DNA of 64,000 nt from Verrucomicrobiia bacterium. Lineage in GTDB: Bacteria; Verrucomicrobiota; Verrucomicrobiia; Limisphaerales; Fontisphaeraceae. A program made the translations under genes and the position numbers. The stretch covers positions 62,001 to 126,000 of the forward strand of contig JAOAIT010000061.1 of NCBI GenBank assembly GCA_026414565.1, in the 5' to 3' direction. This document shows positions 1 to 64,000 of the stretch, piece after piece. The notes under the pieces were generated by a model, which saw only the letters and a program-made list of their open reading frames with translations, ran no database searches and had not been told where the DNA came from. How positions within the stretch are numbered: the first letter of the stretch is position 1; each line of letters starts with the position of its first letter.

Positions 1-193
1 CCCCAGCCCGGGGCCGAGCTCAGCGGCGGGGATGTCCCGCCTGCCGCGCCCCACGGGGAGAGCATGGGGCCACGCGTGCGGAGGCGAAGTGCTCCCGGAG
101 CGGGATCCGGGGGGAGCGGTCAAGCTGCGGGCTGGTTCTGGCCCGGGCAGGGGCAGGGAGCCTGCGGCGAATTTGGGGCGTGAGTCGAGCTTC
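1..193. other. left window edge, no gene seen
   Basis: About 190 GC-rich bases beyond the pcm stop. Open frames here are shadow frames without family similarity. No terminator with a T run was found after pcm. Confidence 0.4.
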
Positions 194-946
194 CTATTTG
201 CGGGTCATGGGGACGAAGCGGACGGGGAGGACGGCCTGCTGGCGGACGTGGTCTTTTTCTTTGGTGAGCAGATAAAGCTCCTGGGCGTGGAGGGGGCCGA
301 CGGGGATGATCATGCGTCCACCGTCCTTGAGCTGGCGGACGAGGGGTTCGGGCACGCGGTCTGGCGCGCAGGTGACGATGATGGCGTCAAAGGGGGCATG
401 CTCCGGCCAGCCGAGGTAGCCGTCGCCGGCTTTGACGGTGACGTTGGTGAAGCCGAGGCGCTTGAGGGTGGCCTCCGCCTGGCGGGCGAGGGGTTCGATG
501 ATTTCGATGGTATAGACTTCCTTGACGAGGGGGGCAAGGACGGCGGCCTGGTAGCCGCTGCCGGTGCCGATTTCCAGGACGCGATGCTGCGGCTGGGGAT
601 CGAGGCACTGGGTCATGAAGGCGACGATGTAGGGCTGGGAAATGGTCTGGCCGTGGCCGATGGGGAGGGGGTAGTCCTCGTAGGCCTCCTTCACAACGTT
701 GGCCGGGACGAACTCATGGCGGGGAATTTGGCCCATGACTTCGAGCACGCGGCGGTTGGTGATGTCGCGGCCGAAACCGGCGAGCTGGTGTTCGACCATT
801 TGGCGGCGGGCGTGGGCGTAGGGGTCAGCGGCGCCGTCCGGGTTGGGCGGTTGTGTGGCGGAATTGCAGCCCCAAAACGACCACCAGCTCATGGTTGCCA
901 GCAGGAAGATGCCACAGGAGCGACGGGCTGATAAAGGCATTTTCAT
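194..946 (-). CDS. pcm: protein-L-isoaspartate O-methyltransferase, probably exported
   Basis: Repairs isoaspartyl residues in damaged proteins by SAM-dependent methylation. The 250-residue product has the family signature GHGQTISQP at about 97-105 and the SAM-binding motif EIGTGSGYQ at about 125-133, and its length suits Pcm plus an N-terminal extension. That extension (MKMPLSARRSCGIFLLATMSWWSFWGC) is hydrophobic and ends in Cys27, which suggests a signal peptide or atypical lipoprotein signal; cytoplasmic Pcm lacks this. I chose the ATG at 946 because the open frame upstream is proline- and arginine-rich with no family similarity and runs into the next gene. It is last in the same-strand run after the pilT/pilU group, 122 bases behind the pseudo-receiver gene. 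The family call is firm; export is inferred. Confidence 0.9.
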   Translation of the reverse strand: MKMPLSARRSCGIFLLATMSWWSFWGCNSATQPPNPDGAADPYAHARRQMVEHQLAGFGRDITNRRVLEVMGQIPRHEFVPANVVKEAYEDYPLPIGHGQTISQPYIVAFMTQCLDPQPQHRVLEIGTGSGYQAAVLAPLVKEVYTIEIIEPLARQAEATLKRLGFTNVTVKAGDGYLGWPEHAPFDAIIVTCAPDRVPEPLVRQLKDGGRMIIPVGPLHAQELYLLTKEKDHVRQQAVLPVRFVPMTRK

Positions 947-1068
947 GTTTTGTGCGGGCGGTTGATCAGGGGAAATATAAGCCCATTGGCGGCAGCGTGC
1001 CAGCCCGAGGGAGGCTGCCGGGGTGCGGGGAGTGAAGCTGAAGGGGGCGCGGGGAGGGGCGGCGAGGC

Positions 1069-1533
1069 TCAGAGCTTGCCCTGGCTCAGGCGGTCCTGGG
1101 TCTGGCGGTAGGGGGCCAGGAAGAGTTCGTTGTCGCTGATGATTTTGCCGAGGATGCCTTCGAGGTTGGGGAAGTCGGAGCGGTTGATGATGCCGTGAAC
1201 GCTGAGGGCGAAGGCCTGAAGGGGGTTGAGGGTTTGGTAATTTTCGGTCAGGAGGACGACGGTGGAATGCCGCCGGAGGTGCATGGGCAGGTTTTGGAGG
1301 TAAATCAGGCTTTGATTTTCCGGGAGCGAGGCACAATGGAAGGTTTCCTCGATGATGGTGACCTGGTACTGGTACTGGGTGAAGCGGGTCATGAAGTCCT
1401 CATGGTCGAGGGCGGCGTGGACTTTGTAGCCCATTTGATCGAGCACGCCCATGACCTGGACCTGCCATTCGAGGGTGCTGATGCCCAGGAGGGCGGGTTT
1501 GTCGGCCAGGGTTAAAATTTCGTATTGTTGCAT
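1069..1533 (-). CDS. receiver-like (pseudo-REC) protein next to pilus ATPases
   Basis: A 154-residue cytoplasmic protein with the alternating strand-helix pattern of a response-regulator receiver domain and no output domain. Where a receiver carries the phosphorylated Asp at the end of strand 3, this protein reads VTIIEE (about 58-63), so the acceptor is Glu; the strand-4 segment STVVLLTENY (about 90-99) resembles the receiver Thr/Ser region. It starts 6 bases after the PilU-type ATPase gene, so it is very likely co-transcribed and may act in pilus retraction or twitching control. The function is inferred from context only. It could also be a degenerate receiver used as a protein-interaction module. 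Confidence 0.65.
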   Translation of the reverse strand: MQQYEILTLADKPALLGISTLEWQVQVMGVLDQMGYKVHAALDHEDFMTRFTQYQYQVTIIEETFHCASLPENQSLIYLQNLPMHLRRHSTVVLLTENYQTLNPLQAFALSVHGIINRSDFPNLEGILGKIISDNELFLAPYRQTQDRLSQGKL

Positions 1534-1539
1534 GGGAGG

Positions 1540-2739
1540 TTATTTGAGTTTGAGGACGGGCGGGATGGGGATGTCGGTCTTTTTTTCCTCGGTTTTTTTC
1601 ATCTGCAGGTCGCTGTAGGCGGAGGTGATTTCGCCGCGTTTCTTTTTGATGTTGTCAATGCCGCGGCTGACGATGGCGCGTTTGCTGGCGGCCATGAGGG
1701 CGGTTTCCTCGGAGATGATGTTGTTTTCGAAGGCTTCGAGGCAGGCCTGGTCGAAATGGCGCCAGCCGAAGGGATAGGCGGCCTCGATGATTTCGTAGAA
1801 GCTCTTGCCCTCGCTTTCGCCGTGGATGATGGAATCCTTGGTGCGGAGGTTGTTGCCCATGATTTCGAGGAGGGCGTAGCGGCCGCCGCCGATTTTGGGC
1901 ACCAGGCGCTGGCTGATGACCCAGCGGAGGGTGTCGGCGAGGCGGACGCGGACCTGCTCCTGTTCCTCCGGCTCGAACATGCCGAGGATGCGGTTGATGG
2001 TCTGGCCGGCGTCAATGGTGTGGAGGGTGCTGAGGACGAGGTGGCCGGTTTCGGCGGCGCTGAGGCCGATTTCGACGGTTTCGCGGTCGCGCATTTCGCC
2101 CACGAGGATGATCTTGGGGGCCTGGCGCAGGGCGGCGCGGAGGCCGCTGGAGAAGGAGTCGAAGTCGTTGCCCATTTCCCGCTGGTTGAAGGTGGCCTTT
2201 TTTTGCGGGTGCACGAACTCCACGGGGTCTTCGAGGGTGATGATGTGGATGGAGCGGGTTTCGTTGATTTCGTTGAGGAGGGCGGCGAGGGTGGTGCTTT
2301 TGCCGGAGCCGGTGGCGCCGGTGACGAGGACGAGGCCGGTTTTTTCCTTGGCGACCTGGTAAAAGATTTCCGGCATGCCCAATTCCTTGAGGGTGGGGAT
2401 TTTGGTGTTGAGCTTGCGGAGGACGCAGGAGTAATGGCCGCGCTGGCTGAAGATGTTGACGCGGAAGCGGGCCCGGCCCTCGACGCCGTAGGAGGCATCG
2501 CAGGAGCCGCTGCGGAGCAGGTCTTCCATGAGGCGGCGGTTGCCGCCGATGAGGTTCAGGGCGATGGTTTCGGTCTGGAAGGGGGTGAGTTTTTCGATGG
2601 GCGGATCAATTTGGATGGGCCGCAGCTCGCCGTCGTGCTCGACCTGCAGGGGTTTGTCCACCGTGATGTTGAGGTCGGAGACGTCCGGATGATAATCGAG
2701 CATCCGGTTGAGGATGTAGTCCAGTTCGTTGCGTCGCAT
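1540..2739 (-). CDS. PilT/PilU-family type IV pilus retraction ATPase
   Basis: Hexameric motor ATPase of the secretion superfamily that powers pilus retraction at the inner-membrane base. The 399 residues show an N-terminal PAS-like region (1-110), Walker A GATGSGKSTT at 141-150, the acidic box ITLEDPVEF at about 167-175, Walker B IILVGEMRD at about 210-218 and the His-box AETGHLVLSTLHT at 229-241. A C-terminal tail of about 30 residues, rich in Lys and Glu, extends beyond usual PilT. It lies downstream of a second, more canonical PilT, which is the common pilT-pilU arrangement; by that logic this copy is PilU-like. No tetracysteine motif is present, so it is not a GspE/PilB assembly ATPase. 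Confidence 0.92.
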   Translation of the reverse strand: MRRNELDYILNRMLDYHPDVSDLNITVDKPLQVEHDGELRPIQIDPPIEKLTPFQTETIALNLIGGNRRLMEDLLRSGSCDASYGVEGRARFRVNIFSQRGHYSCVLRKLNTKIPTLKELGMPEIFYQVAKEKTGLVLVTGATGSGKSTTLAALLNEINETRSIHIITLEDPVEFVHPQKKATFNQREMGNDFDSFSSGLRAALRQAPKIILVGEMRDRETVEIGLSAAETGHLVLSTLHTIDAGQTINRILGMFEPEEQEQVRVRLADTLRWVISQRLVPKIGGGRYALLEIMGNNLRTKDSIIHGESEGKSFYEIIEAAYPFGWRHFDQACLEAFENNIISEETALMAASKRAIVSRGIDNIKKKRGEITSAYSDLQMKKTEEKKTDIPIPPVLKLK

Positions 2740-2787
2740 AAGCGGGAGGCCCGCGGGGCCGCGGGGGCGGCCGGCGGGCCGGGTTGG

Positions 2788-3900
2788 TTATTCCACATCG
2801 CCGTTGGCCCGGGCTTCCTCCTGCCGTTCCGGCGACAGGAAGGGGAAAAACTTTTTCTTGTCCAGGCACTTTTCGAAGGCTTCGTCGGGGGAGATGCGCT
2901 TCATTTTGAGGTGGTCCATGATGGCGTCGTCGAGGGGCTGGTTGCCGATGCGTTTGCCGACCTGGATCATGCCGGGGATCTGGTGGGTTTTGCCTTCGCG
3001 GACGAGGTTGGCCACCGCGGTGGTGAAGACGAGGATTTCAAGGGCGGCCACGCGGCCCTTGCGGTCAATGCGTTTGAAGAGGTTTTGGGCCACGACTCCG
3101 CGCAGGGCCTCGGAGAGGGTGGCGCGGATTTTGTTTTGTTGGTCGGCGGGGAAGACGTCAATGATGCGGTCCACGGTTTTGGCGGCGCTCTGGGTGTGGA
3201 GGGTGCCGAAGACGAGGTGGCCGGTGCTGGCGGCGGTGAGGGCCAGCTCGATGGTTTCCAGGTCGCGCATTTCGCCGACGAGGATGATGTCGGGGTCTTC
3301 GCGCAGGGCGCCGCGGAGGGCGGCGGCGAAGGACTTGGTGTGGACGCCCACTTCGCGGTGGTTGACGAGGCAGCCCTTGCTTTCGTGGACGAACTCGATG
3401 GGGTCCTCGATGGTCAGGATGTGGTCGCGGCGGTTTTTGTTGGCGTAATCCACCATGGCGGCGAGGGTGGTGCTTTTGCCGGAGCCGGTGGGGCCGGTGA
3501 CCAGCACCAGGCCCTTGTGGAGCATGCAGAATTTTTTGAGGACGGGCGGCAGGGGGGCGTCGAGTTTTTCGAAATCCTCGAAGGACAGGACCTTGCTGGG
3601 AATCTGGCGGAAGACGGCGGCGATGCCATTTTTCTGGTTGAAGAAGTTGGCGCGGAAGCGGGAGACGCCGGGGATTTCATAGCCGAAGTCCACGTCGCCG
3701 GTTTCCTCGAACACCTTGATCTTGTACTCGGGCGCGATCTCATAGAGCATGGCCTTGAGCGAGTCGTTCTCCAGCGGCGGGAAATCCACCCGGTGCAGCT
3801 CGCCGTTGATGCGCAGCATGGGCGGATTGCCGGAGGACATGTGGAGGTCCGAGGCTTTTTGTTCGAGGAGCAGATTAAAAAAGGCGTCAATTTTGGCCAT
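2788..3900 (-). CDS. pilT: type IV pilus retraction ATPase PilT
   Basis: Twitching-motility ATPase that depolymerises type IV pili. The 370-residue protein has the PilT hallmark ASDLHMSSG at 16-24, Walker A GPTGSGKST at 136-144, the acidic box TIEDPIEF at about 163-170, Walker B IILVGEMRD at about 205-213 and STGHLVFGTLHT at about 225-236. Its length is close to the family norm of about 345-370. It is first in a minus-strand cluster with the second retraction ATPase (48 bases downstream) and the pseudo-receiver gene, and divergent from the MidA gene across 63 AT-richer bases that must hold both promoters. Confidence 0.95.
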   Translation of the reverse strand: MAKIDAFFNLLLEQKASDLHMSSGNPPMLRINGELHRVDFPPLENDSLKAMLYEIAPEYKIKVFEETGDVDFGYEIPGVSRFRANFFNQKNGIAAVFRQIPSKVLSFEDFEKLDAPLPPVLKKFCMLHKGLVLVTGPTGSGKSTTLAAMVDYANKNRRDHILTIEDPIEFVHESKGCLVNHREVGVHTKSFAAALRGALREDPDIILVGEMRDLETIELALTAASTGHLVFGTLHTQSAAKTVDRIIDVFPADQQNKIRATLSEALRGVVAQNLFKRIDRKGRVAALEILVFTTAVANLVREGKTHQIPGMIQVGKRIGNQPLDDAIMDHLKMKRISPDEAFEKCLDKKKFFPFLSPERQEEARANGDVE

Positions 3901-3963
3901 AAAAATGGATATGTGTCAGTCCCGCCTCATACTATTAGATGAAAATGTCGAAACTGCAAGCTT

Positions 3964-5046
3964 ATGAATGACCTGCGGGAGGTGGTGCGGGAGGCGCTGC
4001 GCGCCGGCGGGGGCGCCCTGCCGTTTGCGCGGTTCATGGAGCTGGTGTTGTATCATCCCGGCCTGGGTTATTACGAGCGCCGCGAGCACACTCCCGGCCG
4101 GCGGGGGGATTACTTCACCAGTGTGAGCGCCGGGCCGTTGTTTGGGGAATTGCTGGCGCATCAACTGGCCGGCTGGCTGCGGGAATATGAACCCGCCCGC
4201 CCGCTGGTGGTGGTGGAGGCGGGCGCGCATGACGGGCGGCTGGCGGCCGACGTGCTGGGGACGCTGCACCGGCGCCATCCGGAGCTGGCCGCGCGGGTGA
4301 TGTTTTATTTGTGGGAGCCGTCCGACACGCGCGCGGCGTGGCAGCAGGAGACCCTGGCGCCCTTTGCCGGGCAGGTACGGCGTGCGCGGACGGCGGAAGA
4401 GTTGCCGCGGCCGCTGGCGGGGGTGATTTATGCCAATGAACTGCTGGACGCCCTGCCGGTTCACCGGCTGGGGTGGGATGCCGCCCGGCAGGAATGGTTT
4501 GAGTGGGGAGTGCAAGAAGGCTGCGGGGGTCTGACCTGGACACGGCTGCCGTTGAGTGCGGCAGAACTGGCGCCTGACTTGCCGCAGGCCGTGCTGGAGG
4601 TGTTGCCGGCGGATTTCACGGTGGAGGTGGGGCCGGCCGCAGTGCGCTGGTGGCAGGAGGCCGCGGCGTGTCTTGGGGCGGGGGGGCGGCTGGTGACATT
4701 CGATTATGGCCCGCTGCAGGCGCTGCCGGTGGATCCGCGGCGGCCGCGCGGCACTTTGCGGGCCTACTGGCGGCATGCGTTGCAGGAAGATTTGCTGGCC
4801 CGGCCGGGGGAGCAGGACATTACGGCGGATGTCCCATTTGCGGTGCTGGAAGCGGCCGGGCGGGCGGCGGGGCTGGTGACGGAGCACTGTGAGAGACAAG
4901 GCCGGTTTTTGACGCGGCTGGCCCTGGGGCTGGGGGAGGCCCTGGAGTGGACGCCGGCGCGGCGGCGGCAGTTCATGACGCTGACCCATCCGCAGCACAT
5001 GGGCGAGCGCTTTGGGGTGCTGGTGCAGCGGCGAGCGGCGGCCTGA
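3964..5046 (+). CDS. class I SAM-dependent methyltransferase, MidA/NDUFAF7 family
   Basis: A 360-residue protein of the MidA (DUF185) family; the mitochondrial member NDUFAF7 methylates an arginine of complex I, but bacterial substrates are not established. Visible hallmarks are FMELVLYHPGLGYY near residues 24-37, GDYFTSVSAGPLFGELLA at 48-65 and the SAM-binding segment VVVEAGAHDGRL at about 82-93. YANELLDALPVH further on is the conserved post-motif segment. The gene stands alone on the plus strand between minus-strand genes. Its TGA abuts the convergent TGA of the SET-domain gene (TGATCA), so the two messages must overlap in their 3' ends. Confidence 0.88.
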   Translation: MNDLREVVREALRAGGGALPFARFMELVLYHPGLGYYERREHTPGRRGDYFTSVSAGPLFGELLAHQLAGWLREYEPARPLVVVEAGAHDGRLAADVLGTLHRRHPELAARVMFYLWEPSDTRAAWQQETLAPFAGQVRRARTAEELPRPLAGVIYANELLDALPVHRLGWDAARQEWFEWGVQEGCGGLTWTRLPLSAAELAPDLPQAVLEVLPADFTVEVGPAAVRWWQEAAACLGAGGRLVTFDYGPLQALPVDPRRPRGTLRAYWRHALQEDLLARPGEQDITADVPFAVLEAAGRAAGLVTEHCERQGRFLTRLALGLGEALEWTPARRRQFMTLTHPQHMGERFGVLVQRRAAA

Positions 5047-5505
5047 TCAGGAGGCGGCGGCGGTCTGGGCCTGCCGCTGGCGCAAGAGGGGGTGAAACTC
5101 CTCGGCCACGATGTACCCCACGCAGTTGGGCGCGCCGCAATGGCAGGGGTGGTCCTGGTAATCCACCAGGTCGTAGCCGTAATTGAAGGTCAGCTCCTCG
5201 CCAGCCCGGATGTTGCGGCGGGCCACGATCCAGATGCGGCCATGGTCCATGACGGCTTCGCAGTTGGGATCGCAACTGTGATTGAGAAAACGGGCGGGAT
5301 TCCAGGGCACCAGGCCGTCCAGGTCGAATTGCTCATCGAGATGAAAAATGTAGGCGTTCAGGGCTTCGCAACGCCGCAGGGATTCGGCCTTGGAGATGCG
5401 CTCGCCGACGTACTCCAGGATGCGGGTGCCGGCGGGGATGTCCCGCCGGGCAAAACCGCCGCGCCCGTGGATGGGCGAGTCGTGAATTTCATACAGCTCT
5501 TCCAT
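5047..5505 (-). CDS. SET domain-containing protein (putative lysine methyltransferase)
   Basis: A compact 152-residue SET-domain protein. The family transfers methyl from SAM to lysine side chains. It contains the whole core: the N-terminal strand GRGGFARRDIPAG (about 14-26), the pseudoknot motif NHSCDPNC at 75-82, ELTFNYGYD at 104-112 and a post-SET cysteine cluster CHCGAPNC at 121-128, which with Cys78 can form the post-SET zinc site. All key residues are present, so activity is plausible. The family is eukaryote-typical but recurs in chlamydiae and Verrucomicrobiota. Substrate unknown. It ends immediately against the convergent MidA gene. Confidence 0.9.
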   Translation of the reverse strand: MEELYEIHDSPIHGRGGFARRDIPAGTRILEYVGERISKAESLRRCEALNAYIFHLDEQFDLDGLVPWNPARFLNHSCDPNCEAVMDHGRIWIVARRNIRAGEELTFNYGYDLVDYQDHPCHCGAPNCVGYIVAEEFHPLLRQRQAQTAAAS

Positions 5506-5633
5506 TTAATTAACGGTGGATATTATGATTATCCATGGCGGGCTGGAAAGGTTTGATTTACCCCCGGCGGTCCGATGGAGTGACCGGCGGGGGCAGGGGC
5601 GGTGCGCGCCGGCCGTTGGTGATTGGAGTGTGC
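5506..5633. other. intergenic gap
   Basis: A 128-base gap between two minus-strand genes. The part next to the SET gene is AT-rich (TTAATTAA at the start codon, then GGATATTATGATTATCC, an imperfect dyad) and probably carries its promoter. I could not define -35 and -10 boxes. The rest is GC-rich without a clear terminator. Confidence 0.4.
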
Positions 5634-8600
5634 TTAACGCGGCGAGGGCATGGCCGAGGGATTGGCGCTCCATGCCAGCGGGAGCAGGCGCAGGACACCG
5701 TAGGCGTCCAGGGGCACAAACCAGCCGGTTTGCAGGTTGCCATCGGCTCCCTCCAGGGCGGGGGAGAAGCAGCCCTGGACGCGGCTTTGGGCCACGGTGC
5801 GCAAAGTGGCGGCGGCCTCCACCACGGCGATGTTTCCTTGCGATTGCACGCCCAGCCACGTGCCCAGCGGGACGAGTTTTTCGGGGTAGCCGTTGAAGTT
5901 CAGGCGGCCCCATTCCTGCCATTTGCCTTGAGTGTCGAGGCGCCAGCCCAACAAGGTGGTGGCGCTGGCGTCAGGGGCGTATTTGCCTTCCAGGTAGAAC
6001 ACGCCGCCCTGGTGCACCCGGGGCGGCTGGGCTTCGGCGGGCAGTGGCAGGGAGGCCACCAGATGGAATTGGGTGCCGTCGTAGGCGCCGGCGTCCACGT
6101 ATTGCCGGTAGTCGCTCAGGCCATTGGTGGTGTAATGGGGGCCGGTGGTATAGAGGATGTTGCCTTCGTGGGAGAGGCCGATGAGCGTGCCGGGGAGGTT
6201 CACCGGGGCGCGCACCACCGGCTCCTGGGGATCGGTGAAATCCACCACCGAGAGATAATGCTTTTGCTCCACCCGCCAGGCATAGGGCACGGGTTCGCCG
6301 ACGGGATAATCGGAGGGCACGCTGATTGGCGCGGACCAGGCCCTGGCGCCATGGCTGAGGAAGACGCAATTACCCTGAGCCACCGGGCGGCTGAATTGGA
6401 GCCAGCCGTTGGTGCTCAAATCCACGGAGGAGACCCATTTAATGGGCGAGGTGGGGCTGCCCACTTCGAAGGCCACCATCTCGCCGCCGCCGCTGCCATA
6501 GATGGGGCCGGGCCAGAAGCCAAAGCGGCCCAAGGTGATGGGCCCATCCCAGAGCACCGGCATGATGTAATAATAGGGCAGGGGTTGGGTGTTGACCCAG
6601 ACGAGGAGGCCATGGTCCAGCCAGAGCGGCTCCCATTGCTGGCCATAATCAGCGTGGCCGTGGTTGCCCTCGTACACGCCCAGAATCTGGAGCTGTGGCA
6701 GGGCGGCGAGGTCAATGACGGTGAGTTTGAAGTTGCTGTCAGTGCCGGCGGGGGAATCGGTTGCCGCATACCCGCGCCACCAATAACCATCGGAGGGGGT
6801 TTGCAGGAGGTAAAGCCGGTCGTTGCGCAACGTGGCGCCGACCACGGGCCAGGCGGAGAGCCGCAACAGGTTCACGACGCGATTGGGGTCGGCCTGGGTG
6901 GAGACGCGCAGGACGGGCTGGTCGTTCGGGTTGCCGCTGTAGTAGTTGCGGCGGTCAAACAACTGGAGCAGATGGGAGCCGGCCACCCAAAGGCGGGAGA
7001 CGGGCCAGGAAAGTTCGAGGGAAGCGGTGACCCGGGGATGATCGCGGTCGGCGGCGTCCACCGTCAGCAGCTCCCAGCCGGAGAGGGAGAGGATGCGGTT
7101 CTGGTAGAGAGTGGCGCGGCGGGGCTGCATTTGGTGCTCGATGACGCCGCGCTGGACAAGATTGGTCTGGCGCAGATCAATCAACTGGACGCGCTGGGCG
7201 TAGCCGTTGGAGACCAAGCCGCCGTAAGGGACCAGGATCAGGCCGGCTTGCGGCAGGACGGTGAAGGCTTTTTCATCCAGGTTGGCCTCGCTCCAGGAGG
7301 CGTACTCGCCCAGGAGGATTTTATTGTGCAGGCGGGGCTGTGCGGGATTGCTGACATCGAAGAGGGAAACGGCGACGCGGCTGTTTTCCCAGCCCACCGC
7401 CACCAGACGGTCGCCCAACGGCTCGATGTAGGTGGACCAGCCGGGCACTTCAAGCTCGCCAGCGATGCGGGGACGGGCGGGGTCGGACAAGTCCACCACC
7501 CAGAGCGGGTCCACCTGGAAGAAGGTCACGACATAGGCGCGCGTGCCGTCGAAGCGGGTGGCGTGGAGGGATTCGTTGTAGCCGAGGATCACTTCGCCCA
7601 GTTTGGCGATGCCCAAGGGGCCGGCGCTGCGGGGATCGGGCAGGCGCCAGGTTTCGAGGCGGGTGCGCATGCGGTTGGTGGGGGTGGGCGTCCAATCCTC
7701 GGCCACGGTGGTCAGGATGCCGCCGTGATAATGGATTTTGAATTTGTCCTTGAGATGGCCGGCGGGCTGGAGGGAGGCGAATTCCTGCATCTGGCCGTTG
7801 GGGGCGGTGATGTCCACCACATGGAGGACGGAGCGCTGGAAATTTTCACGGCTGCGATGGGCCACGAAGAGGAAGGTGTCGGTGGCGGTCACGACGTCAT
7901 CGCTCTGGCCCGCAAACCAGAGCTGGGTGCGGCGGAGGGGCCGGGCGGGGTCCGCCAAGTCGAAGGATTCCACCATGGTGCCGTATTCCCACTGGGTGTT
8001 GGTGGTGCCAGTGACGGGGCGGTACACGGAGCTGGAGACATAGAGCGCGGTGCCCACCAGGCGGCTTTCCTGCAGGCGCCCGGCCACAGGGGCGGTGGCG
8101 GCGGGGGAGGGGGTGGAGCCGGCCACATTGACCACCAGCACCTGGCCGCTCTGGTAACTGCCGCTCTCGCAGGTTTCGCGGACCAGCAGCACGGCATAAG
8201 TGTCATTTAACACGTACATCTGCTCGCCGACCGCCGGCAGGGACAAGGTGCCCCGCAACCGGGGCGCATCCGGATTTTGCAGGTCCACGATTTGCAGGCC
8301 GCGGTTTTGGTTGAAGTAGTAAAGTGTTGCGCCGCGGATTTTCCAGATGTCGGACTCGACGACTTCGCGGGGCTGGCCGCCGGTGTCCATATCGGTGGGG
8401 GTGCGCACTTCGATGCCGCCCATGCCGGTGGAGGTGTAGATCATCGGGCCGCCGTAGGTGTTCACTTCCGTCTCGGCCGGGCCGGAGAAATTGGTCTGGC
8501 CGGTGTAGAAATTGTCCGGCAGTGCCGCCTGGGGGCGCGCCTTGACGCGCAACATTTCCATGGACCTGCCCGGGGGCAGGGAGACGGTGAGCCGTCCGCC

Positions 8601-8843
8601 CCCGCCGTCGGTGCGCACCACCGCGCGCGGTTCCCAGGTGCCGCGGCCAAAGCGGGCGCGGCCTTCCAGGGTGATTTCGCGGAAGCCCACCGGTGCTTGG
8701 ATTTCAACGAGGATATTGGTGCGGGTCGGTTTGATGGCGGTGATAACCGGCACGGGAGGGACCGCCAGGGCTAGGCTGGCGGCCAGCAAAAACATTCCCC
8801 CCGCCCCGGCGGAGAAACGCCCAAAGCGGCTGCGCAAAATCAT
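5634..8843 (-). CDS. secreted beta-propeller domain protein
   Basis: A large exported protein of 1069 residues. The N-terminus has a clear signal peptide (hydrophobic run ending SLALAVPP near residues 21-29). The body is a series of beta-strand repeats with phrases such as LQIVDLQNPDAPRLRGTL, LWVVDLSDPARPRIAGEL and VSLFDVSNPAQPRLHNK, the spacing expected of a secreted beta-propeller domain (LVIVDVSDPA-type repeats). No catalytic residues are obvious. The ATG at 8843 is chosen because it starts the signal peptide; upstream frame overlaps the neighbouring glycosidase gene. It follows the GH106-type gene by 124 bases and may be co-transcribed. Likely role: cell-surface binding or scaffold; function unknown. 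Confidence 0.75.
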   Translation of the reverse strand: MILRSRFGRFSAGAGGMFLLAASLALAVPPVPVITAIKPTRTNILVEIQAPVGFREITLEGRARFGRGTWEPRAVVRTDGGGGRLTVSLPPGRSMEMLRVKARPQAALPDNFYTGQTNFSGPAETEVNTYGGPMIYTSTGMGGIEVRTPTDMDTGGQPREVVESDIWKIRGATLYYFNQNRGLQIVDLQNPDAPRLRGTLSLPAVGEQMYVLNDTYAVLLVRETCESGSYQSGQVLVVNVAGSTPSPAATAPVAGRLQESRLVGTALYVSSSVYRPVTGTTNTQWEYGTMVESFDLADPARPLRRTQLWFAGQSDDVVTATDTFLFVAHRSRENFQRSVLHVVDITAPNGQMQEFASLQPAGHLKDKFKIHYHGGILTTVAEDWTPTPTNRMRTRLETWRLPDPRSAGPLGIAKLGEVILGYNESLHATRFDGTRAYVVTFFQVDPLWVVDLSDPARPRIAGELEVPGWSTYIEPLGDRLVAVGWENSRVAVSLFDVSNPAQPRLHNKILLGEYASWSEANLDEKAFTVLPQAGLILVPYGGLVSNGYAQRVQLIDLRQTNLVQRGVIEHQMQPRRATLYQNRILSLSGWELLTVDAADRDHPRVTASLELSWPVSRLWVAGSHLLQLFDRRNYYSGNPNDQPVLRVSTQADPNRVVNLLRLSAWPVVGATLRNDRLYLLQTPSDGYWWRGYAATDSPAGTDSNFKLTVIDLAALPQLQILGVYEGNHGHADYGQQWEPLWLDHGLLVWVNTQPLPYYYIMPVLWDGPITLGRFGFWPGPIYGSGGGEMVAFEVGSPTSPIKWVSSVDLSTNGWLQFSRPVAQGNCVFLSHGARAWSAPISVPSDYPVGEPVPYAWRVEQKHYLSVVDFTDPQEPVVRAPVNLPGTLIGLSHEGNILYTTGPHYTTNGLSDYRQYVDAGAYDGTQFHLVASLPLPAEAQPPRVHQGGVFYLEGKYAPDASATTLLGWRLDTQGKWQEWGRLNFNGYPEKLVPLGTWLGVQSQGNIAVVEAAATLRTVAQSRVQGCFSPALEGADGNLQTGWFVPLDAYGVLRLLPLAWSANPSAMPSPR

Positions 8844-8967
8844 AAGCGTGTCCGGCTGATGTTTAAGACTCCAATAACCAATAAACGCCCCCGAATCCTC
8901 CCTGTCAAGCGAGGCAAGGGGGTATTTGTTGGGGGCCACTCTGGCCTTTTGGCGGGTGGCCGGTGGT

Positions 8968-11900
8968 TTATTGCACGCGAAGGGTGACCGGACCCAGGAG
9001 GCCCGAGGGCGGAAGGGGCGAATCTTTTTGCCAGTGGCGCCAGGTGGCGAACGCCACGCGGCCGGTGGGACTGGGCCGGCCTTGGCGGAGCCACGCCGGC
9101 CATTCCTTGAGGCTGCCGTTACGGTGCCAGTCTGCGTCTGGCGGGAGCTGTTCATCGCCGATCAAGCGGTTCAGCCACAGGTTGGCGACTTCGATTGCGA
9201 TCTGGTTGGTGCCGCGTTGCAGCGCCGGCGTTAAATCCACAGTCCAAGGTTGATGCCACGCCACGCCGGCGGTGCGGCCGTTGACGCGCACGCGGGCCAT
9301 GACGGCCACGCGGCCCAGATCCAAGGTGGCCTGCGCGCCCGGCCAGGGGGGCTGCCAGTGCAGGGTGGTTTGGTAGGTGGCCAGGCCGCTGAAGAACCGC
9401 ACGCCGGGGAGAGGATGCTGCGACAAGTCCATGAGCTGTTCCAAGGTGATGGACTCCGGCGCGCCGCGGCCCGGTTGAAACCGCACCTGCCACGGGCCGC
9501 CGATTTCGATGGCCAATGCCGGCCGGCCTGCGTCGGCCCGGCGGGCCGCCTGCGGGGCGGTCCAGGTTTTTTGCCAGACGATGAAGCAGGATTCCTCCGG
9601 TCCGAGCGTGAGCGCAAGGGTGGTGCGGCCGGCTTCCTCGTGATATTCCGTGAGCCGTTGCTGCGCGCCGGTTTTGGGGTCCCAACGCTCGGGGCGCCGC
9701 GCGTGGACGCGAAACCAACAGCGGGCGGTGACGGCGGTGCGAGCCGGGTTGGCCACAAAATAAACTTCGGCCTCGGGCAGTTGCCGATGGGTGTAGCGCA
9801 GCGGGGCATCTGCCTCGAAATCAGGGGGGAGGCCCAGACGTTGCAGGACGGCGGCGGCCTGGGCGTAATCCCCGTAGAGGCTGGGCAGGGCACTGGCCGG
9901 CCGCTGCTGACCGGCTTTGGGCCAGGGCGCCATGCCCGGCGGCCCCAATACGCGCGCGGGGCGCGGGTTCTGGGCGGAGGGCAAGCCCAAGGCGGCATGC
10001 CATTGTTCATCGGTGACGATGAGCTGCTCTTCGCCGTGGCCCAGGCGAAGCAGCAGGGCGGCGAGCAGGCCGGCGGGGTTGGGGGTGTCGCCGGCATTTT
10101 CCGCGGTGATCTGGAGGACATTGGTGCCGGGGCGCAGGGCGGGGGTCGCGGCAAATTCATATTGGAGATGGAAGTTGTCGCCACTGCCGAGGGGCTGGCC
10201 GTTGAGCTGGGCGGTGAAAGAATTATCGGCGGTGATGCGGAGCCAGGCCTGGGTCACGGAGATGCCATGCGGTAAAACGAAGGCGCGCTCAAAATGGCAA
10301 CGCCCGGGCGGGGCGGCCTGGTGTGGCTCGCCGTCAGGATACCAAATCCAGCGCGCTGCGGCGGGCCAGGGTGCAGGCGGTTGGGTGGCGGCGGCGTAGG
10401 CGTTGCGCCAGCGCTGGCGGTCGGTGGGGATGACTTGACCCCGGCCCACGGGGCGCGGCTGCCCGGGGACGGGATGCGGTCCCCACAATTCATGCACCCA
10501 TTCGCGGAGGCGCTCCGGGTGGGCGTCTGGGCTTAGACTGGGCGAGGCTTCCACGGGCGGCCCCATGATAGTGGCGCCTGCTCGGACCAAATCGCGCAGC
10601 CGGGCGAGCAGGCGGGGGGTCATGAGGCCATGTTCGGGCAGGACAAGGAGGCGAAACTCTGCGCCGCTGGGGAGGATGAGTCGGCCGTTTTGCACGCGGG
10701 CCCCAAACAATAATTCCGGGGCGCAGCCGGCGAAGTTGTAGCCCCGGCGGTCCGGGAGGAAGGCCGTGCCGGCCAGGGCGGACGGGGGCGGCTGCCAGAC
10801 GAGTGGCGCGCCTTCCGGGGCGAGGTAAAGGATGTCGGCGACGGGCCGCCCGCGTTGGAGGAGGGCCTGGCAGCGGGCCAGGTAGGCATGCCACGCCTCC
10901 ACCATGGGCCACCAAGTTTGGGTGCGCTCATAATGCGCGCCATACTGGCCCATGGTCATGCCCGGCGCGTATTGAGGCCATGGCTGGTGGGCGAAGCGGT
11001 GAAACACCAGGCGGTTGATGCCCAGGCAAAAGGCCCAGTCGGCCTGGGCCTTCATGGCGGCCGGGTGGAGGGAGAAGCCCTCTGGTTTGTCGGCGGTGAA
11101 TGCCTCGGCTGGGATGAGGGAGCGTCCCTGGGTGTGGGCGATGGAGACGGCCTCGAGGCAACTGTAAGCGGCGTTGAATCCCAGACCTTCCGCCCAGAAC
11201 TCGCCCATGGGGAGATCGGCCACGCCGCCCAGCGTGAGGTCTGAGCAGGGGTTCATGTCATACGGTTCGATGGAGAGTTGGAAGCCGTGGGCGCGGCCCA
11301 GTTCCCGCAAGTAGCGGGCGTAGTTTTCCACCACCAATTCCTGGGCGGTCTGGCGCCAATCCCAGAGAAAACGCTCTGTGTCTCCGCGATTTTGCAACAC
11401 GCAACCGGCCAGCACCGGCAGCCAGGGGCGGGCGTCGTAGCCGCGGCGCTGGAGGAATTCGGACAGGATGGCTGCTGAGCCGTTTTGCGCGCCCATCTCC
11501 CAACTGTCCAGGTGCAGCATCGTCCAGCCGGCGCGGCGGGGGCGGGGAAGCGGGCCCAGCTCGCGCAGGAGGCCGCCGACGAAATGATCGAAATGGGCCT
11601 TGACGGCTGCGCGGTCAAACTTGTCGCACTCGAAACCGATGCCCGGCGGGGGGGCGGGGCGGGTGTTGGCGCCGGTGGTGCGGAGGCCGAAGCGCAGGAG
11701 CCGCCACTGGCCCGGCGGGGCGTCCCAGGTCAGCCGGCCATCGGGCTGAAGATGGGCGGACAGGTCCAGGATTTGCGTCAGCGGCAGACCGGTGGCCGGA
11801 GCCAAAAAATCACCGGCCAGGTAGGGCTTCACGCCGGGCTGGGAGGAAAAGGGCATGCGGAAATACAAGGCTTTTTCGGGTAACTCATCATTCCCGGCGC

Positions 11901-12477
11901 GCGGCGTGTCAGCGGGCACGGCCAGCAGGACAAGATCGCGGTAGTAGGCGGCGCGGGGTGCTTCTAATTCCCGGGGCAGGCCAAAGACAGGCGGCTGGGG
12001 GGCGGGCACGGGGAGGCGGCCTTCGAAACGGCGGCCGCCGGTGACGTTGGTTTCGGCAAAGACCACGTGTTGCATGGATTGCTCGACGGGCACCCAGGGG
12101 CCGCCGCTGCCGGTCCAACCGGGACCCACATTGACGGCCATTTCCAGCCCGAGGCGTTCGGCCTCGCGCACGGCGTGTTTGAAGAGCGCCCGCCATTCCG
12201 GCCCCATGAAATGGACGGGGCCGGCGGGGACGCCGACGTCCACTTCCATGAGGATGACTCCGCCGATGCCCGCCTCTTTCATGGCGGTGAGGTCGGCGGT
12301 GATGCCCTCGCGGGTGATGTTGCCGTTGATGAAAAACCAATACACCCATGGTTGGGCGGTGGGAGGCGGCTGGCGGAAATCGCGGGCCAGCCCGGCCGCC
12401 CGGCCGGGGAGAAGGCTGCCCCAGAGAATGATTATCCAGAAGAGTCGCCAACGGGGGCTGCGCAACATGGAGAACAT
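8968..12477 (-). CDS. glycoside hydrolase, GH106 (alpha-L-rhamnosidase)-like
   Basis: A 1169-residue exported enzyme. The signal peptide spans about residues 1-29 (RLFWIIILWGSLLPGRAAG). The GH106-type opening, PWVYWFFINGNITREGITADLTAMKEAGIGGVIL, lies near 43-76 and starts a TIM-barrel catalytic domain; the C-terminal part contains galactose-binding-like jelly-roll segments (LGRVAVMARVRVNGRTAGVAWHQPW). The family removes alpha-L-rhamnose from plant and algal polysaccharides. Length and architecture match large Bacteroidota and Verrucomicrobiota GH106 or glycosyl-hydrolase-2-like enzymes. The exact substrate cannot be told from sequence. It lies between an aldehyde dehydrogenase and a secreted propeller protein on the same strand. 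An alternative start is 9 bases downstream (MLRSPRW). Confidence 0.8.
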   Translation of the reverse strand: MFSMLRSPRWRLFWIIILWGSLLPGRAAGLARDFRQPPPTAQPWVYWFFINGNITREGITADLTAMKEAGIGGVILMEVDVGVPAGPVHFMGPEWRALFKHAVREAERLGLEMAVNVGPGWTGSGGPWVPVEQSMQHVVFAETNVTGGRRFEGRLPVPAPQPPVFGLPRELEAPRAAYYRDLVLLAVPADTPRAGNDELPEKALYFRMPFSSQPGVKPYLAGDFLAPATGLPLTQILDLSAHLQPDGRLTWDAPPGQWRLLRFGLRTTGANTRPAPPPGIGFECDKFDRAAVKAHFDHFVGGLLRELGPLPRPRRAGWTMLHLDSWEMGAQNGSAAILSEFLQRRGYDARPWLPVLAGCVLQNRGDTERFLWDWRQTAQELVVENYARYLRELGRAHGFQLSIEPYDMNPCSDLTLGGVADLPMGEFWAEGLGFNAAYSCLEAVSIAHTQGRSLIPAEAFTADKPEGFSLHPAAMKAQADWAFCLGINRLVFHRFAHQPWPQYAPGMTMGQYGAHYERTQTWWPMVEAWHAYLARCQALLQRGRPVADILYLAPEGAPLVWQPPPSALAGTAFLPDRRGYNFAGCAPELLFGARVQNGRLILPSGAEFRLLVLPEHGLMTPRLLARLRDLVRAGATIMGPPVEASPSLSPDAHPERLREWVHELWGPHPVPGQPRPVGRGQVIPTDRQRWRNAYAAATQPPAPWPAAARWIWYPDGEPHQAAPPGRCHFERAFVLPHGISVTQAWLRITADNSFTAQLNGQPLGSGDNFHLQYEFAATPALRPGTNVLQITAENAGDTPNPAGLLAALLLRLGHGEEQLIVTDEQWHAALGLPSAQNPRPARVLGPPGMAPWPKAGQQRPASALPSLYGDYAQAAAVLQRLGLPPDFEADAPLRYTHRQLPEAEVYFVANPARTAVTARCWFRVHARRPERWDPKTGAQQRLTEYHEEAGRTTLALTLGPEESCFIVWQKTWTAPQAARRADAGRPALAIEIGGPWQVRFQPGRGAPESITLEQLMDLSQHPLPGVRFFSGLATYQTTLHWQPPWPGAQATLDLGRVAVMARVRVNGRTAGVAWHQPWTVDLTPALQRGTNQIAIEVANLWLNRLIGDEQLPPDADWHRNGSLKEWPAWLRQGRPSPTGRVAFATWRHWQKDSPLPPSGLLGPVTLRVQ

Positions 12478-12577
12478 ACGCCCTGCTTAGCAGGGCGGCG
12501 AGGAAGAGGCAAGTTTGCGGAAGCGGCCCCTGGCTCCGCCGCTGCGTTTTTCGGCCGGGGGCCGGGTCAGGGTGGAG

Positions 12578-14035
12578 CTAGACCGAGTAATCCAGATAGA
12601 CAGTTTTGATGCGGGTGTAGAAATCCAGGGCGCCGGGGCCTTGTTCTTTGAAGGAGTCGGTGCTGGATTTTTTGACGCCGCCGAACGGCGCCTGGAGGGC
12701 CAGGCCGGTGGAGATTTGATTGATTTTGACCACGCCCGCCTGGATGCGCTCGGCATAGAGCATGGCTTTCTTCAAATCGCGCGTGACCAGGGAAGCGCTC
12801 AAGCCCACGTCCACGCCATTGGCGAGGGCCAGGGCGTGCTCAAAATCCTCGGCGGCGAGGACGGCCAGGACGGGGCCGAAGACTTCCTCGCAGGCGATGC
12901 GCATGTCGGGTTTCACGCCAGCCAGGATGGTGGGCTGCATGAAATGGCCATGCGCCAGCTCCCCGTCCTGCAGGCGTTCGCCCCCATAAATCAAGGTGGC
13001 GCCCTCGGCGACGGCGCCGCGCACGTAGGCCAGATTGGACTCGAGCTGGGCCGCGCTGACGGCCGGCCCCATGTCCACGCCCGGGGCGTCACCGGGGCCA
13101 ACTTTGAGGGCGGCGGTGCGGGCTACAAGTTTTTCCATGAAGGCGGGCAGCACGGTTTTTTCGACGATGACGCGGCTGGTGGCGGTGCAGGCCTGGCCGG
13201 TCAAACCGAAGCCGGCTTTGACGACGAGATTTGCGGCGAGGTCGAGGTCGGCATCGGCCAGGACGAGGGTGGGATTTTTACCGCCCATTTCCATCTGGGC
13301 GCGGGCCATGCGCAGGGCCAGGCGTTGATAGATGGCGTGGCCGACGGAATAAGAGCCGGTGAAGGAAAGCGCGGCCACGGCGGGATGATCGGCCAGCTCG
13401 GCGCCGACGGCGCGGCCCTCGCCGGTGACCACGTTCAGCACGCCTTTGGGGAGGCCGGCTTCAGCCAGTGCGCGGGCCAGCTCCATGGCCATGGCGGGGG
13501 CCTGGGAGGCCGGCTTGAGGATTACGGCGTTGCCGGCCAGCAGGGCGGGGGCCAGTTTCCAGGCGGGGATGGCGATGGGGAAGTTCCAGGGGGTGATGAG
13601 GGCCACCACGCCCAGCGGCTCGCGGCGGGTGTAGAGGAAATTGCCGGGCAGATCGTGGGGGATGGTGTGGCCGCCCACCGTGTAACTCAGGCCGCCGTAG
13701 AAGCGGAAAATGTCCACCGCCCGCTGCACTTCACCGGTGCTTTCGGCCAGCGTTTTGCCCTCCTCGCGGGTGAGGAGTGCGGCCAGTTCTTTTTTACGGG
13801 CATCCAGGAGATTGGAGGCGGTGCTGAGGATGCGGCCACGAGCCACGGGGGTCATGGCGCCCCAGGCGGGGGCGGCCTTTTGGGCGGCTTCGATGGCGGC
13901 CCGGGCATCGGGCTGGCCGCCGGCGGCATATTCAGCCACGATTTCCCGAGTGTCTGCCGGATTGCGGGTAACCAGGACGGCTCCGTTGGCGGAAGGCACC
14001 CATTCACCACCGATGAATTGTTGATAGCGCCGCAT
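12578..14035 (-). CDS. NAD(P)-dependent aldehyde dehydrogenase
   Basis: A 485-residue enzyme of the aldehyde dehydrogenase superfamily, oxidising an aldehyde to the acid. Catalytic residues are all present: Asn151 in ITPWNFP, Glu249 in EMGGKNP and nucleophile Cys283 in TGQACTATSR; the cofactor-binding FTGSYSVG lies at about 225-232. Overall similarity (IGGEWV start, LTGQACTATSR) is closest to semialdehyde dehydrogenases such as alpha-ketoglutarate semialdehyde or succinate semialdehyde types, which would fit sugar-acid catabolism beside a glycosidase, but substrate is inferred. The start at 14035 begins the conserved domain; a longer open frame upstream has no similarity. Confidence 0.92.
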   Translation of the reverse strand: MRRYQQFIGGEWVPSANGAVLVTRNPADTREIVAEYAAGGQPDARAAIEAAQKAAPAWGAMTPVARGRILSTASNLLDARKKELAALLTREEGKTLAESTGEVQRAVDIFRFYGGLSYTVGGHTIPHDLPGNFLYTRREPLGVVALITPWNFPIAIPAWKLAPALLAGNAVILKPASQAPAMAMELARALAEAGLPKGVLNVVTGEGRAVGAELADHPAVAALSFTGSYSVGHAIYQRLALRMARAQMEMGGKNPTLVLADADLDLAANLVVKAGFGLTGQACTATSRVIVEKTVLPAFMEKLVARTAALKVGPGDAPGVDMGPAVSAAQLESNLAYVRGAVAEGATLIYGGERLQDGELAHGHFMQPTILAGVKPDMRIACEEVFGPVLAVLAAEDFEHALALANGVDVGLSASLVTRDLKKAMLYAERIQAGVVKINQISTGLALQAPFGGVKKSSTDSFKEQGPGALDFYTRIKTVYLDYSV

Positions 14036-14216
14036 GGAGGGGATGATACCAAGCCCTGGCGGCGGTGTCCATGACGGAGGCGGGAGGCAGACCGCCGCGG
14101 GGGAGCGGGAGGTCAAGGCCGGCGGGGCCAACTGCATGACTGGACACGCGCCCTTTTATGAGGGGTTTATGCCTTTCTGCTTGCGCCGCTGTGGCGGGCT
14201 TTCTAACAATTTAACA
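14036..14216. other. divergent intergenic region
   Basis: The 181 bases between the aldehyde dehydrogenase and serS. The serS frame stays open upstream, with in-frame ATGs at about 14146 and 14169, but the extra residues do not resemble SerRS. AT-rich sequence appears only in the last 20 bases before serS (TTTCTAACAATTTAACA). No T-box, leader peptide or terminator was seen. Confidence 0.4.
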
Positions 14217-15524
14217 ATGCTGGATATCAAGAGCATCCGGGACAACCCGGATTGGGTGCGTGAACGGCTCGCGACCCGCGGCGGCGGGGATGAGGCGCGG
14301 GTGGCCGAGGTGTTGGAGTGGGATGAGAAGCGGCGGAAGGCGCTGGCGGAAGTCGAGGCGCTCAAAGCCCAGCGCAACCGGGTTTCCAAGGAGATCGGGG
14401 CCCTGATGGCCCAAAAGAAAACCGCCGAGGCCGAGGCCCGGAAGGCGGAGACGCGGGAGCTGGGGGATCGCATCGCGGCCTTGGACAAGGAGGCGGAGGC
14501 CGCCAGCCAGGCGCGGGATGCGGTGCTGGTGCGGCTGCCCAATCTGCCGCATGCCAGTGTGCCGGTGGGGCGGAGCGCGGCGGATAACCCGGTGGTGCGG
14601 GAGTGGGGGGGGAAGCGGGCGTTCGAATTCAAACCGCGGGATCACATCGAGCTGTGCCGGAGCCTGCGGCTGGTGGATTTTGAGCGGGGGGCCAAACTGT
14701 CGGGCAGCGGTTTTTTGTTGTACACCGGGGCCGGGGCGCGGCTGGAGCGGGCGCTGATTCAGTTCATGCTGGAGCTGCACACGCGGGAGCATGGTTTTAC
14801 GGAGGTATCGCCGCCGTACATCATCAGCCGCGATTGCATGTTTGGGGTGGGGCAATTTCCGAAGTTTGAGGATCAGGCCTACGCGGTGCGGGAGGGGTTG
14901 GACGACAGCACGCTGGGGCGGTTGTATTTGCTGCCCACGGCGGAGGCGCCGGTGGCCAACATTCACCGGGAGGAAATTCTGCGGGAGGAGGAGCTGCCGC
15001 TCTACTATTGCGCGTACAGTCCGTGTTTCCGGGCGGAGGCGGGCGCGGCGGGGGTGGGGACGCGGGGGATGATCCGGGTGCACCAGTTTGACAAGGTGGA
15101 GCTGATCAAGATCGTCAAGCCGGAGAGTGGCTATGACGAGCTGGAGCGGATGGTGGGCAATGCGGAAACGGTGCTGCAACGGCTGGGGCTGCATTACCGG
15201 GTGGTGCTGTTGTGCACGGGGGACATGGGTTTTGCCAGCGCCAAGACGTATGATATTGAGGTGTGGGCGCCGGGCCAGGGGGCGTATTTGGAGGTGTCCA
15301 GTTGCTCGAATTGCGAGGATTTCCAGGCGCGGCGGATGAATCTGCGTTACAAGAGCCAGACGGGGCAGAATATTTTTCCGCACATTCTCAATGGGAGCGG
15401 CACGGCCCTGGCGCGGCTGTTTGTGGCGCTCCTTGAAACCCATCAGCAAGCTGATGGCACTGTGCTGGTGCCGGAAGCGTTGCGCGGGTATCTTGGCCAG
15501 GACCGCCTAGCTCCCCCGGCATGA
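14217..15524 (+). CDS. serS: seryl-tRNA synthetase
   Basis: Class II synthetase charging tRNA-Ser (and tRNA-Sec where present). The 435 residues show the N-terminal tRNA-binding coiled-coil arm (about 28-105, rich in Ala, Glu, Lys, Arg), the serine-recognition segment LPTAEAP at about 239-245, motif 2 FRAEAGAAGVGTRGMIRVHQF at about 271-291 and motif 3 LNGSGTALARLFVALLETHQ near the C-terminus. Length fits the family (about 425-430). The start MLDIKSIRDN matches the conserved SerRS N-terminus; upstream in-frame ATGs would add non-conserved residues. Its TGA overlaps the ATG of glgA, so the two genes are translationally coupled. Confidence 0.97.
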   Translation: MLDIKSIRDNPDWVRERLATRGGGDEARVAEVLEWDEKRRKALAEVEALKAQRNRVSKEIGALMAQKKTAEAEARKAETRELGDRIAALDKEAEAASQARDAVLVRLPNLPHASVPVGRSAADNPVVREWGGKRAFEFKPRDHIELCRSLRLVDFERGAKLSGSGFLLYTGAGARLERALIQFMLELHTREHGFTEVSPPYIISRDCMFGVGQFPKFEDQAYAVREGLDDSTLGRLYLLPTAEAPVANIHREEILREEELPLYYCAYSPCFRAEAGAAGVGTRGMIRVHQFDKVELIKIVKPESGYDELERMVGNAETVLQRLGLHYRVVLLCTGDMGFASAKTYDIEVWAPGQGAYLEVSSCSNCEDFQARRMNLRYKSQTGQNIFPHILNGSGTALARLFVALLETHQQADGTVLVPEALRGYLGQDRLAPPA

Positions 15525-16966
15525 GAATCCTCCTCGCCAGCAGCGAAATCCATCCTTATTCCAAGACCGGCGGGCTGGCCGACATGGTGGGGGCGTTGGG
15601 CAAGGCGCTGGCGCGGCAGGGGCATGAGGTGGGGCTGGTGGCGCCGCTCTATCGGGGGGTGAGGGAGCGCTTTGGGGACATTCAAAGGCTGGACTGGTGG
15701 CTGGAGGTGCCCTGGGGGGAGGGACGGCAGGGGGGGCAGGTGTATTATCGGGAGCCCGAGAAGCATCTCACCATTTACTTGATTGACCGGCCGGACTTGT
15801 TTGATCGAGGGGGCATTTATACCGAGCACGGCCAGGGATATGCGGACAATCCGGAGCGTTACCTGTTTTTTTCCAAGGCGGTGGTGCATCTGGCCAATTA
15901 TCTGCCGTGGCGGCCGGAGGTGTTGCATTTGCATGACTGGCAGACGGCGCTGGCCGCGCCGCTGGTGCATCATCAACGGCAGCAGGGGGCGCCGGTGAAT
16001 CTGCCGGGCACGTTGCTGACCATTCACAACCTGGCCTATCAGGGGATTTGTGATGCCCGGCTTTTTGCGCTGACCAACCTGCCCCCGGCCTACTGGTGGC
16101 CGGACGGCTGCGAGTTTTATGGGGCGTTTAATTTTCTCAAGGGCGGCATTGAATATGCGGATTGGCTGACCACGGTCAGTCCGCGCTATGCGCGGGAGAT
16201 CACCACCGAGGCATTTGGGTGCCAGTTGGACGGCGTGCTGCGGCGGCGGGCGGGGCAGTTGACCGGCATATTGAACGGGGTGGATTACGAAGAATGGAAT
16301 ACGGAGAACAATCCGCATCTGCCGCATCCCTATTCGTGGCGCAACCTTGCCGGCAAGGCGGCCAACAAGCGCGCGTTGCAACGGGAGATGGGCCTGCCGG
16401 AGCGGGCGAATGTCCCATTGTATGGCAACATTTCGCGGCTGGTGGATCAGAAGGGCACGGATTTGCTGCTGGGCGCGCTGGAGGAGATGCTGGCCACGGA
16501 CATTCAGTTTGTTTTTTTGGGCAGTGGCGAGCCGGTGTTGGAGGCGGCCTGCCGGCGGCTGGCGGCGCGGTATCCGCAACAGGTGGCGGTGCGCATCGGG
16601 TTTGATCAGCCGTTGTCGCATCGCATTGAGGCCGGCTGCGATTTTTATCTGATGCCCTCGCGGTTTGAGCCGTGCGGGCTGAACCAGATGTACAGCCTGC
16701 GCTATGGGACGGTGCCGATCGTGCGGCGGACGGGAGGGCTGGATGATTCGGTGGTGGACTACCTGGATGATCCGCGCCGGGCCAACGGCATCAAGTTTCA
16801 GGAATACAGCTCGCGGGCTTTGGCGCGGGCCATGCGCAAATCGCTGGCACTGTATGCAGAGCCGGCGCTGCTGCGCCGCTACCGGATCAACGGGATGAAA
16901 GCCGATTTTTCCTGGGATCGCACGGCGCGGGAGTACGTGGCCTTGTACCAAAAGCTGGCGGGCTGA
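15521..16966 (+). CDS. glgA: glycogen (starch) synthase, ADP-glucose type
   Basis: GT5 glycosyltransferase that elongates alpha-1,4-glucan from ADP-glucose. The 481 residues have the N-terminal KTGGLADMVGALGKAL (15-30; Lys15 is the ADP-glucose contact), LHDWQ near 137-141, TIHNLAYQG near 167-174 and the C-terminal PSRFEPCGLNQMYSLRYGT at about 379-397 that ends the nucleotide-binding domain. Full length with no missing motif. It starts within the serS stop codon (ATGA) and is followed by an intrinsic terminator that serves the convergent gene. Confidence 0.97.
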   Translation: MRILLASSEIHPYSKTGGLADMVGALGKALARQGHEVGLVAPLYRGVRERFGDIQRLDWWLEVPWGEGRQGGQVYYREPEKHLTIYLIDRPDLFDRGGIYTEHGQGYADNPERYLFFSKAVVHLANYLPWRPEVLHLHDWQTALAAPLVHHQRQQGAPVNLPGTLLTIHNLAYQGICDARLFALTNLPPAYWWPDGCEFYGAFNFLKGGIEYADWLTTVSPRYAREITTEAFGCQLDGVLRRRAGQLTGILNGVDYEEWNTENNPHLPHPYSWRNLAGKAANKRALQREMGLPERANVPLYGNISRLVDQKGTDLLLGALEEMLATDIQFVFLGSGEPVLEAACRRLAARYPQQVAVRIGFDQPLSHRIEAGCDFYLMPSRFEPCGLNQMYSLRYGTVPIVRRTGGLDDSVVDYLDDPRRANGIKFQEYSSRALARAMRKSLALYAEPALLRRYRINGMKADFSWDRTAREYVALYQKLAG

Positions 16967-16979
16967 GGGGCGCGCGCCG

Positions 16980-17014
16980 AAAAAAACACCCGCCGCCGTT
17001 TCCGGCAGCGGGTG
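16980..17014 (-). terminator. intrinsic terminator after the 141-residue secreted protein gene
   Basis: Read on the minus strand, the stem ACACCCGC / GCGGGTGT (8 bp, extended by 3 bp after one mismatch) is followed directly by seven T. It starts 26 bases past the stop of the gene ending at 17041. On the plus strand only A-rich sequence precedes it and no T run follows, so it mainly serves the minus strand. Confidence 0.85.
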
Positions 17015-17040
17015 TGGCGAGGCAAGGGAGGAACGAAAAC

Positions 17041-17466
17041 TTATTTCTTCTCCGCTTCGCGCTTGGCTTCCCAGTCACGGGACATGGTTTCGCCGTTGCG
17101 CTCAAACTCGATCTTGCCCTTGATGGTGTCGCCCTCGACCTTGCCGCTGTACTTGCTGACCATGCGGTTGTTGTTGAACTCCCGCACCACCTGGAAGGAG
17201 ATCTCGTTGCCTTTGACCTTGCCTTCGCTGATGGCGGTTTCCTGGGGTTCACCCTGGCGGTTCTGCGTGATGAGCGTGCCCGTCAGTTTTTCACCCTCGA
17301 CCTTCAATTTGAGGGTGGTTTTACGGGGTTCACCGCCCTGCCGTCCGGGGGTGGACCAGGTCCAGGTCCCGTTGATGTCCGCCGCCTGGGCCATGAATCC
17401 AAGGAATACCAAGGCGAAGGTGACCACCGACAACACCGACACGATTGAACGCGATTTGCTTTGCAT
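17041..17466 (-). CDS. secreted hypothetical beta-rich protein
   Basis: A 141-residue exported protein. The signal peptide is clear (VLSVVTFALVFLGFMAQAADI, cleavage probably after AQA near residue 28). The mature part, about 113 residues, starts INGTWTWSTPG and alternates strands and polar turns (LKLKVEGEKLTGTLIT, GKVKGNEISFQVV, YSGKVEGDTIKGKIEF), the pattern of small lipocalin-like or beta-barrel proteins common in Planctomycetes and Verrucomicrobiota. No function is known to me. The gene has its own terminator and a strong dyad upstream (17498-17537), so it is probably monocistronic. Confidence 0.8.
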   Translation of the reverse strand: MQSKSRSIVSVLSVVTFALVFLGFMAQAADINGTWTWSTPGRQGGEPRKTTLKLKVEGEKLTGTLITQNRQGEPQETAISEGKVKGNEISFQVVREFNNNRMVSKYSGKVEGDTIKGKIEFERNGETMSRDWEAKREAEKK

Positions 17467-17497
17467 ATTTTCTGTTAGGTTCTGACAAACGCCAATA

Positions 17498-17537
17498 ATC
17501 GTGTCTTAACTTTCGTCCCAAACGAAAGCGACACGAT
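17498..17537. promoter_or_regulatory. long interrupted dyad upstream of a secreted protein gene
   Basis: Outer arms ATCGTGTC (17498-17505) and GACACGAT (17530-17537) enclose inner arms CTTTCGT (17510-17516) and ACGAAAG (17522-17528). The whole can fold as a stem of 15 paired bases with one internal loop and a 5-base apical loop. It starts 32 bases upstream of the start codon at 17466. No T run follows on either strand, so it looks like a 5'-UTR stem or protein-binding dyad rather than a terminator. Confidence 0.55.
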
Positions 17538-17671
17538 ACTGTTACACCCCATTGGACGTTGCCTGCGGCCTGAAGGTTACACATTTTTTCCATGCGGCAG
17601 ACGCCGTGGCCTGGAGGGGGAGGGGGATGGCCAGCAGCGCTGGGCAGGCCGCAGTCCGTCTGGTGTGGCCT

Positions 17672-18118
17672 TTAATTGGCGGGGGGGACGACTTCGTAGG
17701 TTTTGAAGTCCACCTCGCCGCGACGATCTTTGGTTTCCACGATGAGACGATAGGGCACATTGGGCTGCAACGGCTCCGGCGTGGCGCGGGGGATGCTGGG
17801 TTTCATGCCCTGGATGCGCTGGCCGTAGATGAACCATTTGGTGGGGACAGAGGTGGAGTCGGAAATCATGTGCCAGAGGGGGCGGGCATATTTGTTGGTT
17901 TTGATTTCGTCCGCTTTGACCACTTTGATGGAGGTCAGGGCGTATTTGCCATCGAGCATGAAGGTGACGGGGTAGGCGTCGGGGTTCAGGCGGGAGGTGG
18001 CGCCGGGGCGGATGGTGGGGGTGATTTGAATAGGAGGCTGGCGAAAAAAGTCATTATAATAGAGATACGCGCCAACAACGATGGCGAGCAGCAGCGACCA
18101 GAAAATGGCTCGTTTCAT
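17672..18118 (-). CDS. membrane-anchored hypothetical protein
   Basis: A 148-residue protein with one N-terminal transmembrane or signal-anchor segment ([18 protein letters not shown], residues 4-21) and an extracytoplasmic remainder. The outer part ([58 protein letters not shown]) looks like an all-beta, immunoglobulin-like fold. I do not recognise a named family. It is divergent from the pilin-like gene across 66 bases, so the two share a promoter region, and its context suggests an envelope role. A 205-base gap (17467-17671) separates it from the next gene downstream. Confidence 0.75.
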
Positions 18119-18184
18119 GTTACAACTAAAGATTGGACGCTGTGCCGGATGAATTATTCGGACGGATCCAACACCGCGACTTGT

Positions 18185-18943
18185 ATGAGTAAAGACGTTT
18201 CACGGCAGCTTACGGTTACAAGGAAGGCAGGGGCCTTCACGTTGATTGAATTGCTGGTGGTGATTGCCATCATCGCTCTGCTGGCAGCGATGCTGCTGCC
18301 GGCGCTGGCGCGGGCCAAGGAGGCCGGCAAGCGGATTTATTGCAACAACAACATGAAGCAACTGGCACTGGCGTTGCGGATGTACACGGACGACAACGAT
18401 GATTATGTGCCGCCGCGGATGATACCTGGGGCCTGGCCCACCAAGCTGCATCCTTATTACTACAACTTGAAAGTCTTGGTTTGTCCCAGTGACGGGCCGG
18501 ACACGCCGCGCAGCCAGTACACGGCCAATCCCAATTCGCCGGACGCGGCGCCGCGGAGCTACATGATCAACGGGTTCAATGACTGGTATGCGTTCACGTA
18601 CAAGACCACGGATTTCAACCAGATCAGCCGGTTGATGGCCACCAATGCCTTCCGGGATTCGGTGATCGTCAAATCGTCGCAGACGATTGTGTTTGGGGAA
18701 AAGGAGAACAGCTCGGGCCATTATTTCATGGATTTTCTGGAAAGCGTGGCCGGGAATGACAACACCGAAATCGAGCACAGCCGCCACATGTCGGATCGCA
18801 GCAACCGGGCCGGCGGGGGCTCCAATTTTGCGTTTCACGATGGCCACGTGGAATATCTGAAATTCGGCCGCAGTGTCACGCCGTTCAATCTCTGGGCGGT
18901 GACGGATTATTACCGCACCAACACCTTCTTTGTCGGCCAGTGA
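18185..18943 (+). CDS. prepilin-type N-terminal cleavage/methylation domain protein
   Basis: A 252-residue type II secretion/pilin-like protein. The class III signal [34 protein letters not shown] (about residues 17-50) has the Glu at position 5 of the mature protein and the long hydrophobic helix. The C-terminal domain carries the Verrucomicrobiota/Planctomycete pattern [21 protein letters not shown] and, near the end, [13 protein letters not shown], so it is the large paralogous family of processed surface proteins of these phyla. Starts at 18185 (MSKDV) or 18149 are both in frame; I prefer 18185. The last 34 bases overlap the convergent glycosyltransferase gene. Confidence 0.88.
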
Positions 18944-20589
18944 TGGCCGGCCCGGCGGGGGCTGGCTGTGGGCATGGGCGCGGCCTGAGTGTTGTGCTTT
19001 GCCCCGGCCCAGGGGTTGCCCTGCGGCGGTGGTTGGGGTGGGCCATGAAACACCACCACGGGCAGGGGAGATTTCCGGGAGGGGAGCGGGGAGACTTCCC
19101 GGAAGGCCGGATGCCGTTGCAAGGCTTCTGCCAGCGGATCATTCTGATTCACTAAAAACAACTCTGCCCCTGAAGCCAGACAGGCTTCCGGCGTGGCCGT
19201 GGGTTGGTCGCCCAGCCAGGGCAGATTGAGGCAGTAGGCCGTCATCAAGCCCACGCGGCCGCCGGGTTGCAGGGCGCTGCCGGCCATTGGCCCGCGCAGG
19301 TTGGTGGCGCGGAGTTCTTCGGCCAGTTGCAGGGCGATTTGGCCGGCGGCGCGTTTGGGGGGCAGCCACCAGAACAGCAGGGCGCAAGCCGGAATGACAA
19401 ACGACAGCGGGAGGGCGTGGTGGAGCCAGCGTTTGGCCTCGGGCAGCAGGGCGCCGAAGCCCCGGGCCATCCAGACGCCGGTGAGCCACAGGAGGGGGAA
19501 GGCGGCGTAGAAATAGCGCTGGTCGCCCAGGCGCAAATAGTTGGGGGCATAGATCAGCATCAGGGCTCCCAGGGCGCAGGCGGCCAGCCGCAGGGGGGGC
19601 GGAATTGAGACTGTGAGGGGGTTGCGGCGAGACCACCACCACCAGCCCAGGACCACCGGCCAGTCGAGGAAGAGGGTGGTGAGCATGAGCTGGATGAGGG
19701 CGAGGTTTTTGAGGATGACTTTGCATTGATGCCACGCGGAGGGGAGGTTGGCCCAGGGTTGCCAGGTGGCGTAAGACATCTCCGAGGGGTCTTCCCAGGT
19801 GGTCAGGCGGCCGGGGGGCGGCGCGTGAAAGGTGCGGAAGGTGGGATGGTACCGCTCCACGTCCGGCGGACCGGCGAGCGCGTGATTGATGCGGGCGGAG
19901 CGGGTGAGAGTCAACTGGCCGTAGTGGGCGGTGAGCAGGCTTACCCAGGGCGCTATCACAATGGCGAGTCCCACTAGAAAAGCGGCGAAGAGGCCGGCGT
20001 TGCTTTTGAAAAATTTGCGTTGGAGGGGGTTGCCCAGCAGCCAGAGGCCGGCGGTGAGCAGGGTTACCGGGAGGGCGACGGCCTTGGCCAGATAGGCCAG
20101 CCCCGCCAGCGCGCCAGCGGCGAGGCTCCAGCGGGGACTGCTGAGCTGGCGGGCGCGGTAGAGGGCCATCCATACCAGGGCAAGGCAGCCGGCCAGGAGG
20201 AGGTCGGGGGTGATTTGGGCGACGGACCAGGGAATGGAAATCAGCGCGGCGGTCCAGACACCGGCCTTGGGCCAGGACTCCTCCTCCGGGAGGGTGAGCA
20301 ACCACTGGTTGCAGCAGACGAAGAAAAACACGGCGGAGAGTCCCATGACGAGGCGCGCGGCCAGCCAGGGCGGGCAGTCCAATACCCGCAAGGGCGCGAG
20401 GAGCCAGCTCAGGAGGGGCCCCCAATAACCGTTGAGGGCGAGGGACCAAGAGCCTTGCGCGTAGTAGTCGGCCAGGCGCAAATAGGCGACGGCGTCGGTG
20501 TTCAGCGCTTCACGAAACCACCACCCGGCGGCCAACAGGCCGGCCAACTGGACGGCTGCCGCAGCGATGAGGGTTTGGCGCAGCGTCAT
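18910..20589 (-). CDS. glycosyltransferase family 39-like multi-pass membrane protein
   Basis: A 559-residue inner-membrane protein with roughly ten hydrophobic segments in the first 400 residues (for example [91 protein letters not shown]). [18 protein letters not shown] near 29-46 fits the first periplasmic loop of ArnT/PMT-type GT-C enzymes, where an Asp is catalytic. These transfer sugars from polyprenyl phosphate to lipid or protein. The C-terminal periplasmic part is about 150 residues. It starts 38 bases after pepP and is probably the last gene of that run. Sugar and acceptor unknown. Confidence 0.75.
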
Positions 20590-20627
20590 GCGCGGTGGTC
20601 AGGCCCCCGCGGTGAAACCTGCCGGCA

Positions 20628-21914
20628 TCACTTTTGCATCAGGGCCTCGATTTCCTCGGCTTCGATGGGGATGTGGGCCATGAGGTCTGTATTTTCCTTT
20701 TCGCCCACCACGATGGTGTTTTCCAGGCGGATGCCGAAGCCTTCCTCTTTGAGGTAGAGGGCGGGTTCGCAGGTGAGGACCCAGCCGGGGGCGATTTTAA
20801 GGTGGTTGTAGGTGACGTCATGGACATCCAGGCCGAGGGGATGGGAGACGCCGTGCATGAAATATTTGGCCACGGCGGGGGCGTGGGGATCCTGTTTGCG
20901 CACCTGGGCGGGCTTGAGGAGGCCCAGGGCCAGACATTCCTCGGTGAGGAGGGCTTCGCACTCGCGGCGCAAATCGCGGGTGGTTTTGCCGGGGCGAATG
21001 CGCTGGATCATCTCGCGCAGGACGCGGAGCACGGCGTTATAGACCTGTTTCTGCCGGCGGCTGAAGCGGCCCGAGACCGGCACGGTGCGGGTGAGGTCGG
21101 ACATGTACTGGCCGAGGCCGGCCGCGACGTCGAGCAGGACCAACTGGCCGTCCTTGCAGGGCTGGTCATTTTGGACGTAGTGGAGCACGCAGTTGTTGGG
21201 GCCGGCGGCGATGATGGGCGGGTAGGCAAAACAGCCCTTGTGGCGGATGAACTCGTGGGCAAATTCGGCTTCGATTTCCGCCTCGTTGACGCCCGGTTCA
21301 ATGAGGCGCAGGGCGCGGAGGAAGCCGCTGCCGGTAAGCTCACAGGCGCGGCGGATCATGTCAATTTCCCAGCGGGATTTGACGACGCGCAACTGGTGCA
21401 TGAGCGGCGCCAGGCGGCGGTAGGTGTGGAGGGGGTACTGGCGCTGGACCTGGTGGATGAAGCGCAAGTCGCGGCTTTCCACTTCAATCACCGCGCGCTG
21501 GTGTTCATTGGTGTTCAGGTACACCAGGTCCATTTCGCACATGAGCTGGCGGAAGAGGCCGGGGAATTCCGAGAGCCAGCGGATTTCCTTGATGCCGGAG
21601 AGCTGGGCGGCCTCTTCCTTGGTGAGCTTGTGCCCCTCCCAGGTGGCGAGATGTTCGTTGGGCTCGCGGATGAAGAGGACTTCGCGCTGGCGCTCGTCGT
21701 AGGCGGTGGGCGCCAGCAACAGGAGGGTTTCCTCCTGCAGGATGCCGGTGAGATAGAACAGGTCGGCGTTTTGATGATGTCCCATCACGCCGTCGGCGTT
21801 GGTGGGCATGATGTCGTTGGAATTGACCACCACCAGGGAGTTGGGCGGCAGGAGCTCGCGCAGGCGCTGGCGGTTGTGGATGAACAGGTCCGCGGGGAGG
21901 GGGATGGGTTTCAT
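20628..21914 (-). CDS. pepP: aminopeptidase P family protein (Xaa-Pro aminopeptidase)
   Basis: M24B metallopeptidase of 428 residues that removes the N-terminal residue before proline. The N-terminal AMP_N domain (1-170) is followed by the pita-bread catalytic domain with all metal ligands visible: VLLDVAAG and MSDLTRTV (two Asp), YFMHGVSHPLGLDVHD (His), LTCEPALY (Glu) and IRLENTIVV (Glu). The start MKPIPLPADLF is conserved in type. It lies 5 bases after manC, clearly in the same transcript, although no functional link between the two is evident. Confidence 0.95.
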   Translation of the reverse strand: MKPIPLPADLFIHNRQRLRELLPPNSLVVVNSNDIMPTNADGVMGHHQNADLFYLTGILQEETLLLLAPTAYDERQREVLFIREPNEHLATWEGHKLTKEEAAQLSGIKEIRWLSEFPGLFRQLMCEMDLVYLNTNEHQRAVIEVESRDLRFIHQVQRQYPLHTYRRLAPLMHQLRVVKSRWEIDMIRRACELTGSGFLRALRLIEPGVNEAEIEAEFAHEFIRHKGCFAYPPIIAAGPNNCVLHYVQNDQPCKDGQLVLLDVAAGLGQYMSDLTRTVPVSGRFSRRQKQVYNAVLRVLREMIQRIRPGKTTRDLRRECEALLTEECLALGLLKPAQVRKQDPHAPAVAKYFMHGVSHPLGLDVHDVTYNHLKIAPGWVLTCEPALYLKEEGFGIRLENTIVVGEKENTDLMAHIPIEAEEIEALMQK

Positions 21915-21919
21915 GGGGT

Positions 21920-23071
21920 TTAGAGCAGCTTGCGGTAATCGGGTTTTTCCGCGAGACGGCGCACCAGCTCCTTGACTTTTTGGGCCTGGCTTTTATGGGC
22001 CACCAGGGTGGCGTCGTCCGTTTGCACGATGATGGCATCGCGCAGGCCCACGACGGCAATGGGGGTGCGGTGCTTCTGGCGGGCGTCAAAGATGAGGTTG
22101 CGGGCGGCGTCCACGTGCACGAAGTCGGCCACGGCGGCGTTGCCGGCGGCGTCGGCGGGCAGGTGCCGGGCCAGGGCAGCCCAGGAGCCGAGGTCGTCCC
22201 AGGCGAAGGCGCCATCGGCCACGGCCACGTTTTGCGCCTTTTCCATCAGGGCGTAATCAATGGAGATTTTTTTGAGGGCGGGGTAGTCGGCGGCGAGGAC
22301 GCGGGGGAGTTTCTTTTTGGCGGCGGCCTCAAACCAGCGATGGCAGGCGGCCTCCATTTCCGGCTGATGTTTTTGCAGGCCTTCGGTGATGGTGACGAAG
22401 GACCAGATGAACATGCCGGCGTTCCAGCGGTACCGGCCGCTGGCCAGGAATTCCTGGGCGCGGTGGAAGTCCGGTTTTTCCACGAATTGTTCGGCGCGGA
22501 AGAAGGTGGTTTTGTAGGGTTTGGCGTGCTGCGGCGGGGGCAGCGGATCGCCGACGCGGATGTAACCGTAGCCGGTGGCGGGCTCGGTGGGCTGGATGCC
22601 GATGGTGACCATGACCTGGCCGCGGCCGGCCAGATCGAAGGCATCGGCGAGCACCTGCTGGAATTTTTTGGGTTCGGGGATGACGTGATCCGACGGCAGC
22701 ACGGCCATGATGGCGGTGGTGGAGCGGGCGCCCACGACGGCCGCGCCGAGGGTGACGGCGGCGCAGGTGTCGCGGCCCACCGGCTCGACGATCAGGTTTT
22801 CCGCGGGCAGTTTGGGCAGTTGCTTTTTGACTTGCGGGGCCTGGGCGGCGCTGGTGATGACCAGGACGTTGGACCAGGGCACCAGCGGCAGCACGCGGGC
22901 GACGGCCTGTTGGAGGAGGCTTTCCCCGCCGAGGAGCCGCAGGAGCTGCTTGGGGGTTTTCTCCCGGCTCAAGGGCCAGAAGCGCTCGCCGCGGCCGCCG
23001 GCCATGATGATGACGTAGCGGTCCTGTGGAGGGGCTTGGGTTTTTCCGGCAGGCATTTTCTTGGCAGGCAT
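21920..23071 (-). CDS. manC: mannose-1-phosphate guanylyltransferase
   Basis: Makes GDP-mannose from mannose 1-phosphate and GTP for cell-surface polysaccharide. The 383-residue protein has the nucleotidyltransferase signature MAGGRGERFWPLSREKTPKQ near residues 24-43, the NTP-site segment MAVLPSDHVI near 116-125, FVEKPDF (about 200) and WNAGMF (about 220), and no C-terminal isomerase domain. It is therefore the short GMP type. I chose the ATG at 23071 (MPAKKM); MPAGK at 23056 is possible. Upstream frame is a shadow of trpA. It sits 10 bases after trpA and 5 before pepP. Confidence 0.95.
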   Translation of the reverse strand: MPAKKMPAGKTQAPPQDRYVIIMAGGRGERFWPLSREKTPKQLLRLLGGESLLQQAVARVLPLVPWSNVLVITSAAQAPQVKKQLPKLPAENLIVEPVGRDTCAAVTLGAAVVGARSTTAIMAVLPSDHVIPEPKKFQQVLADAFDLAGRGQVMVTIGIQPTEPATGYGYIRVGDPLPPPQHAKPYKTTFFRAEQFVEKPDFHRAQEFLASGRYRWNAGMFIWSFVTITEGLQKHQPEMEAACHRWFEAAAKKKLPRVLAADYPALKKISIDYALMEKAQNVAVADGAFAWDDLGSWAALARHLPADAAGNAAVADFVHVDAARNLIFDARQKHRTPIAVVGLRDAIIVQTDDATLVAHKSQAQKVKELVRRLAEKPDYRKLL

Positions 23072-23081
23072 AGAGGGGACA

Positions 23082-23882
23082 TCAATGCGGTTTGATGGCG
23101 CGGGCCAGGGAGGCCACAAAGGCGGCCACCTGCTCCACCATGTCGGGGGCCTGGCCCAGGCGGGCGATCTGGTTGACGACGGCGCTGCCCACCACCACGG
23201 CATCGGCCTGCGCGGCCACCTGGGCGGCCTGCTCAGGATTGGAGATGCCGAAGCCCACCGCGACGGGCAGCGAGGTGTGGGCGCGAATTTGGGCCACCAT
23301 GGCGGGGATGGTGGAGGAAAGCTGTTGCTGCATGCCGGTGACGCCCTCGCGGGAGACGTAGTAAATGAAGCCCGAGGCGCGGCGGGCAATGAGTTCAATG
23401 CGCGCCTCCGGGGTGGTGGGGGCAATGAGGTAGATGGGGTGCAGGCCGGCGGCGCGCATGGCTTTTTCGGTGGCCTCGGCCTCTTCCGGCGGCAGGTCCA
23501 GGATGAGCAGGCCGTCCACGCCGGCGCGGGCGGCGTCCTGGATGAAGCGCTCGACGCCGTAGCGATGCATGAGGTTGAAATAGAGATAGAGGACGATGGG
23601 GATCTGGCTGTCGCGCCGGATGGCCGCCACTGTTTCCAACACCCTGGGCGGGGTGGTGCCGGAGGCCAGGCCGCGTTGGGCGGCGAGCTGATTGACCAGC
23701 CCGTCGGCCAGGGGGTCGCTGAAGGGTACGCCCAGTTCCAGGACATCCACGCCGGCGCGCTCGAAAGCCAGGGCCAGTTGGCGGGTGGCTTCGAGGTGGG
23801 GATCGCCGGCGCCGATATAGACAATCAACCCCTTCCGCCCCTGACGGCGCAGCTCGGCAAACCGTGCATCAATCCGATTCAT
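23082..23882 (-). CDS. trpA: tryptophan synthase alpha subunit
   Basis: Cleaves indole-3-glycerol phosphate to indole and glyceraldehyde 3-phosphate. The 266-residue TIM barrel has both catalytic acids at canonical positions, Glu49 (VDVLELGVPF) and Asp60 (SDPLADG), and the phosphate-binding SREGVTG and VGFGISNPEQ segments. Start MNRIDARFAELRRQGRKGLI is the standard TrpA N-terminus. No trpB or other trp gene occurs in this window, so the trp genes are dispersed. It follows the ketoacyl synthase by 82 bases and precedes manC by 10. Confidence 0.97.
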   Translation of the reverse strand: MNRIDARFAELRRQGRKGLIVYIGAGDPHLEATRQLALAFERAGVDVLELGVPFSDPLADGLVNQLAAQRGLASGTTPPRVLETVAAIRRDSQIPIVLYLYFNLMHRYGVERFIQDAARAGVDGLLILDLPPEEAEATEKAMRAAGLHPIYLIAPTTPEARIELIARRASGFIYYVSREGVTGMQQQLSSTIPAMVAQIRAHTSLPVAVGFGISNPEQAAQVAAQADAVVVGSAVVNQIARLGQAPDMVEQVAAFVASLARAIKPH

Positions 23883-23964
23883 GCTGGGCGGAGCATGGCA
23901 AAAATGGCCGCAAAAGGGTAGTTCTTTTGGCGGGGGAGAGCGGGCAGCGGCCGGGTGGGAGGGG

Positions 23965-25203
23965 TCAGGGCGCGGCGCGGAAGACCAGCGCGGCCTGGGC
24001 CCCCCAGAAACCGGCGGAGAGGCTGAGGGTGGCCTGGATGGGGCGGGGCGGAGCGGGAGAGCGGGCCAGGGCAATCGGGCAGTGGGGGTCGGGTTGGGGA
24101 CAATTCACCGCAGGGGGCAGGAGCTGATGGCGCTGGGCTTCGAGGCAGACGATGGCTTCCAGAGCGGCACCGGCGCCCATGCAATGGCCGAAAACGGGTT
24201 TGGTGGAGGAAGCGGGCGGCTGGGCGGCGGGCGGGCCGAAGACGTGTTGGACGGCGCGGGCTTCGCTGGCGTCATTGAGCTGGGTGCCGGTGCCATGCAG
24301 ATTGAGGTAGCCGATGGCCCCGGGGGGCAGGCCGGCCACGGCCAGCGCTTCATGGATCACCTGCGCCAGGGCCTGGCCGTCGGGGTGCATGCCGGCGCGA
24401 TCGTAAGCTTCCGCGCCCAAGGCCCAGCCGGCCAGTTGGCCATAAATCGTGGCGCCGCGGCGGCGGGCGGATTCGAGTGTTTCCAACACCAGGAAGCCGG
24501 CGCCCTCGCCGAGCACGGTGCCGTTGCGGTGGAGATCGAAGGGGCGGCAGGCCTGGGCGGGGTCTGGATGATGCGCCAGCAGCCCGGCCGTATCAAAGCC
24601 CTGGAGGACCACCGGATGCAAAGGGGCCTCGGCCCCGCCGGCCAGGATGACATCGGCCGCGCCGGTCAGCAGTTGTTGCGCCGCCAGGGCCAGCGCGGCG
24701 GCGGAGGAGGCGCAGGTGGCGGATGCCGCGAGCATGGGACCCTGCAGATTGAGGTGGAGAGAGAGCGCGCCGCTGAGATGGGCGATGGTGGTGGAGGCGA
24801 TGAACGAGGGCGGCGTCTGGCCCTGGTGCAGCGCGGCAAAGGCTTTTTCCCACACCTCCACCGTGCCGCGGGAGGAGGCGGTGATGACGCCGATCCGGCG
24901 GGGGGGCGGGGCGATTTCATGCAGGCGGGCGTCATGCCAGGCTTCCAGGGCGGCGGCAAAGCCCAGGCGGGCGGAGCGATCCAATTTGCGGGCGGCCTGC
25001 GGCACGGGGGGCAGGTTGGCCACGCGGCAGACGGCCGCAGGCGGGGCGGCGGGCGCGGCCGGGTTGCGCCACGCTTCGGCCAGGGAGCGGCCGGTCTGGA
25101 CGGCCTGCCACAGGGAGGCAACTCCGGGGCCGGCCACGGTGAGGGCGCCGCGGCCGGTGATGACCACCGGGTGATCGCGCAGTAGTTGATGCAGGACGGA
25201 CAT
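23965..25203 (-). CDS. beta-ketoacyl-ACP synthase family protein (thiolase fold)
   Basis: A 412-residue condensing enzyme of the KAS I/II type. The Cys-His-His triad is complete: Cys164 in SATCASSAAAL, His303 in LHGTGTQLND and His340 in FGHCMGAGAALE. The usual Lys of KTxxGH is seen as STKPVFGH. It lacks neighbouring acyl carrier protein, FabG or FabD genes, and its N-terminal sequence is diverged and proline/alanine-rich, so it is more likely a specialised condensing enzyme than housekeeping FabF. It opens a five-gene minus-strand run (KAS, trpA, manC, pepP, GT39). Confidence 0.85.
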   Translation of the reverse strand: MSVLHQLLRDHPVVITGRGALTVAGPGVASLWQAVQTGRSLAEAWRNPAAPAAPPAAVCRVANLPPVPQAARKLDRSARLGFAAALEAWHDARLHEIAPPPRRIGVITASSRGTVEVWEKAFAALHQGQTPPSFIASTTIAHLSGALSLHLNLQGPMLAASATCASSAAALALAAQQLLTGAADVILAGGAEAPLHPVVLQGFDTAGLLAHHPDPAQACRPFDLHRNGTVLGEGAGFLVLETLESARRRGATIYGQLAGWALGAEAYDRAGMHPDGQALAQVIHEALAVAGLPPGAIGYLNLHGTGTQLNDASEARAVQHVFGPPAAQPPASSTKPVFGHCMGAGAALEAIVCLEAQRHQLLPPAVNCPQPDPHCPIALARSPAPPRPIQATLSLSAGFWGAQAALVFRAAP

Positions 25204-25286
25204 CCGTAGGAAAGACTAGCTTAAAAGGCGGTTTCGCACAGGGAGGACTGGGGATTTTCCCTCACGTGGGCGGTGCCGGAGGAGCG

Positions 25287-26336
25287 TCATTTCCGGGCGG
25301 GTGAGAAGGGGGAGGGGGGCACTTTGGCGGCGGCGGCGCGGGCTTGTTTGGCGTTGGTGACGGCCTCCTTGAGGGGGATCAACGCCCATTTCATGGGGGC
25401 GGTGACGGTTTTGCCCGGCGCCAGCGGTTCATCGGGAGCGAGCACTTCGATTTCCGCGATCCACTGGTTCCAGCCCAGCTCGATGGTGTGGCCGCCATGG
25501 GGATATTTGGCGCGGAAGTCGTAGGGGAAATAGAGGACAAACAGGCTGCGATCATAGACATAGGCCACCCATTCGGCGCTGACGTCCATGCCGAGGCGCA
25601 CTTCGGGGCCGGTGCCGCCGGTTTGGGCGATCAGAAAGCCGCCGGTGATTTTAACGCGGTCATGGCCGGGGTTGAGGCTGTCGTAGATGGCCTGGTCTTC
25701 GACGATGTGGCGCAAGGTCCACCCGAAGCGGAAACGGCTGTATTTGTTGAGGGGGGCCACGAAGAAGCCGCCGCCGCGGCACTGGGTGCGGGAGCGGAGG
25801 CCGCAGACGATTTCCCGCGAGCCTTTGTTGGTGAGGCGTTGCACCAGGCCCAAATCACCTTTTTCGGGGTCAAGGGTGATTTCCTTTTCGAGCACCAGCT
25901 CGCGAATCAGCTCCGGCTCGCTGGTGAGGGTGACGGTGAACGCGCGGGGGGTGGCGACTTTGTAGCTGCCGTAAACCAGGCGCTCCATTTCCCCCAAAGG
26001 CGTGGAGTCGGAGGCCACATAGACCTGGTAACCGCCCGGTGGGGGGGCTTTGCGGCCCTGGCTGCCGGGGCGCTCGTAGGCGGCGGCGTTGTCCCACAAG
26101 ATGTTTTCGCCCATCACCTCGTAACGCATGACGCGCCCGCCCAATTCCGGCACAATGACGGCCAGCGCCTCGGCCTCCGGGGATTCCAGGCGGAGGGCGC
26201 CCTCCCAGACGAGATAACGTTCGCGGGAGATGCCTTTGGGCAGGTCAGCGGCCGTGATGGAGAACGCCAGCCAGCAGGCGGCCAGCCCGGCCAGCCGCCG
26301 CCCGGCGGCGGAATGATGCAACCATGCAAACCTCAT
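25287..26336 (-). CDS. secreted DUF4380-like protein
   Basis: A 349-residue exported protein. A signal peptide is visible (LAGLAACWLAFSITAADLPKG, cleaved near residue 30). The mature protein has the galactose-mutarotase-like style typical of DUF4380: VIVPELGGRVMRYEVMGENILWDN, FGWTLRHIVED and PHGGHTIELGWNQWIAEIEV. Such proteins are frequent in Verrucomicrobiota and Planctomycetes and are thought to bind carbohydrate, without a known reaction. No clear partner gene. The C-terminus is Ala/Lys/Pro-rich, and a 132-base gap separates it from ahcY. Confidence 0.7.
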   Translation of the reverse strand: MRFAWLHHSAAGRRLAGLAACWLAFSITAADLPKGISRERYLVWEGALRLESPEAEALAVIVPELGGRVMRYEVMGENILWDNAAAYERPGSQGRKAPPPGGYQVYVASDSTPLGEMERLVYGSYKVATPRAFTVTLTSEPELIRELVLEKEITLDPEKGDLGLVQRLTNKGSREIVCGLRSRTQCRGGGFFVAPLNKYSRFRFGWTLRHIVEDQAIYDSLNPGHDRVKITGGFLIAQTGGTGPEVRLGMDVSAEWVAYVYDRSLFVLYFPYDFRAKYPHGGHTIELGWNQWIAEIEVLAPDEPLAPGKTVTAPMKWALIPLKEAVTNAKQARAAAAKVPPSPFSPARK

Positions 26337-26432
26337 GCGGCGTTACTTCAACACAGGCCGGGGGAGGTGACAAGCCCAGAGGCAGGCGCCGCCCGTGATT
26401 CCCGGGGCCGGTACGATGGCCAAGCTCGACTG

Positions 26433-26457
26433 CCCCCGGGCGGCAAGCCGCCGGGGG
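26433..26457 (-). terminator. GC-rich hairpin after ahcY, no T run
   Basis: CCCCCGGGCGGC, AA, GCCGCCGGGGG forms a near-perfect stem of 11 pairs with one bulged G, starting about 12 bases beyond the ahcY stop. No T run follows on the minus strand, so it could be a weak terminator or mRNA-stabilising stem. Confidence 0.35.
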
Positions 26458-26468
26458 AGCGAGGTGTT

Positions 26469-27908
26469 TCAGTACCGATAATGCTCGGGCTTGTAGGGGC
26501 CGTCCACGGGCACGCCAATGTAATCGGCCTGTTTTTGCGTGAGCTTGGTGAGTTTGACGCCGATTTTTTCCAGGTGCAGGCGGGCCACTTCCTCATCCAG
26601 CTTTTTGGGCAGGCGATAGACGCCCACGGTGTAGCGGTCGCGGTTGGCCCAGAGGTCCATCTGCGCCAGGCATTGGTTGGTGAAGGAATTGGACATGACG
26701 AAGCTGGGATGGCCGGTGGCGCAACCCAGGTTGACGAGGCGGCCTTCGGCCAGGAGATAGATGCAATGGCCGTCGGGGAACACGTATTTGTCCACCTGGG
26801 GTTTGATGTTGATTTTCTTGACGCCGGGGGCGGCGTTGAGGCGGTCCACCTGGATTTCGTTGTCGAAGTGGCCGATGTTGCAGACGATGGCCTGGTCTTT
26901 CATCTTCTGCAGATGCTCGAGGGTGATGACGTCGCAGTTGCCGGTGGCGGTGACGTAGATGTCGGCCCGGCCGAGGGTTTCCTCGACGGTGGTCACTTCA
27001 AAACCTTCCATGGCGGCCTGGAGGGCGTTGATGGGGTCAATTTCGGTGACGATCACCCGCGCGCCAAAGCCGCGCAACGAGTGGGCGCTGCCTTTGCCCA
27101 CGTCGCCATAACCGCAGACGACGGCCACCTTGCCGGCCACCATGACATCGGTGGCGCGCTTGATGCCGTCGGCCAGTGATTCGCGGCAGCCGTAGAGGTT
27201 GTCAAATTTGCTCTTGGTGACGGAGTCGTTGACATTGATGGCGGGGACGAGGAGTTTGCCGGCCTGGAGCATCTGGTAGAGGCGATGCACGCCGGTGGTG
27301 GTTTCCTCGCTGACGCCCTTCCACTCCTTGACGACTTCATGCCAGAAGCCGGGGCGTTCTTTGGCCACACGTTTAAGGAGGTTTTTGATGATTTGCTCCT
27401 CGCGGCTGGCGCTGGGGGATTTGACCCAGTCGCTGCCCTCCTCCAGCTCGTAGCCCTTGTGGATGAGGAGGGTGGCATCGCCGCCGTCGTCCACGACGAG
27501 CTGCGGGCCTTTGCCGCCGGGGTGGGTGAGGGCGTCGAGGGTGCATTGCCAGTAATCCTCGAGGGTTTCGCCCTTCCAGGCAAAGACGCTGATGCCGGCG
27601 GCGGCGACGGCGGCGGCGGCGTGGTCCTGGGTGGAGAAGATGTTGCAACTGGCCCAGCGCACGCTGGCGCCCAGCTCGACGAGGGTTTCGATGAGGACGG
27701 CCGTTTCGATGGTCATGTGGAGCGAGCCGGTGATGCGCACGCCTTTGAGGGGTTTGCGCGGGCCGTACTTGGCGCGGATGGCCATGAGGCCGGGCATTTC
27801 ATGCTCGGCGATCTGGATGGTTTTGCGCCCCCATTCGGCGAGGGAGAGGTCTTTGACCTTGAAATCCATGTTCTGGATTTTGGGGAGTTTGCGTTTGCGG
27901 TCGGTCAT
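26469..27908 (-). CDS. ahcY: adenosylhomocysteinase
   Basis: NAD-dependent hydrolysis of S-adenosylhomocysteine to homocysteine and adenosine, removing the product inhibitor of methyltransferases. The 479 residues show the substrate-binding TSTQD-type segment as [14 protein letters not shown] (about 103-116), [21 protein letters not shown] with the catalytic Lys, the NAD-binding [12 protein letters not shown] and the conserved C-terminal YKPEHYRY. The longer internal insertion is of the bacterial type. It lies 56 bases after metK on the same strand, so the two form a SAM-cycle operon, opposite the ArsR-methyltransferase gene. Confidence 0.98.
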
Positions 27909-27964
27909 AAGCGTGTTGGAGGTTGGGCTGCCCCCCCGGCTGGTGGGCGTGGGGCAACGCAGGG

Positions 27965-29152
27965 TTATTTCAGGGCGCGTTTCAAAGCCGCCACCTTGTC
28001 GGTCCGTTCCCAGGTCAGCTCCGGATCGTTTTTGCCGAAGTGGCCATAGTTGGTGGTCTTGGAATAGATGGGGCGCAGGAGGTTGAGTTGCTTGATGATG
28101 TCCGCCGGTTTGAAGCTGAAGACTTCCTGCACGGCGCGGGCGATGGCCTCCTCGCTGACCTTGCCGGTGCCGAAGGTGTCCACCGAGACGGAGACCGGGT
28201 CGGGGTAGCCGATGGCGTAGGCGAACTGGATTTCGCAGCGGTCGGCCAGGCCGGCGGCGACGATGTTTTTGGCCACATAGCGGCCCATGTAGGCGGCGCT
28301 GCGGTCCACCTTGCTGGGGTCCTTGCCGCTGAAGGCGCCGCCGCCGTGGCGGCCCATGCCGCCGTAGGAATCCACGATGATTTTGCGGCCGGTCAGGCCG
28401 GTATCGCCCTGGGGGCCGCCCACGACGAAGCGGCCGGTGGGGTTGATGAGGTAGAGGGTGTCGCGGGTGAGCATGTCCGCGGGCAGCACCTTTTTGATGA
28501 CTTCCTCGATGCAGAACTCCTCGATTTCGTCGTGCTCGACGTCGGCGGTGTGCTGGGTGGAGATGACGACGTTGGTGATGCGCGTGGGGCGGCCGTCCAC
28601 ATATTCGACGGAGACCTGGCTTTTGGCGTCGGGGCGCAGCCAGGGGACGAGGGGGCGGCCGTTTCTGCTGGTTTTGCGGATTTCGGTGAGTTTGCGGCCC
28701 AGGCGGTGGGCAAACATGATGGGGGCGGGCATCAGCTCCGGGGTTTCATTGCAGGCATAACCGAACATGAGCCCCTGGTCGCCGGCGCCCTGTTCCGCCT
28801 TTTTCTTGCCCTTGGCGGCGCGGGCGTCCACGCCCTGGGCGATGTCGGGGCTTTGGCGGGTGATGGCGTTGATCACAAAGACCTTGTCGGCATGAAAGAC
28901 GTCATCCTCGTGCACGTAGCCGATGTCGCGGATGGCCTGGCGGGCGATGGCGACGAAGTCGAGGCGGGCCTGGGTGGTGATTTCGCCGCCGACCACCACG
29001 AGGTTGCTTTTGGCGTAGCACTCGCAGGCCACGCGGCTGAACTTGTCCTGCTTGAGGCAGGCGTCCAGCACGTAGTCCGAAATGGTGTCGCAGACCTTGT
29101 CCGGGTGGCCTTCGCCGACGGATTCCGAGGAGAAAATAAAACGTTTGCTCAT
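27965..29152 (-). CDS. metK: S-adenosylmethionine synthetase
   Basis: Forms SAM from methionine and ATP. The 395 residues carry [19 protein letters not shown] at 6-24, the methionine/ATP-binding [12 protein letters not shown] near 122-133 and the P-loop-like [19 protein letters not shown] near 269-287, all standard. The start ATG at 29152 has no obvious Shine-Dalgarno (leader AAACGCAAAAGCGC). First gene of metK-ahcY. The 87-base divergent region to the ArsR-methyltransferase contains AT-rich palindromes that are candidate operators; no SAM riboswitch fold was recognised there. Confidence 0.98.
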
Positions 29153-29186
29153 GCGCTTTTGCGTTTGCCGATGGTCAAGTTACATA

Positions 29187-29215
29187 TTGACGTATCAAGA
29201 TATGAGGATATATCC
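29187..29215. promoter_or_regulatory. palindromic operator candidates between metK and arsR-type gene
   Basis: Three overlapping dyads lie in the middle of the 87-base divergent gap: TTGACGTATCAA (29187-29198; arms TTGA and TCAA), GATAT with ATATC (29199-29203 and 29210-29214) and the perfect decamer GGATATATCC (29206-29215). Their position suits dimeric winged-helix binding, most simply by the ArsR-type protein encoded next door. Binding is inferred. Confidence 0.5.
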
Positions 29216-29239
29216 TTTTCTCCGGTCGTCAACTGTTTT

Positions 29240-30184
29240 ATGCCGTCACTCCTGAAATGCCTGCGTGCCCTGGATGACGCCACCCGCCTGCGCATTCTGG
29301 CGCTGCTGGCGCGGGAGGAGCTGAGCGTGCAGGAGCTGCAGAGCATCACGCGGCTGGGGCAGTCGCGCATCTCCACCCATCTGGGCCTGCTGCAGGAGGC
29401 CGGTTTTCTGGTGTCGCGGCGGGAGGGCAAGCGGACGTTTTACCGGGCGGCCACGCCCGCGGAGCCGGCGCTGCAGGAGCTGATGCAACTGGCGGCGCGG
29501 GGGGCGGCGGAATTGCCGGAGGCCGGCGCGGATGCGGCGAATCTGCGGCGGATTCTGGCGCAGCGGCGCCAGCAGACGCGGTTGTACTTCAACCAGGTGG
29601 CGGGGCGGTTTGACCGGAGTTACGGGCCGGGGCGCTCCTGGCAGGCCTTTGGGCAGATGCTGCTGCGGCTGCTGCCGCCGTTGACGGTGGCGGATCTGGG
29701 CAGCGGGGAGGGGTTGATGAGCGAGCTGCTCGCCCTGCGGTGCAAGCGGGTGATTGCGGTGGACAACTCGCCCAAGATGGTGGCGTATGGCGCGCGCAAG
29801 GCCCGCAAAAACGGGTTGAAGAATCTGGAGTTCCGCCTGGGGGATTTGCAGGAGCCGCCCATTGCCGCCGCCAGCGTGGATGTGGTGGTGTTGAGCCAGG
29901 CGTTGCATCATGCCGAGGATCCGCAGCGCGCCCTCCAGAGCGCCCACCGGATTTTGCGGCCCGGGGGGCAGCTTATGATACTGGACCTGGCGGCCCACCG
30001 CTTCGAGCAGGCGCGGGAGCTGTATGGGGATCGCTGGCTGGGGTTTCGCGAGAGCGATTTGCAGCAGTGGCTGGAGGCGGCGGGTTTTGAGAAGATCGAA
30101 ATCCAGGTGGTGGCGCGGGAGGAGCAACCGCCGCATTTTGAGACCCTGCTGGCGGCGGCGGGGAAAGGCGGCAAGGCGCCGTGA
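29240..30184 (+). CDS. ArsR-family regulator fused to SAM-dependent methyltransferase
   Basis: A 314-residue two-domain protein. Residues 1-85 are an ArsR-type winged helix (LDDATRLRILALLAREELSVQELQSITRLGQSRISTHLGLLQEAGFLVSRREGKRTFYR), without the metal-binding Cys of arsenic sensors. Residues about 115-300 are a class I methyltransferase with motif I VADLGSGEG at 150-157, VIAVDNSPKM (171-180) and VVVLSQALHHAEDPQRAL. The start was set by the winged-helix N-terminus. Known precedent: SahR, an ArsR-family protein controlling methionine/SAH genes in Proteobacteria. Divergence from metK-ahcY makes a similar role likely: sensing SAM/SAH through the methyltransferase domain. Inference, but strong context. 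Confidence 0.88.
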   Translation: MPSLLKCLRALDDATRLRILALLAREELSVQELQSITRLGQSRISTHLGLLQEAGFLVSRREGKRTFYRAATPAEPALQELMQLAARGAAELPEAGADAANLRRILAQRRQQTRLYFNQVAGRFDRSYGPGRSWQAFGQMLLRLLPPLTVADLGSGEGLMSELLALRCKRVIAVDNSPKMVAYGARKARKNGLKNLEFRLGDLQEPPIAAASVDVVVLSQALHHAEDPQRALQSAHRILRPGGQLMILDLAAHRFEQARELYGDRWLGFRESDLQQWLEAAGFEKIEIQVVAREEQPPHFETLLAAAGKGGKAP

Positions 30185-30275
30185 GCTGGTCCGCATGGCG
30201 CGGCTGCCCGCCGGGGGGGGGGCGGAATCAGGGCTGGCCGGGTCGGGCCGCGTGGCGGGCGGCAACCGGTTGGGC

Positions 30276-31436
30276 TTATTTGGCGGAGGTGGGCGTGAAT
30301 TTGATTTCCACCGTGAGCGCGTCCTGGAGGGGCTGCGCGGGGCCGACGAGCACATTGCTGACCTGGTAGGGCAGCTTGAGGCGGTGGGTGCCCTTGACGA
30401 TGTTGGTGGAGGCGCGCATTTCCAGCAGGACGGTTTTCATGGCGGGCAGCACGAGTTTGGGGGGGAGGATCAATTCTGGAATCTGGCCGGTGCGTTCGAG
30501 CACAAAGTCCACGGAGCTGTCGTTGGCGATCTGGGCCAGGGCGCGCCCGCGGCCGCGGATTTCGTACTGGGGTTTGTTGAAACGCAGGGAACGCTCGAAG
30601 AGGGGCCGCAGGAACTTTTCGTCGCCGATGAGGCGGTTCATGGCCAGGACGGCCGTCTGGCGGGCGAAGAGCGCCTTTTTGAGGGCGGCCGGGGTGCGCT
30701 CGGCGGCGAAGACGAGGGTGACGGGGCGCAGATCGCCGTCGTGCACGTGATAATCGAGATTCAGCGGCGCATGGATGTCCGAGTTGCTGATCATGGCGAG
30801 ATTTTTCTCGATGGCCCAGCGGTGGGCTTCGGGATAGTAGGAGCGGCCGTTGACCACCTCGATGCCGTGGAGCATGCCGCGCTCCAGGAGCTGGGTGTGC
30901 TCGGGATACCATAACACGAGGCCATTGGTGGTTTGGGCTTCCCAGCCGGGGTGATTCCAGAAAATGAAGGCGCCCTGGGCATGGGCGGCGGCCACGGCGT
31001 CCAGCCAGTTGCTGGTGGCCAGGGGGGTGGAGTTGGTGAGGAAGATGGCGTTCAGGTGACCTGGCGGCATGCGGCGGGTGATTTCCGAGCCGCGGATCAC
31101 CATCAATTCCAGGGCCTCGCCGGCCGGTTTGGCGATATCGTAGGCCCGGTTGTGGTTGGTGCTGACGTCCGCTTTGTGGGGTTGATATTCGATGTGGTCG
31201 GTGATGGCGATGGCATCCAGCCCCTCCCGCCAGGCCTCCTCGGAGCGGACGGTGGGCCAGACGAGGCCATCGGAGAACACGGTATGAATATGAAAATCGC
31301 ACTTCAAGGTGAGCAGCCCCGGCAGGTTGGGCAGGCGGATTTCGGTGCGGGCACGGGTGACCGGCTCATGCGCGCCCACCTGTCCGGGGGCGCACAACAG
31401 GCCCATCCCCAGTAAAATGACGAGTGCGGGTTTCAT
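30276..31436 (-). CDS. exported PHP-domain phosphoesterase (Sb-PDE/CehA-McbA-like)
   Basis: A 386-residue secreted metallophosphoesterase. The signal peptide is MKPALVILLGMGLLCAPGQVGA (1-22). The PHP motifs are present: CDFHIHTVFSDG at 46-57 (His49, His51, Asp56), AITDHIEYQ near 77-85, FIFWNHPGWE and SNSDIH further on. The C-terminal 130 residues carry no additional domain I recognise, and the overall arrangement (PHP plus beta-rich C-terminal part) resembles Sb-PDE, a phosphodiesterase. The start at 31436 is set by the signal peptide. Monocistronic, and divergent from mdh across 231 bases. Substrate unknown. Confidence 0.85.
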   Translation of the reverse strand: MKPALVILLGMGLLCAPGQVGAHEPVTRARTEIRLPNLPGLLTLKCDFHIHTVFSDGLVWPTVRSEEAWREGLDAIAITDHIEYQPHKADVSTNHNRAYDIAKPAGEALELMVIRGSEITRRMPPGHLNAIFLTNSTPLATSNWLDAVAAAHAQGAFIFWNHPGWEAQTTNGLVLWYPEHTQLLERGMLHGIEVVNGRSYYPEAHRWAIEKNLAMISNSDIHAPLNLDYHVHDGDLRPVTLVFAAERTPAALKKALFARQTAVLAMNRLIGDEKFLRPLFERSLRFNKPQYEIRGRGRALAQIANDSSVDFVLERTGQIPELILPPKLVLPAMKTVLLEMRASTNIVKGTHRLKLPYQVSNVLVGPAQPLQDALTVEIKFTPTSAK

Positions 31437-31667
31437 AGGTGCGGTTAAGATACATAGAGAATCAGGCCCCGCCAACAGGAATTGAAAAGCGCCGGCCTGC
31501 GGGCGGCTGAAGGCGGGGGCAGGCAGCCAGAGCGCGGCGGGTGAGAGGCGCCTCCGCCAACCGCGCGTTCGGCGCTGCCCGGCGGGGCGGGGAGCGGGCG
31601 GAAAAGTTACCTTTTCAACTTGAGCCGGGGGGTATCCCTGCCTAACTTGGGTGCAGCTTATTGATTT
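31437..31667. other. divergent intergenic region, PHP gene and mdh
   Basis: 231 bases. A weak plus-strand promoter can be read as TTGAGC (31620-31625), 17 bases, TAACTT (31643-31648), which would start transcription about 13 bases before mdh. The middle is very GC-rich with several short inverted repeats but no T run. I see no small gene. Confidence 0.3.
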
Positions 31668-32660
31668 ATGACTAAACAACCGATTCGCGTGGCTGTGACC
31701 GGCGCCGCCGGCCAGATTGGCTATTCCCTGGTGTTTCGCATTGCGTCCGGCGCCCTGTTTGGGCCGGAGCAGCCGGTCATTCTGCATTTGATTGAAATTG
31801 AACCGGCGTTGCCGGCATTGAATGGCGTGGTGATGGAGCTGGAGGATTGCGCTTTTCCGCTGCTGAAGGGCGTGGTGCCGACGGCGAGTCTGGAGGAGGG
31901 ATTCAAGGGGGTCAACTGGGCCTTGCTGGTGGGCAGTGTGCCGCGCAAGGCGGGGATGGAACGCAAGGATTTGCTGGGCATCAATGGCAAGATTTTCGTG
32001 GGGCAGGGGCAGGCGTTGCAGAAGCATGCGGCCAGTGATGTGCGCATCCTGGTGGTGGGCAACCCGTGCAACACCAACTGTCTCATTGCAATGAACAACG
32101 CGCGCGAAATCCCGGCGGACCGCTGGTTTGCCATGACCAAGCTGGATGAGAACCGGGCCAAGGCGCAACTGGCGAAAAAAGCGAGCGTGGACGTGACGCA
32201 GGTGACGCACATGGCCATCTGGGGGAATCATTCCTCGACGATGTACCCGGATTATTTCAATGCGCGCATCAGCGGGCGGCCGGTGACGGATGTCATTTCC
32301 CACGTGGCCTGGTTCACGGAGACGTTCATTCCCACCGTGCAGCAGCGCGGGGCGGCGATCATCAAGGCGCGCGGGCTTTCCAGCGCCGCCAGCGCGGCCA
32401 ACGCGGCGATTGACACGGTGCGCTGCCTGACCACCCCCACGCCGGCGGGCGACTGTTTCAGCGTGGCGGTGTGCTCGGATGGGAGCTATGGCATTGAGAA
32501 GGGACTAATCTTTTCCTACCCGATTCGTTGCAACGGCCAGAAATGGGAGATCATTCAGGGGCTGCCGTTGAATGAGTTCAGCCGCCAGAAAATCGCCGCC
32601 ACGGAGCAGGAGCTCAAGGAGGAGCGCGCCATGGTGGCTGAGCTGCTGCCCAAGGCGTAA
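31668..32660 (+). CDS. mdh: malate dehydrogenase
   Basis: NAD-dependent interconversion of malate and oxaloacetate in the TCA cycle. The 330-residue product is of the cytosolic MDH type: nucleotide-binding [12 protein letters not shown] at about 10-21, [14 protein letters not shown] near 128-141, [13 protein letters not shown] near 157-169 and the catalytic-His segment [12 protein letters not shown] near 185-196. Length and all catalytic residues fit. Monocistronic; GCCTGCTCCGCAGGC near 32690 is a hairpin 30 bases after its stop but without a T run. Confidence 0.97.
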
Positions 32661-32743
32661 AGGGCCACGCCCGGCCTGCTCCGCAGGCTGAGAGAGAAAG
32701 TCTCGGTAGAGCACGGCGTGCGCGCTGCCCGCCGGGGGACGCA

Positions 32744-35053
32744 TTATTGGTGGGGCGTCAGGGTGATCAAGGCGCCGCTGCGCTGGGCGGCCTGTTCGGC
32801 GTGGTCATAGGTGCCGTAAAAAGGCACGTTGGCATCCATCCACAGATAAAGGGCGCGGCGGTCCGCCTCATTCAGGCCGATGTCCCGGTGGTTCTGGTCC
32901 TCCAGAATGCGGGTCAGAGGGCTGGCATCGGCGCCGGCGCGGCCGGGGAGGGAGGCAATTTGTGAGATGCTGGCGCCGCCCCATTCATACCAGCGCAGGT
33001 ATTTTTTCAGGTTTTGGTAGGAGCGGGTGAACGGCCCTTCCGGCTGGTCGGTCAGCGCCAGCGTGCTCTTGCCCGGGCCCGCCGAGCCGTCATGGCAGCG
33101 GACGCAGTTGCGTTCGAGCACGGGCTGGACCAGGCGCGGGTAGCTGAAGGGCAGGCAGCCTTCGGGGCCGGGTTCAAGGCGGCTGGGCGGGCGGCGCGCG
33201 GCCAGCAGGGGGCGGACGGGGGCGGCTGTGCCGATGGGTTCATGACAACCCACACAGGCGCGGCGTTCGCCCGGTTGCACATAGGCGGCGCTGCGCATGG
33301 TTTGCACCGCCCGGCCGGACTCGTCCACCGCCTGGAAGTAGAGCGGTTTGCGGGCGGGCACGCGGAAATAGGCGGAGCCGTCGGCCTCGACGGGCACTGT
33401 GCCGAGGAGGGCGCGGGCGTTTTCGGCGTTGGCATGGCCGATGCGCGGGTCATTGACGGTGTGCGAGCCGAATTTGGGGAGCAGTTGGAACACGCGGAGG
33501 GCCACCACGCGGCGGCCGGCCGGGAAGGGCATGAGACTCTGGCGCACGTCGGCGAGGAGGAATTCGCCCTCTGCGCCCAGGGCGGGATCCAGGTTGGAGG
33601 CCAGTTGGGGGCGGGGAGGGGGCGGCGTCAGGACGTGGGGATACATGCTGGAGATGGCGGGGTCGAAATACAGCAGCTCCAGCGTGCCGTGGCGGTCAAA
33701 GTAATAAAGCCCGGTGCGGGTATCGCGGGATTCGCCGGAGCTCATGCCGGGGAGGGGATCGAAACTGAAGGAGACCAGCATGGCCTGCTCGTTGAGCGGA
33801 TGGGGGCTGTGGAAGTAGCTTTTGGGCCAGCCGTCGGCCTCGGCGTAACACAGTTCCGGCGTCAGGTTTTGCAGGCTGTCAAAGCGGTCTTCGCCGGTGG
33901 CGGCGTCCAGCCGCACGCGGGAGGGGTCCAGCAACACCAGGGCGCCGCCGACATCGGCATGATGCGCGCCGGCGATGAAAACGATTTTATCGGAGCCGGG
34001 GATGGCCTTGGGCTGGTAGCAGGCGTTGATGCGCATGGTGTAATTGCCGAAGAGCGCCGTGACGCCGCTGCCATCGGGCTGGCAGGCCCAGAGGCCGTGG
34101 AAATTGGCGGCCGAGCGGTCCACGTAATCCCAGCGGATATAAACGATGCGTCCATCGTTGAGCACTGAGGGATGCCACTCGGCGGTTTCGTGGCAGGAGA
34201 GGAGGCGGATGTTTTTGCCGTCGGCGTCCATGCGGTGCAGGGTGTAGGAAGCGGTAGGCTCCCAACGGTTGTTGCAGCGGGCAAAACCGCCGCGGCGGGT
34301 GGACATGAAGGCCAGGCCGCCGTCGGGCAGGGGGCAGGGATCAAAGTCGTCTTCACTCCCATGGGTCAGGCGGGTCAAGTGGCCGCCCTCGGCGAGGTCC
34401 AGGGCGTACAGGTTGAAGCCGCGGCGTTCGGGGCTGGTGAAGGGCGTGCGGCCCGGGGCGCGCTCGGCGAAGGCGAAATAGGCGCGGCGGGCATCGAGGC
34501 TGAGGGCCAGGGTGGTGTAATTGCCGGCGGGCAGGCGGCCTTGAATCAAATCGCGGATGGCAAAGGAGCGTCCCGGATTTTCCAGCACGTACACACCGCC
34601 GCCGGGGGGCACGTTGCCATAGTCATAGAAGTACCCCATGTATTCATGGAGCATCTGGCAGATGAACCGGTTGCGCTTGAGAAAGAGGATGGGTTTGCCG
34701 CGCAGCTCCGGCTGTTGAAGGATGGCCTCGCGGGTGGCCCAACGGATTTGCTGGTACAAGGCCAGCCGCTGATTTTCCGGCAGGGTGTGGGCGCGGGCCA
34801 CCGTGTTGCTCCAGGCGGCGAGGAGGGCGGGGGCCAGGTAGTGGGAGGCGCGGCCGAGCGCCGCCTGCAGCGCGGCTGGTTCGTCCGGCCGCCGGCCCAG
34901 GCGTTTTTCCTGGCGCGCCCAATCGGCTTCGATGGCCTGGCGATAGGCCGGCTCGAGGGCAGCCTCGGCGCCCCAGGCGCTGCTGCCGCCTCCGGCGGCC
35001 CAGAAGCAGCCCAAGAGCAAAAACATCCAGCAATGCCGACGGGGCTTTTTCAT
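32744..35053 (-). CDS. exported HzsA-related di-heme c protein
   Basis: A 769-residue periplasmic protein. It has a signal peptide (CWMFLLLGCFWAAGGGSSAWGAEA), a long TolB-like propeller region (SLDARRAYFAFAE, LTRLTHGSEDDFDPCPLPDGGLAFMSTRRGG, GSDKIVFIAGAHH) and two c-type haem-binding motifs near the C-terminus, CVGCHE at about residue 600 and CVRCHD at about 650. This matches the large family related to the alpha subunit of hydrazine synthase, widespread in Planctomycetes and Verrucomicrobiota that do not make hydrazine. Enzymatic role unknown; a redox or carbohydrate function is possible. Start at 35053 (MKKPRR) chosen over 35080 because it opens the signal peptide. Confidence 0.85.
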   Translation of the reverse strand: MKKPRRHCWMFLLLGCFWAAGGGSSAWGAEAALEPAYRQAIEADWARQEKRLGRRPDEPAALQAALGRASHYLAPALLAAWSNTVARAHTLPENQRLALYQQIRWATREAILQQPELRGKPILFLKRNRFICQMLHEYMGYFYDYGNVPPGGGVYVLENPGRSFAIRDLIQGRLPAGNYTTLALSLDARRAYFAFAERAPGRTPFTSPERRGFNLYALDLAEGGHLTRLTHGSEDDFDPCPLPDGGLAFMSTRRGGFARCNNRWEPTASYTLHRMDADGKNIRLLSCHETAEWHPSVLNDGRIVYIRWDYVDRSAANFHGLWACQPDGSGVTALFGNYTMRINACYQPKAIPGSDKIVFIAGAHHADVGGALVLLDPSRVRLDAATGEDRFDSLQNLTPELCYAEADGWPKSYFHSPHPLNEQAMLVSFSFDPLPGMSSGESRDTRTGLYYFDRHGTLELLYFDPAISSMYPHVLTPPPPRPQLASNLDPALGAEGEFLLADVRQSLMPFPAGRRVVALRVFQLLPKFGSHTVNDPRIGHANAENARALLGTVPVEADGSAYFRVPARKPLYFQAVDESGRAVQTMRSAAYVQPGERRACVGCHEPIGTAAPVRPLLAARRPPSRLEPGPEGCLPFSYPRLVQPVLERNCVRCHDGSAGPGKSTLALTDQPEGPFTRSYQNLKKYLRWYEWGGASISQIASLPGRAGADASPLTRILEDQNHRDIGLNEADRRALYLWMDANVPFYGTYDHAEQAAQRSGALITLTPHQ

Positions 35054-35169
35054 TGCTCCCATGCTAAGACCACCACCCAAGGCTGCAAGCCAAAAGGCGG
35101 CGGCGCCGGGGGGCGGGGCGGGGGGAGAAGGCGGCTTGCCCGCGCCGCGGGCGGGTGGTACAAGGAGCC

Positions 35170-36660
35170 ATGCAATTCCCTCTTGTGCGCTGGTGCAGGG
35201 TGTTATTGGGCGCGGCTGTGGGCTGGTTGATGGCGGGCCTCCTTGCCGCCGCGCCGCGTCCCAATGTGGTGCTCATATTGTGCGATGATCTGCGGTGGGA
35301 CACGTTGAGCTGCGCGGGGCATCCGCATGTCAAGACGCCCCACATTGACCGGCTGGCGGCGGAAGGGGTGCGGTTTGCGAATGCCTTTTGCACCACCTCG
35401 CTGTGCTCGCCCAGCCGGGCGTCCATCTTGAGCGGGTTGTACGCGCACGCGCACGGGGTGTTGAATAATTTCACCGAGTTTCCCGCCCACCTGCCCAATT
35501 TCCCCGCCCGGCTGCAGGCCGCCGGGTGGCGCACGGCGTACATTGGCAAGTGGCACATGGGCGAGGACAATGACGCGCCGCGGCCGGGCTTTGATTACTG
35601 GATTTCGCACAAGGGGCAGGGGAAATATTACGGGACAGAGTTCAATGTGAACGGGCGGCGGGAGACGCCGCCGGGGTATTACACCCGGGTGGTGACCGAT
35701 TATGCGCTGGATTTTATGCTGCGCCAGACGCCGGGCCATCCCTTTCTGTTGATTCTGGGCCACAAGGCGCCGCACAGCTTTTATATACCGGAGCCGCGAT
35801 ATTCCAACGTGTTTGATCAGGTCGAGATCAAGTACCCCGACACGGCGTTTGAACTGGAGGACAAGCCGGCGTGGGTGAAGCAGCGGCTGGACACCTGGCA
35901 CGGGATTTACGGGCCGTTGTTTGAGTGGCGCAAACAGTTTCCCGACCGGCGGCCCGAGGCGGTGAAGGACTTTGCCGCGATGATCCGCGCCTACTGGGGG
36001 ACGATCTTGAGCGTGGATGACAGTGTGGGGCGGATTTACGAAGCGTTGCGGGCCGTGGGGCAGTTGGACAACACCATGATCATCTTCATGGGGGACAATG
36101 GCCTGCTCAACGGCGAGCATGGCATGGTGGACAAACGCACCATGCACGAGCCCAGCATCCGCATTCCGCTGATTGTGCGCTACCCGCCGGTGTTTGGGCG
36201 GCCGCGGGTGGTGGAGCCGATGGTGTTGACGGTGGACATTGCCCCCACGATCCTGGATTTGTGCGGTCTGCCCCCGCTGCCCCGCACACACGGCCGCTCC
36301 TTCAAAACCCTCGCCCGCACCGGCGGCGGGCCGTGGCGCGAGTCGTTTTATTACGCCTATAATTACGAGCAGCAATTCCCTTACACGCCCAATGTGCGCG
36401 GGGTGCGCACCGCCGAATGGAAATACATCCATTATCCGCACGGCGACGGCGGGCCGGACCGGCACCTGGCCGAGTTGTATCATCTGCGGCGGGATCCGGA
36501 GGAGCGGCACAACCTGATGGGCGATCCGGCGCAGGCCGCCCGGGTGCGCGAGCTGCGCCGGGAGCTGGAGCGGTTGATGCGGCTGGCCGGGGCCTGGCCG
36601 GACAAGATGCCGCTCGATGAAGGCGTGAAGGCCGAGCTGCCCGATGCCCGGATTCGGTGA
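35170..36660 (+). CDS. exported sulfatase (arylsulfatase type)
   Basis: A 496-residue sulfatase of the formylglycine-dependent family. Motifs: [15 protein letters not shown] at 32-46 (metal Asp39, Asp40), the modification site [11 protein letters not shown] at 79-89 (Cys79 becomes formylglycine), YIGKWHMG near 125-132 and [15 protein letters not shown] near 305-319. The signal peptide is short ([18 protein letters not shown]). It removes sulfate esters from polysaccharide, in line with the GH106-type enzyme elsewhere in this window. The exact substrate is unknown. Start is 35170 (ATG) or GTG at 35155; an AAGGAG sits unusually close to the ATG. A formylglycine-generating enzyme gene is not in the window. 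Confidence 0.93.
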
Positions 36661-36701
36661 CGCGCCGCGCTGCGCCGTCCCAGGCGGGGGGCGGGGGCGG
36701 G

Positions 36702-36718
36702 GTTTGGCATTGCCAAAC
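36702..36718. promoter_or_regulatory. perfect dyad upstream of the thrS leader
   Basis: GTTTGGCATTGCCAAAC is a perfect inverted repeat (arms of 8 bases, one-base centre). It lies 28 bases before the thrS leader peptide. The inner TTGCCA (36710-36715) with TAGGCT (36734-36739, 18 bases on) could be a weak promoter, in which case the dyad would overlap the -35 box and could be an operator. It has no T run, so it is not a terminator of the sulfatase gene. Confidence 0.5.
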
Positions 36719-36746
36719 GGCGGGGGGGTGGGGTAGGCTGCACAGG

Positions 36747-36791
36747 ATGCGAACCGTTCTGGCCGCGCCTGAGATGACGACGACCGCCTAA
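36747..36791 (+). CDS. putative threonine-codon leader peptide (attenuator)
   Basis: A 14-codon open frame: MRTVLAAPEMTTTA then TAA. It has four Thr in 14 residues, three of them consecutive (ACG ACG ACC at 36777-36785) just before the stop. TAGG sits about 9 bases before the ATG. It lies upstream of an intrinsic terminator and of thrS, the arrangement of amino-acid-sensing leader peptides such as thrL, trpL or the pheST leader. Stalling on Thr codons when charged tRNA-Thr is scarce would be the sensor. Expression not shown; the codon clustering and position are the evidence. Confidence 0.7.
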   Translation: MRTVLAAPEMTTTA

Positions 36792-36793
36792 GG

Positions 36794-36835
36794 GTTCACG
36801 GTGAAGGCCGCCGTGAACACCCACGCCTCGCACTG
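36794..36835 (+). promoter_or_regulatory. protector hairpin and possible antiterminator, thrS leader
   Basis: Arm GTTCACGG (36794-36801) pairs perfectly with CCGTGAAC (36811-36818). An alternative stem pairs 36799-36803 and 36805-36808 with 36831-36835 and 36825-36828 (about nine pairs, one G-U, one small internal loop). The two stems are mutually exclusive. The second also ties up the left arm of the terminator at 36823-36849, so it can act as an antiterminator. Structures were paired by eye, not folded by energy. Confidence 0.5.
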
Positions 36836-36853
36836 ACCGTTCGAGGCGTTTTT
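36823..36853 (+). terminator. intrinsic terminator (attenuator) before thrS
   Basis: ACGCCTCG (36823-36830), an 11-base loop, CGAGGCGT (36842-36849), then TTTTTGTTT: a classical intrinsic terminator placed between the leader peptide and thrS, 40 bases before the thrS ATG. Since it would stop the transcript before the gene, it makes sense only as a regulated attenuator. The sulfatase gene ends 163 bases upstream, so this is not its ordinary terminator. Confidence 0.8.
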
Positions 36854-36892
36854 GTTTGGGGCGACGGCGCGACGGCGGGCAAGAGGATTGAT

Positions 36893-38767
36893 ATGGCAGA
36901 GCAAGCACAAGCTGGCGAACGCAAGAGTTTGGAACAACGCAACCAGATGTCGGAGCTGGAGCGGCTGCGGCACTCCTGCGCGCATGTGATGGCCACGGCG
37001 ATATTGCGGTTGTGGCCGGACGCGCAGTTTGCCTACGGCCCGCCGGTGGAGAATGGTTTTTATTACGATCTGGAATGCGCGCATCGCATCACGCCGGAGG
37101 ATTTTCCCCGCATTGAGGAGGAGATGCGCAAGGAGATCAAGGCGAACCACCCGTTTGAGAAGATCGTGGTCACGCGCGAGCAGGCCATCCGGGACGCGCA
37201 GAGCGGGCGGCTGGGGGCGTTGAGCGAGCGGCCGGGGCAGCCGAGCAAGTTCAAGCTGGATCTGCTGAACCAGATTCCGGAGGGGGAGCCGATTTCGTAC
37301 TACCGGAACGGGGATTTCATTGATCTGTGCGCGGGGCCGCATGTGATGCGGACGGGCAACATTGGCGCGTTCAAGCTGACGAGCGTGGCCAGCGCCTATT
37401 ACAAGGGGGACGAGCGGAATCCGCAGTTGCAGCGGATTTACGGCACCGCCTTCAAGAACAAGACGCAGCTTGAGGAATGGCTCAAGATGCAGGAGGAGGC
37501 CAAAAAGCGGGATCATCGCAAGATTGGGACGGAGATGGGCCTGTTTTTCATGGATCCGGAATACACCGGGCCGGGGATGCCGTTGTGGCTGCCGAAGGGG
37601 ACGGTGCTGGTGGAGGAGCTGGAGAAGCTGGCGAAGGAAACGGAGTTTGCCGCGGGGTATGTGCGGGTGCGCACGCCGCATGTGGCCCGGGAAAAGATGT
37701 ACCTGACCAGCGGGCATCTGCCGTACTACGCGGAGAGCATGTTTCCGCCGATGGAATTGAAGGGCGAGGAGGGCGAGGCGGGGGGGGAGGGGGCCGGGGC
37801 GGCGGTGAGCCGGTACTATCTCAAGGCGATGAACTGCCCGCATCATCACCGCATTTTTGCGGCGGAGCCGCGCAGTTACCGGGATCTGCCGCTGCGGCTG
37901 GCGGAGTACGGCTGCTGTTACCGGTATGAGCAGTCCGGCGAGTTGTTCGGCCTGATGCGCGTGCGTTCGTTGAACATGAACGATGCGCACATCTACTGCA
38001 CGGAGGAGCAGTTTGCCGAGGAGTTCAAGGCCGTGAACGAGATGTACCTGAAATACTTCAAGATTTTCGGCCTGGAGAAGTACGTGATGCGCTTCAGCAC
38101 GCACGATCCGGCGCGGCTGGGACAGAAGTTTGTGAACGAGCCGGAGCTGTGGTTGAAAACCGAGGCCATGGTGCGGCGGGTGTTGCAGGAGAGCGGGATC
38201 AACTTTGTGGAGGTGCCCAACGAGGCGGCGTTTTACGGGCCGAAGATTGACGTGCAGGTGTGGAGCGCCATCGGGCGCGAGTTCACCATTGCCACCAACC
38301 AGGTGGACTTTGCGGTGCCGAAGCGGTTTGGCCTGGAGTACCGGGATCGGGACAATACGATGAAAACGCCGCTGTGCATCCACCGCGCGCCGCTGGGCAC
38401 GCATGAGCGGTTCATCGGCTTTTTGATTGAGCACTACGCCGGCAATTTCCCGTTGTGGCTGGCGCCGGAGCAGGTGCGGGTGCTGCCGGTGACCGAGGCG
38501 CAGCTCGAGTACGGGCGCAGCCTGGTGCAGGAGTTGCGCGGGCAGCAGGTGCGGGCCGAGCTGGAGTTCAGCAACGACAAGCTCATGGGGCGCATCCAGC
38601 GCGCCGAGGAGGCCCGGGTGCATCACATCCTGGTGGTGGGCGGCCGGGAGCAGGCGGCCAACGCGGTGGCGGTGCGGGTGCACGGCAAGGGCCAGCAGGG
38701 CGTGCGGCCGCGCGAGGAAGTGGTGCGGGAGATTCTGGAGAAAATCCGGCTGCGGGCGGCGGATTAA
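36893..38767 (+). CDS. thrS: threonyl-tRNA synthetase, lacking the TGS domain
   Basis: Class II synthetase charging tRNA-Thr. The 624-residue protein starts almost directly with the editing domain: HSCAHVMA (His27 and His31) and DLCAGPHVM near 144-152 give its catalytic residues. Then come the catalytic core (MNCPHHHRIFA, RYEQSGELFGLMRVRSLNMNDAHIY) and an anticodon-binding C-terminus. The roughly 60-residue N-terminal TGS domain of the E. coli enzyme is absent, yet the total is only slightly shorter because of insertions, including a Gly/Glu-rich one near residues 285-300. AAGAGG six bases before the ATG is a good ribosome site. Preceded by the leader-peptide attenuator described separately. 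Confidence 0.97.
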   Translation: MAEQAQAGERKSLEQRNQMSELERLRHSCAHVMATAILRLWPDAQFAYGPPVENGFYYDLECAHRITPEDFPRIEEEMRKEIKANHPFEKIVVTREQAIRDAQSGRLGALSERPGQPSKFKLDLLNQIPEGEPISYYRNGDFIDLCAGPHVMRTGNIGAFKLTSVASAYYKGDERNPQLQRIYGTAFKNKTQLEEWLKMQEEAKKRDHRKIGTEMGLFFMDPEYTGPGMPLWLPKGTVLVEELEKLAKETEFAAGYVRVRTPHVAREKMYLTSGHLPYYAESMFPPMELKGEEGEAGGEGAGAAVSRYYLKAMNCPHHHRIFAAEPRSYRDLPLRLAEYGCCYRYEQSGELFGLMRVRSLNMNDAHIYCTEEQFAEEFKAVNEMYLKYFKIFGLEKYVMRFSTHDPARLGQKFVNEPELWLKTEAMVRRVLQESGINFVEVPNEAAFYGPKIDVQVWSAIGREFTIATNQVDFAVPKRFGLEYRDRDNTMKTPLCIHRAPLGTHERFIGFLIEHYAGNFPLWLAPEQVRVLPVTEAQLEYGRSLVQELRGQQVRAELEFSNDKLMGRIQRAEEARVHHILVVGGREQAANAVAVRVHGKGQQGVRPREEVVREILEKIRLRAAD

Positions 38768-38954
38768 ATGCACGCCGCTGCGGCGGCTGGAGCTTTGCGC
38801 GTGGAGGGGGCGGGCGGCGCCGGCGATGGCGGGCGCACGTGGAGGGCCTGCGGTTCATTCTCTGAGCCCGGCCTTTGCCGGTGGTTGGCTGCGGGAGGGG
38901 GAATTTGATTTTTATCAAGGTTTTTCCAGGGCCAGCCGATAAGGTACAGGTGCT
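38768..38954. other. intergenic region, thrS to porin gene
   Basis: 187 bases. The first 110 are GC-rich with no strong terminator for thrS. The rest holds the FNR-type dyad (listed separately) and AT-rich sequence leading to the porin start. Confidence 0.4.
38905..38918 (+). promoter_or_regulatory. FNR/CRP-family binding site candidate upstream of a porin gene
   Basis: TTGATTTTTATCAA is an exact match to the FNR-type consensus TTGAT-N4-ATCAA. Its centre is 43 bases before the porin ATG at 38955. If the site sits at the usual -41.5, transcription would start within a few bases of the start codon. The tract is AT-rich in an otherwise GC-rich sequence. No FNR/CRP regulator gene lies in the window, so the regulator is unknown. 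Confidence 0.55.
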
Positions 38955-40385
38955 ATGAGAACCTTGATAAACAGCGGGGTTTGGATGGCCGTTTGTGCCA
39001 TTTTTGGGGTGACCGGTCCTGGGAGTATGGCTTGGGGCGCCACGGGCAACAGCCAGCCGGGCCTGGTCAATCAATGGTTGCGGGAGCAATCGCCCGCGGC
39101 GGAGAAATGGGACCTGGGCGCGCAATTCCGTGTCCGTTATGAGGTCAAGGAAAACGCCGGGGTCACCGCCAACCGGGATTTCCTGCGCAATCTGGCGAAT
39201 GACAATGACTGGCTGCTCTTCCGCACCAAGGTGCATCTGGGGTGGACGCCCTGCGATTGGGTCACCCTGTTTGCGCAGGGCCGCGACAGCACGGTGCATA
39301 GCGATGTGCGCTCGCCGTCGCCGGATCGCGATCGTTTTGACCTCTATCAGGCCTATGTGAATCTGGGCCGGCCCAAGGCCTTTCCCCTGACCTTAAAAAT
39401 CGGCCGGCAGGAGCTGGCCTATGGGGACGAGCGCTTCATTGGGGTGAGCGACTGGAGCAATGTCCCCCGTACCTTCGACGCCGCCAAGCTCCGCCTGCAC
39501 GGCGGGGACAAGTGGTGGGTGGATGCCTGGGCCGGGCGGGTGGTGCTGCCCTACAACCGCCATTTTAATGTGGCCAATGATTATGACTGGTTCTTTGGCC
39601 TCTACGCCTCGGCGCGCGGCGTGGTGCCCAAGTGGGAGACGGAGGCTTATCTGGTATCGCGCAACGTGAGTGCCGGCTCCCCGACGGCGATCACGCCGAC
39701 CCTTGGCGGGCCGGGGCCGCGCGACCTTTACATGCCCGGCGTGCGGGTCAAGTCCCTGCCGGGGGCGTACGGTCCGTGGGATTTTTCGGTGGAGCTGGCC
39801 GGCCAACTGGGCAGCATCAATCAAGGCGGGCTGCGGCGTGATTTGTACGCCTTTGGCGGGGGGGTCTGCGGGGGGTACACGTTCAAGGAGGCCTGGGCCA
39901 GCCCGCGGCTGGCGTTGGGCTACGACTTTGGCACGGGGGACGAGAATCCGGCGGACGGGGAGGTGAACACCTTTCAGAGCCTGTTTGGCACCAATCACCG
40001 GTTTTATGGCACCATGGACTTGTTTGGGGGGTGGAACATGCACATACCGCGGGCCAATGTGACGCTCAAGCCGGTGAAAAACCTGACGCTCACCGCGGAG
40101 GTGCTGGGCTTCTTTCTGGCCAGTGACCAGGACTATCTTTACACGGTGACCGGCGCCGCGCGGGTGGGCAATGGCTACGGCATCAACACCCAGGCGGGCC
40201 GCTTTGTGGGCACGGAGATTGATGTGGTGGCCAATTTTAATCCCACGCCCTGGGTCAATCTGCAGATGGGCTATGGGCATTTCTTCGTGGGGGATTACTT
40301 GCGCGACACGGCGGCGCTGGTGCCGGCCAACGGGGGCACGGTGGGGGCGCACTGGTTCTACGTGCAGGCCATCATGAAGTTCTAA
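38955..40385 (+). CDS. outer-membrane porin, alginate-export (AlgE)-like
   Basis: A 476-residue outer-membrane beta-barrel. The signal peptide is MRTLINSGVWMAVCAIFGVTGPGSMAWGA. After a short periplasmic part, alternating amphipathic strands run to a terminal Phe (QAIMKF), the usual sorting signal. Phrases such as LGAQFRVRYEVKEN, FDLYQAYVNLGRPKAFPLTLKIGRQELAYGDERFIG and WNFAGGWNMH-like barrel strands match the alginate_exp (PF13372) porin family, which is also found beside respiratory and metal genes. A perfect FNR-type box lies upstream, so low oxygen or redox state may control it. Exported substrate unknown. Confidence 0.82.
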   Translation: MRTLINSGVWMAVCAIFGVTGPGSMAWGATGNSQPGLVNQWLREQSPAAEKWDLGAQFRVRYEVKENAGVTANRDFLRNLANDNDWLLFRTKVHLGWTPCDWVTLFAQGRDSTVHSDVRSPSPDRDRFDLYQAYVNLGRPKAFPLTLKIGRQELAYGDERFIGVSDWSNVPRTFDAAKLRLHGGDKWWVDAWAGRVVLPYNRHFNVANDYDWFFGLYASARGVVPKWETEAYLVSRNVSAGSPTAITPTLGGPGPRDLYMPGVRVKSLPGAYGPWDFSVELAGQLGSINQGGLRRDLYAFGGGVCGGYTFKEAWASPRLALGYDFGTGDENPADGEVNTFQSLFGTNHRFYGTMDLFGGWNMHIPRANVTLKPVKNLTLTAEVLGFFLASDQDYLYTVTGAARVGNGYGINTQAGRFVGTEIDVVANFNPTPWVNLQMGYGHFFVGDYLRDTAALVPANGGTVGAHWFYVQAIMKF

Positions 40386-40410
40386 AAGCGCAGGGATGGG
40401 GCAAGGAAAA

Positions 40411-40487
40411 TGGCGCATCCATCAGGAGTCGAACCTGAAACCTTCTGATCCGTAGTCAGATGCTCTATCCAATTGAGCTATGGATGC
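40411..40487 (-). tRNA. tRNA-Arg (anticodon ACG)
   Basis: A 77-base tRNA folds completely: acceptor GCATCCA / TGGATGC, D arm GCTC / GAGC, anticodon stem TCTGA / TCAGA with loop CTACGGA (anticodon ACG, normally edited to ICG, reading CGU/CGC/CGA), T arm TCAGG-TTCGACT-CCTGA, discriminator G and an encoded CCA. It is transcribed opposite to its neighbours, between the porin gene and ruvX. No repeat of the 3' end suggesting integration of an element was seen within the window. Confidence 0.95.
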
Positions 40488-40502
40488 GCCCCAGCGCGTA
40501 AA

Positions 40503-40531
40503 AATGTAATCGTCCCGGCCGGCCGGTGCAA
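40503..40531 (-). promoter_or_regulatory. candidate promoter of tRNA-Arg
   Basis: On the minus strand, TTGCAC (40531-40526), a 17-base spacer and TACATT (40508-40503) make a sigma-70-like pair. The expected start is about 40496, nine bases before the tRNA 5' end. Matches are partial, so this is tentative. Confidence 0.4.
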
Positions 40532-40670
40532 GCAGTTTTATCAGGGCCTGCCCGGCGGCCCGGCGCGGGTGGAGGGGGGCAGCCTGCCGGGGATTTTGGT
40601 TTGTCATCGGGGCGGGGGAGGCCATACTGTTGGGCGACAGCGGCGCCGGTGAAGATGGGAGCAGGATGAT

Positions 40671-41099
40671 ATGCGCATTTTAGCCCTGGACCATGGGACG
40701 AAGCGGGTGGGTGTGGCCATTTGTGACGAAATGGAGCTGATAGCCCAGCCGCTGGAGTACATTCCGGCCGAGCCGTTTGATCAGTTTCTGGCCCGGCTCA
40801 AAACCCTGATCAAGGAAAAGGAGGTTGAGCTGCTGGTGGTGGGGATGCCCCGCAACATGGACGGCAGTTATGGCCCGGCGGCGTTGAAGGTGAAGGAGTT
40901 TGTGGCCATTCTCAAGGATGCGCTGGCTGTGCCCATACAAACCTGGGATGAGCGGCTTACCACGGCGCAGGCCCAGCGTTTGTTGATACAGGGCGGGGTG
41001 CGGCGGCAGCAGCGCAAGGAAACGGTGGACCGCATGGCGGCGGCCATTTTGCTGCAAAGTTTTCTGGATGCCCGCGCACAACGTCCCCCGAGCGCATGA
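40671..41099 (+). CDS. ruvX: putative Holliday junction resolvase (YqgF/RuvX)
   Basis: A 142-residue RNase-H-fold protein. The YqgF/RuvX family is proposed as a Holliday junction resolvase or 16S rRNA processing nuclease. The acidic residues are present: Asp7 (ILALDHGTKRVGVA), the VVGMPRNMDGS segment, WDERLTT near residues 88-94 and the C-terminal VDRMAAAILLQSFLD. Length is typical. Its TGA overlaps the truA ATG (ATGA), so the two are coupled. Confidence 0.95.
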   Translation: MRILALDHGTKRVGVAICDEMELIAQPLEYIPAEPFDQFLARLKTLIKEKEVELLVVGMPRNMDGSYGPAALKVKEFVAILKDALAVPIQTWDERLTTAQAQRLLIQGGVRRQQRKETVDRMAAAILLQSFLDARAQRPPSA

Positions 41100-41914
41100 G
41101 CGTGTCCGGTGTGGTCAAATTCAAACTGGTCATTGCCTACGAGGGCACCCGCTATCAGGGGTGGCAGGTGCAGAAGATCGGGGTGGGGGTGCAGCAGAAA
41201 GTGGAGGAGGCCTTCGCCCGGCTGCTACCCGCGCCAGTGCGGGTGCACGGGTCCAGCCGCACGGATACGGGGGTGCATGCCGTGGGCATGGTGGCCCATG
41301 TGGAGGTGCCGGAGACGGCGCTGCGCCTGCCGGAGGCCAAATGGCCGCTGGCCCTCAATGCGCATCTGCCGGAGGACATCCGGGTGTTGAGCGTGCGGCG
41401 GTGCGCGCCGGATTTTCACGCGCGCTTTCAGGCGCGGGGCAAGCAGTATCGGTATTTTGTGTGGAATCATCCGGCGCATCATCCGTTGTTGCGGCATTTG
41501 ACGTGGCATGTGCCGCGGCCGCTGGAGCTGGCGCCCATGCGGGAGGCGGCGCGTTATTTTCTGGGCCGGCATGATTTCCGCTCCTTTGCGGCGAACCGCA
41601 ACTATGAGGTGGAAAACACGGTGCGGACGATTACGCGGCTGGACATTCGCCGGGCCGGGCCGCAGTGGACGTTTATCATCGAGGGGGATGGTTTTTTGTA
41701 TAAAATGTGCCGGGGCATGGTGGGGACGCTGGTGCAGGTGGGGCTGGGACGCATCCCGCCGGAGGCCATTCCGGCCATGCTCAAGCAGCGGGATCGGCGC
41801 GTGGCGGGCATGACGGCTCCCGCGCACGGGCTGGTGCTGTGGAAGGTGTTTTATGGGCGCGCGCCGGCGGATCTGCCCGCCGCCGGCACGACAGCGGCGG
41901 CCAGAGAAAGTTGA
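41096..41914 (+). CDS. truA: tRNA pseudouridine(38-40) synthase
   Basis: Isomerises uridines 38-40 in the tRNA anticodon stem. The 272-residue protein has the catalytic Asp57 in SSRTDTGVHAVG (53-64) and the conserved YFVWNHP, RDFRSFAANRN-type (HDFRSFAAN) and FLYKMCRGMVGTL segments. Start codon overlaps the ruvX stop. Length fits TruA. The C-terminal Ala/Gly-rich tail is not conserved. Confidence 0.97.
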   Translation: MSVSGVVKFKLVIAYEGTRYQGWQVQKIGVGVQQKVEEAFARLLPAPVRVHGSSRTDTGVHAVGMVAHVEVPETALRLPEAKWPLALNAHLPEDIRVLSVRRCAPDFHARFQARGKQYRYFVWNHPAHHPLLRHLTWHVPRPLELAPMREAARYFLGRHDFRSFAANRNYEVENTVRTITRLDIRRAGPQWTFIIEGDGFLYKMCRGMVGTLVQVGLGRIPPEAIPAMLKQRDRRVAGMTAPAHGLVLWKVFYGRAPADLPAAGTTAAARES

Positions 41915-42012
41915 AGGCCCGGCGGCGGCCGCCGGGGGGGGCGTTTTTGGGCCGGCAAATTCTTCATGAATTTTTACGGGCGTTGGCCTAGGATGGGGCG
42001 GGGCATGAGGTT
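41915..42012. other. intergenic gap before the NtrC-type regulator
   Basis: 98 bases, GC-rich, then an AT-rich patch (CAAATTCTTCATGAATTTTTACG) about 30-50 bases before the start codon that probably carries the promoter. No sigma-54 -24/-12 pair was found here. Confidence 0.35.
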
Positions 42013-43483
<1,471 letters not shown>

Positions 43484-43485
<2 letters not shown>

Positions 43486-43521
43486 AAAAAAGACGCGGGG
43501 CTGAGCGACTCAGCCCCGCGT
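43484..43521 (-). terminator. intrinsic terminator of the groES-groEL operon
   Basis: On the minus strand, 13 perfect pairs (ACGCGGGGCTGAG with CTCAGCCCCGCGT, loop of three) are followed by C and eight T. It lies 40 bases past the groEL stop. The A tract on the plus strand overlaps the stop codon of the NtrC-type gene, so the stem may also serve that gene. Confidence 0.92.
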
Positions 43522-43560
43522 GATGCAGGGGTTTTCCCTGGTTCCTCAAAAAGAGGCGGC

Positions 43561-45195
<1,635 letters not shown>

Positions 45196-45236
45196 AGTCG
45201 GTTGGGTTCAGGTTAAAGGTTCGGGTTTTCAGGGAG

Positions 45237-45530
45237 TTATTCCAACACGGCAAGGATGTCGTCCGAGTTGAGGATCTTGTATTCCTTGTCGTCCAGTTTG
45301 ATTTCCGTCCCGCCATACTTGCTGGTCAGGACATGATCGCCCACTTTGACCTCAAAGGGGATTTTTTTGCCGTTGTCGTCGGTTTTGCCGGTGCCCAGGG
45401 CCACGACCACCGCTTCCATGGGTTTTTCCTTGGCGGTGTCGGGGATGATGATCCCGCCCTTTTTCACTTCTTTCTCTTCCACCGGTTCCACCAGAACACG
45501 GTCCCCGAGAGGTTTCACTTTGACTGCCAT
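45237..45530 (-). CDS. groES: co-chaperonin GroES (Hsp10)
   Basis: Lid of the GroEL chamber, 97 residues. Start [16 protein letters not shown] and the mobile loop [20 protein letters not shown] are standard, ending [10 protein letters not shown]. The start at 45530 is chosen over 45590 because the 20 residues upstream are not GroES-like. No CIRCE element (HrcA box) was found in the 153 bases between dnaK and groES. Confidence 0.97.
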
Positions 45531-45683
45531 AATGTTCGTTTTGGTTAGTGTTGACTGCTTGTTGTTCAGGTTTCTTGAAACAACTCCCACCGCACCCGCG
45601 GGGGAAATGGGAAAGGCGCCCGTCCCCCCCGGCCTGCGCCGCCGCTGATTCCGGGCGCGCGTCCGGGTGGAACGGGCGAAAGT
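45531..45683. other. intergenic region, dnaK to groES
   Basis: 153 bases. The dnaK-proximal half is GC-rich. The groES-proximal part is AT-rich and contains the dyad GTTTCTTGAAAC (45570-45581), a possible promoter-proximal operator. No CIRCE and no T-run terminator seen. Confidence 0.4.
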
Positions 45684-47624
<1,941 letters not shown>

Positions 47625-47983
47625 ATTCAACCTCAGTTAAATCCGCGCTTTAACCAGCAAACGAGGTGCCACGGTGCAAAATAAATACAAGATGCTGTAA
47701 GAGAGTAACTTACGTATAATACAATGACGCCAGCCGCCGCTGTCGCACATTAAAAGTGTATCGTAATGGCACATCGGGGATGTTTTTTGGCACATGAAGA
47801 TGCGTCCGGAGTGAATGGCCTAAAACAAGCGGAGTTGCGAAGTTAAATTGATGCCAAGCCTTGGACAGGCTCCTGCCGGGGTGGTGGCGGAGCGGGGCTG
47901 GCTGAATAAGAAATAATTTACAAGCGTCCGAATCTGCAGATAATTAACCAAATTAATTCAGTCACTGTCCTGCTGTTTTTTAC
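47625..47983. other. 359-base divergent intergenic region, dnaK and RidA-like gene
   Basis: The only gap over 300 bases. It is clearly more AT-rich than the coding sequence. TATAAT on the plus strand at 47715-47720 lacks a good -35. Two copies of TGGCACAT occur at 47767 and 47788, and TTAAATTGATGCC, GAAATAATTTACAA and TAATTAACCAAATTAATTC are AT-rich patches near the plus gene. I found no CIRCE, no sigma-32 pair and no convincing terminator or small ORF. Confidence 0.45.
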
Positions 47984-48562
47984 ATGAAGAAGAAAATTGT
48001 CAGCACGAAACTGCCTCCGACCGTTATTTATTACAGTCCGGGAGAACAAAAAGAACGAGCGGCGCTGGGTTTGCCGCCGAGCGCGCCGGCGCCCAAGGGG
48101 ATGCTCAAGAAGCTGCCGGTGGGGCGGACACCGATTTTGAAGAAGGCGATCTCGGCGCCGGGGGTGTTGAACGAGGCGCCGGTATATGGCAGCGCGTTTA
48201 CGCGGGGGTTGCGGCTGGAATTGCCGGCGCAATACACGCAACTGCTGATCAGCGGGACCGCCAGTGTGGGGCCGAATGGCGAGACGTTGTATCCGGGGGA
48301 TTTTCGGGCGCAGCTCTGGCGCACCTATCACAACATCACCCGGCTGCTGGAGAGTGAAGGGGCCACCTGGCATGACGTGGTGCGGACGACGTGCTACCTG
48401 CGGGACATTGACCGTGATTACGCGGAGTTCAACCGCATTCGGACCGAGTTTTTTGACGCGCTGGGGCTGGATCCCTACCCGGCCAGCACGGGGATTCAGG
48501 CGGGGATTTGCCGGAGCGATCTGTTGATTGAGATCGAGGCGGTGGCGATTCTGGTGCCGTAA
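47984..48562 (+). CDS. RidA (YjgF/YER057c/UK114) family protein
   Basis: A 192-residue protein. The C-terminal 130 residues are the RidA fold: LLISGTASVGPNGETLYPGDFRAQLWRTYHNITRLLESEGATWHDVVRTTCYLRDIDRDYAEFNRIR and then PASTGIQAGICRSDLLIEIEAVAIL. In place of the RidA Arg that binds the intermediate, ICRSDLLIEIEA carries an Arg at about residue 178. RidA proteins hydrolyse reactive enamines. A basic N-terminal extension of about 60 residues (KKKIVSTKLPPTVIYYSPGEQKER...) is unusual. Alternatively it may be an aromatic-polyketide or chorismatase-like Rid subfamily member. Monocistronic. Confidence 0.8.
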   Translation: MKKKIVSTKLPPTVIYYSPGEQKERAALGLPPSAPAPKGMLKKLPVGRTPILKKAISAPGVLNEAPVYGSAFTRGLRLELPAQYTQLLISGTASVGPNGETLYPGDFRAQLWRTYHNITRLLESEGATWHDVVRTTCYLRDIDRDYAEFNRIRTEFFDALGLDPYPASTGIQAGICRSDLLIEIEAVAILVP

Positions 48563-48727
48563 CGAGCACGGCTGCGCAAGCCAGGCCCGGTGGGGGCGGG
48601 CCGGCCTTTTTCTGGCGGGCCGGCGGCGGCCGGTTTTGCGGCTTGTCAGGGGCGATGGGCGGCGATAGGTTGGGGGACGTGGCGCAGTCGGCAGCACAAC
48701 CACACGGGCACAATCTTCTTTCTTATC

Positions 48728-49447
48728 ATGGCAACGCTGGTGTTTGACATTGAAACCACCGCCCTGCCGGTGGAGGCTTTTGATGAAGTGCAGCGCGAAT
48801 ATTTGTTTCGCGAGGCGGAGAAATTGGAGGACGAAGCGGCGCGGGCCCAGAAGCGGGCCGAGCTGGAGCACCTGATGAGCCTGTATCCGTTGACGGCGCA
48901 GGTGGTGTGCATTGCGATGCTCAATGCCGAGAGCCAGCGGGGGCAGGTGCTGTTCACGGCCGAGGATTACGAGGATGACGCCGACGAGGCCGGGCCGGTG
49001 GAGTTTGTGCCATTTCCCGACGAGGGGGAGATGCTGAATGCGTTTTGGGATGTGGCCAAACATTATGAGCAAATTGTGACGTTCAACGGCCGCTCCTTTG
49101 ATATTCCCTTTTTGTATCTGCGCTCCGCGCTGCTCAACGTGCCCATCAGCCGCAAGGACTGGCTGGGGTACCGTTTTACGGCCGAGCCGCATTGTGACCT
49201 GGCGGAGCAGCTCACCTTTTATGGGGTCAGCGGGCGCGATGGGGCGGCACGGAAGTTCAATCTGGACTTCTACTGCAAGGCGTTTGGCATCGAAAGCCCC
49301 AAGATGCAGGGCGTGACGGGCATGGATGTGGCGGCGCTGGTGGCCGCGGGCCGGTATCGGGAGGTGGCGGAGTATTGCCTGCGGGATGTAAAGGCCACGG
49401 TGCAGCTTTACCGGGTGTGGAAGGAGCGCCTGGCGGGCATCAAATGA
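48728..49447 (+). CDS. 3'-5' exonuclease, PolB-like family
   Basis: A 239-residue DEDD exonuclease domain. Acidic residues visible: FDIETT (Asp7, Glu9), TFNGRSFDIPFL near 120-131, CDLAEQLTFYG near 157-167 and the C-terminal CLRDVKATVQLYR. This matches the predicted PolB-like exonuclease family (PF10108) that occurs as stand-alone protein. It may act in DNA repair or RNA processing. It overlaps the next gene by ATGA, so they are coupled. Confidence 0.82.
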   Translation: MATLVFDIETTALPVEAFDEVQREYLFREAEKLEDEAARAQKRAELEHLMSLYPLTAQVVCIAMLNAESQRGQVLFTAEDYEDDADEAGPVEFVPFPDEGEMLNAFWDVAKHYEQIVTFNGRSFDIPFLYLRSALLNVPISRKDWLGYRFTAEPHCDLAEQLTFYGVSGRDGAARKFNLDFYCKAFGIESPKMQGVTGMDVAALVAAGRYREVAEYCLRDVKATVQLYRVWKERLAGIK

Positions 49448-50133
49448 CGGGCGCGGTTCCCCATGGCCTGTCTGCCGCCCTTCGGCCGGTGGTGCTGATG
49501 TTTGCCCTGGGACGCGAGGCGGCGCCGCTGCGGGCGTGGGTGCGCGCCGAGCCGCGGGTGTTGCTGCGGGTCACGGGGGGGGGCCGGGCGCGTGCGGAGC
49601 GGGCGGTGGAGGAGGTGCTGCGGGAGTGCCTGCCGGCGCTGGTGATCACGGGCGGCTTTGCGGGGGCCTTGCGGCCCGAGCTGGGGTTGGGCACGGTGTT
49701 GTATGCCATGGAGCCGGGGCATGCGTTTGCAGGATGTCTGCGGCGGGCCGGGGCGCAACCGGCGCGTTTTCATGGTGCGGAGCGGATGTTGATTACGGCG
49801 CGCGAGAAGGCGGAATGCCATGCCCAAACGGGGGCCGACGCGGTGGAGATGGAATCGGCCTGGATTGAGGCCCGCTGCCGGGAGGCGGGAGTGGCCTGTG
49901 CCACGGTGCGGGCCGTTTCGGATGAGGCAGGGGAGGATTTGCCGCTGGATTTCAACCGGCTGGGGACTCCGGACCGGCCGCTGTCACCGTGGAAACTGGC
50001 GGGCGCCGTGTTGCAGGCCCCGGGGGTGATTCCCGGCCTGCTGCGGTTGCGGGCCCAGACCGATCTGGCCGGGCGGGCGTTGGCCGGGGTGTTGCAGAGG
50101 GCATTGCAAGACTGGCTGGCGGGGAGTGGATAA
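49444..50133 (+). CDS. nucleoside phosphorylase/nucleosidase superfamily protein
   Basis: A 229-residue member of the purine nucleoside phosphorylase/MTA-SAH nucleosidase fold. It has VITGGFAGALRPELGLGTVL near 78-97, and DAVEMESAWIEARCREAGVACATVRAVSDEA near 133-163 with the conserved acidic-Met-Glu and Asp of the active site. The overall form is like HpnG, the hopanoid-pathway phosphorylase, or SAH nucleosidase. It would complement AhcY if it cleaves SAH, but the substrate is not resolved. It is translationally coupled to the exonuclease gene. Confidence 0.75.
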   Translation: MTGAVPHGLSAALRPVVLMFALGREAAPLRAWVRAEPRVLLRVTGGGRARAERAVEEVLRECLPALVITGGFAGALRPELGLGTVLYAMEPGHAFAGCLRRAGAQPARFHGAERMLITAREKAECHAQTGADAVEMESAWIEARCREAGVACATVRAVSDEAGEDLPLDFNRLGTPDRPLSPWKLAGAVLQAPGVIPGLLRLRAQTDLAGRALAGVLQRALQDWLAGSG

Positions 50134-50162
50134 CCCCCCCGCAGATTGCCGTGCTGTGCTTG

Positions 50163-50184
50163 TCCCCCCGGCGACGCCGGGAGG
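50163..50184 (+). terminator. possible terminator stem after the nucleosidase gene
   Basis: TCCCCCCGGC and GCCGGGAGGG pair around ACG with one mismatch, about 30 bases after the stop; a T run (TTTTTTT at about 50199-50205) is 15 bases further on. The distance weakens the call. Confidence 0.35.
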
Positions 50185-50271
50185 GTGAAGGTGTGGTATT
50201 TTTTTCATTTTCCGCTTTGACAGGCGGCGGGGCGGGTTGGCAAGGTTAAGTATTATTATTGAAACTGAATT

Positions 50272-51552
50272 ATGGCTGAATTAGTTGGCAATCTACTGGT
50301 GGCCCAGTCGGGCGGGCCTACTTCCGTCATTAATGCCAGCGTGGCGGGGGTGGTGACCGAGGCCGGCAAGCATGAGTTCATCGAGGAAATCTACGGGGGG
50401 ATGAATGGCATCCTGGGCATCCTCAATGAGGACTTGATTGATTTGAATGACGAGCAACGGCGGGCGATTGAGGGGCTGCGCTATACGCCGGCGGCGGCGC
50501 TGGGCACCTGCCGGTACAAGATTGACTTCAAGAAGAAGCCGGAAAAGGCGGCCAAGGACATGGACCGGCTGTTTCAGGTGTTTGAGGCCCATAACATCCG
50601 CTACTTTTTCTACATTGGGGGCAACGACTCCCAGGACACCTCCCACAAGGTGCATGAAGAGGCGGTCAAGCGGGGGTACGAGATGCGGGTGATTGGGGTG
50701 CCCAAGACGATTGACAACGATCTGCCGCATACCGATCACTGCCCGGGGTATGGGTCGGTCATCAAGTACAACTGCACCACGGTAATGGAGGTGGGGATTG
50801 ATGTGGGCAGCATGGCCACCGATGACGGCTCCTGCTGCATCATCGAGGTGATGGGCCGCTCGGCGGGGTGGATTGCGGCCGGGACGGTGCTGGCCAAGCG
50901 GGGTGATCCGGCCAATCCGCCGCATATCATTTTGCTGCCGGAAATTCCGTTCGATGAGGATAAATTCGTTGCCAAGGTGAAGGAAGTGGTGGACGCCTAC
51001 AAGTATTGCGTGGTGGTGGTGGGCGAGGGCGTGAAATACCCGAATGGCGAGGAAATTGGGGCGGACAAGACGCGCCTGGACGCATTTGGCCATCCGGTGC
51101 TGGCGGGGGCGGCGGAGAAGCTCAAGCAGATTGTGCAGGGCCGGCTGAACACCAAGACGCGGACGGTGCTGCTGGGCTACGCGCAGCGGGCGGCGGCGCA
51201 TTGCGCCAGCCTGACCGACTCGAACAACGCGTTTGCCGTGGGAGAAGCCGCGGTGCGTGCGGCGGTGGAGGGCAAGAGCGGGTACATGGTGAAGATTGTG
51301 CGCCAGGTGGGGGCTGGTGGCCTGATTCAATGGAGCACGGATCTGCAGCCGTTGCAGGATATTGCCAACGTGGAGCATTTCCTGCCGCGGGAATGGATCA
51401 GCGAGGACGGCTTCATGCCCAACGAGAAATTTGTGGAGTACGCCCTGCCGCTCATTGAGGGCGAGGTGCGGCCGCCGATGGAGCATGGCCTGCCGAAGTA
51501 TGTGAGCCTGCTCAAGAATCGCGTGGAGAAGAAACTTCCGCCGCGGGCGTAG
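50272..51552 (+). CDS. diphosphate-dependent phosphofructokinase
   Basis: Phosphorylates fructose 6-phosphate in glycolysis. The 426-residue protein is of the PPi-PFK subtype by its key residues: IGGNDSQDTSHKV (115-127) where ATP-type enzymes have GGDGS, and PKTIDNDL (144-151) with Lys145 where ATP enzymes have Gly. YGGMNGILG (41-49), CPGYGSV (157-163) and GRSAGWIAAG are the other family segments. The reaction would be reversible and use pyrophosphate. Isolated gene with its own terminator. Confidence 0.93.
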   Translation: MAELVGNLLVAQSGGPTSVINASVAGVVTEAGKHEFIEEIYGGMNGILGILNEDLIDLNDEQRRAIEGLRYTPAAALGTCRYKIDFKKKPEKAAKDMDRLFQVFEAHNIRYFFYIGGNDSQDTSHKVHEEAVKRGYEMRVIGVPKTIDNDLPHTDHCPGYGSVIKYNCTTVMEVGIDVGSMATDDGSCCIIEVMGRSAGWIAAGTVLAKRGDPANPPHIILLPEIPFDEDKFVAKVKEVVDAYKYCVVVVGEGVKYPNGEEIGADKTRLDAFGHPVLAGAAEKLKQIVQGRLNTKTRTVLLGYAQRAAAHCASLTDSNNAFAVGEAAVRAAVEGKSGYMVKIVRQVGAGGLIQWSTDLQPLQDIANVEHFLPREWISEDGFMPNEKFVEYALPLIEGEVRPPMEHGLPKYVSLLKNRVEKKLPPRA

Positions 51553-51572
51553 GGCAGGTGTTATTTTAGGGC

Positions 51573-51612
51573 AAAGCCCCGAAAACCGGGCGGTTTTCGG
51601 GGCTTTCCTTTT
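51573..51612 (+). terminator. intrinsic terminator after PPi-PFK
   Basis: AAAGCCCCGAAAACCG and CGGTTTTCGGGGCTTT form a perfect 16-pair stem with a 2-base loop, starting 20 bases after the stop and followed by CCTTTT. It lies between convergent genes and could serve both. Confidence 0.9.
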
Positions 51613-51668
51613 GGGCCGAGGCGTCGGCTGCGGGGGGCGGCGCGCCTGGCCGATACATCAGAGGCGGG

Positions 51669-52952
51669 TTATTTGACGTCCAGGCACACCCCTTCGACGG
51701 TGCTGCGGACGTAGAGCCGGCCGTTGCTCAGGGCGGGCGTGGTCCAGCACTTGCCGCTGACGGCTTTGTAGCGTGCCAGCTCCTTGTAGGCGGTGGGGGA
51801 AGGCTCCACCAACACCACGTGGCCATCGTCGGCCAGGGCCACCAGTTTGTTGCCGGCCAGGATGATGTGGCCGGCGCCGAAGCCGGGTTTTTCCCATTTG
51901 ATTTCGCCGGTTTTAACATCCACGCATTTCAAAGGGCCGCGCCCGTACTGTTTGAAACTGAACATGCCGTAGAGGTGGCCGTCCTTGTACACGGGGGTGC
52001 TCCAATGATTGGCCAGCTTGGTGTCGCCCGGCACCTGCCACAGCGGCGTGGCTTTGAACTGCTGGCCTTCTTTGGTGATGCGGCAGGCGCCGCCGCCCAC
52101 GCCATAACCGGCGGAGCAATAAACGATGTCATCGCAAACCACCGGGGAGGCGGCGGTGGAGACGTTGAACTTGTAGGGGAAACGCCACAGCTCGCGTCCG
52201 TCCACCACGGACACGGCGACGAGCCCGCTTTGCATGAAATAGATGATCTGGCGGACGCCGTGAATCGTGGCCACGACGGGCGTGGCATGGGTGATGCGTT
52301 CATTGCCGGTTTTCCAGAGCAGTTGGCCGGTGTTTTTGTTGAAGGCGAGCATGGATGCGCCCTGGCCGCCGCCGGCCACAAAGACAAAATCGCCGTCCAC
52401 CACGGGGGACATGGCGCTTTTCCAGCCGATGTTGCGGCCTTGAAACTCTTTGAGGATGTCCTTGCTCCAGACTTTTTTGCCGGTGGCGGCATCCACGCAG
52501 CTCAGCACGAGGTCCTGGGAGAAGACGTACACCCGGTTGCCGCTGACGGTGGGGGTGGAGCGGGGGCCGTCGCCGCCGCGATTGTCCGGGGCGCCATCGT
52601 CACCGCCTCGGTCATAGATGCCGGGGCCGATGTCAAAGCGCCAGAGGACCTTGCCGGTGTTGGCGTCCAAGGCCACCAATTGTTCCACCGCGCCGCCCTG
52701 TTCCTCGCTTACGAGCTGGGTATAGACCCGGCCCCCGGCCACGGAAAAGGAGCTGAAGCCGCGGGGGGTGGGGACTTTCCAGAGCACTTTGGGGCCGCTG
52801 GCGGGCCAGGGATTCAAGGTTTCCGGGGTGATGCCATTGCCCTGGGGGCCGCGGTAGGCGGGCCAGTCCGCCGCAGGGAGGGTCAGGGCGGTCAGGGCGG
52901 TGGCAAGCATCCAGTGATACAGCCGATGTATCGTATGTGGTTGGATCATCAT
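51669..52952 (-). CDS. exported PQQ-binding-like beta-propeller protein
   Basis: A 427-residue secreted protein. A signal peptide (WMLATALTALTLPAAD) precedes the typical WPAYRGPQGNGITPE start. Repeats such as VALDANTGKVLWRFDIG, VDAATGKKVWSKDI, FNKNTGQLLWKTGNE and VDVKTGEIKWEKPG are PQQ-like propeller blades (ATGKxxW). Propeller proteins of this kind are abundant in Planctomycetes/Verrucomicrobiota and lack PQQ-enzyme catalytic residues, so it is probably non-enzymatic. Function unknown. It converges on PPi-PFK and is near parA on the same strand. Confidence 0.85.
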   Translation of the reverse strand: MMIQPHTIHRLYHWMLATALTALTLPAADWPAYRGPQGNGITPETLNPWPASGPKVLWKVPTPRGFSSFSVAGGRVYTQLVSEEQGGAVEQLVALDANTGKVLWRFDIGPGIYDRGGDDGAPDNRGGDGPRSTPTVSGNRVYVFSQDLVLSCVDAATGKKVWSKDILKEFQGRNIGWKSAMSPVVDGDFVFVAGGGQGASMLAFNKNTGQLLWKTGNERITHATPVVATIHGVRQIIYFMQSGLVAVSVVDGRELWRFPYKFNVSTAASPVVCDDIVYCSAGYGVGGGACRITKEGQQFKATPLWQVPGDTKLANHWSTPVYKDGHLYGMFSFKQYGRGPLKCVDVKTGEIKWEKPGFGAGHIILAGNKLVALADDGHVVLVEPSPTAYKELARYKAVSGKCWTTPALSNGRLYVRSTVEGVCLDVK

Positions 52953-53016
52953 GGTATGTCAAAGCTGTTGCCTTGGACGCGCCGGGCCAGGGGCTTCTTC
53001 AATGGCGGGGCGATTT

Positions 53017-53793
53017 TCAGATGCCCAGGCGCTGGCAGAACTCCTGGGCCAGGACTTCATAGGCGGCGGCGCCCGCACTGTATTTATCGTAATGAATGAT
53101 GGGCTTGCCAAAGCTGGGCGCCTCGGCCAGGCGGGTGGTGCGGGGGATGACGGTGTCAAAGACAATGGGGCCGAAGTGCTGGCGGACCTCGCCCTCGACC
53201 TGGCGGGAAAGGTTGGTGCGGGCGTCAAACATGGTCATCACCACGCCAAAGAGATGGAGGCGGGGGTTAACGCCGGTATCGCGGAGCTGATTGATGATGC
53301 GGGTGAGGCTGGAGATGCCCTCCAGGGCGTAGTACTCGCACTGGAGGGGGACCACCAGGCCATCCGCGGCGGCGAAGGCGTTGAGGGTCAACACTGCCAG
53401 GGAGGGGGGGCAGTCAATCAGCACGACCTGGTATTGATTGGCGTGGAGCACCGGCTCCAGGGCCAGAGCGAGGCGGTGGAGGTGCTGATCGGCACGGATC
53501 AACTCGACATCGGCCCCGCACAAATCCATCTCGCTGGGGATGGCATCGAGCCGCTCAAAGGGGGTACGTTTGATTTTTTCGGTCAGGGAGCCTTGCCCCA
53601 GGAGGGGGCCATAGGCGCTGCCGCCGGGTTCTTTTTCCAGGCCCACGCCGCTGGTGGCGTTGGCCTGGGGGTCCAGGTCCAGCAGGAGCACACGCCGTCC
53701 CTGCGCGGCCACGCAGGCGGCCAGATTCACGGCAGTGGTGGTTTTGCCCACCCCGCCTTTCTGGTTGGCCACGGCAATGACTTTGGTCGCCAC
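53017..53793 (-). CDS. parA: ParA/Soj-family chromosome-partition ATPase
   Basis: A 258-residue deviant Walker ATPase, MATKVIAVANQKGGVGKTTTAVNLA (Walker A with the signature Lys at residue 12), LLLDLDPQAN, VVLIDCPPSL and QCEYYALEG. Length fits Soj without an N-terminal helix-turn-helix. No parB lies next to it in this window; parB normally follows parA. It is divergent from pdhA across 147 bases. Confidence 0.93.
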   Translation of the reverse strand: MATKVIAVANQKGGVGKTTTAVNLAACVAAQGRRVLLLDLDPQANATSGVGLEKEPGGSAYGPLLGQGSLTEKIKRTPFERLDAIPSEMDLCGADVELIRADQHLHRLALALEPVLHANQYQVVLIDCPPSLAVLTLNAFAAADGLVVPLQCEYYALEGISSLTRIINQLRDTGVNPRLHLFGVVMTMFDARTNLSRQVEGEVRQHFGPIVFDTVIPRTTRLAEAPSFGKPIIHYDKYSAGAAAYEVLAQEFCQRLGI

Positions 53794-53940
53794 GCCGCTG
53801 ATTTAAGGGAAAGCGCGCCGGGAGGACAGCAAAAAATGGGCGCGGGGGGCGGGCAGCCGGGGCCGGGCGGGGGCGGCCGGGGTGGGCCGGGTTTCTGCAA
53901 AAAGTTTGCGGCAGGCTGGCCGATTGCTTAAACTGGGCGC
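53794..53940. other. divergent intergenic region, parA and pdhA
   Basis: 147 bases, GC-rich except AAAAAGTTTGCGGCAGG and TTGCTTAAACTGGGCGC just before pdhA. A candidate promoter for pdhA is not clear. No parS-like TGTTTCACGTGAAACA site was seen. Confidence 0.35.
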
Positions 53941-54969
53941 ATGGTCGAGACACAAGCGACCCGGGATGTGGTTGGGGAGCAGGAGGCGGAGGGCCTGGCT
54001 CAGGCTTTCCGCTGGATGTTGCTGGCCCGTGCCCTGGATGAAAAAATGGCCAATCTGTACCGGGGAGGCCGGATTCATGGCGGGGTGTTTCTGGGACGCG
54101 GGCAGGAGGCGTTGAGTGTGGCGGTGGGGATGAATCTGCGCCGGGGGGATATTTTTGCGCCGCTGATACGCGATTTGGCGGGGCGGCTGGCCTTTGGCGA
54201 GCCGGTGCTGGATGCTGTGCGCACGCACTTGGGGTCGGTGTTAGGCCCGATGCGTGGCCGGGATGGCAACATTCACCGGGGGCGTTTGGAGATGGGGTTG
54301 TATCCCATGATCAGCCATTTGGGGGCGATGATTTCAGTGGTCAACGGGGCGTTGATGGCGCGGCGGATGCAGGGGCGGTCGGGCACGGTGGGGGCGACCT
54401 GCATTGGGGATGGAGGGACGTCCACCGGCGCTTTTCATGAAGCGGTGAATCAGGCGGCGGTGGAGCGGCTGCCGCTGGTGTTGGTGATTGCCGACAATCA
54501 ATACGCCTACAGCACGCCCACCAGCCGGCAATATGCCTGTGCGCGGCTGCTGGATCGGGCTGCGGGTTACGGGGTGGAAGGCCATGCGGTGGACGGCACC
54601 GATCTTGGCGCCTGCCTGGCCACGCTGCGCGAGGCCGTGGGGCGCGCCCGGGCGGGGCGGGGTCCGCAGATGGTGGTGGCCACGCTGCTGCGGTTGTGCG
54701 GGCACGGGGAGCATGATGATGCCTCGTATGTTAATCCCAAATTAAAGGAGCTGCCGGTGGGGCGGGACTGCCTGGGGGTGGCGGAGCAGCAGGTGCTGGA
54801 GAGGGGGCGGGTCACTCCCGCCGAAGTGCAGCGGTGGCGGCAGGAGGCGCAGCAGCAGGTGGAGGCGGCGGTGGCGCAAGTGCAGCAGGAGCCGGTGCCT
54901 GATCCGGTGACGGAGCGTTGGGAGGCCATCAGCACCACGCGGTTGTTGGATCAGTTTGCTTCCACCTAA
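53941..54969 (+). CDS. pdhA: pyruvate dehydrogenase E1 component alpha subunit
   Basis: Thiamine-diphosphate-dependent decarboxylation of pyruvate (or a branched-chain 2-oxoacid). The 342 residues show the TPP motif GDGGTSTGAFHEAVNQA at 156-172 with Asn186 (IADNQYAYSTP), RGGRIHGGVFLGRGQEAL near 41-58 and HGEHDDASYV near 250-259, the last being the phosphorylation-loop region. Length is typical. First gene of pdhA-pdhB-pdhC. The E2 lacks features decisive for pyruvate versus branched-chain, so pyruvate is the likely but not certain substrate. Confidence 0.92.
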   Translation: MVETQATRDVVGEQEAEGLAQAFRWMLLARALDEKMANLYRGGRIHGGVFLGRGQEALSVAVGMNLRRGDIFAPLIRDLAGRLAFGEPVLDAVRTHLGSVLGPMRGRDGNIHRGRLEMGLYPMISHLGAMISVVNGALMARRMQGRSGTVGATCIGDGGTSTGAFHEAVNQAAVERLPLVLVIADNQYAYSTPTSRQYACARLLDRAAGYGVEGHAVDGTDLGACLATLREAVGRARAGRGPQMVVATLLRLCGHGEHDDASYVNPKLKELPVGRDCLGVAEQQVLERGRVTPAEVQRWRQEAQQQVEAAVAQVQQEPVPDPVTERWEAISTTRLLDQFAST

Positions 54970-54986
54970 GGGGGATTTGGGGAGTC

Positions 54987-55952
54987 ATGAGCATCACCTA
55001 CCTTGAAGCCATCCGCGCCGCGCAGGCCAGGGCCCTGGCGGAAGATCCGCGGGTGTTCATTTACGGGCAGGACGTGGGCGCGTTTGGGGGGGCCTTCAAG
55101 GCCACCAAGAATCTGCAGCAAGAATTTCCGGGGCGGGTGCTGGATGCGCCGATCAGCGAAGATGCCATCCTGGGATCGGCGGTGGGGGCGGCCATTGAAG
55201 GGATGCGGCCGATTGTGGAGATTCAGTTTGCCGATTTCAGCACGGTGGCGTTCAACCAGATTGTCAATCAGGCGGCGACGTTGTTCTGGCGCACGGGCAG
55301 ACCGTGCCCCATCGTGGTGCGGCTGCCGTCGGGGGGGACGATGGGGAGCGGGCCTTTCCACAGTCAGAGCATGGAGGCGCTGTATGCGCATTATCCCGGG
55401 CTGATTGTGATGACGCCCGCGACGGTGGAGGACGCTTACAGCATGTTGCTGGAGGCGGTGGCGCTGGATGATCCGGTGATTTTCTGCGAGCACAAATTTC
55501 TTTATTACCACTTGAAGGCGGAGGCCCTGCCGGAGACGGCCCTGCCGGTGGGCCGGGCCCGGATTGCGCGGCCGGGCCGTGATCTGTCGCTGGTGACCTA
55601 CAGCGCCATGGTGCACGAGGCGCTGGCCGCCGCGGAGGAGCTGGCGGCGGAGGGGGCGGAGCTGGAGATTGTGGATCTGCGTTCGGTCAAGCCGCTGGAT
55701 ACGGATACGGTCATGGCTTCGGTGGCGCGCACGGGGCGGTTGCTGGCGGTGGGCGAAGCGTGGCCGTGGGGCGGGGTGACGGCGGAGGTGGTGGCGCGGG
55801 TGGCGGCGGAGGGTTTTAATTTGCTGGATGCGCCGCCGCAGCGGTTGAATGCCAAGGACACGCCGATACCGTTTCATCCCAATTTGTGGGCGGCGCACCG
55901 GCCCACGGCGCGGTCCATCGCGGATGCCGCCCGGAAACTTTTGCGGTTATGA
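54987..55952 (+). CDS. pdhB: pyruvate dehydrogenase E1 component beta subunit
   Basis: Pairs with the alpha subunit to form E1. The 321 residues include MSITYLEAIRAAQARALAEDPRVFIYGQDVG, APISEDAILGSAVGAAIEGMRPIVEIQFADF and LPSGGTMGSGPFHSQSMEALYAHYPGL, the standard transketolase-beta fold segments. Start at 54987 has GGGGAG only two bases away and an alternative AAGGGGGA further upstream. Starts 17 bases after pdhA. Confidence 0.95.
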   Translation: MSITYLEAIRAAQARALAEDPRVFIYGQDVGAFGGAFKATKNLQQEFPGRVLDAPISEDAILGSAVGAAIEGMRPIVEIQFADFSTVAFNQIVNQAATLFWRTGRPCPIVVRLPSGGTMGSGPFHSQSMEALYAHYPGLIVMTPATVEDAYSMLLEAVALDDPVIFCEHKFLYYHLKAEALPETALPVGRARIARPGRDLSLVTYSAMVHEALAAAEELAAEGAELEIVDLRSVKPLDTDTVMASVARTGRLLAVGEAWPWGGVTAEVVARVAAEGFNLLDAPPQRLNAKDTPIPFHPNLWAAHRPTARSIADAARKLLRL

Positions 55953-55988
55953 ACGGCCCTTGCACCTGATGCAACCTGCCTTTGCCTT

Positions 55989-57197
55989 ATGCCATACGTA
56001 CCGATTTTAATGCCCCAGTTGGGCGAGTCCATTGCCGAGGCCACCGTGGTGCGCCTGTTGGCGGCGCCGGGGGACAAGGTGGAGAATCACCAGGAGGTGT
56101 TGGAGGTGGAAACCAACAAGGCCACCATGACGGTGGTCAGCCCCTGCGCCGGCCGGCTGGCCGAATGGCTGGTGCAGGTCAATGAGAGTTATCCGGTGGG
56201 CAGCGTGCTGGGCCACATTGAAGTGGAGCAACCGGCGGCTCCGCCGCCTGCGGCCGCGCCGCAAACCCCGGTGGCCGCCGCTGCGGCGCCTCCGGCGGGG
56301 ACGCCCACGGCCACGGCCCTGCCGCTCACGCCGCCGCCCCAGAAGGTGGAGCCGCGGGTGAGGGGCCTGCCGGTGCCCGCGGACCGGCTGGGGGCCACTT
56401 ACATGTCGCCGCGGCTGAAGGCGCGGATTCAGGAGCTGGGTTTGCAGGCGGCTGACCTGGCCGGCATTGCCGGCAGCGGAGCGGGGGGGCGGGTCACCAT
56501 TGAGGACTTTGAGCGGTACATTGCCCATCTGGAACAGCAGAAACTCACGCCAGCTTCGCCCATGCGGGTGGCGGTGGCCGATGCCATGCGGCGGAGCTGG
56601 ACGCGGCCGCTGGCGACGGTGGGGCTGCCGGTGGTTTTGGATCCCTTGTTGCAGCATCGCAAACAATTTGAGCCCAAACCCGGCCCCACCTTGTACGCCC
56701 TGCGGGCGCTGGCGCTGGCCCTGGCGGAGAACAGCGCGCCGGCGGGCCGGCTGGTGGGGGCGCGGATAGTGCATCCGCCGGCGGTGGACATTGGCTTTGC
56801 CGTCGAGGCGGAGGAAGGGGTGCTGGTGCCGGTAATTCGCGCGGCGGACAAGAAAACCCTGGCGGAGCTGGTGCCGTTGTATGACCGGCTGCTGCAGCAG
56901 GCGCGGGCGCGGAATCTGCCGGCCGATGCCACGGGCGGCTCGATCTGCACGGTGACGAATTACGGCACGTTTGGGTTGATCTGGGCCACGCCGATACCGC
57001 TGCCGGAGCAAACCCTGGTGCTGGGTCTGGGGGCCGGGCGCAAGGTGCCCCGCTGGGATGAAGCCCGGGGTCAGTTTGTGCCGGTGATGGAGGCTTATTT
57101 GACGCTGAGCTTTGATCATCGCGTGCTGGATGGCGGCGCCGCCGGGCGCCTTCTGACGCGCATTGCGGCCCTGATGAACCAGCCGGAAATCCTCTAA
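55989..57197 (+). CDS. pdhC: dihydrolipoamide acetyltransferase E2 component
   Basis: E2 of the 2-oxoacid dehydrogenase complex, 402 residues: one lipoyl domain (1-80, lipoyl Lys44 in VETNKATMTV), an Ala/Pro-rich linker (82-120), a peripheral-subunit-binding domain (MSPRLKARIQELG..GSGAGGRVTIEDFERYI, about 138-180) and a catalytic domain ending DHRVLDGGAAG with His377 and Asp381. The catalytic domain is on the short side but complete. No E3 gene (lpdA) is in the window. The next gene, nfo, follows 18 bases on. Confidence 0.93.
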   Translation: MPYVPILMPQLGESIAEATVVRLLAAPGDKVENHQEVLEVETNKATMTVVSPCAGRLAEWLVQVNESYPVGSVLGHIEVEQPAAPPPAAAPQTPVAAAAAPPAGTPTATALPLTPPPQKVEPRVRGLPVPADRLGATYMSPRLKARIQELGLQAADLAGIAGSGAGGRVTIEDFERYIAHLEQQKLTPASPMRVAVADAMRRSWTRPLATVGLPVVLDPLLQHRKQFEPKPGPTLYALRALALALAENSAPAGRLVGARIVHPPAVDIGFAVEAEEGVLVPVIRAADKKTLAELVPLYDRLLQQARARNLPADATGGSICTVTNYGTFGLIWATPIPLPEQTLVLGLGAGRKVPRWDEARGQFVPVMEAYLTLSFDHRVLDGGAAGRLLTRIAALMNQPEIL

Positions 57198-57215
57198 GCG
57201 GCCGGAGCGCATGGC

Positions 57216-58160
57216 ATGAGACTGGGCGCGCACATGTCCACCAGCGGGGGGGTTCATCGGGCCTTGGAGCGCGGGCTGGGGATTGGGTGTGAGGTGGTGC
57301 AATTGTTTGTTAAAAACAACATGCAGTGGTTTGGCCGCCCCTATGCGCCGGAGGAAATTGCCCGTTTTGCCGGCGTCCTGGCGGAGGGGCGGCTGGCGTC
57401 GGTGTTTGGGCACACGGGTTATCTCATCAACATTGCCGCGCCGGCTTCGGCCAACCGCGAGCGCTCCCTGGAGTCGTTGACCCAGGAGATTCAACTGGCC
57501 GGCAGTCTGGGGCTGCCGTTTCTGGTGCTGCACCCCGGGGCCCATCTGGGCCAGGGGGAGGAGGCCGGATTGCGGCAGGCGGCGGCGGCTTTGGATGAGG
57601 TGTTTGCGGCCACGGCGGATTCGCCCGTGCGCCTTGCGCTGGAAAACACAGCGGGACAAGGCACCTGTCTGGGGCACCGGTTGGAGCATTTGTTTGAATT
57701 GTATGCCCGGGTGAAGCATCCGCAGCGTCTGGGATTGTGTCTGGACACGGCCCATTTTTTTGCGGCGGGTTATGATGTGCGGCTGCCGCAGGTGTGGGAC
57801 GCGGTCATTGCGGAGTGCGAGCGGCGGCTGGGGTTGGAGCAGATTTTGGCGGTGCATCTGAACGATTCCAAGAGCGAGCTCGGCTCGCGGGTGGACCGCC
57901 ATGCCGGCATCGGCCAGGGGGCCATGGGCCGCGAGGCCTTCCGGCACATCGTCAATGATGCCCGCTTTCGCGAGCTGCCCGGCTGTCTGGAGACGCCGAA
58001 GTCGGAAGATTTGCACGAGGATGTGGAGAATCTGGCCGTGTTGCGCAGTTTGCTGGCCAGGGCGCCCGCCTCCGCCGGGGGGGAAGCCAAAGCCGGGGCA
58101 GGTCTTGGCAAGCCGCGCAAACGCAAGCATATTAGGAGAACATTGGGAAACAGGAATTGA
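57216..58160 (+). CDS. nfo: endonuclease IV (AP endonuclease)
   Basis: Zinc-dependent apurinic/apyrimidinic endonuclease for base-excision repair. The 314-residue TIM barrel has MRLGAHMSTSGGVHRAL, FGHTGYLIN, LVLHPGAH, LALENTAGQGTCLG, GLCLDTAHFFAAGYD and HLNDSKSELGSRVDRHAGIGQG, which supply the nine zinc ligands. The basic C-terminus (KPRKRKHIRRTLGNRN) is not part of the fold. It follows pdhC by 18 bases and precedes the AIM24 gene by 3. Confidence 0.96.
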   Translation: MRLGAHMSTSGGVHRALERGLGIGCEVVQLFVKNNMQWFGRPYAPEEIARFAGVLAEGRLASVFGHTGYLINIAAPASANRERSLESLTQEIQLAGSLGLPFLVLHPGAHLGQGEEAGLRQAAAALDEVFAATADSPVRLALENTAGQGTCLGHRLEHLFELYARVKHPQRLGLCLDTAHFFAAGYDVRLPQVWDAVIAECERRLGLEQILAVHLNDSKSELGSRVDRHAGIGQGAMGREAFRHIVNDARFRELPGCLETPKSEDLHEDVENLAVLRSLLARAPASAGGEAKAGAGLGKPRKRKHIRRTLGNRN

Positions 58161-58163
58161 CTT

Positions 58164-59000
58164 ATGGAAAAACCACCTATGGTGCCACCGGTGATTGGCA
58201 GTGCCACTCCTCCGCGAGTGATGCACGAGATAGATTTCAAGATTTTCGGCGACGACATGCAGTTCGTCGAGATCGAGTTGGACCCCATGGAGGCGGCGGT
58301 GGCCGAATCGGGCGCCATGATGTACATGGAAGACGGGATTGAGATGGAAACCGTGTTTGGCGACGGCTCGCAGCAGAGCAGCGGGTTGCTCGGTGTGCTG
58401 GTGGGGGCGGGCAAGCGTCTGCTGACCGGCGAGAGCCTGTTCATGACAGTCTTTCAAAACCGTGCCTCCGGCAAGCGCCGCGTGGCGTTTGGCGCGCCGT
58501 ATCCGGGCAGGATCATCCCGGTGCATCTGGCCGAGCTGGGGGGCGAGCTGCATGCCCAGAAAGACGCCTTTTTGTGCGCGGCCAAGGGCGTGTCGGTGGG
58601 CATCGCGTTTCAGCGCCGGTTTGGCGCCGGTTTGTTTGGCGGGGAGGGCTTCATCCTGCAGCGGCTGCAGGGGGATGGCTATGCCTTCATCCATGCGGGG
58701 GGCGCGTTGTGCGAGAAGACCCTGGCGCCGGGCGAGGTGCTGCGGGTGGACACCGGCTGCGTGGTGGCGTTTCAGCCTTCGGTGGAGTTTGACATTCAAT
58801 TTGTCGGGAAAATCAAGACGGCGTTGTTTGGCGGGGAAGGCTTGTTCTTTGCCACCCTGCGCGGCCCGGGGCGGGTCTGGCTCCAAAGCCTGCCGCTGAG
58901 CCGCATGGCTGATCGCATTGTCTCCGCAGCCCAGGCGGGCGGCCGGCGCGAAGAAGGCTCGGTGCTGGGCGGGCTGGGGAATCTGCTGGATGGGGACTAG
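58164..59000 (+). CDS. AIM24/TIGR00266 family protein
   Basis: A 278-residue cytoplasmic protein of the AIM24 family (all-beta fold related to mitochondrial AIM24, role uncertain). Family segments [64 protein letters not shown] and [16 protein letters not shown] are visible. The start MEKPPM could also be MHEIDF at about 58224. It follows nfo by 3 bases. Confidence 0.85.
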
Positions 59001-59018
59001 GCCGGGGGGAGTTTTTTG

Positions 59019-60113
59019 ATGCATTTGCTGCCGTTACAAGAGACGCACGCCGCGTTGGGGGGGCGGTTTCTGTCGGTCAACGGGGTGGAGGTGGTGGCGC
59101 ATTACGGCGATGCAGCGGGCGAGTACCGCGCTTTGGTGGAAACCGCCGGGGTGCTGGATCTCTCGGCCCGGGGGCGGTTGTGCCTTACAGGGCAGGACCG
59201 GCAACGTTTTCTCAACGGCCAGGTCACCAACAATGTGAAGGATCTGTTGCCCGGCCAGGGGTGTCATGCGGCGCTGCTCACCCCCAAAGGCAAGGTGCAG
59301 GGGGATATGTACATTCATGCCCTGGCGCAGGAATTGTTGCTGGATTTCGAGCCGGGGCAGTTGGAGAAGGTGACGCAGCGCCTGGAGAAATACCTGATTG
59401 CGGATGACGTGCAGATCGTCAACGTCACCCCGCATTATGGTTTGCTGAGCGTGCAGGGGCCGCAGGCTGTGGCGGCGGTGGAGGCGCTTGGTTTGGGGGG
59501 GGCAATCCCCGCCACTACCTGCCATTCGGTAGTGGTGCAACATGCGGCCTGGGGCGAGCTGTGCGTGGCGCGGGTGCCCCGGTTGCTGAGCTGCGGGGTG
59601 GATTTGTTTGTGCCCGTTGCGGCCCTGGAGGCGGTGTGGACGGCGCTGCTGGCCGCCGCCGCGCGGGTGGGGGGGCGCGCGGCGGGTTGGGAGGCGTTCG
59701 AGACGGCGCGCATCGAGCAGGGGATACCCCGTTTTCCGGTGGACATGGACGAAACGAATCTGGCGCCGGAGGCAGGTTTGGACACGCGGGCGATCAGTTA
59801 TACCAAGGGCTGTTACACTGGTCAGGAGGTGATTGCCCGCATTCGGACCTATGGGCAGGTGGCCAAACATTTGCGGCGCGTGCGGTGGGAGGGGGACGCT
59901 CAAGTTTTGCCGCAAAAGGGCGATAAGGTATATGAGGGCGGGAAAGAGATTGGCTATGCCACCAGCGCCACGCATTCTCCGGCATTAAAGTCCAACCTCG
60001 CCCTCGTGTATATTCGTCGCGAGCATGACCGGCCGGGCCAGGAGGTGGAATTGATGGTTGGGGGCGGGCGGGTGCGGGCGGTCATTCTGGAAACGGGGCC
60101 GGCGGGGGTTTGA
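59019..60113 (+). CDS. ygfZ: folate-binding tRNA-modification/Fe-S protein YgfZ
   Basis: GcvT-like protein with the YgfZ signature KGCYTGQEVIARI (about residues 265-277), so it belongs to the Fe-S-cluster/tRNA-modifying YgfZ group rather than glycine cleavage T protein. The 364-residue product has LTGQDRQRFLNGQVTNNVKDLLPGQGCHAALLTPKGKVQGDMYIH at about 55-100. The start at 59019 is chosen because GGGGGAG lies 7 bases upstream; a TTG at 59016 is also in frame. It is the sixth gene of the pdh-proC run. Confidence 0.92.
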   Translation: MHLLPLQETHAALGGRFLSVNGVEVVAHYGDAAGEYRALVETAGVLDLSARGRLCLTGQDRQRFLNGQVTNNVKDLLPGQGCHAALLTPKGKVQGDMYIHALAQELLLDFEPGQLEKVTQRLEKYLIADDVQIVNVTPHYGLLSVQGPQAVAAVEALGLGGAIPATTCHSVVVQHAAWGELCVARVPRLLSCGVDLFVPVAALEAVWTALLAAAARVGGRAAGWEAFETARIEQGIPRFPVDMDETNLAPEAGLDTRAISYTKGCYTGQEVIARIRTYGQVAKHLRRVRWEGDAQVLPQKGDKVYEGGKEIGYATSATHSPALKSNLALVYIRREHDRPGQEVELMVGGGRVRAVILETGPAGV

Positions 60114-60181
60114 GCGGCCGGGGCGGGGGCCGGCTGAAAGGGCTTTACGCAGGCCCGAGCTTCCCTTATCGTGCAGGTTGT

Positions 60182-60439
60182 ATGGACAGCTTGCAAATCC
60201 TGGTCATTGGCCCCGGGTGCGCCCGTTGCAAGACCCTGGCTCAACTCACCGAACAGGCGGTGAACGAGTTGGGCATTCCGGCCGAAATCAACAAGGTCAC
60301 TGATTTGAAGCAAATCATGGCCTTGGGGGTGATGATGACGCCGGCGCTCGCGATCAACGGCAACCTCAAGTTGTCCGGCAGAGTGCCGACGCTGGCGGAG
60401 TTGAAGGAGTTGTTGCAGGGCGCGGCGGCGGGGACGTGA
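60182..60439 (+). CDS. small thioredoxin-like protein (redox-active disulfide protein)
   Basis: An 85-residue mini-thioredoxin. CxxC is at Cys13-Ala-Arg-Cys16 (GPGCARCKTL) and the cis-Pro is near 54 (MMTPALAING), matching the thioredoxin_3 small redox proteins found in many anaerobes and Archaea. Start ATG at 60182 fits the length. Partner protein unknown; it is 68 bases after ygfZ and 36 before proC. Confidence 0.9.
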   Translation: MDSLQILVIGPGCARCKTLAQLTEQAVNELGIPAEINKVTDLKQIMALGVMMTPALAINGNLKLSGRVPTLAELKELLQGAAAGT

Positions 60440-60475
60440 GCGGGCGGCGACTTCAACCTCAACCCAAATCCTACC

Positions 60476-61252
60476 ATGCATCATCAGGCGATCGGCTTCA
60501 TTGGCGGCGGGCGCATCACGCGCATCCTCCTGGGCGGCTGGCAAAAGGCGGGCCGGCTGCCGCAGCGCATTGTGGTCAGCGATGTCCATGCGGAGGTGCT
60601 CCAGCGGCTTCAGGGGGCATTTCCCACGGTGCAAACCACGGTGAGCAATGCGGAGGCGGCGGCGCAGGAGGTGGTGTTTCTGGCGGTGCATCCGCCGGCG
60701 CTGGGCGAGGTGCTGGGAGGCATCAAGGCGGCGTTGCGCCCGGAGGCGCTGGTGATTTCGCTGGCGCCGAAGTTTACCCTGCAGCGGCTGCGGGAGCTGC
60801 TGGGCGGGTTTGGCCGGCTGGCGCGGGTGATTCCCAATGCGCCGTCGCTCCTGGGGCTGGGATATAATCCCATGGTTTTCGCGGCGGAGCTGGCGGGGGA
60901 GGATCGGGCGGAGATCAACGCGCTGCTGGAGCCGCTGGGGGAGCACCCGGAGGTGCCGGAGGACAAACTGGAGGCGTACGCCCTGTTGAGCGCCATGGGG
61001 CCGACGTATTTCTGGTTCCAATGGCAGGCCTTGCGCGAGGTGGCGGCGGGGCTGGGTTTGAGCGAGGCGGAGATTGTCCCGGCCATGAAGCGCATGGTGT
61101 GCGGGGGCGTGCGGACGCTGCTGGAGTCAGGGTTAAGCCCCGCCGAGGTGATGGATTTGATCCCTGTCAAGCCGCTGGCGGAGATGGAGGCGCAGGTGGC
61201 CGAGTTGTACCGCACGCGGCTGCCGGCGCTGCATCAGAAAATCAAGCCCTGA
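60476..61252 (+). CDS. proC: pyrroline-5-carboxylate reductase
   Basis: Last step of proline synthesis: reduces pyrroline-5-carboxylate to proline. The 258-residue protein shows the Rossmann motif IGFIGGGRITRILLGG, VFLAVHPPALGEVL, VISLAPKFTLQRL, RVIPNAPSLLGLGYNPMVF and a C-terminal dimer-helix region with VCGGVRTLLESGLSPAEVMDLIPVKPL, a variant of the usual PGGTT. The PGGTT-type loop is not canonical here, so function is likely but less sure than the fold. Starts with ATG at 60476. Confidence 0.88.
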   Translation: MHHQAIGFIGGGRITRILLGGWQKAGRLPQRIVVSDVHAEVLQRLQGAFPTVQTTVSNAEAAAQEVVFLAVHPPALGEVLGGIKAALRPEALVISLAPKFTLQRLRELLGGFGRLARVIPNAPSLLGLGYNPMVFAAELAGEDRAEINALLEPLGEHPEVPEDKLEAYALLSAMGPTYFWFQWQALREVAAGLGLSEAEIVPAMKRMVCGGVRTLLESGLSPAEVMDLIPVKPLAEMEAQVAELYRTRLPALHQKIKP

Positions 61253-61264
61253 GGCCGGGCGCGG

Positions 61265-64000
61265 TCAGGCGCCGGCCGCCGGCCGGGCGGCCGACTTGCG
61301 GTTGACCATGTAGTAGAGCACGGGCACGGCCATGCGGCTGATGAGCAGGGAGGCAATTTCCCCCGCCATGAGGGAGATGGCCAGGCCCTGAAAGATGGGG
61401 TCAAACAGGATGACGCTGGCGCCCACCACCACCGCCAGGGCGGTCAGCAGCATGGGCCGGAAGCGCACGGCGCCGGCATCCACCACGGCCTCGGCCAGGG
61501 GCATGCCTTCACGGAGGCGCTGCTCGATGAAGTCCACCAGAATGATGGAATTGCGCACGACGATGCCGCCGCCGGCCATAAAGCCGATCATGCTGGTGGC
61601 GGTGAAGAAGGCGTGCAGCAGGCCGTGCGCCGGGAGGATGCCCACCAGGGAGAAGGGAATGGCGGCCATGACCACCAGCGGCGTCACAAAGGAGCGGAAC
61701 CAGCCCACCATGAGCAGGTAAATCAGGATGCACACCGCGCCGAAGGCGATGCCGAGGTCCCGGAAGACCTCGATGGTGATGTGCCATTCGCCGTCCCATT
61801 TCATGGCCGGTTGGGCCTCGGTGAAGGGCAGCACGGCATTGTAGATTTTGAACTCGCTCACGCTGCCGCCAAACTTGCGCGGATCAATCTGGCGCAGTTG
61901 CTTGTTCATTTGGAGGATGGCATAGACGGGGCTTTCGGCCTCGCCGGCCACATCGCCGATGACGTAGGTCACCGGCATGAGGTTTTTGTGGTGGATGCTT
62001 TTGTCGGTGAGGGTGTACTCGATTTTCACCAGCTCGCGCAGCGGCACCAGCGGCGGGGGGGCGTCGCCCGCGGGTTCGGGCAGGGCGTTGGCATCACCTG
62101 AGCGGACGCGCAGGGCCAGCAGCTCCTCGGGCATGGTGCGGAAGTGGCGCGGGATTTCGAGGACCAGGGGCACATCCTCCTTTTCGCGGGGCAGGTGCAC
62201 CAGGTCCACCGGCAGGCCGCTGACGGCGATGCGCAACGTCTGGGAGATGGTTTCGGCGCTGACGCCGTGGAGGGCGGCTTTTTCCTTGTCGATGATAAAG
62301 CGGGCCTTGGGTTGATCGGCCTCAATGTACCAGTCCACGTCCACCACGCCGGGGGTGTTTTGAAAGACTTTTTTCACCTCCTCGGCCAGGGCGAGGCGGG
62401 CTTCTTCGGAGGGCCCGTAGATTTCGGCGACGAGGGTTTGGAGGACGGGCGGGCCGGGGGGGACTTCGGTGACGGCCACGCGGGCGCCGTAGCGGCGGGC
62501 GATTTCGGTGACGCGCGGGCGCACGCGTTTGGCGATGTCATGGCTTTGGGCCTTGCGCTGGTGTTTGTTGACCAGGTTGACCTGGATGTCCGCCACGTGG
62601 GCGCCGCGCCGGTTGAAATAATGCCGGACCAGGCCGTTGAAATTAAAGGGGGCGGCGATGCCGACATAGACCTGGTAATCGGTGACCTCGGGCTCGGTGC
62701 GGACGGCGGCGGCGATTTCGCGGGCGGCTTGGGCGGTGACCTCCAGGGCGCTGCCCTCGGGCATGTTGAGGACGATCTGGAATTCGCTTTTATTGTCAAA
62801 GGGGAGCATTTTGACCTTGACCCAGCCCATGCCCACGGTGGCCATTGCCGCCAGGAGCAGGACGACAATACCCGCCAGGAAGGCCCAGCGCCAGGTTACG
62901 TGGGCGATCAAGGGGCCCATCATCCGGCGGTATAACCGCGTGAAGAAATCCTCCTCGTGCTCGAAATGGGAGTGGGAGGCGGGGCCGCCACTGCCGGCCG
63001 GGGCGCCGGCGGCCGGCATGGCGTGTTTTTTGAGCAGGCGGACAGCGGCCCACGGGGTGACGATGAAGGCAATGGCCAGGGAGAAGAACATGGCGGCGCT
63101 GGCCCCGATGGGGATCGGCCGCATGTACGGCCCCATCAGGCCGCCGACAAAGGCCATGGGCAGCACGGCAAAGATGACGGCAAAGGTGGCGAGGATGGTG
63201 GGGTTGCCCACTTCGCCAACCGCCTCGACGGCCACGGTGAAGAGCGGTCGGCCGCGGTTGTGGGGCAGGTGATAGTGGCGGACGATGTTTTCCACCACCA
63301 CAATGGCGTCATCCACCAGGATGCCGATGGAGAAGATCAGGGCGAAGAGGGTGATGCGGTTGAGCGTGAAGCCGTAGAGGTAAAAGACCAGCAGGGTGAG
63401 GGCCAGAGTGCTGGGAATGGCCAGGGCCACGATGCCGGACTCGCGCCAGCCGAGCACCAGAAGGATGAGCAGGGAGACACTGACCACGGCAATGGCCATG
63501 TGGAAGAGCAGCTCGTTGGATTTTTCGGCGGCGGTTTCGCCATAGTGGCGGGTGATGCTGACGGTGACATCGGCGGGCAGCACGGTGCCCTTCAGGGTGT
63601 CCACTTTGCGCAGGACTTCCCGGGCCACGTCAATGGCGTTGGCGCCGGGGCGTTTGGCCACCGTCAACGTGACGGCGGGCTCCTCGTTGCCCAGCACTCC
63701 CTGGGCGGCGCCGCGGCCAAAGAAGACGTACTGGGAAGGCTCCTCCGGGCCGTCCAGGATTTGGGCCACCTCCCGCAGATAGACGGGGCGGCCGTGAAAC
63801 ACGCCCACCACGATCTGGCCCACCTCCTCGGCGCTGGTGAGGAAGCCGCCGGTTTCGATGGCGATTTCGCGGTTGTCGCTGGTCAGGCCGCCCGCGGCGT
63901 ACTGGCGGTTGGCCTGTTGGAGCATGGGGATGAGGCCGGCGGGGCTGAGATTGCGCGAGGCCAGCTTGACGGGGTCGAGCTGGACGCGCACCTGGCGGCG
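61265..64000 (-). CDS. RND efflux transporter permease, 5' part beyond the window
   Basis: Partial inner-membrane RND pump; the visible 911 residues are the central and C-terminal part, the first ~150-200 are outside the window. It shows transmembrane blocks ([65 protein letters not shown]), and a second set near the C-terminus ([60 protein letters not shown]). The proton-relay Asp-Asp in [13 protein letters not shown] is present. AcrB/MexB-like or HAE-1/HME subtype cannot be set from this part. It converges on proC with only 12 bases between. Confidence 0.92.

Follow-up and report, generated by a model that had tools for sequence, protein, structure and literature searches.

The locus described here raises the question of whether a short open reading frame with adjacent Thr codons, located together with two hairpins upstream of thrS in a bacterium of the order Limisphaerales (Verrucomicrobiota), controls the transcription of this gene and by which mechanism it might do so. 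The parts of the element in the window, i.e. the whole stretch of 64,000 nucleotides that was analyzed, are listed in Table 1. The 14-codon frame, the three Thr codons, the hairpin of 8 bp (H1) and the intrinsic terminator (T), which an earlier inspection without database searches (here referred to as the sequence-only reading) had described, could all be located in the DNA as proposed. As outlined below, comparative sequence analysis and folding indicate that the element is very probably a Thr-codon transcription attenuator of thrS. This evidence comprises the Thr codons, their frame, a fixed spacing, H1, T and a modeled ribosome position that changes H1 only.

Table 1. Parts of the thrS leader in the window
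Feature	Position	Strand	Parts and basis
Predicted sigma-70-type promoter	36710..36739	+	-35 TTGCCA 36710-36715, 18-nt spacer, -10 TAGGCT 36734-36739; sequence
Leader peptide ORF, 14 codons, MRTVLAAPEMTTTA	36747..36791	+	ATG 36747, stop TAA 36789-36791; sequence and conservation in 120 relatives
Regulatory Thr codons ACG ACG ACC	36777..36785	+	codons -4 to -2 before stop; conserved in relatives
Hairpin H1	36794..36818	+	arms 36794-36801 / 36811-36818, 8 perfect pairs; covariation
Intrinsic terminator T	36823..36857	+	arms 36823-36830 / 36842-36849; U tract UUUUUGUUU 36849-36857
thrS, threonyl-tRNA synthetase, regulated gene	36893..38767	+	TIGR00418 589 bits, Pfam domains

In the window, H1 begins directly 3' of the leader stop codon, the core pairs of T start 4 nt past H1, and 35 nt separate the end of T from the start of thrS, whose ATG is directly preceded by AGAGG. 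The TIGR00418 score of the encoded protein lies above the cut-off and is the sole above-cut-off match in the source genome. The protein contains the Pfam domains tRNA-synt_2b, tRNA_SAD and HGTP_anticodon; a Pfam TGS match was not obtained, and the N-terminal TGS domain is seemingly absent. No Rfam family matched the thrS leader in the window at gathering scores, or near the leader at a relaxed threshold. At gathering scores a tRNA gene was the only match in the window, and the T-box covariance model gave no match near the leader at the relaxed threshold either. By this Rfam result the element is not a T-box, as the sequence-only reading had stated.

Relatives of thrS were gathered by protein similarity, and the DNA upstream of them was inspected. 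An alignment of 27 leaders was then used for a covariance model, which was run on whole genomes. Of the 320 genomes of the order, 137 contain the element, nearly always as a single match; the other 183 gave no match with the model and are counted against the best explanation. Strong matches are nearly all located 5' of thrS at distances of 1-750 nt, and weak matches, with scores of less than about 33 bits, correspond for the most part to ordinary terminators. An intrinsic terminator with a GC-rich hairpin and a U tract is conserved in all strong matches. The same hairpins are present in a congener (L006) with a 95% identical ThrS and the leader peptide MRTVWAAPETTTTTA. In a sample of the phylum comprising 388 genomes, the window's genome alone gave a strong match, and four weak matches were obtained in other orders or classes, the best of which (L219) is a plain gene-end terminator.

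Furthermore, 2.16 Mb (both strands counted) were scanned with a rule that demanded at least three Thr codons, a stop codon, an abutting hairpin and a terminator. This yielded 34 sites, 33 of which are thrS leaders; the copy in the window is missed by the strict rule because its minimum-energy terminator runs into the tail. Recurring in the congener and across the order, the arrangement of the thrS leader is, by sequence comparison, in excess of chance.

The Thr codons themselves were analyzed in 120 distinct leaders. Thr is encoded at position -2 in 113 of these, at -3 in 110 and at -4 in 103 (counts uncorrected for shared ancestry), and at position -1 in only three. All four synonyms are used at codon -2 (ACG 38, ACC 35, ACT 33, ACA 7), and with this synonymous variation at conserved codons, it is Thr itself that is selected. 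AC-triplets occur 410 times in the leader frame as compared to 2 and 54 times in the other frames, again uncorrected for ancestry. The position of the stop codon is fixed, while its identity varies (TAG 103, TAA 11, TGA 6). An RNA motif is an unlikely cause of this pattern, because third positions are free while amino acid, frame and stop position are fixed. The leader ORF is thus very probably under selection for its Thr codons in the predicted frame. Together with H1 and T, which are likewise conserved in relatives, these codons support the proposal of the sequence-only reading that a Thr leader peptide and an attenuator precede thrS.

The predicted promoter was compared in 117 relatives. 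TTGCCA is the -35 element in 67 and a spacer of 17 nt is present in 77 of them. The -10 element ends 6-7 nt 5' of an in-frame ATG or GTG in 61 and at most 15 nt from it in 87; in the window, this distance is 7 nt. A generic promoter scan reported no promoter. From the position of the -10 element relative to the start codon, transcription is predicted to begin at or next to this codon, which would result in a leaderless mRNA. The leader ORF is therefore probably leaderless.

H1 and T are well supported as structures. For the two together, 95.8% of the alignment cells in the relatives are paired, and 54 two-sided changes were counted versus 20 in shuffles, none of 500 shuffles reaching as high a value; in this test for covariation, of the kind suggested by the sequence-only reading, H1 covaries strongly. 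According to minimum-energy folds from a single program, H1 starts pairing at the third nucleotide of the stop codon in 95 of 117 leaders, the gap between H1 and T measures 0-3 nt in 113, usually with no overlap, and the distance from stop to T amounts to 23-31 nt in nearly all leaders (median 27 nt). In these folded sequences the regulatory codons, the stop codon, H1 and T are locked in register.

The sequence of the inner stem and the loop of H1 is not conserved in the leader alignment. Its inner pairs covary, whereas the outer four pairs, GCGU:ACGC, are nearly invariant and hardly covary, which hints at a second role and counts against the explanation favored below. The base of H1 corresponds to 36792-36797 / 36815-36821 in the window, whose genus is among the exceptions. 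T ends in a leader-specific tail, U5-G-U3: GTTT follows the U run in 70 of 116 thrS leaders, whereas among 99 terminators found elsewhere in the clade only 3 have it. We had considered GTTT as a generic terminator tail and rejected this on the same unbiased count, as the weak matches sharing GTTT had been chosen by the model.

Two variants depart from the common layout. In L202 the stop codon lies inside an H1 of 61 nt, which still starts just past the last Thr codon and touches T, and in L190 H1 overlaps T by 3-4 nt, the two hairpins being mutually exclusive.

As known from toeprint geometry, a bacterial ribosome extends about 12 nt 3' of the base with which the A-site codon begins. With this geometry, a ribosome that occupies the first of the conserved Thr codons reaches as far as the stop codon, and 36794-36801 remain free, while a ribosome at the stop codon covers the 5' arm of H1. 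H1 would thus be the form adopted under starvation. The masking logic of the sequence-only reading, in which a stalled ribosome was to cover the beginning of H1, is reversed by this geometry.

In masked folding of the 117 leaders, the probability of H1 was 1.0 as long as the mask did not go past the stop codon; it fell to 0.66 when the mask reached 3 nt further, H1 then still being present in most leaders, and to 0 at 6 nt. In nearly all leaders T kept a probability of about 1 whatever the position of the ribosome. As H1 usually does not overlap T, T forms in every state on naked RNA, and H1 is, in this model, the only structure switched by the position of the ribosome. Folding with and without masked bases, as proposed by the sequence-only reading, thus shows H1 to depend on the ribosome in the sense opposite to its scheme, and leaves T unaffected in nearly all of the 117 leaders. 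Mutually exclusive pairing of antiterminator and terminator as in trp was not seen in nearly all of them, L190 being the exception. With T present in every state, it is the geometry and no computed switch that supports the antitermination step. The leuA leader from the window's genome served as a control and was folded in the same way, giving a probability of T of 0.005 in the stalled state and 1.0 with the ribosome at the stop codon; the corresponding values for the leuA leader of the congener (L274) are 0.28 and 1.0. Masked folding shows the classic switch in leuA and is thus able to detect one.

From these data we infer the start of transcription, the stalling, the direction of the response and the way in which H1 would block T. 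RNA polymerase would start at the leader start codon or within a nucleotide or two of it, and a ribosome would load on the 5' end and trail the polymerase. When Thr-tRNA is plentiful, the ribosome would reach the stop codon and cover the 5' arm of H1, so that no H1 would be present while T is made; without H1, T would close and transcription would end upstream of thrS. Under a shortage of Thr-tRNA, the ribosome would halt on the Thr codons and reach no further than the stop codon, and H1 would form right ahead of it. Located 0-3 nt from T, H1 would occupy RNA that needs to be single-stranded beside the base of T in the exit channel of the polymerase, and it would also hold a strand otherwise able to zip into the U tract. 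T would thereby be antagonised, and the polymerase would read into thrS.

If starvation is to raise thrS expression, H1 must oppose T in this scheme, and on balance we favor H1 as the antitermination form. Behind the hybrid, a stretch of several nucleotides of RNA lies within RNA polymerase, so that a hairpin 0-3 nt from the base of T must sit where T closes. If left free, the 3' arm of H1 may allow T to extend its pairing into the U tract. For the final 2-3 pairs of a terminator, closure has been reported to be essential, and a ribosome close upstream has been reported to be inhibitory to a terminator (PMC4824070). The variants L202 and L190 keep the abutment or the exclusion and the ilvB leader of the clade described below is alike, which leads to our proposal that H1 opposes T by abutting it. 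Whether H1 indeed acts by abutment and not by base-pair competition, as the geometry suggests, is nearly but not quite an even call. The account as a whole, i.e. a ribosome-mediated attenuator of thrS that senses charged tRNA-Thr and is antiterminated by an abutting H1, appears likely.

Base-pair competition was nevertheless considered in several forms. The antiterminator of the sequence-only reading, 36799-36808 with 36825-36835, can be drawn in the window, its 9 pairs being interrupted by an internal loop. It lacks conservation, however: its mean duplex energy is -2.8 over 117 relatives versus -2.9 in shuffles, and 45.6% of the cells are paired versus 44.9%. With both energy and pairing at the level of shuffles in the relatives, we rejected this candidate. 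When the ribosome is placed at the stop codon, the 3' arm of H1 pairs in most leaders with the tail behind the U run. This pairing, with 6.4 pairs as compared to 5.4-5.6 for shuffled tails, is retained as a possible contributor only.

In a textbook form of competition, the 5' arm of H1 (GCGU) would pair with the 5' arm of T (ACGC) as antiterminator upon stalling, and H1 would be only an intermediate or protector. H1 and T do repeat the words GCGU, ACGC, ACGCC and GGCGU almost without variation (107 and 108 of 117), they truly overlap in L190, and leuA of the same genome works in this manner. However, this pairing comprises 4-5 pairs only, as compared to 8-12 in H1, and the probability of T in the stalled state is about 1. 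At the base step that follows, co-change is absent (51 of 93 complementary versus 47.5 expected), and the pairing is absent in the window and in the congener, where H1 is kept with changed bases. We therefore rejected the pairing, which H1 dominates, and regard an antitermination by such competition as unlikely.

Similarly improbable is that H1 serves as a polymerase pause or ribosome-spacing hairpin and that antitermination occurs by another step, e.g. by proximity of the ribosome to T. The first hairpin of classic leaders is a pause site. Moreover, the median distance from stop to T of 27 nt equals the distance at which a ribosome on a stop codon ceases to repress a terminator in E. coli (PMC4824070). 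Readthrough upon starvation would however not be explained in this way, as stalling keeps the ribosome further away from T than arrival at the stop codon does. By eye, no conserved pause consensus stood out 3' of H1. That amino acids are not sensed at all, the ORF being incidental to a constitutive terminator of the upstream gene and a hairpin bound by ThrRS or another protein, is very improbable even though thrS of E. coli is autoregulated by ThrRS and the base of H1 is conserved in sequence, because Thr is kept at the amino acid level in one frame with synonymous changes, start, stop and promoter are in register, and the inner stem and loop of H1 lack sequence conservation.

How does the attenuator favored here compare to known systems? 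Ribosome-mediated attenuators of Proteobacteria are found at trp, his, leu, thr and ilv, and at pheST as a synthetase case. The thrS leader shares with them a short ORF, adjacent codons for the sensed amino acid, a stop codon near the regulated hairpin and a terminator before the gene; the spacing from the regulatory codons to the first hairpin arm resembles that of trpL. It differs from them in its predicted leaderless ORF, the regulated gene, thrS, and the phylum, Verrucomicrobiota, and by a single hairpin between codons and T that in nearly all members abuts T and does not share an arm with it. The features of leader-peptide attenuation are thus present, whereas the mutual exclusion of the trp type is, in the modeled folds, absent from nearly all members. 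To call this the classic logic of amino acid attenuation, as the sequence-only reading had done, is too strong, as nearly all of them lack any evident base-pair competition with the terminator.

E. coli thrL likewise combines Thr codons with attenuation; it controls biosynthesis, however, and its antiterminator overlaps the terminator. The operator of E. coli thrS also serves the control of this gene, but it is translational and bound by ThrRS. Like the leader described here, the T-box of Firmicutes senses the charging of the cognate tRNA and controls a terminator before a synthetase gene; the tRNA is bound directly there, whereas a translated ORF would be the sensor here. Leader-peptide attenuation of synthetase genes outside Proteobacteria is known from leuS and trpS of Streptomyces, described as classical (PMC1262725). 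In contrast to the thrS leader, these actinobacterial attenuators have separate antiterminator and terminator hairpins, and no thrS example is among them (PMC1262725). Leader-peptide attenuators have also been described for hisS and hisZ in bacilli (PMC2965389). Two hairpins beside a terminator favor readthrough in the ANTAR systems as well, where protein-stabilised dual hairpins with hexaloops act as antiterminators and the second overlaps the terminator (PMC8934654), but no leader peptide is involved.

In the open-access literature, we found neither a leader-peptide attenuator of thrS nor any such attenuator in Verrucomicrobia or Verrucomicrobiota, in line with the remark of the sequence-only reading that these leaders are little described in the phylum. 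An almost uncultured order would hence gain an amino-acid-sensing route to the control of a synthetase that is neither a T-box nor ThrRS autoregulation. If H1 is the antiterminator, it would represent a simple way to override a terminator, invisible to folding programs and searches that look for overlapping pairings.

Further leaders were found in the same clade. In the window's genome, leuA (L275, G000:C45, match at L275:1501) has its own leader peptide with the codons CTG CTG CTG TTG, and its antiterminator overlaps the terminator in masked folding, which corresponds to the classical type. The ilvB leader of the clade is rich in Val and Leu, e.g. MIKNVQQVLVVVVVGGVAGACRG, and unrelated in sequence to the thrS leader (loci L231 (G000:C52), L232 and L223-L228). 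Its hairpin TTGTCGA/TCGACAA forms exclusively with a stalled ribosome and leaves a gap of 0-3 nt to the terminator ACCCACG..CGTGGGT, whose probability stays at 1.0. By these model folds, the ilvB leader has the same abutting design as the thrS leader. For pheS, trpE, hisG and ileS no comparable leader was recognised, the pheS matches being terminators of the preceding gene. We put forward only tentatively the wider view of an attenuator spread throughout the order, in which H1 antiterminates without pairing to T by abutting it at 0-3 nt, with ilvB following the same design and the ORF being leaderless.

Some relatives show deviating arrangements. In L078 and L040, a gene of about 500 nt, which by eye resembles the LURP-one family, is located between the leader and thrS, and the leader may therefore control a two-gene unit there. 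A divergent thrS leader in L046 (near 2780-2870) has a hairpin that precedes the Thr codons. In L015 (1328-1438) and L017 (2746-2856), a longer divergent leader is present, with the stop codon within a larger hairpin before T. Finally, thrS genes close to this clade were observed on public MAG contigs whose records carry the names Akkermansia muciniphila, Klebsiella pneumoniae or Opitutus (L037, L038, L049, L059, L061-L063, L067, L081, L084), which suggests mislabelled or mixed bins.
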